Part shown: in pieces, positions 1 through 64,000 of the stretch
Position numbering within the stretch: position 1 is the stretch's first letter
Layout of the letters: each line of letters starts with the position of its first letter
Source: Actinomadura graeca
Lineage (GTDB): Bacteria > Actinomycetota > Actinomycetes > Streptosporangiales > Streptosporangiaceae
Direction: 5' to 3'
NCBI RefSeq assembly: GCF_019175365.1
Contig: NZ_CP059572.1
Coordinates: 2,542,001-2,606,000 of the forward strand
Length of the DNA: 64,000 nucleotides
Made by a program: the position numbers and the translations under genes
Notes under the pieces: model-generated
Database searches by the model: none
What the model was told of the DNA's origin: nothing
The model's input: the letters and a program-made list of their open reading frames with translations, nothing else

Positions 1-1
1 C

Positions 2-829
2 CACCGGCTCCTCGCGCACCGGTCCTTCCGGACGTACCGGCCCGTCCATGACGCGCTGGCCGTCGCCGGGACGATCGCGGGCCAGGGCCCGGCCATCACC
101 TGGGTCGCGCACCACCGCCGCCACCACCGGGTCGCGGACCGCGACGGCGACCCGCACAGCCCGTACTTCCAGGGCGAGCGCACCCGGACGGCCGTGCTCA
201 GGGGCCTGTGGCACGCCCACCTCGGATGGCTGCTCGACGAGAGGCTCACGTCCGACCCCGTGCGGTACTGCCCCGACCTGGTGCGCGACCGCCACCTGCG
301 CTGGATCAGCAGGCACTTCGTCTCTTTGCTGCTCGCCGGGCTCGCGGCCCCGGCGGTGCTCGGATTCCTGCTGACCGGCGGCCCCGCCGGGGCGGCCACC
401 GGCTTCGTCTGGGGCGGGCTGGTGCGGCTGTTCCTGCTCAACCACACGACGTACGCGGTCAACTCCATCGGGCACGTCTACGGCAGGCGCCGGTTCAGCA
501 CCGCCGACGAGTCCCGCAACATCGGCTGGCTGGCGATCCCCACCTTCGGCGACTCCTTCCACAACAACCACCACGCCTTCCCGCGGGCGGCCGGCCACGG
601 GATGCGCTGGTACGAGGCCGATCTGAGCGGGCTGTTCATCCTCGCGCTCGCCCGGGCGAACCTGGCCTGGGACGTGATCACCATCGACCGGGCGCGGCAG
701 GACGCGCGCGCCGCCGGGCTCGTCCGGGCCGGATCCGGGCGGCACGCCCCCCTCACCCCGCCGGTGCCGCTCGCCGAGCGCCCGCGTTCCCGGGAGCCGG
801 ATCCCGGTGACGCCGGTGACATCGAGTAG
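2..829 (+). CDS. Fatty acid (acyl-CoA) desaturase, 5' end outside the window
   Basis: Membrane di-iron desaturase that would introduce a double bond into a fatty acyl chain. The open frame runs in from the left edge, so the N-terminus is missing; the first visible residues already contain histidine box 1 (HRLLAHRSF), followed by box 2 (HHRRHH, near 110-125) and box 3 (HNNHHAF, near 560-580). The three boxes have the order and composition of the acyl-CoA/stearoyl-CoA desaturase family. Hydrophobic segments lie between boxes 2 and 3 (about 315-450). An internal ATG at 194 would lose boxes 1 and 2 and is not the start. It is followed after 57 bp by a fatty-acyl-AMP ligase on the same strand, suggesting an operon that makes or activates an unusual acyl chain. 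Substrate and double-bond position cannot be read from the sequence. Confidence 0.88.
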   Translation, partial: HRLLAHRSFRTYRPVHDALAVAGTIAGQGPAITWVAHHRRHHRVADRDGDPHSPYFQGERTRTAVLRGLWHAHLGWLLDERLTSDPVRYCPDLVRDRHLRWISRHFVSLLLAGLAAPAVLGFLLTGGPAGAATGFVWGGLVRLFLLNHTTYAVNSIGHVYGRRRFSTADESRNIGWLAIPTFGDSFHNNHHAFPRAAGHGMRWYEADLSGLFILALARANLAWDVITIDRARQDARAAGLVRAGSGRHAPLTPPVPLAERPRSREPDPGDAGDIE

Positions 830-886
830 GCGCGCACAGCACCAGACCGGAAAGTTCCACAGGACCCGAGGGATTCGAGCAGGCTT

Positions 887-2503
887 ATGGACTCACTTTG
901 GGATCACGTCCTCGGCGCGCGGCACGGCCGGCTCCACTGCTGGACGGGGCAGGGTTTCGTGACGGCGGGCTGGGACGAGGTGGCCGCCGACGCGCGCGCG
1001 ATGGCCGGCGGGCTGCGCCGCCTGGGCGTGCGGCCGGGCGTGCACGTCGCCGCCGTCCTCACCAACTCCCCGCAGGCGGTCCGCGGGGTGCTGGCGGTGT
1101 GGCTGGCGGGAGGGACGGTGGTGTCACTGCCCGTCCCGGCCCGGGGCATGAGCCCGGACGAGTACGCCGGGCAGATCGCCACGCTCGTCGAGCTGGTCGG
1201 ATCGCCGCTCCTGCTGACCGACGGCGAGACGGCCGGCACGATCCCCGAGAAGGTGCGGGCGCGGGTCCGCGCCACGGCGTGGGACTCGGTGGGCGCGGGG
1301 ACGGTCCCCGCGCGGCCGCCCGGCGACGACGAGCCCGCGTTCGTCCAGTTCTCCTCGGGCAGCACCGACCGCCCGAAGGGCTGCGTGCTGACACCCCGCG
1401 CCATCGCCGCGCAGCTCGGCATGATCCGGGAGATGACCGGCGCCGTCCCCGGGCGGGAGACGGTCGTGTCGTGGCTCCCCCTCTCCCACGACATGGGCAT
1501 GTTCGGGTGCCTGATGTTCCCGTGGGCGTTCGACATGCCGCTGGTGCTGTCCACGCCGCAGCGGTTCGGTTTCGGCCCGCGGAGCTGGTTCGCGGACCTG
1601 GCCGAGTTCGGCGGCACGATGACCGCGGGCACGAACACGGCGCTGCGCCTCGCCGCCCGCGCGCAGCGGGGACGGCCGCTGGCACGGCGGCTCGCCGTCC
1701 GGACGGCGATCGTCGGCGCCGAGCGGGTGGAGCGCGAGGCACTGCTGGCGGCCGTCGACGCCTTCGGGCCGAGCGGCCTGGCGCTGAGGGACCTCGTGCC
1801 CGCCTACGGCATGGCGGAGGCGACCCTCGCCGTGTCCGCGACGGCCCCCGGCGCCGAACCCCGGTTCCTCCCCGTGGACGGCATCGAGCTCGCCGACGGG
1901 AAGGTCGTTCCCGCCGACCCGGACGCGCCCGCGGCGTCCTGGCTCGTGGGCTGCGGGACGCCGTGCCCGGGCGTGGAGGTCGCCGCGCCCCCGGACGGGA
2001 CGGTGGACGAGCTGGTCCTGCGGTCGCCCAGCCTCGCCGACGGCTACCACGGCGACCCGGGACTGACCCGCAGCCGGTTCACCGCCGACGGCTTCCGGAC
2101 CGGCGACCTCGGCTTCCGCCACGACGGCGAGCTGTTCCCCGTCGGGCGGCTGGACGACGTGATCTCCGTCGGCGGGCGCAACGTCAACACCCGGGAGATC
2201 GAGCTGGCGGTCGACGGGCTCGCGCCGATCCGGCCGGGCTGCTCGGCCGTCCTCGACGTGGGACGGCTGGTGCTCGTCACCGAGCTGCGCAAGCACGGCG
2301 CCGACCTGCGCGCCGTCGCGGGCGCGGCGGGCGCGGTGGCGATGGCGAAGGCCGGCATCGCGCTGCACGAATGCGTGTTCCTCAGCCGCGGCGCGGTGCC
2401 GAAGACGCCCAGCGGCAAGATCCAGCGCTACCGCGCCCGGCAGCTCCTGCTCGCCGAGGAGCTCCCGACGATCGCCACCATCAGCCTCGACTCGACCGCC
2501 TGA
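887..2503 (+). CDS. Fatty-acyl-AMP ligase (FAAL-type AMP-binding enzyme)
   Basis: Adenylate-forming enzyme of 538 residues that should activate a fatty acid as acyl-AMP, usually for transfer to an acyl carrier protein. Visible motifs are the P-loop-like core QFSSGSTDRPKG (about residues 152-163), an aromatic-glycine motif AYGMAEATLAVSA that resembles FadD32-type FAALs more than acyl-CoA ligases, the hinge region with TGD and GRLDDVISVGGRN, and the C-terminal catalytic lysine in PSGKIQRYR. The VGCGTP segment before the C-terminal half also fits FAALs. It lies between a desaturase and a CFA-type methyltransferase, 13 bp upstream of the latter. No carrier protein gene is adjacent, so the acceptor is unknown; an acyl-CoA ligase role cannot be excluded. 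Confidence 0.85.
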   Translation: MDSLWDHVLGARHGRLHCWTGQGFVTAGWDEVAADARAMAGGLRRLGVRPGVHVAAVLTNSPQAVRGVLAVWLAGGTVVSLPVPARGMSPDEYAGQIATLVELVGSPLLLTDGETAGTIPEKVRARVRATAWDSVGAGTVPARPPGDDEPAFVQFSSGSTDRPKGCVLTPRAIAAQLGMIREMTGAVPGRETVVSWLPLSHDMGMFGCLMFPWAFDMPLVLSTPQRFGFGPRSWFADLAEFGGTMTAGTNTALRLAARAQRGRPLARRLAVRTAIVGAERVEREALLAAVDAFGPSGLALRDLVPAYGMAEATLAVSATAPGAEPRFLPVDGIELADGKVVPADPDAPAASWLVGCGTPCPGVEVAAPPDGTVDELVLRSPSLADGYHGDPGLTRSRFTADGFRTGDLGFRHDGELFPVGRLDDVISVGGRNVNTREIELAVDGLAPIRPGCSAVLDVGRLVLVTELRKHGADLRAVAGAAGAVAMAKAGIALHECVFLSRGAVPKTPSGKIQRYRARQLLLAEELPTIATISLDSTA

Positions 2504-2516
2504 CGGGAGACCGGCC

Positions 2517-3407
2517 GTGACACCACCGTCCGAGCCCGCGCTGCACGGCGACCGCTACCGCGGCGCGTCCGACACCGCGATCCGGCACCACTACGACCTC
2601 GGCAACGCCTTCTACGAGCTGTGGCTGGACGAGAGCCGCACGTACTCGTGCGCGCTGTGGGACGGCCCCGGCGACGACCTGGCCTCCGCGCAGCGGCGCA
2701 AGCTCGCCTACATGGCCGAGGGCGCGCGGGCCACCGGCGCCGGCCGCGTCCTGGACATCGGCTGCGGGTGGGGCGGCATGCTGCGGCACCTGGTCGAGGA
2801 GCAGGGCGTCGGCCGGGTCGTGGGCCTCACGCTGAGCCCGTCGCAGCGGTCGTCCATCGAGGAGTGGGCCGACGACCGGTACGACGTGCGGGTGCAGAAC
2901 TGGGCCGACCACGAGGACGGCGGCTACGACGCGATCGTCTCGCTGGGCGCGTTCGAGCACTTCGCCCGGCATGGGATGAGCCGGGCGGAGCGGCTGGAGG
3001 CGTACCGGGCGTTCTTCCGGCGCTGCCGCGGCTGGCTGCCGCCGGGCGGGCGGCTGGCGTTGCAGACGAACGTCGCGGGCCGGGCGCGGCCCCTGGACCG
3101 GCGGGCCGTCGGGGACATGATGTTCATCATCGAGAAGATCTTCCCCGAGTCGGTGATGCCGCCGCTCAGCGAGGTCGTCGAGGGCGCCGAGCGGTCGTTC
3201 GACGTGGTGACCGTCCGCAACGACCCCGACCACTACGCCCGCACGTGCCGGGCGTGGCACGACGCGCTGGCCGCCCGGCGCGCGGAGGCGGAGCGGGAGG
3301 TGGGCACGGAGGTCGTCGCCGACTACCTGCGTTACCTGTCGGCCTGCGTGCGCCAGTTCGAGCGCCGTGACCTCGGGCTGGCGAGGATCATCTTCGAACG
3401 GGTCTGA
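2517..3407 (+). CDS. Cyclopropane-fatty-acid-synthase-type SAM methyltransferase
   Basis: Class I SAM-dependent methyltransferase of 296 residues resembling cyclopropane/methyl-branch fatty acid synthases, which methylate the double bond of an acyl chain. The N-terminal HHYDLGNAFYELWLD and TYSCALW segments are characteristic of CFA synthases, followed by the SAM-binding motif VLDIGCGWGG (about residues 78-87) and GAFEHFA. The GTG start is chosen because it has a GGGAG element 8 bp upstream and only 13 bp separate it from the ligase gene; it is short for the family, lacking the usual long N-terminal domain. In context a desaturase product could be its substrate. The 3' end overlaps the convergent gene ending at 3388 by 20 bp. 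Confidence 0.85.
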   Translation: MTPPSEPALHGDRYRGASDTAIRHHYDLGNAFYELWLDESRTYSCALWDGPGDDLASAQRRKLAYMAEGARATGAGRVLDIGCGWGGMLRHLVEEQGVGRVVGLTLSPSQRSSIEEWADDRYDVRVQNWADHEDGGYDAIVSLGAFEHFARHGMSRAERLEAYRAFFRRCRGWLPPGGRLALQTNVAGRARPLDRRAVGDMMFIIEKIFPESVMPPLSEVVEGAERSFDVVTVRNDPDHYARTCRAWHDALAARRAEAEREVGTEVVADYLRYLSACVRQFERRDLGLARIIFERV

Positions 3408-4800
3408 CCGGCGCGTCGGGCTCCCGCGCGTAGGCCCGCAGGCAGCGGGTGAACCTGCCGTGCAGCTCCCGCATCTCCGTCTCGGCCCAGCGGAGCCGGT
3501 CGAACATCAGCTCCACGTCGAGGCCGTCCGCGACGAGGTCGACGTTGCACAGCGCGCTCCCCGGCCAGACGCAGGCCCGCATGGCGCGCTGGCCGGGCGG
3601 GAAGGAGAGCCGGACGCCCTCGACGGCGTCCCGCATCCCGGCTCCGGTCCGCTGCGGCCGGAATTGCAGGAACATGGCCCGGAAATGCCGTTCGCGGTAG
3701 AGCCGCGCGACCTCCTCCACGCGCGACGGCAGCTCCGAGATCCTGATGTCCTGGTGCATGTGCGTGAGCCACGCGTCGGCGGCGACCGCCGACAGGGCGG
3801 CGCGGCGGCTCGGCGCGCCGACGGTGCGGCGGAAGACGACGTCGGAGATCAGCAGGCCGACCGTGTCCTCGAACGCGCCGCCGCCCCGGCCGTGCACGAT
3901 GCACATCGTGGTCACGTCGGCCTCTCCGGTCAGCCCGGCGACCGTCTCCTCGAACGCGGCGAGCGTCGCGTGGAAAAGGGAGCAGCGCTGCTGCTCGCAG
4001 ACCTCCTCCAGCAGCCGGCGGGTGCCGGGGTCGATCCGCTCCCGCAGGAAGACCATCCGCTCACCGGACGCGCCGCCCCGCCGTGGCCGCTCGAACGGCG
4101 GCGGCGCGGCCCCCCGCAGCTTCTTCGCCCAGAAGGCCGCGGCACGCGCGCCGGGCCCGCCCTCCCGCCAGGTGCGCTCGTCGTCGCAGACGGCCTGACG
4201 GTGCGCGATGTGGTCGGCGAACTGCGGCGCCTCCGGCAGCGCCGGGACGTCCCCCCTGGCCAGCGCCGCATACGCGTTGAGGAAGTCCCTGACGACGACG
4301 CCGATGGACGCGATGTCCGCGACGGCGTGCGGCAGCGCGAGGTGGACGGCCAGCCTGCGCGGCGACTCGACCACGGCCACCACCCGGAAGACCGGCAGCG
4401 CGGCCGGGTCGATCGGCCGCCGGGCCAGATCGTCGACCATCGCCATGAGCGTGCCGGGGGCCGCCCGGTGGACCTCGAAGCCGACCGCCTCGTCCCGGTA
4501 CGGGTGCACCGCCTGCCGGCCCTCGTCGAGATCGACGGTGGTGCGCGCCGCCCCGTGCGCGCGGCACACGGATTCCGCCGCCGTTCTCAGCAGATCCAGA
4601 TGGTAGGGACCGTCCATTGTCACGGTGGCGTCCGTGATTATCGTCGGGCCGGTCACCGAGTACTGGACCGCGGAGATCGGCGGGGCCTTCTCGGCGCGAT
4701 CCTCGACCGTACGCTCGTCAGCCACCTGACCGAGGATAGACACCCGGATAGGAAATGCCCAGGCCACAAGAACGGAATGGCCACTGCGGGACCCTTCCAT
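3388..4800 (-). CDS. Stand-alone condensation-domain / acyltransferase-like protein
   Basis: A 470-codon frame with the fold signature of NRPS condensation domains and PapA-type acyltransferases: an HxxxD active-site motif (PHAVADIAS, about residue 188) and a downstream FLNAYAAL segment, but no adenylation or carrier domain attached. Such free-standing enzymes join an acyl or aminoacyl thioester to an amine or alcohol. The position facing the desaturase-ligase-methyltransferase operon suggests an acyl transfer in the same lipid pathway (inference). The first histidine of the usual HHxxxDG is replaced by proline and the terminal glycine by isoleucine, both tolerated in acyltransferases of this superfamily. 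The start is uncertain: the ATG at 4800 has a weak RBS and a GTG at 4725 is an alternative. Confidence 0.7.
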   Translation of the reverse strand: MEGSRSGHSVLVAWAFPIRVSILGQVADERTVEDRAEKAPPISAVQYSVTGPTIITDATVTMDGPYHLDLLRTAAESVCRAHGAARTTVDLDEGRQAVHPYRDEAVGFEVHRAAPGTLMAMVDDLARRPIDPAALPVFRVVAVVESPRRLAVHLALPHAVADIASIGVVVRDFLNAYAALARGDVPALPEAPQFADHIAHRQAVCDDERTWREGGPGARAAAFWAKKLRGAAPPPFERPRRGGASGERMVFLRERIDPGTRRLLEEVCEQQRCSLFHATLAAFEETVAGLTGEADVTTMCIVHGRGGGAFEDTVGLLISDVVFRRTVGAPSRRAALSAVAADAWLTHMHQDIRISELPSRVEEVARLYRERHFRAMFLQFRPQRTGAGMRDAVEGVRLSFPPGQRAMRACVWPGSALCNVDLVADGLDVELMFDRLRWAETEMRELHGRFTRCLRAYAREPDAPVRPVRR

Positions 4801-4823
4801 TCCTGATGGTCATCTTCGGGACG

Positions 4824-5651
4824 TCACGGTTTGCGGGCGGCGGCGGCGTACATGTTGGTGGCGGTGTCGGGGAGCGGCCTGTCCCCGGGCGCGGGATGCC
4901 AGCGCGGCATGGGGACGACGCCCGGGTCGAGGATCTCCAGGCCGGTGAGGAGGCGTTCGACCTCGGAGCGGTCGCGGAGGTACATCGGGATGCCCCTGCG
5001 CGTGTACTCCGCCGCCAGGCGCCGGGATTCGGGGGCGAGGTCGCCGGTGGGGATGGTGAGGGCGACGTGGCTGCCGGGGGCGAGGGGCTCGACGAGCGCC
5101 TCCACCAGGGCCTGGGCGTCCTCGACGAACTGGAGCACCGCGATCAGGGTGAGCGCGACCGGCTCGGACAGGTCGAGGACGTCCTCCAGGACGGGGTCGC
5201 CGAGCAGCGACCCGGGTGAGCGCATGTCCGCCTGGATGTAGGCGGTGCGTCCCTCGGGGGTGCCGGTCAGCAGCGCCCGCGCGTGGGCGAGGACGATCGG
5301 GTCGTTGTCGACGTAGACGATCCGGGCGCCGGGCGCGCGTTCCTGGACGACCTCGTGCAGGTTCGGCGAGGACGGGATGCCGGTCCCGACGTCGATGAAC
5401 TGCCGCATGCCGAGGCCGGTGAGGTGGCGGGCCATCCGGTGCATGCAGGCCCGGTTGGCGAGCATCGAGGTGCGCAGCCCGGGCCAGTCCGCCAGGACCT
5501 GCGCGGCGGTGTCCCGGTCGGCGGCGTAGTTGTCCTTGCCGCCCATGATGAAGTCGTAGACCCGCGCCGAGTGCGGCCGGTCGGTCTGGAGGTCGATCTG
5601 GTCGAGCGGTTCCCGGGGATCGTGGTCGGTACCGTCCGGGGCATCCGACAT
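4824..5651 (-). CDS. SAM-dependent methyltransferase, PF04672 (DUF574) type
   Basis: A 275-residue protein typical of the actinomycete-expanded PF04672 methyltransferase family. It opens with a conserved block (RPHSARVYDFIMGGKDNYAADR, given here only in part: SARVYDFIMGGKDNY), has the SAM-binding loop FIDVGTGIPSSPNLHEV (about residues 84-100), then IVYVDNDPIVLAHARALL, and ends with MYAAAARKP. The family is common in antibiotic-producing actinomycetes but its methyl acceptor is generally unknown. It lies 23 bp upstream of the condensation-like gene in the same direction, so the two may be cotranscribed. The ATG at 5651 begins a protein of normal family length. Confidence 0.88.
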   Translation of the reverse strand: MSDAPDGTDHDPREPLDQIDLQTDRPHSARVYDFIMGGKDNYAADRDTAAQVLADWPGLRTSMLANRACMHRMARHLTGLGMRQFIDVGTGIPSSPNLHEVVQERAPGARIVYVDNDPIVLAHARALLTGTPEGRTAYIQADMRSPGSLLGDPVLEDVLDLSEPVALTLIAVLQFVEDAQALVEALVEPLAPGSHVALTIPTGDLAPESRRLAAEYTRRGIPMYLRDRSEVERLLTGLEILDPGVVPMPRWHPAPGDRPLPDTATNMYAAAARKP

Positions 5652-5811
5652 GCGCGGTCCTGCCTTTCGCTCGCGGGCACCACGAGCCGCCGCCCCGGCT
5701 CCCGGCCCCTCCAGCGGAGCACTATAGCCGCGCGCCGTAAAGGGGGCGGGCCGAGCCGGAAAGATCGCGGACGACCGGAGGGCGGGCGGTGGCGGGCGGT
5801 GCCGGGCGGGG

Positions 5812-6294
5812 TCAGCGGCCGAGCAGGGACGCGGTCCTGGTGGCCGTCCTGACGGCGTGTTCGGCGGCGGACCTGGCGGCCGCCCGGGAGACGAACCGGG
5901 CGGCCGTCCCCGGGGCGGTCCGCGGGCAGTCCGCCGCCGCGCGGCGCGAGGGTCCGCCGGCGGGGTCGTTGGCCTGAATGGCGAGGCTGACCAGGGACTG
6001 GAGGAGGAAGAGGTCGCCGTCGGTGTCCAGATGGACCTGGACCCAGCCGATGTCGGGGAAGACGTCGATGCGCTCGGAGCCGCTGAGGGTCGCCGTGAGG
6101 CGGCCGATCACGTCCGGGGTGAGGAATACTTCTGCGAGGTCGCCCTGGTGGAAGTGGACGATCTGCAACCCCGGAAGCGCCAGGGCACGGCCGGGCGGGC
6201 AGGCGGCCCGGCATGCCTTCAGCGGCCAGTTGGCGAAGCGGTCGACCGCAAGGTCGGCGTAGGAAACGGAGCGGTGGCTGCGTCCTCGGCTCAT
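5812..6294 (-). CDS. Small luciferase-domain-like protein (DUF5519-like)
   Basis: A soluble protein of 160 residues. The segment from about residue 10 to 105, with GRALALPG, IVHFHQGDLAEVFLT, SERIDVFPDIGWVQVHLD and LVSLAIQAN, resembles the small proteins annotated as luciferase domain / DUF5519, for which no enzymatic role is firmly established. The C-terminal 50 residues are Ala/Arg/Pro-rich and probably disordered. The start at 6294 is chosen because CTGGAGCC places a GGAG element 5 bp upstream and because the recognisable domain begins shortly after; longer open-frame extensions lack this. It is divergent from the HTH-sensor gene at 6583, with palindromic sequences between them, so the two may share control. 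Family assignment is by memory of the motif pattern, not by search. Confidence 0.6.
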   Translation of the reverse strand: MSRGRSHRSVSYADLAVDRFANWPLKACRAACPPGRALALPGLQIVHFHQGDLAEVFLTPDVIGRLTATLSGSERIDVFPDIGWVQVHLDTDGDLFLLQSLVSLAIQANDPAGGPSRRAAADCPRTAPGTAARFVSRAAARSAAEHAVRTATRTASLLGR

Positions 6295-6357
6295 GGCTCC
6301 AGCGTGGTGGAAGCCCGCCCCGCGTGATCGGCCCGCGGGCGTCCTGGTCGGCTCCGG

Positions 6358-6400
6358 GGCTTCCTGGTGCCTTCCAGGAAGCCTCCGGGTGTTCCTGGAA
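6358..6400. promoter_or_regulatory. Cluster of TTCC-N-GGAA palindromes in a divergent promoter region
   Basis: In the 288 bp between two divergent genes lie two 9-bp palindromes, TTCCAGGAA (6372-6380) and TTCCTGGAA (6392-6400), with centres exactly 20 bp apart, i.e. about two helical turns. A third partial copy, TTCCTGG (6361-6367), makes a perfect 10-bp inverted repeat, GGCTTCCTGG / CCAGGAAGCC, with a 6-bp spacer (6358-6383). This arrangement is what a dimeric HTH regulator would bind. The obvious candidate is the HTH protein encoded from 6583, but that is inference. Confidence 0.55.
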
Positions 6401-6520
6401 GCGTCCGGGGAGGGGCCGCCGATCGTCCAGATGGGCACCAGTACGCGAACTTTGGGACAACTCGCGGAGCCCGCACCCGTTCCGCCTTCATGCTGGATCG
6501 TCTCCCCCGTGGCGGGGCGC

Positions 6521-6552
6521 CCGTTCGGGGGCCGGGTCGGGCGCCCGAACGG
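6521..6552 (+). promoter_or_regulatory. Hairpin in the leader of the HTH-sensor gene
   Basis: Inverted repeat CCGTTCGGG (6521-6529) / CCCGAACGG (6544-6552) with a 14-nt loop, ending 30 nt before the GTG start at 6583 and just upstream of its purine-rich RBS. It could be an RNA hairpin in the 5' leader or a DNA operator; the sequence does not decide between these. Confidence 0.4.
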
Positions 6553-6582
6553 GGGGACGGCGGGAGAGGGACGGAGCGGGCG

Positions 6583-8505
6583 GTGGACTCCTATCTCGAC
6601 CGGCTGGCGGACTTCACCCGCGAGCTGGTCGTCCAGCTGGGCGGGAACGGTCCGGCCGTGCTGGCGAAGCGGACGGGGCTGCGGGAGGCGACCGTCCGGG
6701 CGCTGCTGGCCGGCGACGGTGGGCTGCCGTCCTGGGAGGTCGTCAGCGCGTGCCTGGCCGCGGCGGGCGCCGGCGGCACCGCGGCCGGGGTGGTGCGCGA
6801 GCGGTGGGCGGCGGCGGAGCGGGCCCTGTGGGACGAGCGCGGCGCCGGCCTGCTCGCGGCGTTCGAACGCAACCGGAACGGCAAGCCCGCCAAGATCGTC
6901 GAGACGTACCGGGCGAAGGTGCCGTGGCGGCGGCTGACCTCGCGGCATCCCGTGGTGTTCGAGCCGTGGGCCATGCCGGCGTTCACCGCCGAGCGTGAGC
7001 TGCCCGATCCGTCCGCGGCCCGTGACATCCGGGACTTCTACCGCTTACTGGCGGAGCTGAAGGTCTGGGCGGGCTCGCCGCGGCAGTCGGAGATCGAGAG
7101 GCGCTCGTGGGGCACGCTGCCCGACGCCACGATCAGCGCGATGCTCCAGAAGGACCGCTGGCGGACGACCAGCGACCGCGAGCGCGTCAGGATCGGCCAC
7201 TTCGCGGCGGCGTGCGGGCTCCCCGAGGCGGAGGCGGCGCTCTGGGCCGAGTCGTACGAGCGGCTCCGGCACGTCGCGCCGCCCGACGACCTGGCGCAGG
7301 CCCGCGCCGAGGCGGCGGCGCTGCGGCTGCGGCTCGCCGAGTCCGAGGCGACGGCCGAGGAGCTGCGCGGGCGCCTGGCCGCGGCCGAGGGCCGGGAACG
7401 CACGCGAGAGGCACGGACGCCCGCGGGGGCGCCGGGCACCCTGGGCGCTCCACCGGAGGCGGGACGACGAGAACCGGGCGGGCCCGCGCCGGGTCAGAGG
7501 GGGCCGCGCGGGTGGCGGCCGCGCACGCGGGGGCCGCTGGCCGCGGCGGCCGCCGTGCTGCTGTTCGCCGGTGGCGTCGGGGTGGGCGGGGCGGCGTTCG
7601 GGGACGGCTCCGCGTCGCAGGACCCGGAGTGCTTCAGCGGCAGGCTCCGGCTGATCGGCTCCACCGCGTTCGAACGGACGGCGGACGCCATCGCGCGGGG
7701 TTACGAGGCCGCGTGCCCGGACGCGGCCGTCGAGGTGCGGGCCATCGGTTCCAACGAGGGGCTGCGGGCCCTCACCCTCGGCAACGCCGCCACGACGATC
7801 GCGATGCACGACGGGTATCTCGCGGCCGATTCGGACGAGGTCAAGTCACGGGGTTTCCGCGGCTACGCGGTCGCGCTGACCGCGTTCGCCGTCGTCGTCC
7901 ACAAGGACACGAAGATCACGGGGCTGTCGGTCCAGCAGCTGCGGTCGGTCTACTCCCCGCGGGGCGGGCCCACGAGCTGGAAGCGGTTCCCGGGCGGCGC
8001 CGACGTGCCGATCCGGATGGTCAGCAGGACCGAGGGCTCGGGAACCCGGACGATCTTCGAGGAGCAGGTGCTCGACGAGCCCGAGCCGGAGCTGTCGTCC
8101 CGGGACTGCCGGCGCAAGGACCAGATCCGCGCCGCCGCCCACGTGATCCGCTGCGAGCGCAGCAGCCAGGCGCAGGTCCTCGGCACCGTCGACCAGCTTC
8201 CGGGCGCGATCGGCTACGCCGAGCTGCACGCCGCGGCGAACGCCCGCCTCTACCCCAACGTGCGCATCCTCACGCTCGACGGGAGGCGGGCGGCGATCTC
8301 CTCGGTGGAGAACCGCTACCCGTTCGCCGCCCCCGAGGTCCTCTACACCTACGGGCCGCCGGCGAACGGCGCCCCGGCCTCGGCGTTCCTCACCTTCATG
8401 GCCGGGGACGGCGCGCGGAGACTGCTCGAACGGGCGGGCGCCATCCCCTGCCTGTCGGCGGCCTCGCTGCTCTCCCTGGCCTGCCAGCCCGGTTCGCCCG
8501 CCTGA
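6583..8505 (+). CDS. HTH - coiled coil - TM - PstS-like solute-binding fusion protein
   Basis: A 640-residue membrane-anchored protein. Residues about 16-53 look like a small HTH (GLREATVRALLAGDG), about 147-230 like the divergent XRE-type domain common in actinomycetes (FYRLLAELKVWAGSP ... LPDATISAMLQ). Residues 237-273 are an Ala/Glu/Arg coiled coil, then a basic Pro-rich linker, one membrane helix at about 320-340 (LAAAAAVLLFAGGVGVGG), and from about 355 an extracytoplasmic periplasmic-binding domain of phosphate-binding (PstS-like) type: LRLIGSTAFERTADAIARGY, AIGSNEGL, LSVQQLRSVYSPR, SRTEGSGTRTIFEE. The topology suggests direct coupling of outside ligand binding to DNA binding. The GTG start has a GGGAGAGGGACGGAG leader; an in-frame ATG at 6493 and other upstream starts lack this. 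Confidence 0.8.
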   Translation: MDSYLDRLADFTRELVVQLGGNGPAVLAKRTGLREATVRALLAGDGGLPSWEVVSACLAAAGAGGTAAGVVRERWAAAERALWDERGAGLLAAFERNRNGKPAKIVETYRAKVPWRRLTSRHPVVFEPWAMPAFTAERELPDPSAARDIRDFYRLLAELKVWAGSPRQSEIERRSWGTLPDATISAMLQKDRWRTTSDRERVRIGHFAAACGLPEAEAALWAESYERLRHVAPPDDLAQARAEAAALRLRLAESEATAEELRGRLAAAEGRERTREARTPAGAPGTLGAPPEAGRREPGGPAPGQRGPRGWRPRTRGPLAAAAAVLLFAGGVGVGGAAFGDGSASQDPECFSGRLRLIGSTAFERTADAIARGYEAACPDAAVEVRAIGSNEGLRALTLGNAATTIAMHDGYLAADSDEVKSRGFRGYAVALTAFAVVVHKDTKITGLSVQQLRSVYSPRGGPTSWKRFPGGADVPIRMVSRTEGSGTRTIFEEQVLDEPEPELSSRDCRRKDQIRAAAHVIRCERSSQAQVLGTVDQLPGAIGYAELHAAANARLYPNVRILTLDGRRAAISSVENRYPFAAPEVLYTYGPPANGAPASAFLTFMAGDGARRLLERAGAIPCLSAASLLSLACQPGSPA

Positions 8506-8512
8506 CGGCGGC

Positions 8513-8563
8513 CGCGCACGTCCGCCGCACGTCCGCCGCGCACGTCCGCCGTGCGCGTCCGCC
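8513..8563. repeat. Short tandem repeats between convergent genes
   Basis: Three to four imperfect copies of a GCACGTCCGCC-type unit lie in the 89 bp between the convergent stop codons at 8505 and 8595. No gene fits here. They may simply reflect replication slippage. Confidence 0.6.
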
Positions 8564-8594
8564 GCCGGGGGCGTTCCAGGATCGGGCCGGCGGG

Positions 8595-9773
8595 TCAGCC
8601 GCCCGCCATCAGGTCGGCGAACGCGCGGGCCGCGGGCTCGGAGGTGAACAGCCGGTCCAAGCGGGCCCGCGCGAGCCGGTGGCGGAACGTCCCGGCCAGC
8701 GAGGCGTCCCCCGCCTCGTGGACCATCTCCGTCATCCAGCAGGAGTACTCCTGGTAGTTCCACACCCGCCGCAGGCAGGTCGCGGAGTAGGCGTCGAGCA
8801 GTGAGCCGTCGCCGTCGCGCACGGCCGCGCGCAGCGCCCGGGCGAGCACGTCCGCGTCGCCGATCGCGAGGTTCATGCCCTTGCCGCCCATCGGGGTGAC
8901 GATGTGCGCCGCGTCCCCGGCCAGGAAGAGGGAGCCGTACCGCATCGGGTCGACGACGAGGCTGCGCATGTCCACGACGCCCTTCTCGGTGATCGGCCCC
9001 GCGGGCAGGTCCCCGTCGGCGAGCCGCAGCCGCAGCTGGGCCCAGACCCGCTCGTCGTCCCAGTCGCCGGGGCCGTCGTCCGGCGGGCACTGGAGGTAGA
9101 AGCGGCTGGCCCTCGGCCCGCGCGGGAACTGCGCCGCGAAGCCGTGCGAGGTGATCGCGAAGAGCGGGTGGCGGGGCGGCGGGATGTCGGCGAGGACGGT
9201 GAGCCAGCCGATGCCGTGGTCGTAGGAGAAGGCGGTCAGGGCACCGGCGGGCACCGACGCCCGGCTGACGCCGTGCTGGCCGTCGCATCCGGCGACGTAC
9301 GCGCAGGCGATCTCGCGGACGGTCCCGCCGGGGTCGCGGTAGGTCACCCGCGGGGCGGTGCCGCCGAGGTCGTGCGGTGTGACCTCGGCGGCGTCGAAGC
9401 GCAGGTCTCCCCCGTCCTCAAGGAACGCGGCGATGAGCCGCCCGACCAGCACCTGCTGCGGGACGATCCGGCCCGTCCTGCCGTCCGACAGCGCGGGGAC
9501 GTCGAGGTGGCGCGGTTCCCCGTCCACGCGGATCTCCAGGGTGCCGTCGCCGGGGGCGCCCGCCAGGATCCCGCCGAGCCCCGCCTCCTCGAAGATCCGC
9601 GTCCCGGCGTGGTCGAGGACGCCCGCGCGCTGCCGCCGCTCCACATACGACCGGCTCCGCCGCTCCAGCACCACGCACGCCACGCCGGCCCGCCGCAGCA
9701 GGCAGGCCAGGGTCAGCCCGGCCGGGCCCGCTCCAATGACGACGACCTCGCTGCTCTCGCGCACGCTCGGCAT
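8595..9773 (-). CDS. pobA: 4-hydroxybenzoate 3-monooxygenase (FAD-dependent)
   Basis: A 392-residue flavoprotein hydroxylase predicted to convert 4-hydroxybenzoate to protocatechuate with NAD(P)H and O2. It has the N-terminal dinucleotide-binding motif VIGAGPAGLTLA (residues about 11-22), the central GCDGQHGVSR segment (DG motif binding FAD and NAD(P)H), the FAD-ribityl motif GDAAHIVTPMGGKGMN, and the C-terminal WNYQEYSCWMTEMVH stretch that separates PobA from other aromatic hydroxylases. The ATG at 9773 is preceded by an AGGAGG element at optimal distance, so a longer frame extending to 9875 is rejected. No protocatechuate pathway genes are next to it; it is divergent from a secreted carboxylesterase, which might supply a hydroxybenzoate from an ester (inference). 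Confidence 0.9.
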   Translation of the reverse strand: MPSVRESSEVVVIGAGPAGLTLACLLRRAGVACVVLERRSRSYVERRQRAGVLDHAGTRIFEEAGLGGILAGAPGDGTLEIRVDGEPRHLDVPALSDGRTGRIVPQQVLVGRLIAAFLEDGGDLRFDAAEVTPHDLGGTAPRVTYRDPGGTVREIACAYVAGCDGQHGVSRASVPAGALTAFSYDHGIGWLTVLADIPPPRHPLFAITSHGFAAQFPRGPRASRFYLQCPPDDGPGDWDDERVWAQLRLRLADGDLPAGPITEKGVVDMRSLVVDPMRYGSLFLAGDAAHIVTPMGGKGMNLAIGDADVLARALRAAVRDGDGSLLDAYSATCLRRVWNYQEYSCWMTEMVHEAGDASLAGTFRHRLARARLDRLFTSEPAARAFADLMAGG

Positions 9774-10082
9774 GGACGGTCTCCTCCTGCTGTTCGGCGG
9801 CCTGATGCCCGGTGTCCCGCCGCGTCGCGCGGCGTCCCGGCCGATGCCGTTCCGGACCCCATGATGATGGGCCAAGGCGCGGTGCCCCGCAATTGGACCG
9901 GGAAGTCAATGAGCGGCTCCTGGGGGGCGCAATGGCCCGGCTCCGTCAATGCGATCCGGCCGCGCGGACGTTGACAAGGAAACAAACGCGCGCAAATTGT
10001 CCATTCAATATTTCACTGCGCCCGGCGCCGCTGCAATGATCGGAGAAGCCCCATATCCGCATGGTTTCGACCGGAGGACCAG
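9774..10082. promoter_or_regulatory. Divergent intergenic region with a candidate promoter
   Basis: 309 bp without a gene between pobA and the esterase. An AT-richer patch contains TTGACA (9971-9976), 17 bp, then AAATTG (9994-9999), a good -35 but poor -10 match, reading toward the esterase about 85 bp away. The pobA RBS (AGGAGG) lies at 9782-9787 on the minus strand. No convincing operator was seen. Confidence 0.35.
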
Positions 10083-11702
10083 ATGAGGTCCAGTATCACC
10101 CTGAAGTTGATATTGTCCGTCGCCGTCGCCGCCACCGGAATGACGGCGGCGCGCGCGGCGGCTGCGGCCCCGGCGGCCGCTCCGGCGTGCTCGGACGGCA
10201 CGCTCGTCCAGACCGACGCCGGTCCCGTGTGCGGCACCGCCGGAGACCGGATCACGAACTGGCTGGGGATCCCGTACGCCGCCCCGCCGGTCGCGGGCCG
10301 GCGGTGGAAGCCGCCCTCGCGGCATCCCGGCTGGACGTCGCCGCTCCAGGCGACCGAGCCGGGCAGCGCCTGCCCGCAGCCGTCGGACTTCAGGCCCGGG
10401 TCGACCAACGAGGACTGCCTGAAGCTGAACGTCCGGGTCCCCGCGGTCTCCGGGGGCGGGCCGCTGCCCGTCATGGTGCAGCTGCACGGCGGCGGGTTCC
10501 GCCTCGGCACCCCCTCCGACGGCACCCGTCTCGCCAAGGCCGGGCAGGTGATCCAGGTGGAGATGGAGTACCGGCTGGGCATCGTCGGGTTCCTGTCCCA
10601 CGCGAGCCTCGGCGCGAACTCCGGGAACTACGGGCTCCAGGACCAGCAGGCGGCGCTCGGCTGGGTGCGGCGCAACATCGCCCGGTTCGGCGGCGACCCC
10701 CGCAACGTCACCATCTTCGGGCCGTCCGCCGGGGGCTCCAGCGTGTGCGCCAACATGGCGTCCCCCACCGCCCGCGGGCTGTTCGACAAGGGGATCATCG
10801 AGAGCGGCGAGTACAGCTCGCTGCGCGGCGTCGACACGACCTGGCAGCCGCAGGACTGCGCGACCCGGCTGCCGACGCGGGCCGAGGCGCAGCGCGCGGG
10901 CGCCCGCTTCGCCGCCGCCGTCGGGTGCGGCACGGCCGCGGACGTCGCCGCCTGCCTGCGCGGGGTGCCGGTGCAGACCCTGCTCGACAAGGCGGGCAAC
11001 GGGCTCGGCGCGGACAGCGGCACGATCGCGCCCATCGTCGACGGCAAGACCCTGACCACGTCGCCGGGCAAGGCGTTCGCGTCCGGCACGTTCAACAAGG
11101 TCCCGGTCATCCACGGCGTGGCCAGGGACGAGACGCAGATCCTCCCCGCCGAGACGCCCGCCGCGTACGAGGAGCTCGTCCGACGCCAATACGGGGAGCA
11201 CGCGCCCGAGGTGCTGAAGCGCTACCCGCTGGCCCGGTTCCCGCAGCCCGCGGCGTACATCGCGTCCCGGACGATCCTCGCCGACGCCAACTCCGTCTGC
11301 CCGGCGCTGCTCAACGACCGCCGCCTGGCCGAGCACGTCCCCGTCTACGCCTACCAGTTCGACGACACGAACCCGCCGCCGCTGCCGTTCGTCGACTCGT
11401 CGAAGCCCGCCGGCGCCCTGCATGTCGGCGAGTTCGGCTACCTGTTCCACGGCACGTTCCCGGGCCAGCCCCCGCTGAACCCCAACCAGCGGCCGTTCCT
11501 GGAACAGCTCACCGCGCAGTGGTCGGGTTTCGCCCGCACCGGCGACCCCACCGTGGACGGCACCCCGCTGTGGACCCGGTTCTCGTCCAAGGACAAGGCC
11601 GTGATGTCGCTGCTGCCCGCCGGGGACAGCCAGATGAACTTCGACATCGCCCGGCAGCACAACTGCGCGTTCTGGAACCGGCTCGCGCCGTTCGGCCGGT
11701 GA
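10083..11702 (+). CDS. Secreted type B carboxylesterase
   Basis: A 539-residue alpha/beta-hydrolase of the carboxylesterase/lipase (type B) family. A signal peptide covers about residues 1-33 (basic MRSS, hydrophobic LILSVAVAATGM, Ala-rich end before CSDGTLV), so it is probably exported. Family marks are ITNWLGIPYAAPPVAGRRW, EDCLKLNVRVP, the oxyanion region LHGGGF, the nucleophile elbow FGPSAGGSS with Ser215, an acidic residue in GVARDETQ and a histidine in YLFHGTF near residue 458. The ATG has a GGAGGA ribosome site 5 bp upstream. It would hydrolyse carboxylic esters outside the membrane; substrate unknown. It is divergent from pobA. Confidence 0.88.
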   Translation: MRSSITLKLILSVAVAATGMTAARAAAAAPAAAPACSDGTLVQTDAGPVCGTAGDRITNWLGIPYAAPPVAGRRWKPPSRHPGWTSPLQATEPGSACPQPSDFRPGSTNEDCLKLNVRVPAVSGGGPLPVMVQLHGGGFRLGTPSDGTRLAKAGQVIQVEMEYRLGIVGFLSHASLGANSGNYGLQDQQAALGWVRRNIARFGGDPRNVTIFGPSAGGSSVCANMASPTARGLFDKGIIESGEYSSLRGVDTTWQPQDCATRLPTRAEAQRAGARFAAAVGCGTAADVAACLRGVPVQTLLDKAGNGLGADSGTIAPIVDGKTLTTSPGKAFASGTFNKVPVIHGVARDETQILPAETPAAYEELVRRQYGEHAPEVLKRYPLARFPQPAAYIASRTILADANSVCPALLNDRRLAEHVPVYAYQFDDTNPPPLPFVDSSKPAGALHVGEFGYLFHGTFPGQPPLNPNQRPFLEQLTAQWSGFARTGDPTVDGTPLWTRFSSKDKAVMSLLPAGDSQMNFDIARQHNCAFWNRLAPFGR

Positions 11703-11740
11703 CGCGATGACCCGGTGACGCGATGACCCGGTGACGCGGC
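11699..11740. repeat. 16-bp tandem repeat after the esterase gene
   Basis: The unit GTGACGCGATGACCCG occurs twice in tandem with a partial third copy, starting at the esterase stop codon and running to the terminator-like hairpin that follows. It looks like recent slippage in intergenic DNA. Confidence 0.7.
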
Positions 11741-11742
11741 GG

Positions 11743-11771
11743 CCCGGGCCCCGCGGGTGCGGTGGCCCGGG
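11743..11771. terminator. Hairpin between convergent esterase and amidase genes
   Basis: Perfect 8-bp stem CCCGGGCC (11743-11750) / GGCCCGGG (11764-11771) with a 13-nt loop, directly between two convergent stop codons. There is no U tract, which is usual for actinomycete terminators. It could serve both strands. Confidence 0.55.
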
Positions 11772-11772
11772 T

Positions 11773-13131
11773 TCAGCGTCCCAGGGACTCGAAGGCGGCG
11801 CCGGCGGCGAGGAGGTCGTGCTCGGCGTAGTGCCGGGCGATCAGCTGGATCCCCGCCGGGCGGTCCGCGGGCGCGGTGCCCGGCGGGACCGACAGGGCGG
11901 GGTGGCCGGTGTGGTTGGCCAGGGACGTGAGCCGGACCATGGCCGCCACGGCGTCCTCGGGGCGCCCGGCCAGCTCCACCTCGGTCCGTCCCAGCGGTGG
12001 CGGGTCGACGGCCATCGTGGGCAGCGCGATGACGTCGGCCCCCGCCAGGATCTCGTCGAGCCGGGCCCGCAGGAGCATCCGGCCCCGCTGCGCGGCGAGG
12101 TAGGCGCCGGTGCCGACCTCGGCGCCCGCGAGGATCCCGTCCCGCATCGCCGGGCCGTAGCGGTCGTCGGGCTCGCCGAAGCGGCGCAGGTGGTAGGCGG
12201 CCATCTCGGCGGACAGGACGGGCCAGTGGACGGCCTTGACGTCCTCCTGGTCCGGCAGGTCCGCCGTGACCGGCTCCGCGCCCGCGGCGCGGGCGGCGTC
12301 CACCGCGGCGGTGAACTCCTCACGCAGGTGGGGGTCCACAACGTCGAGGTAGTCCTCGGACGGGACGGCGATCCGCATGCCCGCCAGGCGCGCGGGTGCT
12401 CCGGAGACGGCATCACCGGCGCGGACGGCGTCGCCGCCTCGGCCGGTCCCGGCGAGCAGGGCGTCCAGCGTCACGGCGACATCCTCGACGGTGCGGCCGA
12501 TCGGCCCGGCGTGGTCCAGCGACCAGGCGAGCGGGACGATCCCGTCCGTCGGCAGGAGGCCGTAGGTGGGCTTGAGGCCCACGACCGCGCAGCACGCGGC
12601 CGGGATGCGGACGCTGCCGCCGGTGTCGGTGCCGAGCGCGGCGAAGCACATCCCGGCGCGCACCGCGGCCGCCGAGCCGCCGCTGGAGCCGCCCGCGGTG
12701 CGGGTCGCGTCGAACGGGTTCCGCGCCGGGCCCAGCGTGGTGAGGGCGAACTCGTCCTGGGTGGTCGAGGCGACGACGACCGCGCCCGCCCGCCGCAGCG
12801 CGGCGACGACGGAGGCGTCACCGGACGCGACGGCCCCGGAGAGGACCCGCGAGCCCGCGTCCTGCGGCATGCCCTCCATGGCGATCATCGACTTGACGGC
12901 GACCGGCACGCCGTCCAGCGGGCCGAGCGCCCGCCCCGCGGACAGCCGCTCCGCCGCGAGGGCCGCCTCGGCGCGGGCGCGGCCGGCGCGCGGATGCGCG
13001 ACGGCCCGCAGCCGGTCGCCGGCGACGCGGCGCAGCGCCGCCTCGACGACGTCCACCGGCGACGCCTTCCCGTCGTCGTAGAGGGTCCGCAGCCCGCGGA
13101 TCGAGCCGTCCAGGACCGCGTCGTTCGGCAT
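11773..13131 (-). CDS. Amidase signature family hydrolase
   Basis: A 452-residue amidase-signature enzyme with the Ser-cisSer-Lys catalytic centre: lysine in VAVKSM (about residue 78), the glycine/serine-rich GGSSGGSAAAV, and the nucleophile loop DTGGSVRIPA. It would hydrolyse a carboxamide; the closest functional classes are GatA-like proteins and biuret or allophanate hydrolases, but no GatB or GatC is nearby. The start at 13131 is supported by a GGAGGAG element; a longer open frame has no RBS. It is the last gene of a three-gene minus-strand operon (membrane protein, amidohydrolase, amidase; 37 bp gap) divergent from a PucR regulator, which suggests catabolism of a nitrogen compound such as a cyclic amide or purine derivative (inference). 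Confidence 0.85.
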   Translation of the reverse strand: MPNDAVLDGSIRGLRTLYDDGKASPVDVVEAALRRVAGDRLRAVAHPRAGRARAEAALAAERLSAGRALGPLDGVPVAVKSMIAMEGMPQDAGSRVLSGAVASGDASVVAALRRAGAVVVASTTQDEFALTTLGPARNPFDATRTAGGSSGGSAAAVRAGMCFAALGTDTGGSVRIPAACCAVVGLKPTYGLLPTDGIVPLAWSLDHAGPIGRTVEDVAVTLDALLAGTGRGGDAVRAGDAVSGAPARLAGMRIAVPSEDYLDVVDPHLREEFTAAVDAARAAGAEPVTADLPDQEDVKAVHWPVLSAEMAAYHLRRFGEPDDRYGPAMRDGILAGAEVGTGAYLAAQRGRMLLRARLDEILAGADVIALPTMAVDPPPLGRTEVELAGRPEDAVAAMVRLTSLANHTGHPALSVPPGTAPADRPAGIQLIARHYAEHDLLAAGAAFESLGR

Positions 13132-13168
13132 CGTCGCTCCTCCGCGGGGCGGGTCGTGGTCGATCACG

Positions 13169-14809
13169 TCAGGCGGGTCCTTCCCAGACAGGGCGCCCGC
13201 CGACCCAGGTGCTCGTGACGGGGATGCCGGCCAGGCCCTCGGGGTCGGCGCGCAGCGGGTCCTCGGCCAGGACGGTGAAGTCGGCCAGGAACCCGGGCAG
13301 GAGGCGTCCCTTGAAGTGCTCCTCACCGGAGGCGGCCGCGGACCCGGCCGTGTACACCTCCAGCGCCTCGTAGGGGGTCAGCCGCTCGTCCTCGCCGAGG
13401 ACGGTGCCGTCCAGGCTCCGGCGGGTGGTCATCGACTGGAGCGCGTACAGCGGTTCCGGCGGGCCGCAGGGGTGGTCGGACGACCCCGCCACGGTGATCC
13501 CCGCTTCCCGGAACGTGCGGTGCGGGCTGATCCGGGCCGCCCGCTCGACGCCGTAGTGGGCCACCAGGTTGCGGCCGTGGTAGCGGACGAACGCGCCGAA
13601 CGGCACCGGGATCACCCCCAGCCGCCGGATGCGTTCCACGAGCCGTTCGTCCACCACCGAGCAGTGCTCGATGCGGTGCGCCTGCCCGGGCCGCGCGGGC
13701 ACGCGGGCGGCGGCGTCCTCCATCGCGTCCAGGACCTTGCCGATGGCCAGGTCGCCGTTGGCGTGCACGGCCAGCCTGCCTCCGGCGGCGTGCACCCGGT
13801 GGACGACCTCGGTGATCTCCTCGTCCGGCATGACCTGGATGCCGCCGGTCGGCTCGCCCTGGGCGCCGTTGTAGGGGCGCGAGCACAGGCAGGTGCCGCC
13901 GGAGACCGCGCCGTCGGCCATCATCTTCACGCCGGTGAAGCGCAGCCACTCATCGCCGAAGCCGGTGCCCAGGCCCAGCCGGGGCGCCGGGTCGAAGTGC
14001 TCGTACCACAGCAGCATCCCGATCCGGGCGGTGAGCGCACCGCCGTCGCGGGCGCGCTGGTACAGCTCCCAGTCGGCGGGGTGGACCATGGCGTCGCAGA
14101 TCGAAGTGATGCCCGCGGCGTTCATCTCCCCGACGATCCGGCGCAGCGACTCCACCCGCGCCTCGGCCGTCGGCACCGGGACGAGCGCGGGCTTGGCGCC
14201 GTGCCCGAAGAAGCCCTCCGTCCAGGCGCGCTCCCACACCACGCCGGTCAGCCGCCCGCCGTCGCGCACCAGCTCGCCGCCGACCGGGTCGGGCGTGCCC
14301 TCGTCGTAGCCGGCGGCGGCGAGCGCCGCGGAGTTGGCCACCGCGCCGTGGTAGGAGTAGTGGATGATCAGCACCGGGTGACGGGCGGAGACCCGGTCCA
14401 GCAGGTCACGGCCGACCGCGCCGCCGTCCTCGGTGCGGGACACGTCGAAGTTGTGCCCGACGACCCACGCGCCGTCCGGCGTGCGGGCCGCGCGCTCGGC
14501 CAGCGCCCGCCGCACCTCCTCGGCGCTGCCGGTCACGGTGGGCGCGAGGTCGACGTACAGCCCGCCGTCGGCCAGCACCGACGGGTGGGCGTGCGCGTCG
14601 TTGAAGCCCGGCACCACCACGCCCCGGCCGAGGTCCACCACGTCGGCGCCGGGGAAACGGTCGAGGAGCTCCGGGGCGGCGCCCACGGCGATCACCCGCT
14701 CGCCCAGCGTCACGAGGGCGTCGGCCGCGCCGCCCGTGTGCCCGCCCATGGTGACGACCCGGCGTGCCCGCACCACCTGCGGCCGGTGCCCCTCCTCGGC
14801 CCGGGTCAT
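13169..14809 (-). CDS. YtcJ-like amidohydrolase
   Basis: A 546-residue metal-dependent amidohydrolase of the YtcJ type (amidohydrolase 3 family). Landmarks are the metal-binding HxH in VPGFNDAHAHPSVL (about residue 66), LHVHANGDLAIG-like AVHANGDLAIGKVLDAME (residues about 350-367), IEHCSVVD, and SSDHPCGPPEPLYALQS, where the aspartate of the last metal motif sits. These enzymes cleave amide or ester bonds of ring or N-acyl compounds in the cytoplasm. The ATG overlaps the TGA of the upstream membrane protein gene (ATGA), indicating translational coupling. An open frame continues far upstream, opposite nothing and through the membrane protein region, but it is an artefact of high GC. Confidence 0.85.
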   Translation of the reverse strand: MTRAEEGHRPQVVRARRVVTMGGHTGGAADALVTLGERVIAVGAAPELLDRFPGADVVDLGRGVVVPGFNDAHAHPSVLADGGLYVDLAPTVTGSAEEVRRALAERAARTPDGAWVVGHNFDVSRTEDGGAVGRDLLDRVSARHPVLIIHYSYHGAVANSAALAAAGYDEGTPDPVGGELVRDGGRLTGVVWERAWTEGFFGHGAKPALVPVPTAEARVESLRRIVGEMNAAGITSICDAMVHPADWELYQRARDGGALTARIGMLLWYEHFDPAPRLGLGTGFGDEWLRFTGVKMMADGAVSGGTCLCSRPYNGAQGEPTGGIQVMPDEEITEVVHRVHAAGGRLAVHANGDLAIGKVLDAMEDAAARVPARPGQAHRIEHCSVVDERLVERIRRLGVIPVPFGAFVRYHGRNLVAHYGVERAARISPHRTFREAGITVAGSSDHPCGPPEPLYALQSMTTRRSLDGTVLGEDERLTPYEALEVYTAGSAAASGEEHFKGRLLPGFLADFTVLAEDPLRADPEGLAGIPVTSTWVGGRPVWEGPA

Positions 14810-16095
14810 ACCAGGCCCGCCGAGTCGAGCAGCTTGAGCGCGGGGATCCCCAGCGCGCTGATGACGGTCATCGACATGACGCTCCCTATGAACGGATGGA
14901 AGTCGGAGGGCAGCCGGACGGCGACGGCCCTCGCCAGCGGCGGCCCGGCAGCGGCGCCCGCCGCCGCCGCCAGGACGATCACCCGCCAGCCGCCGCCCGT
15001 GACGAGCACCGCCGCCGGGGCCAGGGACACCACGGGCACGAACGTGGGGTACCAGCCGTGGCGCTCCCACCGTCCGGAGTGCAGCCATACCCCCCAGACG
15101 GCGGTGAGGATCTGCGCGGTGAGCAGGTCGGGGACGAGGCCGCTGCCGTAGGACGGCCCCAGCGGGTCGATCACCCAGGCCAGCAGCAGCCCCGCCAGGA
15201 GCCCGGCCGAGGCCCACTCGTTGCCGTAGAACTGGGCCTCGCTGAAGTCCGCCAGCGCCCGCCGCGCCACCCACATCCGGGGCCGCGCGGGGACACCGTC
15301 CACGGCACCGGACGCGGCGGACGTGCCGGATGTGCCGGACGGGGCGGGCCCGTCGATGGCGGCGGGCCCGTCCATGGCAGCGGTCTCACCGGGGGTCTCG
15401 TCGGCCGCCTCGGTGCGCGGGTCGTCGGGCGGCGGCGGGGTGGGCATCCAGGGCAGGTGGCGGGCGACGAGGAAGGCGAGCAGCGCGCCCGCCGACATGC
15501 CGCCCACGTTGGCGACGACGGCGGGCAGGTCCAGTGGCGGGCAGACGTGGTGCCAGATCAGCAGCGACGCCGGGGTGACCAGCAGGGCGCCCAGCGCGCC
15601 CGCCGTCAGCGCGATCCGCGTCCCGCCGCCGTAGACCAGCACCATCGCGGGCGGCACCGACACGAACGGCACGAACGTCGGCTGCCACTCGCCGTCCGCC
15701 ATCGTCCAGCCCCACAGCGCGTTCGACAGCAGCAGCCCGGTCCCGGCGGCGAGCAGGACCCAGGGCCACAGGCCGGTCCCGTAGGCGATGTCGAATCCCC
15801 GGCCCCGCCACCGGCGCCGCGCCGCCAGATGCGCCACCGCGGCGGCGCCGAGCAGGCCCGCGCCCGCGAGCCACGCCTGGTAGAACTGCGCCTCGGTGGT
15901 GTCGCCGAGGATCCAGTCGAGCCAGGCGGCCGCGCCCCGTCCGTTCGGGGTGGCCGCCGCGGGCCCCAGCGCCGACAGGTGGTCCTCGGCCGCGTTCATC
16001 GCCAGGTTGAGCAGCACGGCGCCCGCGCACAGCACCAGCACCTGCGGAACCGGATGCGACCTCCGAGTGACGCCGGCCTCGGCCGTCACCGTCAT
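14806..16095 (-). CDS. Multi-span membrane protein with two homologous halves
   Basis: A 429-residue polytopic membrane protein that I do not recognise. Each half contains EAQFY, a hydrophobic segment with GLL, a YGxGL segment, W-G-W, then WxPTFVPxVSxxPAxVLVxGGG and further hydrophobic helices; a Pro/Gly/Ala-rich hydrophilic linker (about residues 220-275) joins them. This is internal duplication of about 150 residues. It is the first gene of the operon with the amidohydrolase (ATGA overlap) and amidase, so it could be a permease for their substrate, though it matches no transporter family I know. The ATG at 16095 has a GGGAGG ribosome site; a longer frame to 16197 does not. Confidence 0.75.
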   Translation of the reverse strand: MTVTAEAGVTRRSHPVPQVLVLCAGAVLLNLAMNAAEDHLSALGPAAATPNGRGAAAWLDWILGDTTEAQFYQAWLAGAGLLGAAAVAHLAARRRWRGRGFDIAYGTGLWPWVLLAAGTGLLLSNALWGWTMADGEWQPTFVPFVSVPPAMVLVYGGGTRIALTAGALGALLVTPASLLIWHHVCPPLDLPAVVANVGGMSAGALLAFLVARHLPWMPTPPPPDDPRTEAADETPGETAAMDGPAAIDGPAPSGTSGTSAASGAVDGVPARPRMWVARRALADFSEAQFYGNEWASAGLLAGLLLAWVIDPLGPSYGSGLVPDLLTAQILTAVWGVWLHSGRWERHGWYPTFVPVVSLAPAAVLVTGGGWRVIVLAAAAGAAAGPPLARAVAVRLPSDFHPFIGSVMSMTVISALGIPALKLLDSAGLV

Positions 16096-16180
16096 GGGCC
16101 TCCCTTCGCACCCCCGTGACCTGGGGTTGTCCGCCGGACGGCTGGCTTTCGAGTCTGCGTGGGGAGTGACGGCCGCCACA

Positions 16181-16228
16181 ACGAACAGAGTGCCCACGCT
16201 CGGTGTTCTCTAGTGACACTTTGTTCGT
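16181..16228. promoter_or_regulatory. Inverted-repeat operator in the PucR divergon
   Basis: ACGAACAGAGTG (16181-16192) and CACTTTGTTCGT (16217-16228) form an inverted repeat with 11 of 12 bases matching and a 24-bp spacer. It sits in the middle of the 186 bp between the amidase operon and the divergent pucR-like gene. Between the arms is a second small inverted repeat, GTGT ... ACAC (16203-16219). Divergent placement next to a regulator gene makes this the likely binding site of that regulator. Confidence 0.6.
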
Positions 16229-16281
16229 CGACAATGGTCCTGAGCAGGCTGTTCGGAGACGCGGGTGGAAGGAGCACGCAG

Positions 16282-17898
16282 ATGCGAGCCGAGACCGACG
16301 ACCCCCTCGTCCAGGTGGCCCTGCCGACCGTCGCCGAGGTGCTCGATCTGCCCGCCGTGCGGGTCGGGCGCCCCGAGGTGCTCGCGGGGCGGGAGCACCT
16401 CGACCGGCCGGTGCGGTGGGTGCATGTCAGCGAGATCCCCGACATCGCCGGGCTGCTGCTCGGCGGCGAGCTGATCCTGTCCACCGGCATCGCCCTGCCC
16501 GACGGCGACGACCTGCGCCGCTACGCCGCCGAGCTGATCGAGGCGGGCGCGGCGGGGCTGGTGGTGGAGCTCGGCCGCCGGTTCCGGAGCCTGCCGCCGC
16601 CGCTCGTCACGGCGATGGAGCGGGGCGGGCTGCCGCTGGTGGCCCTGCACCGCGAGGTCCGGTACGTCAAGATCACCGAGGCGATCCACACGTGCATCGT
16701 CGAGCAGCAGTTCAACGCCCTGCGCGCGTCCGAGCAGGCGCACGAGACGTTCACGGCGCTCAGCGTCCGCGGTGCCTCGCCCGCGGAGATCGTCGACGCG
16801 GTCGCCGGGATGACCGGCTGCCCGGTGGTGTTCGAGGACCTCATGCACCGCGTGGTCGGCCACGCGGCGGCGGACATGCCGGTCGACGACCTGCTGCGCA
16901 ACTGGGAGGCGCGGTCCCGGATGGCCCGCGCGGACGCGCGGACGGCGGTCTGCGGGGCCGAGCGCTGGGCGGTCACGACCGTCGAGGCCCGCGGCGAGAC
17001 CTGGGGGCGCCTCGTCCTGCTGCCGTCCGGCGAGCCCACGGCGACCCAGCTGCTGATCCTCGAACGCGGCGCCACGGCCCTGACCCTGAACCGGCTGCTG
17101 GAGCGCAACCGCGAGACCCTGGAGCGCCAGGCGCACCGCTCCACGCTCTCGGAGATCATCGACGGCCGGTACTCCTCCGCGCCGGACATCGAGGCGCGCA
17201 CCGCCGCGCTCGGCGTCCCGATCGCGCAGTCCGCGCTGATCGCGGTGATCGTCCAGCCGGAGGGGGGTCCCGGCGGGGCCGCCGAGCCCGTCGCCGCCGC
17301 GGCCCGCGCCGCCGGCGCGGGCGCCCTGGTGGGGGCCCTGGACGACCGGCGCGTCGGCGCGCTGCTGGCGCTGGAGGACCCGGCCGAGCGTCCGCGCGTC
17401 CTGGAGCGGTTCGCCCGCGGCGTCCGCGAACGGCTCGGCCGTCCCGCCACCGTCGCGGCGGGGACCACGGCCCGGGAGGTGGCCGAGGTCCGGCGCTCGT
17501 TCTCCGAGGCCCACCAGATCGCGGACGCGGCGCCGCCGCCGCGCAACGCCCACCACCGGCCGTACTACGAGCTTCCCGACATCCAGCTACGCGGCCTGCT
17601 GTTCATCCTCGGCGACGACCCGAGGCTCCAGGCGTTCGTCGAACGCACCCTGGGGCCGCTGCTCGACCACGACAGCCGGCACGGCACCGGGCTGCTGGAC
17701 ACCCTCCGCGCCTACGTCGCGCACGGGGGCAACAAGTCGGAGGCGGCGGCCGCCGCCCATCTGTCCCGGCAGAGCCTCTACCAGCGTCTCGCGGCGATCG
17801 AGCGGGTCCTCGGGGTCGGCCTGGAGTCGGCGGACGTCCGCACGTCCCTGCACGCCGCCATCATGAGCCTCGACTCCACCGAGCCCTCGCGCCGCTGA
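16282..17898 (+). CDS. PucR-family transcriptional regulator
   Basis: A 538-residue regulator. The N-terminal PucR domain is visible in PTVAEVLDLPAVRVGRPEVL and WVHVSEIPDIAGLLLGGELILSTG (about residues 14-65), a degenerate GGDEF-like central region follows, and the C-terminal HTH is in LRAYVAHGGNKSEAAAAAHL and SRQSLYQRLAAIERVLG (about residues 470-515). PucR proteins control purine, amide or amino-acid catabolism in response to pathway metabolites. It is divergent from the membrane protein - amidohydrolase - amidase operon and most likely controls it through the inverted repeat at 16181-16228. The ATG at 16282 has a GGAAGGAG leader, so the longer open frame from 16159 is not used. Confidence 0.88.
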   Translation: MRAETDDPLVQVALPTVAEVLDLPAVRVGRPEVLAGREHLDRPVRWVHVSEIPDIAGLLLGGELILSTGIALPDGDDLRRYAAELIEAGAAGLVVELGRRFRSLPPPLVTAMERGGLPLVALHREVRYVKITEAIHTCIVEQQFNALRASEQAHETFTALSVRGASPAEIVDAVAGMTGCPVVFEDLMHRVVGHAAADMPVDDLLRNWEARSRMARADARTAVCGAERWAVTTVEARGETWGRLVLLPSGEPTATQLLILERGATALTLNRLLERNRETLERQAHRSTLSEIIDGRYSSAPDIEARTAALGVPIAQSALIAVIVQPEGGPGGAAEPVAAAARAAGAGALVGALDDRRVGALLALEDPAERPRVLERFARGVRERLGRPATVAAGTTAREVAEVRRSFSEAHQIADAAPPPRNAHHRPYYELPDIQLRGLLFILGDDPRLQAFVERTLGPLLDHDSRHGTGLLDTLRAYVAHGGNKSEAAAAAHLSRQSLYQRLAAIERVLGVGLESADVRTSLHAAIMSLDSTEPSRR

Positions 17899-17910
17899 CC
17901 CCTCCCCTCC

Positions 17911-18795
<885 letters not shown>

Positions 18796-19582
18796 GATCG
18801 GCCGGGCTCAGAGGGACCGCGGCCCGGGAGCCGGCCACCCGGGCACGCGGGAACCGCCGTCATCGGCGCCCTTGCCCGCGGCCGGCCGCGGCGGGGCGGC
18901 CCGCGGCGGCTCGGCGGGCTGCAAGGTGGGCATGGCTACGCAGGTGAGCGCGCTGTTCAATGTGTCGTCTCCGAAACGGGGGTCCAAAGTTCGACCGGGG
19001 CTTTGTTCGGTTCTTCGTGTCGCCACCGTCGATTGGCGGTGAACGAGCGGCGGCTTGTGAGCATCATGACCCATGGGATCCGGACTGTACGGACGTTCGG
19101 CCCGACTCGTCGCCGTATGTGCAAAACAGAACACCGTCCGGGATTTGAACTCCGCCAAGCGGGTTCGGACGTCGTCCCGCCGCCACTGTTCCCTCACCTC
19201 GGGAACCGTTCACTTTTGTTCTGTCGGCGGGGGCCCGTCGATTCCCGCGATAATCCGGAGGCGAACCGGAGAGAACTACCGCGTCATATGACACATTCGC
19301 GGCATATTTCTCCTATGGGTTGGTCCACCGACCGGGCGACCCTGACCACGCAGGCGGGTCGGCGGCGGTAGCCCTGTTTGGCGGCAGGGCGCCGTCGGCC
19401 CGCCGCGTGCCTCCGGATACTTCGGACGCCGCCGGGCGGATGGCCTGAACTGTTCACGCACGGCCACGATCCGACTTTTCTGGCCGGGTTCGTTCCGCCG
19501 CCCAGGGCACCTCGCCCCGTAATCGGATGATGACTACAGGTACTCGCCCCTGGTACCGCCCCCCGCACGCAGGGAGTCATCG
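18796..19582. other. Gene-poor intergenic stretch
   Basis: About 790 bp in which I find no convincing gene: open frames are short, lack ribosome sites and lack the strong third-position GC bias of the surroundings. Base composition is lower in GC around 18950-19350, as expected for promoter-bearing DNA. Small inverted repeats occur, for example GGTAC ... GTACC near 19540-19555. A tRNA T-arm-like string is discussed among the rejected items. Confidence 0.6.
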
Positions 19583-20164
19583 ATGCACGCGCCACCCGGA
19601 ACGTCCCCGCGCGCGTCCCCGCCCCACGGCCCGCGCTCGGCCGACGAGATCGTCATGGCGACGGCGCTGACCGTCCAGTGGATGCTCTTCACCGGACGCG
19701 GGCTGGCCCACCCGTACCCCACCGGCCGCGTCCCGCTCCTGCACGACCTCCCGGCTGACGCGCTCATCGACTTCTGGGCCGACGACCACCTCCGCCCACC
19801 GGCGCGGACGAGCAGAGCTCCTTCTCCCCCGGCGTCCCCAACCCGTCCCGCGCACCCGCCGGAACCCCGCCCCACCCGATGCCCGCCGACGCCGCCACCT
19901 CCCACCACACCCTCTTTGCCCGCCACGCCCACCACACCCGCTTTGCCCGCCACGCCCACTACGCCCACCTTGCCCGCCGCGGCCCGGCAGTCCACCGGCG
20001 CCTGCGCGGCCTCCTCCACCGCCGCGTCCTCCGCACGCCCCTCGCCGCCACGGCCGCCCTATCGGACGCCGGCCCCGCGTCCGCCCGCGGGTGGGGTGCC
20101 GGCCCGCGCCCCGGCCGGCACCCCGTGCGGGGGTCAGGTGCGGAACGGCCCGGTCACCTCGTAG
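19583..20164 (+). CDS. Proline-rich hypothetical protein, reading frame doubtful downstream
   Basis: A 193-codon frame with a GGGAG ribosome site 8 bp before the ATG. The first 70 or so residues (ADEIVMATALTVQWMLFTGR, LPADALIDFWADDHLRP) have the strong GC3 bias of real genes. After about 19800 the same frame becomes a Pro/Thr/Ala repeat (ATPTTPALP-like units) with weaker GC3, while the frame shifted by one base shows very strong GC3. The end of the frame also runs through the PhoX terminator hairpin. A real short gene beginning here, frameshifted or ending before 20093, seems most likely. Function unknown. Confidence 0.4.
   Translation: MHAPPGTSPRASPPHGPRSADEIVMATALTVQWMLFTGRGLAHPYPTGRVPLLHDLPADALIDFWADDHLRPPARTSRAPSPPASPTRPAHPPEPRPTRCPPTPPPPTTPSLPATPTTPALPATPTTPTLPAAARQSTGACAASSTAASSARPSPPRPPYRTPAPRPPAGGVPARAPAGTPCGGQVRNGPVTS
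20093..20124 (-). terminator. Strong hairpin downstream of phoX-like gene
   Basis: Perfect 12-bp stem GGGGTGCCGGCC (20093-20104) / GGCCGGCACCCC (20113-20124) with an 8-nt loop, beginning 9 bp beyond the stop codon of the minus-strand PhoX gene. Position and stability fit an intrinsic terminator without a U tract. Confidence 0.8.
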
Positions 20165-21297
20165 GTGATGCCGCCGGAGGACGACCCGCTGGTGCCGCGC
20201 TGGGAGGAGAAGTACAGCCGGTTCCCCGCGGGGTTGAACGCCGGGCCGCACAGCTCCGAGGAGCTCTGCCCGTTGACGCGGAGGAACACCGAGATCCTGT
20301 CGTCCGGGGTGATCATGCAGATCTCCATGTTGCCGCCGTCCTCGGCCACGTACAGGTCGCCGGAGGCGGAGCCGGTGATGTTGTCCACGCCGGTCAGCGG
20401 CGCCGGGCCGGGGCTGACGAGGTCGTCGTCGTAGGCGAGCGCGTAGGTGCCCGCGGCGAGGTCGACCTGCCACACCCGGTTGTCGCCCTTGGTGGTGAAC
20501 CAGACGGTGTCGTCGGCGTAGTGGCAGCCCTCCCCGCCGTTGAAGACCTTCATCCCCGGGACCTGTTTGCGGGTCGCCTTGGGCGAGCCGTCGGGGTCGG
20601 GCACGGTTCCCCAGGTGAAGGACCCGGACGTGCCGGTGCCCGCCTTGAGCACCTGGAGCGTCCCGGACGACAGGTTGCCCCAGGTGGTGGGGACGAAGCA
20701 GTAGAACCCGCCGTCGGTCTTGTCCTCGGTGAGGTAGACGACCTGGCGGACGGGGTCGGCCGCCGCGGCCTCGTGGTTGAACCGGCCCATCGCGTCCCGG
20801 CGGGTCGCCGCGCCGCCCCACGGACTGGTCTCCCACACGTAGCCGGTGTCGACCTCCTCGCACGACAGCCAGGTGTTCCACGGCGTCGCGCCGCCCGCGC
20901 AGTTGCGGTTGGTCCCCGACAGGATCGAGTACGCCGAGGTGATGGTGGCGCCCGACCCGAAGCGCAGCGCCGAGGCGCCGCCGCCGCCGGATCCGACCTC
21001 GGCGTTGGACACGTAGATCCACCCCGTGCCGTCGGCGAAGCACGCGCCCCCGTCCGGGGCGTCGTGCCAGGTGTGGGTCGTCCCGGGCACCGTCTGGCCG
21101 GACCGGGCGACGACCCGGCCGGTGAACCCGGCGGGCAGCTGGATGCCGTTGGCGTCGGCGGGCTGGAGCGCCCCGTACGGCGGGGCCGGGTCGAGCTGGG
21201 CCGGTGCGGCGAGCGCGGCCTCGCGCCACAGGCTTCCGGAGAAGGCGACGGTGCCTGCGCCGATCACCGAGGCGCGGAGGAAAGTACGGCGTTCCAC
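20134..21297 (-). CDS. PhoX-family phosphatase-like protein, Tat-exported
   Basis: About 387 residues. The N-terminus VERRTFLRASVIGAGTVAF is a twin-arginine signal, so it is exported folded. The mature part matches the PhoX (DUF839) beta-propeller family: ARSGQTVPGT, DGGACFADGTGWIYVSNAE, WNTWLSCEEVDTGYVWE, GRFNHEAAAADPV, VYLTEDKTDGGFYCFVP, GEGCHYADDTVWFTTKGDN, DNITGSASGDLYVAEDGGN, CGPAFNPAGNRLYFSSQR. Family members are calcium/iron-dependent phosphatases releasing phosphate from phosphoesters. The GTG at 21297 with an AGAGAGG leader puts the twin arginines at residues 3-4; an ATG at 21348 is possible but gives an unusually long n-region. A candidate PHO-box lies about 95 bp upstream. Confidence 0.85.
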   Translation of the reverse strand: MERRTFLRASVIGAGTVAFSGSLWREAALAAPAQLDPAPPYGALQPADANGIQLPAGFTGRVVARSGQTVPGTTHTWHDAPDGGACFADGTGWIYVSNAEVGSGGGGASALRFGSGATITSAYSILSGTNRNCAGGATPWNTWLSCEEVDTGYVWETSPWGGAATRRDAMGRFNHEAAAADPVRQVVYLTEDKTDGGFYCFVPTTWGNLSSGTLQVLKAGTGTSGSFTWGTVPDPDGSPKATRKQVPGMKVFNGGEGCHYADDTVWFTTKGDNRVWQVDLAAGTYALAYDDDLVSPGPAPLTGVDNITGSASGDLYVAEDGGNMEICMITPDDRISVFLRVNGQSSSELCGPAFNPAGNRLYFSSQRGTSGSSSGGITYEVTGPFRT

Positions 21298-21392
21298 GGG
21301 CGAACCTCTCTGAGCTGGGCTGGAACTCGGAGGAGTGATGGCCGTCACAACCGATGTAAAAGCTAGGTAGAGAGCCGGACAGTCAGCGGTAA

Positions 21393-21414
21393 GGGATCTG
21401 AACGGGGAATGAGA
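21393..21414 (-). promoter_or_regulatory. Possible PHO-box upstream of the PhoX gene
   Basis: On the minus strand two contiguous 11-nt units, TCTCATTCCCC and GTTCAGATCCC, carry TCA at the same phase and end in CCC. This resembles the 11-nt direct-repeat units of actinomycete PhoP sites (GKTCAYYYRSG type) but only loosely. It is about 95 bp before the start codon of a likely phosphate-starvation gene. Confidence 0.3.
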
Positions 21415-21511
21415 AGCTGATTACTTACCGTCAATAATGACTGGTCCGGTCTCACCCGGAAAGAAGACGCGCGGCGACGGCGCACACGCCATGGTCCGTT
21501 TTATCGGAGCA

Positions 21512-22168
21512 TTAGTGGGCGATGGCGAAGCCCATGGACACGGCGGCGGAGATCACGATCTGGCCGGGGGCGAAGTCCTCTTCCATGCCGCCGTGGACCC
21601 CGCCGTGCCCGTGGGCCCTGAGCCGCTCGGGGTCGACGTCCTCGATGTGCAGCACCCGGCCGAGCCTGACCCCGGCCGCGTCTGCGTACAGCGCCGCCTT
21701 CGCGCGCGCCGCGCCCACGGCGTCGCGGCGGGCCTGGGCGCGCAGGGCGCGTTTGGCCCGCACGTCGAACTCGATGCCGTTGATCTGGTCGACACCGGCG
21801 TCGACGACCTCGATCAGCAGCTGCTGGAGGGTGCCGATCGACGTGGTCTCGATCTCGTAGTCCGCCTCGCAGGCGAACCCGTCCTTCTTCCGGACGTTGC
21901 CGGCCGGGTCGTAGTCGTAGTGCGTGGCGAGCTTGAGACGGGACGGCGACACGCCCTCCACCGGGACCCGGTGGGCGCGGAGCACCGCCCGGAAGCCGGC
22001 GATCAGCCGCCGCGCCGACTGGAACGCCTCGGCGGGCGCCTCCTCGACGCTGGCCAGCCGCACCATCACCCGCGCGACGTCGGGTTCGGCCGCCACGGTC
22101 GCCGCCCCGAACGTCGCGATGCCCCACGGCTCGGAGATCTTCGGATCGTGCAGCAACGCGGCCTCCAT
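21512..22168 (-). CDS. SIMPL-domain (DUF541) protein
   Basis: A 218-residue SIMPL/DUF541 protein: GIATFGAATVAAEPDVARVMVRL at the start, then SPSRLKLATHYDYD, ADYEIETTSIGTLQQLL, GVDQINGIEFDVR, ARRDAVGAARAKAALYADAAG and a C-terminal VISAAVSMGFAI strand. Unlike many family members it has no signal peptide, so it is probably cytoplasmic. The family is named from a protein that interacts with mouse pelle-like kinase; the bacterial function is poorly known and has been linked to oxidative stress. It stands alone, same strand as phoX and the ABC operon, with gaps too large for certain cotranscription. Confidence 0.85.
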   Translation of the reverse strand: MEAALLHDPKISEPWGIATFGAATVAAEPDVARVMVRLASVEEAPAEAFQSARRLIAGFRAVLRAHRVPVEGVSPSRLKLATHYDYDPAGNVRKKDGFACEADYEIETTSIGTLQQLLIEVVDAGVDQINGIEFDVRAKRALRAQARRDAVGAARAKAALYADAAGVRLGRVLHIEDVDPERLRAHGHGGVHGGMEEDFAPGQIVISAAVSMGFAIAH

Positions 22169-22257
22169 CGGCTGACCCCGGAATGAAGATCATATAGCCG
22201 CGGAGGCGGGCCGCAGGTGGCCCGATGAGGCCGCGTGCGGACGTCCGCCGTACAAGC

Positions 22258-22304
22258 GGGAGTGCCCCCGCCCCCCCTTCCCCGGCAGGCACGGGGGCAC
22301 TCCC
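22258..22304 (-). terminator. Terminator hairpin of the MacAB-like operon
   Basis: Perfect 13-bp stem GGGAGTGCCCCCG (22258-22270) / CGGGGGCACTCCC (22292-22304), 21-nt loop, beginning 3 bp beyond the permease stop codon at 22308. It is the clearest terminator in the window. Confidence 0.85.
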
Positions 22305-22307
22305 GGG

Positions 22308-23497
22308 TCAGGTGGTGGCGAGCGCCTCGGTGGGGGTGAGGCGGGACGCGCGCCGAGCGGGGTACAGGCCGGCGACGGCGCCGATGAGGACGGCCGCCAG
22401 CGCGCCGCCCGCGATGGCCTGCCCGGGCAGGACGAGCGGCCAGCCCCGGTACCCGGCGTAGCCGAGGCAGACCACGAGCCCGACGACGACCCCGGTGGCC
22501 CCGCCGAGCGCCGACAGCGACACCGACTCGGTGAGGAACTGCAGCCGGATCTGCCCGCGGGTCGCGCCCAGCGACCGGCGCAGCCCGATCTCCTGGCGGC
22601 GCTCCAGCACCGAGATCACCATGATGTTGGCGATGCCGACGCCGCCGGCGAGCAGCGCCACCGCCCCGAGCCCGAAGAACAGCGCGTTGAACGCGCGGTT
22701 GGCGGCGGCCTCGGCGGTGAGGACGTCCGACGGGCGGCTGATCTCCATCTCGTCGGGGTGCTGCGGGTTGACGGTGTTGGCCAGCACGTCCCGCACCGAG
22801 TTCACGGTCGCGTCGGTGGACCGCTCGTACAGGGTGGTGACGTGCCCGTCGAACCCGAGTCCCATCGCGTAGTGCCAGCCGATGAACGCCGACCGGTCGA
22901 GGTCGGGGGACAGCTTGAGCGTGTTGAGGATCCCGGTCACCATGAACCAGCGGCCCGCGATGTAGACGTGCCGTCCGGCGCGGTCGACGCCGAGCCGCTC
23001 GGCGGCGACGGAGCCGAGCACCACCGACGGGTACCGGCTGGTGGCCTCGTTGAGGAACGCGCCGGAGCGCACCGTCCCGCCGAGGGGTCGGAGCAGGTTG
23101 GTCCGGGCGGCCTGGACGGCGATGCCGCCGGTCGTGGCCGAGGAGATCTTGTCGGTGCGGCGGACGCTGGCCTCGGGCACCAGGCCGATCGCCGACACGC
23201 CCGTCACCCCGGGGATCCGGGTGACGCGGCCCTCCGCGCCCTCGGGCAGGTGGGAGCTCTTCCCGACGAGGGACGTCCCGGGCGTGACGGTGAGCATGTT
23301 CGTGCCGAGCTCGTCGATCTCGGCCATCAGCCCGGCCTTGCTGACGGTGCTGATGCCCACCAGCCCGACCATGGCGGCGACGCCGATGGCGATGCCGAGC
23401 GCGGACAGCACGGCCCGCAGCGGGCGGCCGCGCAGCCCGTCCAGGCCGACCACGGCGAGGTCGCCCGCGCGGAGGCGGGCCGGTTCCGGTAGCGCGA

Positions 23498-23501
<4 letters not shown>
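22308..23501 (-). CDS. MacB/FtsX-type ABC transporter permease
   Basis: A 397-residue permease with the MacB-like layout: a TM helix near residues 25-55 ([20 protein letters not shown]), a large extracytoplasmic domain (about 60-270), and three C-terminal helices ([54 protein letters not shown]). [19 protein letters not shown] is the conserved cytoplasmic loop that contacts the ATPase. It works with the ATPase and adaptor just upstream, with which it overlaps by 4 bp (ATGA). MacB-type systems export peptides, macrolides or lipids by a mechanotransmission mechanism. Confidence 0.9.
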
Positions 23502-24198
<697 letters not shown>

Positions 24199-24202
<4 letters not shown>

Positions 24203-25326
24203 GACTTCGGCACCTGCACCTTCGCGCCCGCCGTGAGGTCGCCGGACACCTCGACGTTGTCGCCGTCGAAGATGCCGAGCTTGACCGGCACCTCGCGGAC
24301 GTTCCCGGAGGCGTCCACCACCGCCACCGCGTACTTGTTGTCCGCGTGCGCCAGCAGCGCGTTGATCGGGACGGTCAGCACGTTCTTGTGCTCGGTGCTG
24401 GAGAACCCGACGGTCGCGGGCGCGCCGTCGAGGCCGCCGGCGCCGCCCTTGTCGTCCAGGGTGACGTAGACGGGGATCGTCGCGGTCTCGGTGCCCTGCC
24501 CGGCCTGCGACTGGGAGTTGGTGGACCCGGCGGTGGCGACCGAGCCGATCGAGGAGACGCGCCCGGTGGTGGTCTTGCCGCCCGGCAGGGTGACCCGCGC
24601 CTTGGCGCCCTTCCTGACGATCTCCTGCTGGCTGACCGGCAGGTTCACGGTGATCAGCCGGCGGGTGCTGCTGGCGGTGTAGAGGGCGCCGCGGGCGCTG
24701 CCGCCGAGGAGCACCTGGAGCTTGGTCACCCGGATCGCGCCCGGCTGGACGACCACGTCGTCGGCCTTGACCACGCCGGTCTCGGAGAGCCCGAGGTCGT
24801 CCTGCCAGTCGATCACCGCCTGCTCGGTCGCCCACGTGAACGAGCGGTCCACGGTCATGTCGTCGCCGTAGCCGAGCGCGTCGAGGTTGCGTTCCAGCTC
24901 CAGCACGTCGTAGCCCTTGGTCCCCTGCTCCATGTCGCGCCAGAACGGCGTCCTCCCGTACAGCAGCGGGACGCGGTGGCCGTCCACGCCGTACGCCCGC
25001 TTTCCGCGTTCGATCACGTCTCCGGCCTTCGGCACCCACGTGACCCGCCCCTTGCCGCCCGCCAGCACCGTGTAGCTCTCGGCGTAGCCGAGGGTGCCGT
25101 CCACGTCGGTGGTGTTGGTCACGTCGGCGCGGACCACCGCCACGGTCGGCAGCGTCGAGGTCTTGCCCGACGCGGAGCCGCCGCCGTCCCGGAGCGCCAG
25201 TGCCGCGCCGACCGAGCCGACCGCGAGGACGGCGGCCCCGCCGAGCAGGACCTGGACCCGCCGCCTTCGCAGCAGGGGCGCCCGCGGCCCGTCCCGGACG
25301 GGCTGGTCGATGTCAGAGTCCAGCAT
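24199..25326 (-). CDS. Efflux adaptor with peptidoglycan-binding-like domain (MacA/HlyD-like)
   Basis: A 375-residue membrane-anchored adaptor. Basic N-terminus, one TM helix at about residues 24-45 ([20 protein letters not shown]), a barrel-sandwich half ([20 protein letters not shown]), an inserted peptidoglycan-binding-type domain ([38 protein letters not shown], about residues 130-180) and a C-terminal membrane-fusion-protein part ([45 protein letters not shown]). This build is common in Gram-positive MacAB-like systems. The ATG at 25326 has a GGAGGAC leader. First gene of the operon and divergent from the two-component system at 25450. Confidence 0.85.
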
Positions 25327-25338
25327 GGTCGTCCTCCG

Positions 25339-25357
25339 GTCATTCCGTGAGAATGAC
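25339..25357. promoter_or_regulatory. Inverted repeat between efflux operon and two-component system
   Basis: Perfect 7-bp arms GTCATTC (25339-25345) and GAATGAC (25351-25357) around CGTGA, 13 bp upstream of the adaptor start codon in a 123-bp divergent region. It could be the site of the response regulator encoded at 25450, although OmpR-type regulators more often bind direct repeats. Confidence 0.4.
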
Positions 25358-25449
25358 TTCATGGCGATCAGCGTGGACGGCGGCCGGTTTCCCGGCGGTG
25401 ACCGCATGTGTTAACCGCGCCCTTATCGTGGATCTGCGGCAATGAAGGC

Positions 25450-26103
25450 ATGCGGATTCTGGTGGCCGAAGATGAGCGTTTCCTCGCCGACCTGGTGGCC
25501 GAGGGGCTGCGCGAGCAGGCGATGGCCGTCGACGTGGCCTACGACGGCGCCGCGGCGCTGGAGCGCCTGGCCGTCAACGAGTACCACGTCCTCGTCCTGG
25601 ACCGTGACCTGCCGCTCGTGCACGGCGACGAGATCTGCCGGGAGCTGTCGCAGCGCGGGGACCAGGTGCGCATCCTGATGCTGACGGCGTCGGGCGCGGT
25701 CCACGAGCGGGTGTCCGGGCTCAACCTGGGCGCGGACGACTACCTGGCCAAGCCCTTCGCGTTCGACGAGCTGGTGGCGCGGATCCGGGCGCTGGCCCGG
25801 CGGGCGGGGCCGCCGCTGCCACCGGTGCTGGAATGCGCCGGGATCACCCTGGACACCGCGCGGCGCCAGGCCCACCGCGACGGCCGCTACCTGCCGCTGT
25901 CCCGCAAGGAGTACGCGGTGCTGGAGGTGCTGATGCAGGCCAGGGGCTCGGTCGTCAGCACCGAGGAGCTCCTGGAACGGGCCTGGGACGAGCACACCGA
26001 CCCATTCACCACCGTGGTCAAGGTGACGATGAGCAAGCTGCGGGCCAAGCTCGGCGACCCGCCCGTCATCGCGACCGTCCCAGGAAGCGGGTACAGATTA
26101 TGA
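25450..26103 (+). CDS. OmpR-family response regulator
   Basis: A 217-residue regulator. The receiver domain (about 1-115) shows the acidic pair in VAEDERFL, the phosphoacceptor Asp in LVLDRDLP (about residue 51), Thr in LMLTASG and Lys in LAKPF. The C-terminal winged helix (about 125-217) has LPLSRKEYAVLEVLM, VVSTEELLERAWDEH, VKVTMSKLRAKLG and ends VPGSGYRL. Its stop codon overlaps the histidine kinase start (ATGA). Divergent orientation to the MacAB-like operon suggests that it controls efflux in response to the compound sensed. Only a weak GAAGG precedes the ATG. Confidence 0.93.
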   Translation: MRILVAEDERFLADLVAEGLREQAMAVDVAYDGAAALERLAVNEYHVLVLDRDLPLVHGDEICRELSQRGDQVRILMLTASGAVHERVSGLNLGADDYLAKPFAFDELVARIRALARRAGPPLPPVLECAGITLDTARRQAHRDGRYLPLSRKEYAVLEVLMQARGSVVSTEELLERAWDEHTDPFTTVVKVTMSKLRAKLGDPPVIATVPGSGYRL

Positions 26104-27329
26104 CGGCTGCGCGTTCCCTCCGCCGCCCTCGGCTGCGGTTCGGCGGCTCGGTGCGGACGCGGATGACACTGCTGTACGGCGGGGTCTTCACCGTCATCAG
26201 CCTGGGCGTGCTGATCGCCGCGCAGCAGTTCCAGCAGAGCGTGGTCGTCCGGAAGCTCGCGAACTTCGCCAACGTCGGCACGGAGGGGGGCGTCTGCGAT
26301 CGGAGGCCCCCGGCGCCGCCGTGCCCGTCCGACGCCACCGGGGGCGGGATCGTCCCGACCGAGCGGAGGACGGAGCTGCGGGAGAGCCTGCTCGACTCGC
26401 AGCGCCTCACCACCGTCATCGCCTTCGCGGTGATCGCGGTGCTGGCGTTCGCGGTGTGCTGGTGGCTGACCGGGCGGCTGCTGCGGCCCCTGAACCGCAT
26501 CACCGCCACCGCCCAGCGGCTGTCGCTGTCCACACTGCACGAGCGCATCGCCATGACGGGCCCCGAGGACGAGCTGAAGAAGCTCGCCGACACCTTCGAC
26601 GCCATGCTGGACCGGCTGGAGCACGCCATCGCGAGCCAGCGCCGCTTCGTCGCGAACGCCTCCCACGAGCTGCGCACCCCCATCGCCATCCAGCGGACGG
26701 CCATCGAGATCGGGCTGTCCGACCCCTCGCCCGCGAAGGTGGCGCGGATCCGGGCCGAGCTGCTGCGGGCCACGCAGCGGTCCGAGCGGCTGATCGAGGG
26801 CCTGCTCGTCCTCGCGCAGGGCGAGCGGGGCCTGGACGCGCGGGCGCCGGTCGACCTCGCGGTCGTGGTCGACCAGGTCGTCGGCGAGCACATGCCGCTC
26901 GCCGAGCCCCGGGAGGTGGACGTCGCCGTCGCCGCCCACCCCGTCACCGTCGCCGGCGACGAGGTGCTGCTGACCCGCCTGGTCGCCAACCTCGTGCAGA
27001 ACGCGATCCGGCACAACCACCCGGGCGGGCACGTGCTGGTCGAACTGTCCCCCGACACCGGCCTGGTGGTCTGCAACACAGGCCCCCACGTCCCGCCCGA
27101 CCGGGTGGACGAGCTGTTCGAGCCGTTCCGCAGGCTGCACCGGGACAGGACCGGCTCGTCCGACGGCGCCGGCCTCGGCCTGTCCATCGTCGCCGCCATC
27201 GCCAAGGCCCACGACGGCACCGTCCACGCCACCGCGAACCCGGACGGCGGCCTCTCCGTCACCGTCACCCTGCCCACCCTGATCGCCGTCCCGGCCGCCC
27301 TGCACCGCCACAACCCTCCCGCCCCGTGA
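26100..27329 (+). CDS. Sensor histidine kinase
   Basis: A 409-residue membrane kinase: TM1 at about 25-45 (LLYGGVFTVISLGVLIAA), a short outside loop of about 60 residues with two cysteines (CDRRPPAPPCPS), TM2 at about 105-125 (VIAFAVIAVLAFAVCWWL), HAMP, H-box RFVANASHELRTP with the phosphorylated His near 190, N-box LVANLVQNAIRHN, and G-box GAGLGLSIVAAIAKAHDG. The small outside loop is typical of kinases that sense cell-envelope-active compounds within the membrane. It pairs with the response regulator just upstream and probably with the divergent transporter. Confidence 0.92.
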   Translation: MTAARSLRRPRLRFGGSVRTRMTLLYGGVFTVISLGVLIAAQQFQQSVVVRKLANFANVGTEGGVCDRRPPAPPCPSDATGGGIVPTERRTELRESLLDSQRLTTVIAFAVIAVLAFAVCWWLTGRLLRPLNRITATAQRLSLSTLHERIAMTGPEDELKKLADTFDAMLDRLEHAIASQRRFVANASHELRTPIAIQRTAIEIGLSDPSPAKVARIRAELLRATQRSERLIEGLLVLAQGERGLDARAPVDLAVVVDQVVGEHMPLAEPREVDVAVAAHPVTVAGDEVLLTRLVANLVQNAIRHNHPGGHVLVELSPDTGLVVCNTGPHVPPDRVDELFEPFRRLHRDRTGSSDGAGLGLSIVAAIAKAHDGTVHATANPDGGLSVTVTLPTLIAVPAALHRHNPPAP

Positions 27330-27335
27330 ACGCCG

Positions 27336-27366
27336 CGCCGGTCGTCGAGGAAGTCGAAGACCGGCC
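27336..27366. terminator. Possible terminator between convergent kinase and methyltransferase genes
   Basis: Stem GCCGGTC (27337-27343) / GACCGGC (27359-27365) with a 15-nt loop, a few bases after the histidine kinase stop codon and before the convergent methyltransferase stop at 27425. Moderate stem and no U tract. Confidence 0.45.
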
Positions 27367-27424
27367 GCCGCCCCGCCCAGGTACGCGACGAGATCACGGG
27401 CGACCAGCGGCTCTCGCGCGCCCC

Positions 27425-28234
27425 TCAGGCGACGACGTTGTCGGGGACGTCGAGCCAGATCCGCTGTTCCCGGTCGGTGACGGTGATCCCGTAGCGGGTG
27501 CAGGCGGGTTCCCCGGCCTGACGCCATCGTCGCTCGGTGTCGTGGATGACCGATTGCGGGAGGCGCTGGCCGCGCAGCGGCATGAACGACGCGGGACCGA
27601 GGAACCGCCCGGCCGCCGTGCCGTCCGGCCGGACGGTCAGGCGGCAGAGCGGCCAGTCGGGGTGGAAGGTCGGCGCCCAGGGCACGACGATCACGCCGCC
27701 GGGCCTGGTCTGCCGGATCCAGGCGGCCGGGATCCGGTGGGCGGCGGCGGTCACGATGATCCGGTCATAGGGCGCCCCAGGCGCGTATCCGCCGACCCCG
27801 TCGGCGATCACCAGGTTCACCGGATATCCGGCCCTGCCGAGCGCCGCGCGGGCATGGGCCGCGATCTCCGGGGCGATCTCGACCGTGGTGACGTTGCCGG
27901 CTCCGACGACGGTCGCCAGCACGGCCGCGTTGTACCCGGTTCCGGTGCCGATCTCCAGGACGCGCAGGCCGGGCCGGACGTCGAGCGCGTCGATCATGTC
28001 GGCCATGATCTCCGGGGAACTGCCGGACGAGGTCGGCCATATCCCCTTGTCGGCCACCCCGTCGTCCACTTGTGTGATCACCGGTTGCTCGTCATCGCAG
28101 ACAAGCCGCGTCCATTCCTCTGGGTGCTCTTGGCGGGTGATGGGGACCGCCCAGCCGTCGTCTTGGCGAATCCAGAGGGTATCGGGGACGAACGCCTCGC
28201 GGGGTACGGCGCGGCGGATGTCCTCTGGGGTCAT
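27425..28234 (-). CDS. RiPP-type protein L-isoaspartyl O-methyltransferase homologue
   Basis: A 269-residue SAM methyltransferase of the PIMT family: MTPEDIRRAVPREAFVP at the start, the SSGSSPEIMADMIDAL substrate loop, motif I VLEIGTGTGYNAAVLA, VTTVEIAPEIAAHARAAL and YDRIIVTAAAHRIPAAWI, GGVIVVPW. Standard PIMTs end near residue 210-220; this one has an extra C-terminal domain with RYGITVTDREQRIWLD, which I associate with PIMT homologues of lanthipeptide, lasso, graspetide and imiditide clusters, where they methylate an Asp of a precursor to give an aspartimide. The ATG overlaps the TGA of a 41-residue peptide gene (ATGA), so the peptide is the probable substrate. Confidence 0.85.
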   Translation of the reverse strand: MTPEDIRRAVPREAFVPDTLWIRQDDGWAVPITRQEHPEEWTRLVCDDEQPVITQVDDGVADKGIWPTSSGSSPEIMADMIDALDVRPGLRVLEIGTGTGYNAAVLATVVGAGNVTTVEIAPEIAAHARAALGRAGYPVNLVIADGVGGYAPGAPYDRIIVTAAAHRIPAAWIRQTRPGGVIVVPWAPTFHPDWPLCRLTVRPDGTAAGRFLGPASFMPLRGQRLPQSVIHDTERRWRQAGEPACTRYGITVTDREQRIWLDVPDNVVA

Positions 28235-28356
28235 CCCTGTTCCCCGCACCCGACACACACGACCTCTTGCTTCTTCCCTTTTCCGTTACCGCCGGTCTGA
28301 ATTTTACCAGTTCCATTACACATGCCACAAACAACTTTTTTGCCGTGCTTGCCCAT
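28231..28356 (-). CDS. 41-residue double-CxxC peptide, candidate substrate of the PIMT
   Basis: A small basic, Gly/Lys-rich protein with two CxxC pairs (Cys10/Cys13 and Cys34/Cys37) in similar settings (VVCGMCNGTG and VVCVGCGEQG), like CxxCxGxG zinc-ribbon motifs. There is no Asp; it has two Asn-Gly steps (14-15, 24-25), sequences that readily form succinimide/isoAsp, the classic PIMT substrate. The ATG at 28356 has a GGAAGG leader 10 bp upstream; a longer frame to 28482 has no RBS. The stop overlaps the methyltransferase ATG. About half of its codons end in A or T, quite unlike the neighbours. It could be a RiPP precursor or a zinc-ribbon protein repaired or modified by the enzyme. Confidence 0.7.
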   Translation of the reverse strand: MGKHGKKVVCGMCNGTGKIQTGGNGKGKKQEVVCVGCGEQG

Positions 28357-28399
28357 AAGACGGCAACCTTCCACTCGGGTGGAGGTCATGCTATCGAGC

Positions 28400-28412
28400 A
28401 CCACTTCGTGGT
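28400..28412. promoter_or_regulatory. Small inverted repeat upstream of the peptide gene
   Basis: ACCAC-TTC-GTGGT lies about 45 bp upstream of the peptide start codon in an AT-richer 167-bp divergent intergenic region (28357-28523) that must hold the promoters of both the peptide operon and the serine hydrolase gene. It may be an operator or a leader hairpin. Confidence 0.3.
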
Positions 28413-28523
28413 CGCTTAGCAATTCAGTTCTATTAGCCGGACGTGTTTCTCCCTGCCCTGTGGTCAGGCTCCTCGGGAACACGGCTGCGCGTGGGTGTTG
28501 TCGGGGCCGTTTACGGTGGGCGG

Positions 28524-29816
28524 ATGAGGGTGGAGCTCGCTGAGGTCGAGGGGTGGCTGCGGGAGCGGCTGCCGGGGCTGGCGGAGGAGCACGGGGTGCC
28601 GGGGGTGTCGGTCGCCGTCGGCGTCGAGGGGCGGGTGGTCGAGGCGGCGGCGGGGGTGCTGAGCACGGCGACCGGGGTCGAGGCGACGGCCGACTCGGTG
28701 TTCCAGATCGGGTCGATCACGAAGGCGCTGACGGCGACGCTGGTGATGGGGCTCGTCGCGGAGGGGCTGGTGGAGCTCGACGCGCCGGTGGCGAGGTACG
28801 TTCCCGGGTTCCGGGAGGCGACCGTCCGGCAGTTGCTGTGCCACACGTCCGGGTTCGAGGGGGACGTGTTCACCGACACGGGCAAGGGGGACGACTGCCT
28901 GGAGAAATACGTGGAACTGCTCGCCGACATGCCGCAGATCTTCGCGCCCGGGGAGATGTTCTCCTACAACAACGCGGGCTACTGCGTGCTCGGACGGATC
29001 GTCGAGGTCGCGCGGGGCGAGCCGTTCGGCCGGTGCATGCGGGACCACCTGTTCACGCCCCTGGGCATGACGCACGCGGCGAACGATCCGTATGAGGCGA
29101 TCCTCCATCGCGCGGCGGTGGGGCACCGAGGAGGGCGGCCCGTCCCGGTCTGGTCGGGGCCGCGCTCGGAGGCGCCCGCCGGGTCGATGCTCGCCATGAC
29201 CCCGCGCGACCTGGTGACCTTCGCCCGGGCGCATCTCACCGACGAGGGGCTGCGGGCCATGCGGGAGCCGCAGGTCGTCCTGCCGGACATCGGCTGGGGG
29301 ACGGCCTGGGGCCTCGGCTGGGAGCTCCACGACCTGCCGGGCGGCCCGGTGTTCGGCCACAAGGGCAACAGCATCGGGCAGTCGGCCGTCCTGCGCATCG
29401 ACCCCGGCCGCGACCTCGCGGTGGCGATCTGCGTCAACGGCGGCGACGGCAAGGCGCTGATGAAGGAGATCCTCGGCAGGGTCGTGGAGTCGCCCGCCGA
29501 GCCCGTCCCGGATCGCGCGGCGCGTCCCGACGCCCGGCGCTGCGCGGGCGTCTACCTGTCGAGCACCAGCGAGACCACGGTGAGCGAGGACGAACGGGGA
29601 CGGCTGTGGCTGGAGAAGGTCCCCCTCGGCTTCGCGGTGGAGATCGGCAGTGAGCCGTACCGGACGGAGTTGCTCGGCTGGCGCGGAAACTCCCTGCTGC
29701 CCGCGAAGCCCGGCCACGGCCCCGTCGCGTTCCTGGGAGACGACGGTGAGGGTCGCGCGCGCTACCTGCACACGGGCAGAGCCGACGTTCGCGCCCCTGG
29801 ACGAACCGAAGCCTGA
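28524..29816 (+). CDS. Serine beta-lactamase-like hydrolase (class C / esterase type)
   Basis: A 430-residue protein of the beta-lactamase/penicillin-binding-like hydrolase family: SITK with nucleophile Ser64 and Lys67, the YxN motif FSYNNAGY with Tyr148, and an HKG-type motif (GHKGNS). A C-terminal lipocalin-like domain is suggested by CAGVYLSSTSETTVSEDE and RTELLGWRGNSLLPA. No signal peptide, so it is probably cytoplasmic. Such enzymes hydrolyse esters, amides or D-amino-acid peptides; the substrate is not evident. It is divergent from the peptide/PIMT pair. The ATG at 28524 has only a weak RBS, but lies just before the conserved domain. Confidence 0.85.
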   Translation: MRVELAEVEGWLRERLPGLAEEHGVPGVSVAVGVEGRVVEAAAGVLSTATGVEATADSVFQIGSITKALTATLVMGLVAEGLVELDAPVARYVPGFREATVRQLLCHTSGFEGDVFTDTGKGDDCLEKYVELLADMPQIFAPGEMFSYNNAGYCVLGRIVEVARGEPFGRCMRDHLFTPLGMTHAANDPYEAILHRAAVGHRGGRPVPVWSGPRSEAPAGSMLAMTPRDLVTFARAHLTDEGLRAMREPQVVLPDIGWGTAWGLGWELHDLPGGPVFGHKGNSIGQSAVLRIDPGRDLAVAICVNGGDGKALMKEILGRVVESPAEPVPDRAARPDARRCAGVYLSSTSETTVSEDERGRLWLEKVPLGFAVEIGSEPYRTELLGWRGNSLLPAKPGHGPVAFLGDDGEGRARYLHTGRADVRAPGRTEA

Positions 29817-29860
29817 ACCTTCGCTCCACCGGACGATCAACGTCCCAGTTCTTGCCACTC

Positions 29861-29899
29861 CTATCGAGGATCGATAGATTGTCATCGTAACTCGATAGG
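29861..29899. promoter_or_regulatory. Palindromic operator before the DUF2975/HTH pair
   Basis: CTATCGA (29861-29867) - GGA - TCGATAG (29871-29877) is a perfect 7-bp inverted repeat. A further half-site TCGATAGG (29892-29899) overlaps the AGGAGG ribosome site of the gene at 29910. The small HTH protein encoded second in the operon is the natural candidate for autoregulation here. Confidence 0.55.
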
Positions 29900-29909
29900 A
29901 GGGCGACTC

Positions 29910-30395
29910 ATGGGAGAGCTGGCAGTGCGCGGGCTGCGCGCCGTGCTCGCGGTGGTGCTCACAGGCACCGTGCTCGTACAGGCATTGATGGTGTGGGCGC
30001 TGGCCACCGACCCGGAGGACGGCTCGCTCCCGCTGACCCCGCTGCGCGTGATCACGATCCTGGGCATCGGGACGGTCCAGGTCGCCCTGGTCTGCATCTG
30101 GCGGCTGGTGACGATGGTGCGACGCGGCACCGTGTTCTCGCACGCCGCCTTCCGGTACGTGGACATCATCATCGGCGCGATCGTGGCGGCCGCCCTCGTG
30201 TGGTTCACGGTCACGGCCATCAACGCGCCGGACCAGCGGGACGACCCGGGCGTCACCGTCATCATGGGCGGGGTCGGCGTGGCCATCCTGGGGGGCGCGC
30301 TCCTCGTGTTCGTGCTGCGGATGCTGCTCGCCCAGGCCGTCGCGCGCGACGTCGAGGCGGCGCGGATGCGGGCCGAGCTGGACGAGGTGATCTGA
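29910..30395 (+). CDS. DUF2975-type membrane protein
   Basis: A 161-residue integral membrane protein with four helices: about 8-30 (LRAVLAVVLTGTVLVQALMV), 45-66 (LRVITILGIGTVQVALVCIW), 85-105 (YVDIIIGAIVAAALVWFTV) and 118-140 (VIMGGVGVAILGGALLVFVL). RLVTMVRRGTVFSHAAFRYVDII between helices two and three is typical of DUF2975 proteins. Function unknown; these proteins are regularly encoded next to a small YozG-like HTH regulator, as here, where the stop overlaps the next ATG (TGATG). It has an AGGAGGG ribosome site and a palindrome upstream. Confidence 0.85.
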   Translation: MGELAVRGLRAVLAVVLTGTVLVQALMVWALATDPEDGSLPLTPLRVITILGIGTVQVALVCIWRLVTMVRRGTVFSHAAFRYVDIIIGAIVAAALVWFTVTAINAPDQRDDPGVTVIMGGVGVAILGGALLVFVLRMLLAQAVARDVEAARMRAELDEVI

Positions 30396-30616
30396 TGCCG
30401 ATCGCCGTCGACATCGACGTGATGCTGGCCAGGCGGAAGATGTCCGTGGGCGAGCTCGCGGACCGCGTGGGGATCACGCCCGCCAACCTGGCGGTGCTCA
30501 AGAACGGCCGCGCCAGGGCCGTGCGCTTCACGACCCTCGCCGCGCTCTGCGAGGTGCTCAAATGCCAGCCGGGCGACCTGCTGCGCTGGGAAGCCGACGA
30601 CGCCGCGGGCGGATGA
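30395..30616 (+). CDS. Small XRE/YozG-like HTH regulator
   Basis: A 73-residue single-domain HTH protein: MLARRKMSVGELADRVGITP (helices 1-2), NLAVLKNGRARAVRFTTLAA (recognition helix and after), LCEVLKCQPGDLLRWE (end of the domain, typical of YozG-like XRE regulators). It overlaps the DUF2975 gene by one base and should be cotranslated with it. It probably autoregulates through the CTATCGA-N3-TCGATAG site upstream of the operon. Confidence 0.88.
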   Translation: MPIAVDIDVMLARRKMSVGELADRVGITPANLAVLKNGRARAVRFTTLAALCEVLKCQPGDLLRWEADDAAGG

Positions 30617-30676
30617 CGTGCCCGAGGGCGGGAGTGACGACGCCCGGCGTCACCGGCCCATGGAAACACCGGCCGC

Positions 30677-30787
30677 TTATGAACCGCCCAGGACGGTGCG
30701 CAGCGCACTGATCGACGGCGTGAAGAAATAGCCGCCGCCTGTCGGGACGACCCAGTCGACGGTGGCCGGCTGTCGGACCCGTGATCT
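30677..30787 (-). pseudogene. Possible C-terminal remnant of a Dyp-type peroxidase
   Basis: On the minus strand, without start codon and preceded by in-frame stops, about 33 codons read RQPATVDWVVPTGGGYFF followed by TPSISALRTVLGGS and a stop. The GGGYFF motif close to a C-terminus resembles EfeB/Dyp peroxidases. The rest of the gene is absent. Identification from such a short piece is tentative. Confidence 0.3.
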
Positions 30788-30847
30788 AAGGTCATGCCAG
30801 TTCAGCGGGGCTTGGTGCCTCTATCACGTGACCGGAGGAGTGCCAGG

Positions 30848-31804
30848 ATGACGGCAGGGCGACCGATGCCCACCCAGGACGACGTGCTCGGATACTTCGA
30901 CACGCTGTCGAACTGGGGACGGTGGGGCGACGATGACGAGCGCGGCACCCTGAACCACATCACCGACGACGTCCGTCTGGCGGCGGCGCGGGCGGTGCGT
31001 CACGGCAGGAGCGTGTCGTGCGCGTGGGAGGTCGCCGTCCCGGGGGACATGGAGCGGTCGACGACGACGTGCCCGTGCGCCGCCGACATGCCGGGGGCCG
31101 AGAACATGCCGGTGCCCGCGTTCCACAAGGACCGGCGCTGGGGCTTCTCGTCCGAGCGGCTCGGCATCACGTTCCACGGCAACACCCTCACCCACGTCGA
31201 CTCACCGTGTCACCTCTACTGGGACGGCACGATGTACAACGGGCGGTCGCACTCGCTGGTCGATGCCGCCACGGGATCGGCGTGGGCGGCCGTGACGGCT
31301 GCGGCGAACGGGATCATCACGCGAGGTGTCCTGCTGGACGTCGCGAAGGTCCGCGATGTGCCGTGGCTGGAGCCGGGGCAGGGTGTGTTCCCCGACGATC
31401 TCGAGGAGGCCGAGCGCCGCCAGGGTGTGCGGGTGCGATCCGGTGACGCGGTGCTCCTGCGGACCGGCTACGGCCGCGTCCGGCATGAGGCCGGTGACAG
31501 CGGTGGTTTCACGCAGGCCGGCTGGCATGCGTCCTGCCTGCCGTGGCTGCATGAACGGGGGGTCGCGCTGATCGGCGCCGACACGCCCCAGGACGTCCAG
31601 CCGTCGGGGTACGACGACGTGTTGATGCCGGTTCACGCCGTGGGCCTCGTCGCGATGGGCCTGTGGCTGCTCGACAACTGCGACCTGGAGGCGTGCGCGA
31701 CGACGGCCGCCGAACTCGGCCAGTGGGACTTCCACCTGGCGGTCGCGCCGGTCCGCTTCGCCGGCACGTCCGGCAGCCCGGTCAACCCCATCGCCACCTT
31801 CTGA
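30848..31804 (+). CDS. Cyclase-family (kynurenine formamidase-like) hydrolase
   Basis: A 318-residue member of the metal-dependent cyclase family (PF04199), which includes kynurenine formamidase and isatin hydrolase. The metal-binding motif is seen as THVDSPCH in FHGNTLTHVDSPCHLYWDG (about residues 112-130); the N-terminal YFDTLSNWGRWGDDDERGTL and C-terminal PVHAVGLVAMGLWLLDNCDLE are typical of the longer actinomycete subgroup. GGAGGAG lies 8 bp before the ATG. It is convergent with the NRPS gene; whether it belongs to the NRPS cluster is unclear. Formamidase activity would connect to kynurenine, but no tryptophan catabolism gene is nearby. Confidence 0.85.
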   Translation: MTAGRPMPTQDDVLGYFDTLSNWGRWGDDDERGTLNHITDDVRLAAARAVRHGRSVSCAWEVAVPGDMERSTTTCPCAADMPGAENMPVPAFHKDRRWGFSSERLGITFHGNTLTHVDSPCHLYWDGTMYNGRSHSLVDAATGSAWAAVTAAANGIITRGVLLDVAKVRDVPWLEPGQGVFPDDLEEAERRQGVRVRSGDAVLLRTGYGRVRHEAGDSGGFTQAGWHASCLPWLHERGVALIGADTPQDVQPSGYDDVLMPVHAVGLVAMGLWLLDNCDLEACATTAAELGQWDFHLAVAPVRFAGTSGSPVNPIATF

Positions 31805-31870
31805 CCCCGGGACCCGCGCCTGACGGCCGGACACTGCCGCACGCGGCGCGCCGGTTCGCGGTGTTGTGGT

Positions 31871-34800
31871 TCAGGTTTGGGACTCCAGCCATGTGGCTAT
31901 TGCGGGCCAGGTTTGCCGCAGCATCTCCGGCTGCACGATGTCCCTGTGCCGGCAGGGGAGCCTGACCTCGGTGACCTCTCCGCGCACGAAGGGCTCCCAG
32001 AGGCCGCCGTCCGGGGGGTTCCCGCCTCCGCCGCGCACGTCGGCGATGAAGAGCAGGATGTCCCCGTCGAAGACGCCCGGCCGATGGGTCCTCTTGATCT
32101 GCAGGTTGTTGTGGAAGATCTTCGCGCCGAGGAGCAGTTCCTCGTCGGAGATGCCGCCGAGTACCTCGCCGAGTTCCTCCCGGAACATCCCGGCGATGCG
32201 CCGCTGGTGGTCCTCCGTGGTCATCGCGCCGTGGTCGTGGACGTCGCCGTCCGCGTCCGGCGGCCCGGTTGCCCCGCCGGGCGGGGGCTGCCCGGAGGGG
32301 TCCTCGTCCCGCTTGACGGACGGGTAGGTGTCCAGGATGACCACCGCGGCGACGGTCTCCCCGGCGGCCTGGAGCTGCACTGCGATCTCGTGTGCGGGGA
32401 TCCCGCCGAACGAGAAGCCCAGCAGGTGGTAGGGGCCGGTCGGCTGCACGGCCCGGATCCGCTCGATGTACTCCGCCGCCATCTCCTCGATGCTCCCGGC
32501 CAGGTCGCCGCCGTCGAACCCGGCGGCCTGGATGCCGAGCAGCGGAACGTCGTCCGGGACGACCCTGGCCAGCGGCCTGTAGCACCAGCTCAGCCCGCCC
32601 GCCGGGTGGATGCAGAAGAACGGCGGCCGGGTCCCCTCGGCCCGGATCGGCAGCATCCTGCCGAGCGAGTCGCCCAGGGACGACAGGCCGAGCCTGCTGA
32701 CGATCCCCGACGGGGTCGGGGTGGCGAACACGTCGCGCACGGAGACCGTGACGCCCCTGTCCTTCAGCTTCTTCAGCAGCGTGACCGCCAGCAGTGAGTG
32801 CCCTCCGAGCCGGAAGAAGTCGTCGTCCACCCCGACCTCCGGTATCCCGAGGACCTCGGCGAACGTCTCGCAGACCATCTCCTCCAGGCCCGTTGCGGGG
32901 TTGCGTTCGGCTGCCGCGCCCGCGGCCCCGGCGTAGTCGGGGACGGGCAGTGCTCTGCGGTCGAGTTTGCCGTTGGCGGTGAGAGGGAGTTCGGCGAGCG
33001 GGACGAGCGCGGCGGGGATCATGTGGTCGGGCAGCCGCCGGGCGAGGAACTCCCGCAGGTCTCCGACGTCGATCGCCTCCAGTGTTTCGGGGACGAGGTA
33101 GGCGACCAGGCGTTTGTCACCCGGGGTGTCCTCGCGGGCGATGACCGCCGCCTGCGCGACGTCCGGGTGTGCCCGCAAGGCGGCCTCGATCTCGCCGGGT
33201 TCGATACGGAACCCGCGGATCTTCACCTGCTCGTCCGCGCGTCCGGCGAACACCAACCGGCCGTCCAGATTCCAGCGGGCCAGGTCACCGGTCCGGTACA
33301 TCCGCTCCCCCGGCGCGCCGAACGGGCACGCCACAAAGCGCTCGCCGGTCAACCCCGGACGGGCCACATAGCCGCGCGCCAGACCCGCACCGGCGACGTA
33401 GAGTTCCCCGATCACACCCGCCGGGACGGGAGCGAGGGCATCGTCCAGGACGAACAGCCGGGTGTTGGCGATCGGCGTGCCCACCGGGATGACACCGGAC
33501 GCCACGTCCTGCGCGGTGACCCGCGTCGTCGCCACCCCGATCGTGGTCTCGGTCGGACCGTAGTGATTGAACACACCCCGGTCACCGGCCGCCTCCACCA
33601 GCTCACCCATCCACTCGACCGGAGCGGCCTCGCCACCCAGAACGACAGAGGCTGCAGGCAGCATCCGCTCGATCCCCGCCGCAGCCGACAAGGCGACCAA
33701 ATGCGACGGGACCACCTTGAACGCGTCGATCCGCCGGTCCAGCAGGTGCTCCGCGACCGCCTCGGGGTCGGTGACCGCGTCCGCTTCGAGCACGTGCAGC
33801 CGCCCGCCGGTCACGAGGCTGGCGAACACCACCGTGTTGCCCAGGTCGGTCACCTGCGACTGCAACAGCGCATACCGCGCACCCACAGCCGTCCACCCGA
33901 GCCGGGACGACACCGACGACACATAGTTCGCCAGCGAACCTTGCGTCACCGCCACACCCTTCGGCGTCCCCGACGACCCAGACGTGTACATCACATACGC
34001 CAACCCCGATGAGGCGACCGCGCGCTCCGGCGCCGAGTCGGGCATTCCGGCCAGGAGGACGGCGGTCATCGGCTCGTCGACGGCCACCAGCCGGACCCGG
34101 TCGGCCTGGAGGCCGTCCGGTGCGTCCTGGGTGCAGAGCACCAGGTCGGCGCCGCTGTCGGCGAGCATGAACGCGATCCGGTCGGCGGGCAGCGCCTCGT
34201 CGATCGGCAGGTACGCCGCGCCCGCCTTCCACACGCCGAGGATCGCCGCCACCATCTGCGCACCACGCGGAAGGCACAGCCCCACGACCGACTCCGCGGC
34301 GGCCCCCAGGCCGCGCAGGTAGGCCGCCAGCCGGTTCACGCTCGTGTCGAGTTCGGCGTAGGTCATCTCGACGTCGCCGGCGACCAGCGCCACCGCGTCC
34401 GGGGCGGCCGCGACCCGTGCCTCGAAACCGTCCAGGACGGCCTCGGCCTCGGTGGCGGTCCCGGTGTCGTTCCACGCGAGGAGGACCTGGTCGCGTTCCT
34501 GCTGGTCCAGCACGTCGACCGCGTGCAGGACGAGGTCGGGCGCGGCGGTCACCGACTTCAGCACCCGCGCGAACCAGCCCGCGAACCGTCCGGCGGCGGG
34601 CGCGTCGAACAGGTCCGCCGCGACCGTCACCGATCCGTGCAGGCCCGCCGCGCGGCCGTCGGAGTCGAAGGTCTCCGCCAGGGTGAAGTCCAGGTCGAAT
34701 CTGGCGCCCGACGCTCCGCGCTCAAGCCGCGCCGCCGCGGCCTTCGCCTCGGGGAGGTCCAGTGTCGCGCGCTCCACGTTCTGGACGGCCAGCAGCACCT

Positions 34801-37800
34801 GGAACAGCGGGTGCCGCGCCATCGACCGGGACGGCGCCAGCTCCTCCACCAGCCGCTCGAACGGGACGTCCTGATGCGCCAGCGCGCCCAGGCTCATCTC
34901 ACGCACGCGGGCGACGACCTGCCGGAAGTCCGGGTCGCCGGACAGGTCCGTCCGGATCACCAGCGTGTTGATGAAGAAGCCGACCAGGTCGTCCAGGGCC
35001 TCGTCGGAGCGTCCGGCGACGCCCGATCCGATCGGGATGTCGGTTCCCGCGCCGAGGCGCGACAGCGTCACCGCGAGCGCGGCCTGCAACACCATGAACG
35101 TCGTCGCGCCCTCGGCCCGCGCCAGCGCCACCAGCCGCCCATGCACCTCGGCGGGCACACGCAACGGCGCGGCATACCCGACGTGGCCTGCGAGCGCCGG
35201 GCGGGGACGGTCGGTCGGCAGCGTCAGCTCCTCCGGCGCACCCGCCAGCGTCTGCCGCCAGTAGGCGAGCTGGGCCGACAGCAGGCTCTCGGGATCGGAT
35301 TCCTCGCCGAGCAGCTCGCGCTGCCACAGCGCATAGTCGGCGTACTGGACGGGCAACGGCTCCCACTCCGGAGCCCGGCCCTGGAGCCGCGCCGCATACG
35401 CCGTGGACAGATCGCGTCCCAGCGGAGCCATCGACGAACCGTCACTGGCGATGTGGTGCATCACGACCACGAGCGTCTGATCGTCCGCCCCCGTCTGGAA
35501 CAGCCACGCCCGGATCGGCACCTCGGCCGACAGGTCGAACGGACGGCGTTTCGCCTCCTCCACCGCGTCCGCGAGCCCCGCCAGGTCCACCTGGGACACC
35601 TGGAGGTCCCATTCCACATCCTCGGGGTCGAGGATCCGCTGGAAGGGCCTCCCGTCCACCGACGGGAAGACGGTGCGCAGCGACTCGTGGCGGCCGATCA
35701 CGTCGCGCAGCGCGGCGGTCAGCGCCTCGACGTCCACGCCCGAGAGCCGGATCGGCATCGGGATGTTGTAGGCGGGGTTCGGCCCCTGCAACTGGCTGAG
35801 GAACCACAGCCGCCACTGCGCGAACGACAGCGGCACCCGCTCCGGACGGGGCCGGGCCCGCAGCGCCGGACGTGCCCGGTCTCCTCCGTTCTCGGCCAGG
35901 TGCGCGGCCAGGCCCGCGACCGTCGGAAGCTCGAACAGCGTCCTGACCTCGACCTCGACACCGAGGACGGACCTGATGCGCGCCACCAGCCGCGCCGCGA
36001 GGAGCGAGTGGCCGCCGAGATCGAAGAAACCGTCGTCCACGCCCACCGACTCCAGCTTCAGCACGTCGGCGAACGCCGCGCAGAGGATCTCCTCCTGCGG
36101 CGTCGACGGGCCCCGGCCCGTCCCGGCGCCGGCGGTGTACTCGGGGGCGGGCAGGGCCTTGCGGTCGAGCTTGCCGCTGACCGTCAGCGGCAGCTCGTCC
36201 AGGGCCACCACGGCGGCGGGCACCATGTACTCGGGCAGGCGCTCACCTGCGAACTCCCTGAGCCCGGACGTGTCGACGTCGGCGGGGGTGACATAGGCGA
36301 CAAGCCGCCTGTCCCCCTGGGTGTCCTCCCGGGCGACCACCGCCGCCTGCGCGACGTCCGGGTGGGTCCGCAGGGCGATCTCGATCTCACCCGGCTCGAT
36401 GCGGAAGCCGCGGATCTTCACCTGGTCGTCGGCGCGCCCGGCGAACAGCAATCGGCCGTCCGGAGTCCATTTGGCCAGGTCACCGGTCCGGTACATACGC
36501 TCACCCGGCGACGCACCCCACGGGCACGCCACGAACCGCTCACCCGTCAGGGCAGGCCGCCCGACATAGCCACGGGCCACTCCTGCACCGGTTACGTACA
36601 GTTCGCCCACTACGCCGACGGGCACGGGGGTCAACGCCCCGTCCAGGACGAACACGCGCGTGTTGGCCATCGGCGTGCCGATCGTCGGGGCATCCCCGGC
36701 CACCAGTGGCGCCGACATCGACGCGCACACCGTCGTCTCCGTCGGCCCATAGGCGTTGATCAGACGACGGCCCGGCGCCCACACCTCCACCAGACCCGCG
36801 TCCAGGGCTTCACCCGCCGACACCAGCGTCTGCACAGACGTCAGATCGTCGGCTTCGAGAGCCGTGAGCACCGCCGGGGGCAGCGTCGCGTGCGTCACGC
36901 CCTGGCCCGTCACCACGTTCGCCAGTCCGGCACCCGGGATCAGCTCGTCCGCCGAGGCCATCACCAGGGTCACACCCGAGCACAGCGTGACCAGAACCTC
37001 GGACACCGCCGCGTCGAACCCCGCCGACGCGAACTGCAACACCCGCGAACCCGGCCCCACCTCGAAACGCTCGCCCTGCGCCGCGACCAGGTTCACCACG
37101 CCGCCATGCGGCACCGCCACCCCCTTGGGCGTACCGGTCGAACCCGACGTGTAGATGACGTAGGCCAGGCCCGCCGGATCCACCGCCACTCCTGGCGACG
37201 CATCCGGGTACGCGGCGATCTGCTCCTGCACCTGCGGGCCGTCCACCGCGACCGGGAGCACGCCTCGCAACGGCAGCTCGTCCAGGACGTCCCGGGTCCC
37301 CAGCACCACCAGCGTGCGGCTGTCGTCCAGCATGAACCCGACCCGCTCGGCAGGAAGCCGCTCATCGACCGGCAGATACGCCGCGCCCGCTTTCAGGACG
37401 CCCATGAGCGCCGCCACCAGATCCAGGCCGCGCGGCATGCACAGCCCCACGACCGACTCCGCGCCCACGCCGAGCCCACGCAGGTAACCGGCGAGCCGGT
37501 TCGCGCGAGCGTCCAGATCGGCGAAGGTCAGCTCGACGCCGTCGCCCACCACGGCCACCGCATCCGGAGCCTCCGCCACCCGCCGCTCGAACACGTCGAG
37601 GACGGTCGCGTCCGGCACGGCCGCCGCGGTGTCGTTCCAGCGGACGAGCACCTGGTCACGTTCCTGCCGGTCGAGCAGGTCCACCGCGTGCAGGGGGGTG
37701 CCGGGCGACGCGGTCACCACGTCCAGCACGCGGACGAACCAGCCCGCGAAGCGCGCGGCGGCCGGCGCGTCGAACAGGTCCGCCGCGACGGTCACCGATC

Positions 37801-40800
37801 CGCGCAGACCGGCCGGGCGCCCTTCGCGGTCGAACGCCTCCCCGACCATGATGTCCATGTCGGTCTTCACGACGGCCACCGTGGCGACGTCCAGGCCGGA
37901 CACGCCGCTCGCCCGCGTGCCGGGCAACTCCAGGGCCGCCCGTTCGACGTTCTGCAAGGTCAGCACGATCTGGAACAGCGGATGCCGGGCCATCGACCGC
38001 TCGGGCGCCAGCTCCTCCACCAGCCGCTCGAAGGGGACGTCCTGATGGGCGAGGGCGCCCAGGCTCGCCTCACGGACCCGTCCCAGCACCTGACGGAACT
38101 CCGGGTCACCCGACAGGTCCGTCCGGATCACCAGGGAGTTCAGGAAGAAGCCGACCAGATCGTCCAGCGCCTCATCGGTACGCCCCGCCACACCCGACCC
38201 GATCGGGATATCGGTCCCCGCACCCAGCCGCGACAGCGTCACCGCGAGCGCCGCCTGCACGATCATGAACGTCGTGGCGCCCTCGGCCCGGGACAGCTCC
38301 ACCAGCCGCCCGTGGATCTCGGCCGGAACCTGCAAGGGAGCGACGTGACCGCGATGGCCGGCCGCCGCAGGGCGCGGATGATCCGCCGGAAGCGCCAGTT
38401 CCTCCGGGATCCCGGACAGGGTCCGCCGCCAGTACTCCACCTGCGCCGACAGCAGACTCTCCGGGTCCGACTCCTCCCCCAGCAGCTCACGCTGCCACAA
38501 CGCATAGTCGGCGTACTGGACGGGCAACGGCTCCCACTCCGGAGCCCGCCCCTCAAGCCGCGCCGCATACGCCACCGACACGTCCCGGCCCAGCGGACCG
38601 CGCGACCAGCCGTCACTGGCGATGTGGTGCATGACCACCACCAGCACCTGCTCGTCCGTCCCGACCTGGAACAGCGACGCACGGATGGGCGCCTCCGCCG
38701 ACAGGTCGAAGGTGTGGCGCGACGCCTGCCTCACGGCCTCCACCACGTCCCCGGCGTCCATCTCCGAGACGTTCAGCTCCCAGTCCAGATCCTGGACGTC
38801 GAGGACGTGCTGGTACGGCTCGCCGTCCACGGATGGGAACACCGTCCGCAGCGACTCGTGGCGCCCGATCACATCGCGAAGGGCCGCGGCGAGCGCATCG
38901 GCGTCCGCCCCGGTCAGCCGGACGACGACGGGGATGTTGTAGGTGGCGCTCGGGCCCTCCAGCTGCGTCAGGAACCAGAGCCGCCGCTGCGCGAACGACA
39001 GCGGCACCCGCTCCGGGCGTTCCCCGGCCCGCAGCGCCGTCCGGGCCTGGACGGCATCCTGACCGGCGATGCGGGCCGCCAGCGCCGCCACCGTCGGCGC
39101 CTCGAACAGCGTCCGGATGTCCACCTCGACGCCGAGCGTGACCCGGATCCGGGACACCAGCTTCACCCCGAGCAGCGAGTGCCCACCGAGATCGAAGAAG
39201 CTGTCCTCGACTCCGACCGAGTCGAGCCCGAGCACGTGGGCGAACGCCCCGCAGAGGATCTCCTCTTGCGCCGTCGCCGGGCCGCGGCCCGTTCCGGCAC
39301 CGGTGCCCGCCGCATAGTCGGGGGCGGGAAGCGCCTTGCGGTCGAGTTTGCCGTTGGCGGTGAGAGGGAGTTCGGCGAGCGGGACGAGCGCGGCGGGGAT
39401 CATGTGGTCGGGCAGCCGCCGGGCGAGGAACTCCCGCAGGTCCGCGACGTCGGCCGGGTTCTCCGCTTCCGGGATGAGGTAGGCGACCAGACGCTTGTCA
39501 CCCGGGGTGTCCTCGCGGGCGATGACGGCGCTGTGCGCCACACCCGGATGCGCCACCAAGGCGGCCTCGATCTCGCCGGGTTCGATACGGAACCCGCGGA
39601 TCTTCACCTGCTCGTCCGCGCGCCCGGCGAACACCAACCGGCCGTCCAACCCCCAGCGGGCCAGGTCACCGGTCCGGTACATCCGCTCCCCCGGCGCACC
39701 GAACGGGCACGCCACGAACCGCTCACCGGTCAACCCCGGACGGCCCACATAACCGCGCGCCACACCCGCACCGGCGACGTAGAGTTCCCCGATCACACCC
39801 GCCGGGACGGGGGCGAGCCCACCGTCCAGGACGAACAGCCGGGTGTTGGCGATCGGCGTGCCCACCGGGATGACACCGGACGCCACGTCCTGCGCGGTGA
39901 CCCGCGTCGTCGCCACCCCGATCGTGGTCTCGGTCGGACCGTAGTGATTGAACACACCCCGGTCACCGGCCGCCTCCACCAGCTCACCCACCCACTCCAC
40001 CGGAGCGGCCTCACCACCCAGCACCACCGACACCGCAGGCAGCACCCGCTCCACACCCGCCACAGCCGACAAGGCGACCAAATGCGACGGGACCACCTTG
40101 AACGCGTCGATCCGCTGACCCTCCACACAATCGGCCACGGCCTCGGGGTCGGTGACCGCGTCCGGATCGAGGATGTGCAGCCGTCCGCCTGTCGCCAGGC
40201 TGGCGAAGACCACCGTGTTGCCCAGGTCGGTCACCTGCGACTGCAACAGCACATACCGCGCACCCACAGCCGTCCACCCGAGCCGGGACGACACCGACGA
40301 CACATAGTTCGCCAGAGAACCTTGCGTCACCGCCACACCCTTCGGCGTCCCCGACGACCCAGACGTGTACATCACATACGCCAGCCCCGACGAAGCCACT
40401 ACCTGCTCCGGCGCCGAGACGGGCATGGCCTCGATCAACGCGACCATCGCCGGGTGATCGACGGCCACCAGCCGGACCCGCCCGGCGGGCAGGTCGTCCA
40501 GGACGTCCTGGGTTCCCAGGACCACTTGGGTGCGGCTGTCGGCGAGCATGAACGCCAGCCGTTCGGCCGGGAGACGGCCGTCGATCGGCAGGTATGCCGC
40601 GCCCGCTTTCCACACCCCGAGGATCGCCGCCACCATCTGCGCACCACGCGGAAGGCACAACCCGACCACCGACTCCGCGCCCATGCCCAGGCCGCGCAGG
40701 TAGGCCGCCAGCCGGTCGGCCTGCGCGTCCAGCTGCGCGTAGGTCGTCTCGTCCCCGTCGGCGGCCAGCGCCACCGCGTCGGGGGCGGCCACGACGCGCT

Positions 40801-43800
40801 GCCCGAACAGTTCGAGGACGGTGGGGCTCGCCGTGCCGGTCTCGGTGTCGTTCCATTCGAGGAGGATCTGGTCGCGCTCGCGCGGGTCCAGCACGTCCAC
40901 CGCGTGCAGGACGAGGTCCGGGTCCATCGCCACCGAGTCCAGGACGCGTTCGAACCAGCCCGCGATGCGGCGGGCGGCGGGCGCGTCGAACAGGTCCGCG
41001 GCAGCCGTCACCGACCCGCGCACTCCTGCGGCGCGGCCCTGGTCGTCGAAGACCTCCTCGGCGGCCACGTACAGGTCGAACTTGGCGGGAGTCAGCGCCG
41101 GGCCGCGACCGCCCATGCCATCCCCCGACTCCGCACCCGCACCCGCACCCGCGCCAACTTGCACGCCCGGGAGGTCCAGTGCGGCGTCACCGGTGTTCTG
41201 CATGGTGAGCACCACCTGGACCAGCGGGTGCCGCGCCATCGACCGGGACGGCGCCAGCTCCTCCACCAGCCGCTCGAACGGGACGTCCTGATGCGCCAGC
41301 GCGCCCAGGCCCGCCTCGCGGACCCGTCCCAGCACCTGCCGGAATCCCGGGTCACCGGACAGGTCCGTCCGGATCACCAGCGTGTTCAGGAAGAAGCCGA
41401 CCAGGTCGTCGAGCGCCTCGTCGGTGCGGCCCGCGATCGGCGAGCCGATCGGGATGTCGGTTCCCGCTCCGAGCCGCGACAGCGTGACCGCGAGCGCGGC
41501 CTGCAACACCATGAACGTCGTCGCGCCCTCGGCCCGCGCCAGCGCCACCAGCCGCCCATGCACCTCGGCGGGCACGCGCAGCGGCGCGGCGTATCCGACG
41601 TGGCCGGACGTGGCGGGGCGCGGACGGTCCGCCGGGAGCGTCAGTTCCTCGGGCGCTCCGGCGAGGGTCCGGCGCCAGTACTCCATCTGCGCCGACAGCA
41701 GGCTGTCCGGATCGGTCTCCTCGCCCAGCAGCTCGCGCTGCCACAGCGCATAGTCGGCGTACTGGACGGGCAACGGCTCCCACTCCGGAGCCCGCCCCTG
41801 AAGCCGCGCCGCATACGCCGCGGACACGTCCCGGCCCATTGGGACCATCGACGAGCCGTCGCTGGCGATGTGGTGCATCACCACCATGAGCACCTGGTCG
41901 TCCGACCCGGTCTGGAGCAGCCACGCCCGGATCGGCATTTCGGCCGACAGGTCGAACGGGTACCGCGCGGCCTCCGTCACGGCCTCCGCCAGTCCCCCGT
42001 CCTCCACGTGGCGCACCTCAAGGTCCCAGTCCAGCTCGTGAGGGTCGAGGACGCGCTGGTAGGGCTCGCCGTCCACGGACGGGAAGACGGTCCGCAGCGA
42101 CTCGTGGCGCTCGATCACGTCCCGCAGCGCCGCACGCAGCGCCGCGACGTCCACACCGGTCAGCCGGATCGGCATCGGGAGGTTGTAGGCGGGGTTCGGC
42201 CCTTGCAGCTGGCCGAGGAACCACAGGCGGCGTTGCGCGAACGACAGCGGCACCCGTTCCGGGCGGGTGCCCGCGCGGAGCGCCGGACGGGTCCGCCCCG
42301 GCGCCGTCCCCTCCAGGAGGACGGCCAGAGCGGCGACCGTCGGCGCCTCGAACAGCGCCCGGACCTCGATCTCCACGCCCAGCGCGGACCTGATCCGCGA
42401 CACCAGCCGGACCGCCAGCAGCGAGTGCCCGCCCAACTCGAAGAAGCTGTCGTCGACGCCCACCGACTCCAGGCCGAGCACGCTGGCGAACGCCGCGCAC
42501 AGGGCGTGTTCGCGTGCGGTCGCCGGGGCCCGGCCCTCCTTGGCGCCGGAGGCGTAGTCGGGGGCGGGCAGTGCCCGGCGGTCGAGTTTGCCGCTGGCCG
42601 CCAGCGGCAGCTCGGCCAAGGTGACCACCGCCGCCGGGACCATGTACGCCGGCAGCCGCCCGGCCAGGAAGGCCCGCAGCCCGGCGGTGTCTACGGCCGC
42701 CAGCCCGGCGGTGTCGACGGCCGCGCCAGTGCCCGGGGGCGTCGCGGCAGGGGTGACGTAGGCGACGAGGCGCTTGTCTCCCGGGGTGTCCTCGCGGGCG
42801 GCCACCGCCGCCTGCGCGACGTCCGGATGGGTCCGCAGGACGGCCTCGATCTCGCCGGGCTCGATGCGGAAGCCGCGGATCTTCACCTGGTCGTCGGCGC
42901 GCCCGGCGAACATGAGCGTGCCGTCCCGCGTCCATTTGGCCAGGTCACCGGTCCGGTACATCCGCTCGCCCGGCGACGAACCCCACGGGCACGCCACGAA
43001 CCGCTCACCCGTCAGGGACGGTCGGCCCACGTATCCGCGGGCCACACCCGCGCCCGCGACATACAGTTCGCCCACCGCGCCGACCGGGGCGGGGGTCAAC
43101 GCCCCGTCCAGGACGAACACGCGGGTGTTGGCCATCGGCGTGCCGATCGTCGGGGCGTCCCCGGCGGCCAGCGGCGCGGACAGCGACGTGGACACGGTCG
43201 TCTCCGTCGGGCCATAGCCATTGATCAGGCGACGGCCCGGCGCCCACGCCTCCACCAGGCCGGCGTCCAGGGCCTCGCCCGCCGACACCAGCGTGGACAC
43301 CGACCTGAGATCGTCGGCGCCGAGCGCGGACAGCACCGCCGGGGGGAGCGTCGCGTGCGTCACTCCGTGGCCGGCGACCAGGTCCACGAGGCCCGCGCCC
43401 GGAGTCAGGTCGTCCGCCGACGCCGTCACCAGGGTCGCGCCCGAGCACAGCGGCACCAGCATCTCGGGCACCGCCGCGTCGAAGCTGACGGACGCGAACT
43501 GCAACAGCCGCGCCCCCGGCCCTGTCGCGAAGTGCCGTGAAAGCGCCGACACCATGTTCACCACGCCGCCGTGCGTGACCGCCACGCCCTTGGGCGTCCC
43601 GGTCGAACCCGACGTGTAGATGACGTAGGCCAGGCTCGCCGGATCCACCGCGATTCCCGGGGACGTATCCGGGCAGGCGGCGATCTGCTCGTGGACCCCC
43701 GGGTCGTCCATCGCCACCGGACGCGCGCCGTGCGGCGGCAGCTCGCCCAGGACGTCACGGGTCCCCAGCACCACCAGCGTGCGGCAGTCGTCCAGCATGA

Positions 43801-46800
43801 ACGCGATCCGCTCGGCGGGCAGCCGCTCGTCGATCGGCAGATACGCCGCGCCCGCCTTGAGCACGCCCAGGACCGCCGCCACCAAGTCCACGCCGCGCGG
43901 CAGGCACAGCCCCACGACCGACTCCGCGCCGACGCCGAGCCCACGCAGGTAACCGGCCAGCCGGTTCGCACGAGCGTCCAGATCGGCGTAGGTCGACTCG
44001 ACGCCGTCGCCCACCACCGCCACCGCATCCGGGGTGGCCGTCACCTGCCGCTCGAACAGCCGCACGACCGAGATCTCCGGAAGCGCGGTGCCGGTGTCGT
44101 TCCATTCGACGAGCACCTGGTCGCGTTCGCGCGGGTCCAGCACGTCCACGGCGTGCAGGACGAGGTCCGGGGCGGCGGTCACCATGTCCAGCACGCGGAC
44201 GAACCGGTCCGCGATCGTGACGGCGGCCGGGGCGTCGAACAGGTCGGCGGCGACCGTGACCGCCCCGCGCAGGCCCGCCGGACGGCCGTCGTGGTCGAAC
44301 ACCTCCCCGATCATCACGTCCATGTCGGTCTTCACCGGGGTCGCGGCGGCGCCGCCTCCAGAGGAGGCGACTCCCGCGCGCACGCCGGGCAGCTCCAGCG
44401 CCGCGCGCTCGATGTTCTGCAGGGTGAGGACGACCTGGAACAGCGGATGCCGCGCCATCGACCGCTCGGGCGCCAGCTCCTCCACCAGCCGCTCGAACGG
44501 CACGTCCTGATGGGCCATCGCGCCCAGGCTCGCCTCGCGCACCCGTCCCAGGACCTGCCGGAACTCCGGATCGCCGGACAGGTCGGTGCGGATGACCAGG
44601 GTGTTGATGAAGAAGCCGACCAGGTCGTCCAGCGCCTCGTCGGTACGTCCGGCGACACCCGACCCGATCGGGATGTCGGTTCCGGCGCCGAGCCGCGACA
44701 GGGTGACCGCGAGGGCGGCCTGCAACACCATGAACGTCGTGGCGCCCTCTGCCTGAGCCAGCTCCGCCACCCGCTCGTGCACCTCGCCGGGCACCTCGAT
44801 GAGCGCGGGGTGCCCGAGATGTCCGGCCACCGCCGGGCGGGGACGGTCGGCCGGCAGCGTCAGCTCCTCCGGCGCTCCGGCGAGGGTCCGCCGCCAGTAG
44901 GCGACCTGCGCCGACAGCAGGCTCTCCGGATCGGACTCTTCGCCGAGCAGCTCGCGTTGCCACAGCGCATAGTCGGCGTACTGGACGGGCAATGGCTCCC
45001 ACTCCGGAGCCCGCCCCTGAAGCCGCGCCGCATACGCCACCGACAGATCCCGGCCCATCGGCACCATCGACCAGCCGTCACTGGCGATGTGGTGCATCAC
45101 CACCAGCAGCACCTGCTCGTCCGCACCGGCCTGGAACAGCCACGCACGGATCGGCACCTCGGCCGACAGGTCGAAGGCGTGCCGCGACGCCCGGCCCACG
45201 GCCCCGGCCAGTTCCCCGGCCTCGACCGGGACGACCTCAAGGTCCCAGCGCAGGTCGTCCATGTCCACGATCAGCTGGTAGGGCTCGCCGTCCACGGACG
45301 GGAAGACCGTCCGCAGCGACTCGTGGCGCCCGATCACGTCACGCAACGCCGCCCGCAGCGCCGCGACGTCCACGCCCGGCAGGTTGATCGGCATCGGGAC
45401 GTTGTAGGTGGGGTTCGGTCCCTCCAGCTGGGCCAGGAACCAGAGCCGCCGCTGCGCGAACGACAACGGCACCCGCTCGGGACGCACGCGCGCCCGCAGC
45501 GCCGCACGCGCCCGTCCGACATCCGGCCCCGCCAGCCGCGCCGCCAAGCCCGCGACCGTCGGCGCCTCGAACAGCGCCCGGACCCCGATCTCCACGCCCA
45601 GCGCGGACCTGATCCGCGACACCAGCCGGACCGCCAGCAGCGAATGCCCGCCCAGCTGGAAGAAGCCGTCGTCCACGCCCACCGACTCCAGGCCCAGCAC
45701 CTGGGCGAACGCCGCGCACAGCGCCACCTCCTGGGGAGTGGACGGCGCCCGCCCCGCCCCCGCGCCGGTGGAGTAGTCGGGTGCGGGCAGGGCCCGGCGG
45801 TCGAGCTTGCCGCTGACCGTCAGAGGCAGCCCGTCCAGCGCCACGACGGCGGCGGGCACCATGTACTCGGGCAGCCGCCCGGCCGTGAACTCCCTGAGCC
45901 CGGACGTGTCGATGTCGTCAGGCGTGACGTAGGCGACGAGCCGCTTGTCTCCCGGAATGTCCTCGCGGGCGATTACCGCCGCCTGCGCGACGTCCGAGTG
46001 GCTTCGCAGGACGACCTCGACCTCGCCCGGCTCGATGCGGAAGCCCCGGATCTTCACCTGGTCATCGGCGCGCCCGACGAACATCAACCGGCCGTCCCGC
46101 GTCCACCTGCCCAGGTCACCGGTCCGATACATACGCTCACCCGGCGACGCACCCCACGGGCACGCCACGAACCGCTCCCCCGTCAGGACCGACCGTCCCA
46201 CATACCCCCGGGCCACGCCGCCACCCGCCACATACAGCTCACCCACCACACCGACAGGAGCCGGATTGAGGGCGTCGTCCAGGACGAACACACGCGTGTT
46301 CACCATCGGCGTGCCGATCACCGGATCATCCCCGGCCACCAGCGGCGCCGACATCGACGCGCACACCGTCGTCTCCGTCGGACCATACGCATTGATCAGA
46401 CGACGACCCGGCGCCCACACCCCCACCAGACCCGCATCCAAAGCCTCACCCGCCGACACCAGCGTCTCCACCGAACCCAGATCCGCCTCGTCCAACGCGC
46501 CCAGCACCGCAGGCGGCAGCGTCGCATGCGTCACGCCCTGCCCGGCCACCACCCCCGCCAGCCCCGCACCCGGGATCAGCTCATCCGCCGACGCCAACAC
46601 CAGCGCCGCACCCGAGCACAACGTCACCAGAACCTCGGACACCGCCGCATCGAACCCCGCCGATGCGAACTGCAACACCCGCGAACCCCGCCCCACCTCG
46701 AAATGCCGCGACTGCCCGACCACCAGATTCACCACACCGCCATGCGTCACCCCCACACCCTTCGGCGTCCCCGTCGAACCCGACGTATAGATCACATACG

Positions 46801-49800
46801 CCAGACCCGACGGGTCCACCACGTCGGCGGCGGCCGTGCCGCACTGGCCGACGAGGGCCTCGATGGTCTCCGGGTCATCGACGGCGATCATCGGGACGTC
46901 CACGGGCGGGAGATGGTCCAGCGACTCGCGGGTCCCAAGCAGGAGCCGGGCACGGCTGTCGGCCAGCATGAACCCGATCCGCTCCGCCGGGTGGCGCATG
47001 TCGATCGGCAGGTACGCGGCGCCCGCCTTCAGCACCCCCAAGATCGCCGCCACCAGGCCCGCGCCACGCGGCAGGCACAGCCCCACGACCGACTCCGCGC
47101 CGACGCCCAGGCCGCGCAGGTGACCGGCCAGACGGCTCGCCGCCGCGTCCAGCTCCGCGTAGGTCGTCGCGGTCTCGCCGACCAGCACCGCCACCGTGTC
47201 CGGGGCCTCCGCCACCTGCCGCGCGAAGAGGTCGAGCACCGTCGCCGCGGGCAATGCGGCGGCGGTGTCGTTCCAGGCGACGAGCAGCCGCTCGCGCTCC
47301 TCGGCGTCGAGCAGGTCCACCGCGCGTAGGGCGATGTCGGGGGCGGCGGTGACCTCGTCCAGGACCTGGACGAACCAGTCGGCGATCCGCTCCGCCACGG
47401 GTGCGTCGAAAAGATCGGCGGAGGCGGTCACCGATCCGCGCAGTCCCGCCGGGCGGCCCCGATCGTCGAACACCTCTCCGACGATCACGTCGAGGTCGGT
47501 CTTCACCGACGCGGCCACGGTGGCGCCGGGGGCGGTGTCGGGGGCGGCTCCCATGCGTGCGCCGGGCACGTCCAGCACCGTGCGCTCGACGTTCTGCAAG
47601 GTGAGCATCACCTGGAACAGCGGATGGCGCGCCATCGCCCGCTCGGGCGCCAGCTCCTCCACCAGCCGCTCGAACGGGACGTCCTGATGCGCGAACGCGC
47701 TCAGGCTCGCCTCGCGGACCCGTCCCAGAATCTGCCGGAACCGCGGATCGCCGGACAGGTCGGTGCGGATGACCAGGGTGTTGATGAAGAAGCCGACCAG
47801 ATCGTCCAGCGCCTCGTCGGTACGGCCCGCCACACCCGACCCGATCGGGATGTCGGTTCCGGCGCCGAGACGTGACAGCGTCACCGCGAGCGCGGCTTGG
47901 ACGATCATGAACGTCGTGGCGCCCTCGGCCCGCGCCAGCTCGGCCACCCGCTCGTGGATCTCCGCCGGTATCCGCAACGGCACCGCGTGGCCACGGTGGC
48001 TCGCCACTGCGGGGCGTGGCCGGTCCGCGGGCAACGTCAGCTCTTCGGGCGCCCCGGACAGGGTCCGCCGCCAGTACTCCACCTGCGCCGACAGCAAGCT
48101 GTCAGGGTCGGTTTCCTCCCCCAGCAGCTCGCGCTGCCATAAGGCGTAATCGGCGTACTGGACGGGCAACGGTTCCCACTCGGGGGCCCGGCCCTGGAGC
48201 CGCGCCGCATACGCCACCGACACGTCCCGGGCCAGCGGGCCGCGCGACCAGCCGTCGCTGGCGATGTGGTGCATGACCACGACCAGCACCTGCTCGTCCG
48301 GCCGCCCGGCGTCCCCGGCTTCTTCGGTGTCCCCGGCCTGGAACAGCCATGCGCGGATCGGGATCTCCGCCGACAGGTCGAACTCGTACCGCCCGGCCTG
48401 TGCCACCGCCTCGGCCAGCTCCCCGGCCGCCACGCGGGACACTTCCAGGTCCCATTGAAGGTCACGCACGTCCGAGATGTGCTGGTGGGGTTCTCCGTCC
48501 ACGGACGGGAACACCGTGCGGAGCGACTCGTGGCGCCCGATCACATCCCGCAGGGCCGTGGCGAGGGCATCGGTGTCCACCTCGCCCGCCAGTCGGAGCA
48601 CGGCGGGGATGTTGTAGGTCGAAGACGGCCCTTCCAGTTGCGCGAGGAACCAGAGCCGCCGCTGCGCGAACGACAGCGGCACCCGCTCCGGACGCTCCAC
48701 CGCACGCAACGCGACCCGGGCCCGGTCCACATCGCCTAGGGCCAGACGGGCGGCCAGACCCGCCACCGTCGGCACCTCGAACAACGTCCGGACCTCGACC
48801 TCCACACCAAGCAACGACCTGATCCGCGACACCAGACGCACCGCCAGCAGCGAATGCCCACCCAACTCGAAGAAGCTGTCATCGACGCCCACCGAATCGA
48901 GGCCCAGGACATCGGCGAACGCCCCGCAAAGGATCTCCTCCTGCGCCGTCGACGGACCGCGGCCCGCCCCGGCCGCGGAGGCGTAGTCGGGGGCGGGCAG
49001 GGCCTTGCGGTCCAGCTTGCCGCTGGCGGTCAGGGGAAGCCCGGCGAGCACGACCACCGCGGCCGGGACCATGTACTCCGGCAGCCGTCCCGCCACGAAC
49101 TTGCGCAGGCCGCCGGTGTCGATGTCGGTTCCGGTTCGGGCGTCGGCGGGCACGATGTAGGCGACGAGGCGCCTGTCACCCGGGGTGTCCTCGCGGGCGA
49201 CCACGGCGGCCCGCGTGACGTCCGGGTGGGTGCGCAGGACGGTCTCGACCTCGCCCGGCTCGATGCGGAAGCCCCGGATCTTCACCTGATCGTCGGCGCG
49301 CCCGACGAACATCAACCGGCCGTCCGGAGTCCATTTGGCCAGGTCACCGGTCCGGTACATCCGCTCACCCGGCGACGCACCCCACGGGCACGCCACGAAC
49401 CGCCCACCCGTGAGGACGGGCTGACCCACGTAGCCGCGGGCCACCCCGTCACCGGCCACATACAGTTCGCCCGCCACGCCGACGGGCGCCGGGGTCAACG
49501 CCCCGTCCAGGATGTACACGCGGGTGTTGGCCATCGGTGTGCCGATCGTCGGGGCGTCCCCGGCGGCCAGCGGAGCCGACATCGACGCGCACACCGTCGT
49601 CTCCGTCGGGCCATACGCATTGATCAGACGACGGCCCGGCGCCCACACCTCCACCAGGCTCGCGTCCAGGGCCTCACCCGCCGACACCAGCGTCTCCAGC
49701 GACGGCACGGTGCCCGCGTCGAGCGCACTCAGCGCAGCCGGGGGCAGCGTCGCGTGCGTCACGCCCTGGCCGGTCACGACGTCCGCCAATCCGGCGCCCG

Positions 49801-52800
49801 GGACGAGGTCGTCCGCCGACGCCATCACCAGGGTCGCACCCGAGCACAGCGTGACCAGAACCTCGGACACCGCCGCGTCGAACCCCACCGACGCGAACTG
49901 CAACACCCGCGAGCCGGGCCCCACCTCGAAATGCCGCGCCTGCGCCGCCACAAGATTCACCGCACCGGCATGTGTGACCGCCACGCCCTTGGGCGTTCCG
50001 GTCGAACCGGACGTGTAGATCACATACGCCAGGCCGGACGGGTCCACGGCGAGCCCGGACGAGGTGCCCGGGTGGGCCGCGACCTGGTCCCGGACGCGCG
50101 GATCGTCCACCGCCACCGGCAGGACGCCCCGCAGCGGCAGTTCGTCGAGGACGTCCTTCGTGCCGAGGACCACGAGCGTGCGGCTGTCGGCCAGCATGAA
50201 CCCGACCCGCTCCGCCGGGTACCGGACGTCGATCGGCAGGTACGCGGCGCCCGCCTTCAGCACCGCCAGGATCGCGGTGACGAGCCGCGCGCCGCGCGGC
50301 ATGCACAGGCCGACGGCCGATTCCGCGCCCACTCCGAGCCCGCGCAGGTGAGCGGCCAGGCGGTTCGCCGACGCGTCCAGGTCGGCGTAGGTCAGCCCGG
50401 CGTGCCCGCCGGCCACGGCCACCGCCTCCGGGGCCTCCGCGACCTGCCGCTCGAACAGGTCGAGGACGGTCGCGCCCGCCACCGCCGCCGCGGTGTCGTT
50501 CCATCCGACGAGGACGCGATCGCGCTCGTCCGGGTCCAGTAGGTCCACCGCGTGCAGGACGGTGCCCGGAGCCGCGGTCACCACGTCCAGGACACGCGTG
50601 AACCAGCCGACGATCCGTTCCGCCGCGGGTGCGTCGAACAGGTCCGCCGCCACCGTCACCGAGCCGCGCAACCCCGCCGGACGGCCGTCCTCGTCGAACA
50701 CCTCCCCGACCATCACGTCCACGTCGGTCTTCACCGACGCCACCGCCGCGGCGTCCAGGCCGGACACGGCTCCGGCCTGCACTCCGGGGATGTCCAGGAC
50801 GGCGCGTTCGACGTTCTGCAACGTGAGCACGACCTGGAACAGCGGGTGGCGCGCCATCGACCGCTCGGGCGCCAGCTCTTCCACCAGCCGCTCGAACGGG
50901 ACGTCCTGATGCGCCAGCGCGCCCAGGCTCGCCTCACGGACCCGCCCCAGCACCTGCCGGAACTCCGGGTCACCCGACAGGTCCGTCCGGATCACCAGGG
51001 AGTTCAGGAAGAAGCCGACCAGATCGTCCAGCGCCTCATCGGTACGGCCCGCCACACCCGACCCGATCGGGATATCGGTCCCCGCACCCAGCCGCGACAA
51101 CGTCACCGCGAGCGCCGCCTGCACGATCATGAACGTCGTGGCGCCCTCGGCCCGGGACAGCTCCACCAGCCGCCCATGAATCTCGGCGGGAATCCGGAGC
51201 GGCGCGACATGACCGCGATGACTCGCCACCGCCGGACGCGGCCGGTCCACCGGCAAGGCCAACTCCTCCGGCGCCCCGGACAGGGTCCGCCGCCAGTACT
51301 CCACCTGCGCCGACAGCAGACTCTCCGGGTCCGACTCCTCCCCCAGCAGCTCACGCTGCCACAACGCATAGTCGGCGTACTGGACGGGCAACGGCTCCCA
51401 CTCCGGAGCCCGCCCCTCAAGCCGCGCCGCATACGCCACCGACACGTCCCGGCCCAGCGGACCGCGCGACCAGCCGTCACTGGCGATGTGGTGCATGACC
51501 ACCATCAGCACCTGCTCGTCCGCCTGCCCGGCGTCTCCGGCCTTCCCGGCGTCCCCGGCCTGGAACAGCCACGCGCGGATCGGGATCTCCGCCGACAGGT
51601 CGAACTCATACCGGGTGGCCCGCTCGACGGCCCTGGCCAGATCGCCGGGCTCCACCTCGCTGATCGTCAGGTCCCACTCCAGCTCGTCCGGATCGAGGAT
51701 GCGCTGGTAGGGCTCGCCCTCCACGGACGGGAACACCGTGCGGAGCGACTCGTGGCGCCCGATGACGTCGCGCAACGCCGCTCGCAACGCCGGGACGTCC
51801 ACTCCCCGCAGCCGGATCGGAGTGGGGACGTTGTAGGTCGCGCTCGGGCCCTCAAGCTGGGCGAGGAACCAGAGCCGTCGCTGCGCGAACGACAACGGCA
51901 CCCGCTCCGGACGCTCCACCGCACGCAACGCAACACGAGCCCGGTCCACATCGCCCAGGGCCAGACGGGCGGCCAGCCCCGCCACCGTCGGCACCTCGAA
52001 CAACGTCCGGACCTCGACCTCCACACCCAGCAACGACCTGATCCGCGACACCAGCCGGACCGCCAGCAGCGAATGCCCACCCAACTCAAAGAAGCTGTCG
52101 TCAACGCCCACCGAAGCGAGGCCCAGGACATCGGCGAACGCCCCGCACAGGGCCTCCTCCTGTGGGGTGGCCGGGCCGCGGCCTCCACCGGCGCTGTACT
52201 CCGGAGCCGGTAACGCGCGGCGGTCGAGCTTCCCGTTGGGGGTCAGCGGCAGGTCGGCGAGGGCGACCACCGCGGCCGGGACCATGTAGTCCGGCAGCCG
52301 TCCCGCCACGAACTCCCGCAGCTCACCGGCCTCGGCGCCGCCGCCGGTAAGGCCGGTACCGTCCAGGCCGGTGCCGTCGAGGAGGACATAGGCGACGAGC
52401 CTCCTGTCACCCGGGGTGTCCTCGCGGGCGATCACGGCCGCGCGCGCCACGTCGGTGTGGGTGAGCAGAGCGGCCTCGATCTCGCCCGGCTCGATGCGGA
52501 ACCCGCGGATCTTCACCTGGTCGTCGGTGCGGCCTGCGAACGTCAACCGGCCGTCCGGCGTCCATTTGGCCAGGTCACCGGTCCGGTACATGCGCTCGCC
52601 CGGCGACGAACCCCACGGGCACGCCACGAACCGTTCACCCGTCAGAGCGGGCCGGCCCACATAGCCGCGGGCCACGCCCGTCCCCGCGACGTAGAGCTCG
52701 CCCGCCGCGCCCACAGGTGCCGGGCTCAACGCCTCGTCCAGGACGAACAGCCGGGTGTTGGCCATCGGGGTGCCGATCGTCGGATCGTCCCCGGCGGCCA

Positions 52801-55800
52801 GCGGTGCCGACATCGACGCGCACACCGTCGTCTCCGTCGGGCCATAGGCGTTGATCAGACGACGGCCCGGCGCCCACACCTCCACCAGGCCCGCGTCCAG
52901 GGCCTCACCCGCCGACACGAGCGTCTGCACCGAACCCAGATCGTCGGCTCCGAGCGCGCCCAGCACCGCGGGCGGCAGCGTCGTATGCGTCACGCCCTGA
53001 CCGGTCACCACCTCTGCCAGCCCGGCTCCGGGGATCAGCTCGTCAGCCGACGCCATCACCAGCGCCGCACCGGAGCACAGCGTGACGAGCACTTCGGACA
53101 CCGCCGCGTCGAACCCGATCGACGCGAACTGCAACACCCGGGAACCCGGCCCCACCTCGAAGTGCCGTGACTGCGCCGCGACCAGGTTCACCACGCCGCC
53201 ATGCGTCACCGCGACGCCCTTGGGCGTTCCGGTCGAGCCGGACGTGTAGATCACATACGCGAGGCCGGACGGGTCCACGGCGCCGTCCACAGGAGTGTCG
53301 GCGTACCCGTCCAGGACGGCGGCGTTCACCGGGTCGTCGATCGCGATCATGCGGACGCGCCCGGCCGGCAGGTCGCCGAGCGCGTCCTGGGTGCCGAGCA
53401 CCAGCTGGGTTCGGCTGTCGGCCAGCATGAACGCCACCCGCTCGGCGGGCAGCCGCACGTCGACCGGCAGATACGCGGCGCCCGCCCTGAGAACGCCCAT
53501 GATCGCCGTCACCAGCCGCGCGTCCCGTGGCATGCACAGGCCCACGACCGATTCCGCGCCGACGCCCAGGTCGCGCAGGTAACCGGCCAGGCGGTTCGCC
53601 GACGCGTCCAGCTGGGCGTAGGTAAGCCCGGTGCACGCGCCGTCCACGGCCATGGCGTCCGGGGCGTCCTCGACCCGCCGCTCGAACAGGTCGAGGACGG
53701 TCGTGCCCGCCGCCGCCATCGCGGTGTCGTTCCATCCGGCGAGGACCTGATCGCGTTCCTCCGGGTCCAGGACGTCCACCGCGTGCAGGGCGATGCCCGG
53801 AGCCGCGGTCACCACGTCCAGGACACGCGTGAACCACCCGGCCAGCCGCGTCGCGGCGGGTGCGTCGAACAGGTCCGCCGCCACCGTCACCGAGCCGCGC
53901 AACCCCGCCGGACGGCCGTCCTCGTCGAACACCTCCCCGACCATCACGTCCACGTCGGTCTTCACCGACGCCACCGCCGCGGTCTCCAGGCCGCGTACGG
54001 CTCCCGCGCCCGTCCGCGCGCCGGGGATGTCCAGGACGGCGCGTTCGACGTTCTGCAACGTGAGCACGACCTGGAACAGCGGATGCCGCGCCATCGACCG
54101 CTCGGGCGCCAACTCCTCCACCAGCCGCTCGAACGGGACGTCCTGATGCGCCAGCGCGCCCAGGCTCGCCTCACGGACCCGCCCCAGCACCTGCCGGAAC
54201 TCCGGGTCGCCGGACAGGTCGGTGCGGATGACCAGGGTGTTGATGAAGAAGCCGACCAGATCGTCCAGCGCCTCATCGGTACGTCCGGCGACACCCGACC
54301 CGATCGGGATGTCGGTTCCGGCGCCGAGCCGCGACAGCGTCACCGCGAGCGCCGCCTGGACGACCATGAACGTCGTCACGCCCTCGGCCCGCGCCAGCTC
54401 CACCAGCCGCCCATGGATCCCGGCCGGAACGCGCAACGGCACCGCGTGACCGCGATGACTCGCCGTCGCCGGACGCGGCCGGTCCGCCGGCAAGGTCAAC
54501 TCCTCCGGTGCCCCGGAGAGCGTCCGCCGCCAGTACTCCACCTGCGCCGACAGCAAGCTGTCAGGGTCGGACTCCTCCCCCAGCAGCTCGCGCTGCCACA
54601 ACGCATAGTCGGCGTACTGGACGGGCAACGGCTCCCACTCAGGCGCCCGGCCCTGGAGCCGCGCCGCATACGCCACCGACACGTCCCGGCCCAGCGGACC
54701 GCGCGACCAGCCGTCACTGGCGATGTGGTGCATGACCACGACCAGCACCTGCTCGTCCGGCCGCCCGGCCTCACCGACCTCCCCGGCGTCACCGCCGTCC
54801 CCGGCCTGGAACAGCCATGCGCGGATCGGGATCTCCGCCGACAGGTCGAAGACGTGATGCGACGTCCACCTCACGGAGTCGGCCAGGTCACCGGCCTCGA
54901 CGGGGACGACCTCCAGGTCCCAGTCGAGATCCTGCGGATCCAGGATGTGCTGGTAGGGCTCGCCGTCGCTGGACGGGAAGATCGTCCGCAGCGACTCGTG
55001 GCGCCCGATCACGTCCCGCAAGGCCGCCCGCAACGCCGCGACGTCCACGTCCGGCAGGCGGATCGGGGTGGGGACGTTGTAGGTCTGGCTCGGTCCTTCC
55101 AGCTGGGTGAGGAACCAGAGGCGTCGCTGCGCGAACGACAACGGCACCCGCTCCGGACGCTCCACCGCGCGCAGCGGAACACGGGCCCGGTCCACGTCGC
55201 CCTCGGCCAGGCGGGCGGCCAGGGCCGCGACCGTCGGCACCTCGAACAGCGTGCGGACCTCGACCTCGGCGCCGAGGACGGTCCTGATCCGCGACACCAG
55301 GCGGACCGCCAGCAGCGAATGCCCGCCCAGCTCGAAGAAGCTGTCGTCAACGCCCACCGAGTCGAGGCCCAGGACATCGGCGAACGCCCCGCAGAGGATC
55401 TCCTCCTGCGCCGTCGAGGGGCCGCGGCCCGCCCCGGCTCCGGAGGCGTAGTCGGGCGAGGGCAGGGCCTTGCGGTCGAGCTTGCCGCTGGCGGTCAGGG
55501 GAAGCTCGGCGAGCACGACCACCGCTGCCGGGACCATGTACTCCGGCAGCCGCTCCGCGACGAAGTCCCGCAGATCACCGAAGTCGGAGCCGGGACCAGA
55601 GCCGGGACCGGAATCGGAGCCGGAGTCCGGGCCGCGGCCCGGGCCGGGGTCGTGACCGGCGGGCACGATGTAGGCGACGAGCCTCCGGTCCCCCGGGGTG
55701 TCCTCGCGGGCGACCACCGCCGCCCGGGCCACGTCAGGACGCGCCGCCAGCACGGCCTCGATCTCGCCGGGCTCGATGCGGAAGCCGCGGATCTTCACCT

Positions 55801-58408
55801 GGTCGTCGGCGCGCCCGACGAACATCAACCGGCCGTCCGGAGTCCATTTGGCCAGGTCACCGGTCCGGTACATCCGCTCACCCGGCGACGAACCCCACGG
55901 GCACGCCACGAACCGCTCACCCGTCAGGGCCGACCGTCCCACATATCCGCGGGCGACGCCGGTGCCCGCCACATACAGCTCTCCCAGCGCACCCGCCGGA
56001 ACCGGGTTGAGGACGTCGTCCAAGACGAACACGCGCGTGTTGGCCATCGGCGTGCCGATCGTCGGGGCGTCCCCGGCGGCCAGCGTAGACGACATCGACG
56101 CGCACACCGTCGTCTCCGTCGGACCATACGCATTGATCAGACGACGACCCGGCGCCCACACCCCTACCAGACCCGCGTCCAAAGCCTCGCCTGCCGACAC
56201 CAGCGTCTCCACCGAGGCCAGGTCATCAGCACTCAACGCCGACAGCACCGCAGGTGGCAACGTCGCACACGTCACCCCATGGTCCGCCACGACACCCACC
56301 AACCCCGCGCCGGGGATCAGCTCATCGGCCGACGCCATCACCAGCGCCGCACCCGAGCACAGCGTCACCAGCACCTCGGAGACCGCCGCGTCGAAACCCG
56401 CCGAAGCGAACTGCAACACCCGCGAGCCGGGCCCCACCTCGAAATGCCGCGCCTGCGCCGCCACCAGGTTCGCCGCCCCGGCGTGCGTGACCGCCACGCC
56501 CTTCGGTGTCCCCGTCGAACCCGACGTATAGATCACATAGGCCGTGCCAAAGGGATGGATCGTCACGTCCGGCGCGGTGTCCGGGCACGCCGCGATCTGC
56601 GCGCGCACGTGCGGGTCGTCCATCGGGACGGGCAGGACGCCGCGCAGCGGCAGCTCGTCGAGCACGTCGCCGGTGCCGAGCACCACGGGGGCGCGGCCGT
56701 CGGCCAGCATGAACCCGATCCGCTCCGCCGGATGGCGCACGTCGATCGGCAGGTACGCCGCGCCGGTCTTCAGCACGGCGACGATCGCGGTCACCAGCTC
56801 GGGGCCGCGCGGCACGCACACGCCCACGACCGACTCCGCGCCCACGCCGAGCCCGCGCAGGTGACCGGCCAGGCGGTTCGCCGACGCGTCGAGTTCCGCG
56901 TAGGACACGCGGGCGTCGCCGGCCAGGACGGCGTCCGCGGCGGGGGACGCGGCGGCCTGCCGCTCGAAGCGCTCCACGACGGAGGGCGCCGTGTCCGGAG
57001 CCGAGGTTTCCGGAGTCGCGGTGTCGTTCCAGTCGCCGAGGATCCGGCGGCGTTCCCCGGCGTCGAGGATGTCGAGGGCGTGCACCGGGACGTCGGGCGC
57101 CGCGGTCACGAGGTCGAGGACGCGCTCCCACCTCCGCGCGAACGTCTCGGCGGACTCCACGTCGAACAGGTCGGCCGCCGCGGCGATCGAGCCGCGCAGC
57201 CCGGCAGGGCGGCCCTGCTCGTCGTGCACCTCCCACACCGCGATGTCGAGGTCGAACTTCACCGGCACCATCACGTGCCTGTCCGCGACCGAGGCGCCAC
57301 CGCCCGCGCTGACGTCGGGCAGGGCGAGCGTCGAGCGCCGGGTGTTCTGGACGGTCAGCGCCACCTGGAACAGCGGGCTCCGGCTGAGCGACCGGACGGG
57401 GGCGAGCTCCTCCACGACGCGCTCGAACGGCACGTCCTGGTGCTCCATCGCATCCAGGCTCACCTCCCGGACGCGGGCGAGGACCTCCCGGAACGCCGGG
57501 GTGCCCGACAGGTCCGCCCGGATCACCAGCGTGTTGACGAAGAAGCCGACCAGGTCGTCCAGGGCCTCGTCGGTGCGTCCCGCGACGACCGCGCCGATGG
57601 GGATGTCGATTCCGGCGCCGAGGCGCCGCAGCAGGACGGCCAGCACCGCCTGCACCAGCATGAACGTGGTGGCGCCCTCGGCCCGCGCCAGCTCCGCCAG
57701 CCGTTCGTGCACGTCGGCCGGGACCTGCAACGGCACCCGGTATCCGCGGTGGGTGGCCACCGCGGGGCGCGGCCGGTCCGAGGGCAGGGCCAGCTCCTCG
57801 GGCGCGCCGGCGAGCGTCCGCCGCCAGTACTCGACCTGCTCGGCCACCAGGCTTTCCGGGTCGGACTCCTCGCCCAGCAGCTCACGCTGCCATAACGCGT
57901 AGTCGGCGTACTGGACGGGCAGCGGCTCCCAGCCCGGCTCGCGACCCTCCAGCCGCGCCGTGTACGCCGCCGAGACGTCGCGGGCGAGGGGCGCCATCGA
58001 CCAGCCGTCCCCGGCGATGTGGTGCACGAGGATGACGATCAGGCTCTCGCCGTCATCGGTGAGGAAGACCCAGGCGCGGATCGGCACCTCACGCGCGAGG
58101 TCGAAGGTGTACCACGCGGCGCGTTCGGCGGCGGCGTGCAGCTCGCCGGGCGCCACATGGCGCACCTCCAGCGCCCAGTCCAGCTCCTCGGGGCGGAGGA
58201 TGTGCTGGTACGGCTCGCCGTCGGCGACCAGGAAGGTGGTGCGCAGGGCCTCATGCCGGACGATCACGTCGAGCAGCGCCGTGTTCAGCGCCGCCGGGTC
58301 CAGGTCCCCGGAGAGCGAGATCATCAGCGGGAGGTTGTAGGTGGGGCTCGGGCCTTCCAGCTGGTTCAGGAACCACAGCCGGCGCTGCGCGAACGACAAC
58401 GGAATCAT
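31871..58408 (-). CDS. Giant NRPS: eight C-A-T modules and a thioesterase
   Basis: A single uninterrupted frame of 8845 residues. Modules start (nt, approximate) at 58408, 55153, 51906, 48686, 45476, 42257, 39012 and 35837, each about 1060-1085 residues; the thioesterase begins near 32640. Every C domain keeps HHIAxDG, every A domain the SGSTGTPKG or SGSSGTPKG core and GKLDR lysine, every T domain LGGHSLL; the TE has GFSFGG, LDTYP and CRHRDIV as Ser/Asp/His. Ten-residue A-domain codes by eye: modules 1-4 and 7 DASTVAAVCK (Tyr/beta-hydroxy-Tyr pattern), 5 DAPTVAGVSK (unassigned), 6 and 8 DLTKVGHIGK (Asp). No E or MT domain. The ATG at 58408 overlaps the upstream NRPS stop (TGATG) behind AGGAGG; a GTG three bases earlier is possible. 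The TE makes this the last synthetase of the line. Confidence 0.95.
32956..34010 (-). repeat. Module 8 A-domain, near-identical to module 6 (39338-40400)
   Basis: The Asp-type A domains of modules 8 and 6 share long near-identical DNA. Examples: 32956-33060 matches 39338-39441 without visible difference; 33841-34000 matches 40222-40382 with about three changes; the 270 bp before that also differ at few positions. This indicates recent duplication or gene conversion. Confidence 0.85.
38412..38640 (-). repeat. 229-bp identical tract shared with 51276-51504 (C domains of modules 7 and 3)
   Basis: By eye the two tracts are identical over 229 bp at a constant offset of 12864, and the preceding part of the C domains (38121-38290 against 50988-51157) differs at only a few positions, although the flanking sequence is clearly diverged. 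This is the pattern left by gene conversion rather than by duplication of whole modules. Confidence 0.8.
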
Positions 58409-61400
58409 CACTGATCCTCCTTACGCATCGGACGTAGTGCCGGTCGTGTCTTCCTCGTGGTCCCGAGTCTCGCCGCGAGCCGTTCCGGGGTCGGCGCCTC
58501 GAACAGCGCCCGGATCTTGACCTCCGCGCCGAGCCGGGACCGGATGCGCGACAGCAGGCGGATCGCGAGCAGCGAATGCCCGCCCAGGTCGAAGAAGTCG
58601 CCGTCCACCCGGACGGACTCCAGTTCGAGCACCTCCGCGAAGACCTCGCAGAGGACCGCCTCGTTCTCGTTCGCGGGCTCCCGTGCGGCGTGCCGGTCGG
58701 CCGCGTGGCCGGGCGCGGGCAGGGCCTTGCGGTCCAGTTTCCCGCTGGGGGTCAGGGGCAGTTCGGGGAGCGCGACGATGGCGGCGGGGACCATGTACTC
58801 GGGCAGCCGCCCGGCCAGCTCCTCCCGCAGCACCCCCAAGGCGGCGTCGGCGGACCCGTCGACGGACCCGTTTCCGGCCCCCTCGTCGGACCCGTCACCG
58901 GATCCGTCGGCGGGGACGATGTAGGCGACGAGGCGCGTGCCCGCCGGAGTGTCGTCGCGGGCGACGACGGCGGCCTGCTCGACGCCGGGGCAGGCGCGCA
59001 GGGCCGCCTCGATCTCGGCGGGCTCGATCCGGAACCCGCGGATCTTCACCTGGTCGTCCGCGCGCCCGGCGAACACCAGCTGCCCGTCCTGGGTCCACCG
59101 GGCGAGGTCGCCGGTGCGGTACATCCGCTGCCCGGACTCGAAGGGGCAGGCCACGAACCGCTGCCCGGTGAGCCCCGGGCGGCCGACGTAGCCGCGGGCC
59201 ACCGGGGTCCCCGCGGCGTACAGCTCCCCGGCCACCCCGGCCGGGACGGGCATCAGCGCGTCGTCCAGGACGTACAGGCGGGTGCCGCCGATCGGCGTGC
59301 CGATCGGGACGGCGCCGGAGGCGAGCGCGGCGGCCGACAGCTCGGCGGTCGCGATGCCGATCGTGGTCTCGGTCGGCCCGTAGTGGTTGAACACCCGCCG
59401 GTCCCCGGCCACGCGGACCAGGTCGCGGACCCAGGCGACGGGGGCGGCCTCCCCGCCGATCACCACCGACCGGCGCGGGACGATCCGCTCCATGCCCGCC
59501 GCGGCGGCCAGGGCGGCCATGTGCGAGGGGACCGTCTTGACGAAGTCGACGCGGTGCTCGGCGAGATATCCGGCGACGGCGTCGGCGTCCATGACGGCCG
59601 CCTGGTCCAGGACGTGCAGCCGCCCGCCCGTGGCGAGCGCGATGAAGATCACGGTGTTGCCCAGGTCGGTCACCTGGGGTTGCAGCAGCCCGTACCGGGC
59701 GCCTTCGCCGGACCAGCCCAGCCGGTCCGACACCGAGGCGACGTAGTTGGCCAGCGACCCGCGCGTGACCGCCACGCCCTTCGGCGTCCCCGTGGACCCC
59801 GACGTGTAGATCACGTACGCGAGGCCGGACGGGTCCGCCGACGCCGAGGACGGGAGCGCGGCGCCGCCGTCGGGCGCGTCCGGGCCGTCAAGGGGGAGGA
59901 CGGGCACACCGGCGACGCTCCCGGCGCCCGTTCCGGTCCCGGCGCCGCCGGTCGGCCCGCCGGTATCCACGCCGGTCAGGGCGAAGGCTTCCGCGCCGGT
60001 CAGGGCGGAGGTGTCCGCGCCGCCGGACAGGAGCACGCGGGCCCCGCTGTCGGCGAGCATGAACGCGATCCGCTCCGCGGGCAGCCGCCCGTCGACCGGC
60101 AGGTACGCCGCGCCGGCCTTCCACACGCCCAGCATCGCGGTGATCGTCTCCGCTCCGGGCGGCAGGCACAGCGCGACGACCGACTCCGCGCCCGCGCCCG
60201 CGTGCCGCAGGCGGCGCGCGAGCCGGTCCGCGCGCTCGTCCAGTTCCCGGTACGTGGTCGCGGTGCCGCCGTCGGCGAGCGCGACCGCCTCCGGGGCGGC
60301 GGCGGCCGCCCGCTCGAACAGCGCCAGGACGCTCGGCGCGGGCGCCGCCGCCGCGGTGTCGTTCCACTCCAGCAGCAGGCGGCGGCGTTCCCGGGCGTCG
60401 AGGACGTCCAGGGTCCGCAGGGACGTGTCGGGCCCGCCGTCGAGCGCGGCGGTGAGCGCCCCGACCATGTTCGTCAGGGCGGTGCGGATGAGGCGGCCGA
60501 CGGCGCGCGCGTCGATGGGCTTCACGGCCAGGACGCTGAAGCTGAGCTCGTCCTCACCACGGTCGTTCACCGACACGGTCAGCGGATAGCTGTTCTGGAG
60601 CCGGGTGAAGACCTGCCGGATGCCCTCGACGGCGTCCCGTCCGGCGCCGTCCGTCTCGTGGCCCGCGTGCCGGTAGTTGAACAGCGAGGTGAACAGCGGC
60701 GTGTTCCCGGTGATCCCGCTGGCCTGCTGCGCCGCCGCCAGCGGGGCGTGCTCGTGCTCCAGCAGCCCGGCCAGCTGCGTCCGCATCTCCTCGACGGCGG
60801 CGCGGACGCCGGTCCCGGCGGTCCCGACCCGCACCGGCAGGGTGTTGAAGAACGGGCCCTGCACCCGGTCGGCGCCCTCACCGGCGTTCATCCGCCCGAA
60901 CAGCACGGTGCCGAACACCACGTCGTCACGTCCCGACAGCGTCGCCAGCACGCGCGCCCACGCGACGTGCAGGACCGTCGCCGCGCTGACCCCGAGCCGC
61001 CGCGCGGCGCGGCGCAGCCCCGCGACCACGTCCGCGGGGACCCGGACGAGCTCGTTGACCTGGCCGCTGCCGTCGCCGTGGACGTCCATCAGGCCGAACG
61101 GCGCGGTCGTCTCGGTGACGTCGCCGAGCAGCGCGGCGAAGAACCGCTCGTGGTCGGCGCGGGAGACGCCCTCACGGGCCTGGGCGACGAAGTTGCGGAA
61201 CGGCGCCGCGGGCGCGAGCCGCTCCTCCCCGCCGGCGAGCACCCGCCGCAGCTCCCCCATCAGCACGTCCATGCCCTGGTGGTCCTGCACCATGTGGTGC
61301 ATCCGCACGACGCCGAGCCACCGGCCGTCGCCCAGCCCCGCGACGTGCAGGTCCAGCAGCGGCGCCCGGCCCAGGTCCATGCTCGGACCCGCGAGCGCCG

Positions 61401-64000
61401 CAAGGGCGTCCACCGGGCCGACGCCGGGATCGTCCAGGACGTGCTCCCGCACCGGCAGCGCCGCCCTCCGGCACACCACCTGGACGGGCTCGCGGAGCCC
61501 CTCCCACGTCACGCCCGTGCGGTAGATGTCGTGCCGGTCGATGACCTGCTGCAACGCCGCCGCGAACCCGTCGAGGCGGGCGCGGGTGTCGAACTCCAGC
61601 CCCCACACCGTCAGGTAGGCGTCCGCGCCGCCGCCCGCCAGCAGGTGGTGGAACAGCATGCCCTCCTGGAGCGGCGCGAGCGGGTAGACGTCGGCGATGT
61701 TCGGGGCGCCGCCCGGGACGCCCTCGACGATGACGGCGACCTCGTCGTCGGTGAGGTCCACCAGCGGCAGCATGTCCGGGGTGATCCGCCCGGCGTCCGG
61801 GGGGATGAGGTTCGCCGGGACCTCCACCGGCGCGGCACCGGCGGCGCGCGCCATGCCCGCCGGGGTCGGGGACTCGAACAGCGCCCGCACCGACACCGTC
61901 ACCCCGCGCGTCCGCAGCAGCTCCACGAGCGTCACCGCGAGCAGCGAGTGGCCGCCCAGGCGGAAGAAGTCGTCGTCCGCGCTCACCGACGGCAGCCCGA
62001 GGACCTCGGCGAACGCCGCGCACAGGATCTCCTCCCGCGGCGTCTCGGGGGCGCGTCCGGCGCCCGCCCCGTACTCGGGGGCGGGCAGCGCCCGGCGGTC
62101 GAGCTTGCCGTTGGACGTCAGCGGAAGCCCGGGCAGGGCCACCACGGCGGCCGGGACCATGTGGTCCGGCAACCGCCGCGCCACGTGCTCCCGCAACCGC
62201 GCGCCGAGGCCGCCGTCTTCCGTCTCCCCGGGATCCGGTGCCCCGGAGCCTGGGACGGTGGCGGTGGCCGCCGGTACGACGTAGGCCACGAGGCGCCTGT
62301 CGCCGGGCGTGTCCTCCCGGGCGACGACGGCCGCCTGCGCGACGTCCGGGTGCGCGTGCAGGACGGCCTCGACCTCGCCGGGCTCGATCCGGAACCCGCG
62401 GATCTTCACCTGCTCGTCGGCGCGGCCCGCGAACGTCAGCTGACCGTCGGGACACCACCTGACCAAGTCACCCGTCCGGTACATCCGCTCGCCGCCGGGC
62501 CCGAACGGGCACGCCACGAAGCGCTCGGCGGTCAGGCCGGGGCGGCGCACGTAGCCCCGGGCGAGGGCGGCCCCGGCGATGTAGAGCTCTCCGGCGACCC
62601 CCACCGGCACCGGCCGGAGCGTCTCGTCCAGGACGTAGAGGCGGGTGCCCGCGATCGGGCGGCCGAACGGGACCGGGCCGGGACGGTCCGGGTCCACCGG
62701 CCCCGACGCCACCATCACCGTCGCCTCGGTCGGCCCGTAGGTGTTCACCAGCCGTCGCCCCGCGGACCAGGTCCGCGCGGCCCGCTCGCCGATCGCCTCG
62801 GCGCCCACCAGGATCGTCCGCACGTGCGCGAGGTCCGGCGGGTCGAGCACGCCGAGCAGCGACGGCACCACGCTCGCCGCCGTCACCCCGGACAGCCCGC
62901 CGAGCGACCGTGGCTGCGTCCGCTGCCGCTCACCGGCCACCCACAGGGTCGCGCCGCAGGCCAGCGCCACCGCCACGTCCAGGACCGACGCGTCGAAGCC
63001 GAACGAGGCGAACTGCAGGACCCCCTCGCCGGGGGCCGCGCCCATCACCGGGCCGAACACCGACACCAGGTTCGCGAGCGAGCCGTGGGTGATCGCCGCG
63101 CCCTTCGGCGTGCCCGTCGACCCCGACGTGTAGATCACGTAGGCGAGCGCGGCGGGACCGGCACCGACGTCGGGAATCCTCGTCGCGGGGCATGCGGCGA
63201 GCGCCGCCGCGGTGTCCGGGTCGTCCAGCGCCACCGCGTGCGCCCGGCCGGGCGGCAGGCCGTCCAGGACGTCCCGGGTGCTCAGCACCAGTTCCGCGCC
63301 GCTGTCGCCGAAGACGAGGGCGGCGCGCTCGGCCGGGTGCCGGGCGTCGACCGGGACGTAGGCGGCCCCCGCCTTCCACACCCCCAGCACCGCCGTGATC
63401 ATCCGCTCGTCCCGGGGGAGGCAGAGGCCCACCACCGACTCGGCGCCGATCCCCTGGCCGCGCAGGAAGTGCGCGAGCCGGTTCGCGTCGGCGTCCAGGT
63501 CCCCGTACGTCAGCCCGGCGCCGTCGGCCACCACCGCCGTCGCGTCCGGGACCTCGGCCGCCCGCCGTTCGAACGCCACGTGCACCGGCGTGTCCGTGCG
63601 GGGCGGCCCGGTGTCGTTCCACCCGGTCAGCAGCAGGTCCCGCTCGTCGGCGTCCAGGACGTCCACGGCGTGCAGCCGCACCGCCGGGGCCTCCGCCACG
63701 ATCTCCAGGACGCGTGTCCAGCGGCGGGCGAGGTCCTCGACCGTGGCCGCGTCGAACAGGTCCGCCGACCCGGTGACCGACCCGCGCAGCCCGTCCGGCC
63801 GGCCGTCGCCGCCGACCGCCTCGCCGAGCACCACGTCGAGGTCGAATTTCGCGGGCACCGGCTCCGGCTCGGCCCGGGCGACCGTTCTATTGGAGACCCG
63901 CCCGTCCTCCGCGGACCCGTCCTCCGCAGCAGGGGACGTGCCGCCGACCCGCACCCCCGGCAGTTCCGGCGCCGCGCGGCCGATGTCCTCGACGGTGAGC
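58408..64000 (-). CDS. NRPS, two modules visible, 5' end outside the window
   Basis: The frame is open to the right edge. Visible order: C-terminal end of a C domain, A (about 63560-62110), T (62060-61880, [14 protein letters not shown]), a divergent C-type domain (about 61700-60390), A (60340-58740) and T (58700-58480, [12 protein letters not shown]). The first A domain has the code DALSLGTVMK, not assignable by me; the second has DLTKVGHIGK, the Asp code. The internal C-type domain begins [17 protein letters not shown] and has HHMVQDH instead of HHxxxDG, plus LFNYRHAG, marks of a subtype distinct from the C domains of the downstream protein. A low-complexity Gly/Thr/Ala insert lies in the second A domain (about 59890-60030). 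The stop overlaps the next NRPS start, so it loads that protein and acts before it. Confidence 0.93.

What the first reader, a model, noticed from the sequence alone, without database searches (positions are those of the whole stretch)
27425..28356. Two-gene unit: double-CxxC peptide plus RiPP-type isoaspartyl methyltransferase
A 41-residue peptide with two CxxC pairs is translationally coupled (ATGA) to a PIMT homologue carrying the extra C-terminal domain seen in RiPP-associated PIMTs. Imiditide clusters are minimal pairs of precursor and PIMT, but there the modified residue is Asp. This peptide has no Asp at all; it has two Asn-Gly steps instead. Either the enzyme acts on isoAsp/succinimide arising from Asn-Gly in a zinc-ribbon peptide, or it modifies another protein. 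Both options would differ from the described imiditides.
Basis: partly seen in the sequence, partly recalled or inferred. Interest (0 to 1): 0.75.

Follow-up and report, generated by a model that had tools for sequence, protein, structure and literature searches.

The report
Zinc-hairpin RiPP with Asn replacing Asp
A tiny zinc-hairpin peptide and its partner enzyme belong beside a recently described family of modified bacterial peptides, but the aspartate that the enzyme normally modifies has become an asparagine-glycine step, a site that can undergo the same chemistry on its own.

Summary
The two-gene unit is real: a 41-residue peptide (28231-28356, minus) overlaps by ATGA a 269-residue PIMT/PAMT homologue (27425-28234). 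It is a close relative of the cysimiditides (type II pamtides): a zinc-ribbon hairpin peptide plus a RiPP-type isoaspartyl methyltransferase. The swap is not noise. All four pairs of its enzyme clade (support 100/96) carry GGNG under purifying selection, in a family that otherwise keeps Asp: 88 of 93 PAMT-linked peptides have a loop Asp, and the 5 without it all have Asn-Gly. The clade enzymes share Ser73, where 57 of 70 Asp-type enzymes have Ala. In a sister arrangement (peptide plus zinc-ribbon protein, no PAMT of its own) 8 of 8 peptides have Asn-Gly. Best explanation: Asn-Gly replaces Asp as source of the hairpin aspartimide/isoAsp, forming it spontaneously; in the window clade the methyltransferase then works on the isoAsp/Asp produced. 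The chemistry is inferred; the main rival is that Asn-Gly is only a tight turn. New variant of a known kind.

The parts
28231..28356 (-). Peptide gene, 41 aa, MGKH N-terminus, two CxxC pairs, zinc-ribbon hairpin with N24-G25 at the tip
   Evidence: aligned family; AlphaFold2 model pLDDT 72.9 with strands 18-22 and 29-33; weak fold matches to DnaJ and UvrA zinc domains, best E 2.4
27425..28234 (-). Short-form PIMT/PAMT homologue, 269 aa, WXXXGXP at 237-243
   Evidence: AlphaFold2 pLDDT 95.8; Foldseek best hits are PIMTs 1jg1, 2yxe, 3lbf, 1dl5
28231..28234 (-). ATGA overlap of peptide stop and methyltransferase start
   Evidence: the same -4 spacing, with the enzyme start extrapolated from the alignment, in 33 of 67 peptide-then-enzyme pairs
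28282..28287 (-). Codons AAC GGA of Asn24-Gly25, in place of the conserved hairpin Asp-Gly
   Evidence: position computed from start 28356
28016..28036 (-). Codons 67-73 (PTSSGSS) of the PIMT substrate loop; Ser73 is shared by the Asn clade
   Evidence: position computed from start 28234

Best explanation
A two-gene, cysimiditide-like RiPP unit whose modification site has changed from Asp to Asn-Gly. The peptide binds zinc through four Cys and folds as a hairpin with N24-G25 at the tip (inferred from family and model). Asn-Gly closes on its own to the aspartimide and opens to isoAsp/Asp (known chemistry of Asn-Gly). The partner methyltransferase, whose relatives methylate Asp and in several cases isoAsp, then methylates that isoAsp/Asp and drives it back to the aspartimide. 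The end product would be the class's own, reached from Asn without an enzyme-dependent first step. Shown: the pair, its conservation, the Asp-to-Asn column, selection, and the enzyme signature. Inferred: zinc binding, deamidation and methylation.
For: Aligned column: Asn falls on the otherwise nearly constant Asp. One relative with a long-form enzyme (L086) has GGGDG in closely similar flanks (KTGGGDG...QEVTCTGC). The clade of four pairs is supported 100/96 among Asp types. In the peptides dN is 0.12-0.17 against dS of 1.0 to saturation; Asn is AAC in all four while neighbouring Gly codons change silently. PAMT-linked peptides: 88 of 93 have a loop Asp, and the 5 without it all have Asn-Gly (repeated with the enzyme alone as query). 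Units with a zinc-ribbon protein instead: 8 of 8 have Asn-Gly, none has Asp at that site. Clade enzymes share Ser73 (Ala in 57 of 70 Asp-type enzymes) and an extra residue at 48; the 8 nearest database enzymes, 5 of them not already among my loci, all have Ser73. In print: an Asn two residues after the modified Asp of SsfA became isoAsp spontaneously (PMC10787088, read), and OlvSA, ThfM and AmdM act on isoAsp (PMC13001092).
Against: No biochemical data. Asn-Gly is also a favoured tight hairpin turn (recalled), which could explain the conservation without chemistry. A folded turn may deamidate slowly. The 93 and 8 units are not independent lineages: the four window-clade pairs are one event, and the 8 come from 6 genomes. 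Ser73 also occurs in 2 of 70 Asp-type enzymes, so it is not diagnostic. An orphan relative (L151) has neither partner yet keeps an NG, at a shifted place.
Confidence: 0.5

Rival explanations
1. Asn-Gly is kept only because it makes the tight hairpin turn. The window clade has lost the modification, and the enzyme persists as a zinc-hairpin binding partner or acts elsewhere.
For: Asn-Gly is a preferred type I' turn (recalled). Units without their own PAMT also carry it, 8 of 8. The site lies at the modelled tip.
Against: The clade enzymes keep the SAM and substrate-loop residues and the coupling. Asp-Gly serves at the tip in 62 of 92 PAMT-linked loops, yet stands at this site in 0 of the 8 other units.
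Confidence: 0.25
2. The methyltransferase has gone back to a repair role: it keeps its partner's hairpin in the Asp form by undoing isoAsp that arises at Asn-Gly.
For: Canonical PIMTs do this (PMC13001092). Asn-Gly is the classic damage site (recalled). Ser73 differs from most Asp-type enzymes.
Against: The enzyme keeps WXXXGXP and a shortened RiPP-type extension, scores higher against RiPP-system models (239 and 134 bits) than against canonical PIMT models (121 bits and less), and its nearest tree neighbours are peptide-paired enzymes (which held no canonical PIMT).
Confidence: 0.12
3. The enzyme methylates the conserved Glu31 of the QE step, or another carboxylate, instead.
For: Glu31 is the only acidic residue conserved in the four clade peptides, and QE follows the NG in all 7 rows of A2.
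Against: QEV also occurs with Asp in L086. No Glu-modifying PAMT is described in the parts of the two papers that I read.
Confidence: 0.08
4. The peptide is only a DnaJ-like zinc finger and the neighbouring PIMT is coincidental.
For: PF00684 matches 34 of 36 scanned family members at E up to 1.
Against: PAMT adjacency in 93 of the 105 peptides examined; negative extrapolated spacing in 59 of 66 peptide-then-enzyme pairs; different flanking genes in five loci, judged by eye from predicted ORFs.
Confidence: 0.03

Closest known systems
Cysimiditides / type II pamtides (FcaA-FcaM, TceA, NalA)
   Same: Two genes; tetracysteine zinc-ribbon peptide; RiPP-type PIMT homologue; modification site at the hairpin centre
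   Different: Asn-Gly instead of the class-defining Asp; second CxxCxGxG motif truncated in the window; enzyme of 269 aa, below the 300-aa cut used in the PAMT mining of PMC10787088
Imiditides / type I pamtides (NmaA, SpaA)
   Same: Precursor plus PAMT pair; Actinomadura is one of their main hosts (PMC13001092); an MGKH start also occurs in type I-like peptides seen here
   Different: Those are Pro/Gly/Asp-rich linear peptides without the Cys motifs
Graspetide methyltransferases (TIGR04188; ThfM, AmdM, SsfM)
   Same: Closest named enzyme model; WXXXGXP
   Different: Below the model's cut-off; long C-terminal domain there; no ATP-grasp domain among 8 neighbouring window genes scanned with Pfam
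Canonical PIMT / Pcm
   Same: Fold and SAM site; would act on isoAsp from Asn
   Different: Extra C-terminal segment and translational coupling to a peptide

Membership tests
Cysimiditide / type II pamtide | Two-gene unit of precursor and PIMT homologue | tested here: met
Cysimiditide / type II pamtide | Two CxxCxGxG motifs | tested here: inconclusive
   First motif CGMCNGTG present; second is CVGCGEQG with both Cys but not the GxG spacing; three clade relatives have it in full
Cysimiditide / type II pamtide | Conserved Asp between the motifs | tested here: not met
   No Asp in the peptide; Asn24 at the aligned column
Cysimiditide / type II pamtide | Zinc binding, then aspartimide/isoAsp at the hairpin | not testable with these tools
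   Hairpin model only
RiPP-associated PIMT (PAMT) | C-terminal extension with WXXXGXP | tested here: met
   WXXXGXP in the window enzyme and, at the aligned columns, in 51 of 59 short and 13 of 22 long enzymes; the extension is shortened
RiPP-associated PIMT (PAMT) | Falls in the RiPP clade of a tree with canonical PIMTs | not tested
   The tree held peptide-linked enzymes only; model scores favour RiPP-system models
Imiditide / type I pamtide | Linear Pro/Gly/Asp-rich precursor with a conserved Asp | tested here: not met
Canonical repair PIMT | No C-terminal extension, not paired with a peptide | tested here: not met

The most novel reading that the evidence does not exclude
The zinc-hairpin peptide family has two interchangeable ways to place an aspartimide/isoAsp at the hairpin tip: Asp plus a dedicated methyltransferase, or a genetically encoded Asn-Gly that modifies itself. 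Units with a zinc-ribbon partner and no PAMT of their own use only the second. The window clade is the hybrid, in which the methyltransferase has shifted from activating Asp to acting on the isoAsp that Asn-Gly makes. It would be a RiPP class with a self-starting, timer-like modification.
Probability: 0.33. Interest if true: 0.75.

Novelty: new variant of a known kind. Interest (0 to 1): 0.58.

Why it matters
PAMT RiPPs are defined by enzymatic attack on one Asp. A conserved Asp-to-Asn-Gly swap that keeps the enzyme, and a sister system without its own PAMT that always uses Asn-Gly, would suggest that the aspartimide/isoAsp itself, not the way it is made, is what selection keeps. That bears on the open question of what this modification is for, and one peptide with a few point variants can test it.

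Tried and rejected
A protein search with the single peptide found nothing; an alignment of 24 relatives then found 51 proteins. The search for related loci in genome contigs gave 6 loci, of which 2 are short weak matches outside Actinomycetota. A shared neighbourhood was sought in five loci, by eye, and not found. The reading 'double-CxxC = generic zinc finger' was rejected because of the PAMT coupling.

Counts and what was dropped: 105 distinct peptides (104 matched by the stricter pattern, plus the window's, which that pattern misses and I added by hand). In one search, 4 were left out of the comparison: 1 with too little sequence around it (Asp) and 3 with neither partner (L246 Asp; L151 Asn-Gly at a shifted place; L228 neither residue). 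One search, before more flanks were fetched, had left out 9 and gave 83 of 88. L154 has a PAMT upstream, but that enzyme belongs to an Asp-type peptide and L154's own downstream partner is the zinc-ribbon protein, so it is counted with the zinc-ribbon group; otherwise PAMT-linked would be 6 of 94 without Asp, all Asn-Gly, and the other group 7 of 7. The idea that PAMT-linked Asn types arose many times was cut back: with the window clade counted once there are two such events (window clade, L131). The Fisher p-values (9.3e-6 and 1.2e-7) ignore kinship and are descriptive only. The zinc-ribbon partner pattern was written after seeing the first examples. 2 of the 8 zinc-ribbon-linked loops also hold an Asp elsewhere in the loop (L220, L221). 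4 Asp-bearing PAMT-linked loops also hold an NG (L023, L041, L043, L134). My scripts up to one search used a query file that held the peptide beside the enzyme; one search repeated the classification with the enzyme alone and gave the same table, with each linked enzyme at 244 aa or longer and 127 bits or more.

Paper searches: 'imiditide' (5 papers, 4 listed), 'aspartimide'+'methyltransferase'+'RiPP' (9), 'cysimiditide' (4), 'pamtide' (2), 'asparagine deamidation'+'RiPP'+'isoaspartate' (0), 'isoaspartyl methyltransferase'+'precursor peptide'+'Asn-Gly' (0), and a five-term either/or search (139, 15 listed). In the listings and passages that I saw no Asn-type cysimiditide is mentioned, but the primary cysimiditide paper (Zhu 2025) is not held and supplements could not be opened, so the variant may already be in its tables.

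Full report
WHAT IS THERE. On the minus strand, a 41-residue peptide (28356..28231) is followed, with an ATGA overlap, by a 269-residue protein (28234..27425). The protein is a PIMT homologue: Pfam PCMT 8.7e-34; best NCBIfam model TIGR04188, ATP-grasp peptide maturase system methyltransferase, 7.1e-71 but below its cut-off. Its model is confident (pLDDT 95.8) and matches solved PIMTs (1jg1, 2yxe, 3lbf, 1dl5). The 22 long-form relatives aligned have a median of 85 residues more after residue 229; the window enzyme keeps the WXXXGXP motif at 237-243. The peptide model is a two-stranded hairpin, strands 18-22 and 29-33, with N24-G25 in the tip; confidence is moderate (pLDDT 72.9) and fold matches to DnaJ and UvrA zinc domains are weak (best E 2.4). 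Of 36 family members scanned, 34 match the DnaJ CxxCxGxG model at E up to 1, the window peptide itself none.

THE FAMILY. The nearest named loci are Actinomadura craniellae (76%) and A. roseirufa (69%), and I take the genus to be Actinomadura (inference). In the genus, 34 of 65 genomes searched have an enzyme match at E <= 1e-60; in the family, 136 of 341 genomes have a peptide match at E <= 1e-4. The genome itself gives 20 enzyme match stretches, some of them pieces of one place, and 6 peptide matches. Overlap is the rule where the enzyme follows: with starts extrapolated from the alignment, spacing is negative in 59 of 66 such pairs; in 26 further units the enzyme precedes the peptide. Predicted flanking genes differ by eye in the window and four other loci. 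Window neighbours are a serine hydrolase of the beta-lactamase family, a two-component system, a MacB/FtsX-type permease and a DUF2975 protein, with no ATP-grasp domain among 8 scanned. So it looks like an autonomous two-gene unit.

WHAT IT IS. Two papers describe this kind. PMC10787088 (text parts 1-4 of 5 read) defines type II pamtides as CxxCxGxG_D_CxxCxGxG zinc-ribbon precursors with a PAMT; FcaM turns the hairpin Asp of FcaA to isoAsp, and in vitro only with zinc. PMC13001092 (text parts 1-3 of 5 read) calls them cysimiditides and stresses one conserved Asp. The mining in PMC10787088 removed enzymes shorter than 300 aa, which would exclude this short-form lineage. The primary cysimiditide paper is not held.

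THE ANOMALY. In an alignment of 24 family peptides the window's Asn24 stands on the Asp column. Of 105 distinct peptides (104 plus the window's, which the stricter pattern misses), 93 are PAMT-linked: 88 have an Asp in the loop; 5 do not, and all 5 have Asn-Gly (window, L058, L009, L010, L131). The first four belong to one enzyme clade supported 100/96 among Asp types in a tree of 76 rows. Their peptides are under purifying selection (dN 0.12-0.17, dS 1.0 to saturated); Gly22, Gly23 and Gly25 codons vary silently around a constant AAC. A further protein, P0014 from Actinomadura sp. 1N219, has the same type (TGTNGKG), its gene context unseen. L010 carries a tandem duplication that doubles the NG. 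L086, with a long-form enzyme, keeps Asp in closely similar flanks (GGGDG...QEV), which fits a direct Asp-to-Asn change.

THE ENZYME SIDE. Comparing the 4 clade enzymes with 70 Asp-type enzymes, five positions are constant in the clade and found in at most 12% outside (7, 48, 73, 75, 216). Position 73 lies in the loop that aligns with PIMT 'SAP' (1jg1; its contact with substrate is recalled): Ser in 4 of 4, Ala in 57 of 70, Ser in 2 of 70. The 8 nearest database enzymes, 3 of them genes already in the set, all have Ser73. Since the clade is one lineage this is suggestive only.

A SISTER WITHOUT ITS OWN PAMT. Eight peptides of the family, from 6 genomes, are followed by a ~100-residue zinc-ribbon protein (MTDRLxCPxCxGxGE...; DnaJ central-domain match 7.4e-8 in the best of 3 scanned) instead of a PAMT. 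All 8 have Asn-Gly at the hairpin and none has Asp there; 2 hold an Asp elsewhere in the loop. For 7 of the 8 no PAMT-like frame was found in the 6-10 kb read around them (L219, L220, L221, L224/L264 with two, L226, L257). In the eighth, L222, both kinds stand in tandem: Asp peptide, PAMT, Asn-Gly peptide, zinc-ribbon protein. One copy of the sister type is in this genome (L226), beside FtsK/SpoIIIE, GntR and integrase-like genes.

HOW IT MOST LIKELY WORKS. Asn-Gly closes spontaneously to the same aspartimide that PAMTs make from Asp (established chemistry; an Asn two residues from the PAMT site of SsfA was seen to do so). The PAMTs OlvSA, ThfM and AmdM act on isoAsp. So I propose that in the window clade the first step is chemical and the enzyme handles the isoAsp/Asp that results. 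This also gives a reason why the units without their own PAMT all have Asn-Gly. The strongest rival is structural: Asn-Gly is a favoured hairpin turn (recalled). Against it, Asp-Gly serves at the tip in 62 of 92 PAMT-linked loops, yet the eight other units never show Asp at the site; the sample is small and not independent.

VERDICT. By membership the unit fails one defining feature of cysimiditides (the Asp), so I file it as a new Asn-type variant beside them, not as a member. That it works like one, up to the source of the aspartimide, is the best-supported reading, at about even odds on the chemistry.

Noticed in passing
L226 (own genome C1:8536500-8542500), L219, L220, L221, L222, L224/L264, L257: Asn-Gly zinc-hairpin peptides followed by a ~100-aa MTDRL zinc-ribbon protein with no PAMT of their own; the L226 copy sits by FtsK/SpoIIIE, GntR-UTRA and integrase-like genes, as on an integrative element.
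   Followed up: partly
L004, L029, L031, L033, L034, L035, L037, L085, L087, L088: Long-form PAMTs preceded by Cys-free Pro/Lys-rich peptides; six of these ten begin MGKH or VGKH (L031, L033, L035, L037, L085, L088) like the zinc type, a start shared across type I-like and type II-like precursors.
   Followed up: no
L226:182-2728: An 849-aa open frame with phage-integrase matches on either side of a LacI-type helix-turn-helix match; an odd fusion or a prediction artefact.
   Followed up: no
window 28231-28356: The peptide gene has 51% G+C against 73% for the window; the A. craniellae relative uses G+C-rich codons.
   Followed up: no
L064, L081, L095, L097, L002: Decayed or missing peptides before open short-form PAMT frames (lost Cys, in-frame stops, lost first motif), so the units seem to turn over quickly.
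   Followed up: no
L023, L041, P0024, P0026: TDNG loops: Asn at or near the aligned column with an Asp just before it.
   Followed up: partly
P0033, P0038: Database peptides from unnamed sources with (A/G)NGxGKQE loops and no loop Asp, unlike the window clade elsewhere; gene context unknown.
   Followed up: no
P0006: A peptide closely like those of Actinomadura carries the source name 'Uncharacterised protein [Mycobacterium tuberculosis]'; probably a mislabelled or contaminated record.
   Followed up: no
window 31874-37000: Minus-strand nonribosomal peptide synthetase frame: condensation, two adenylation matches, two carrier domains and a thioesterase; it runs on beyond the stretch scanned.
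   Followed up: partly
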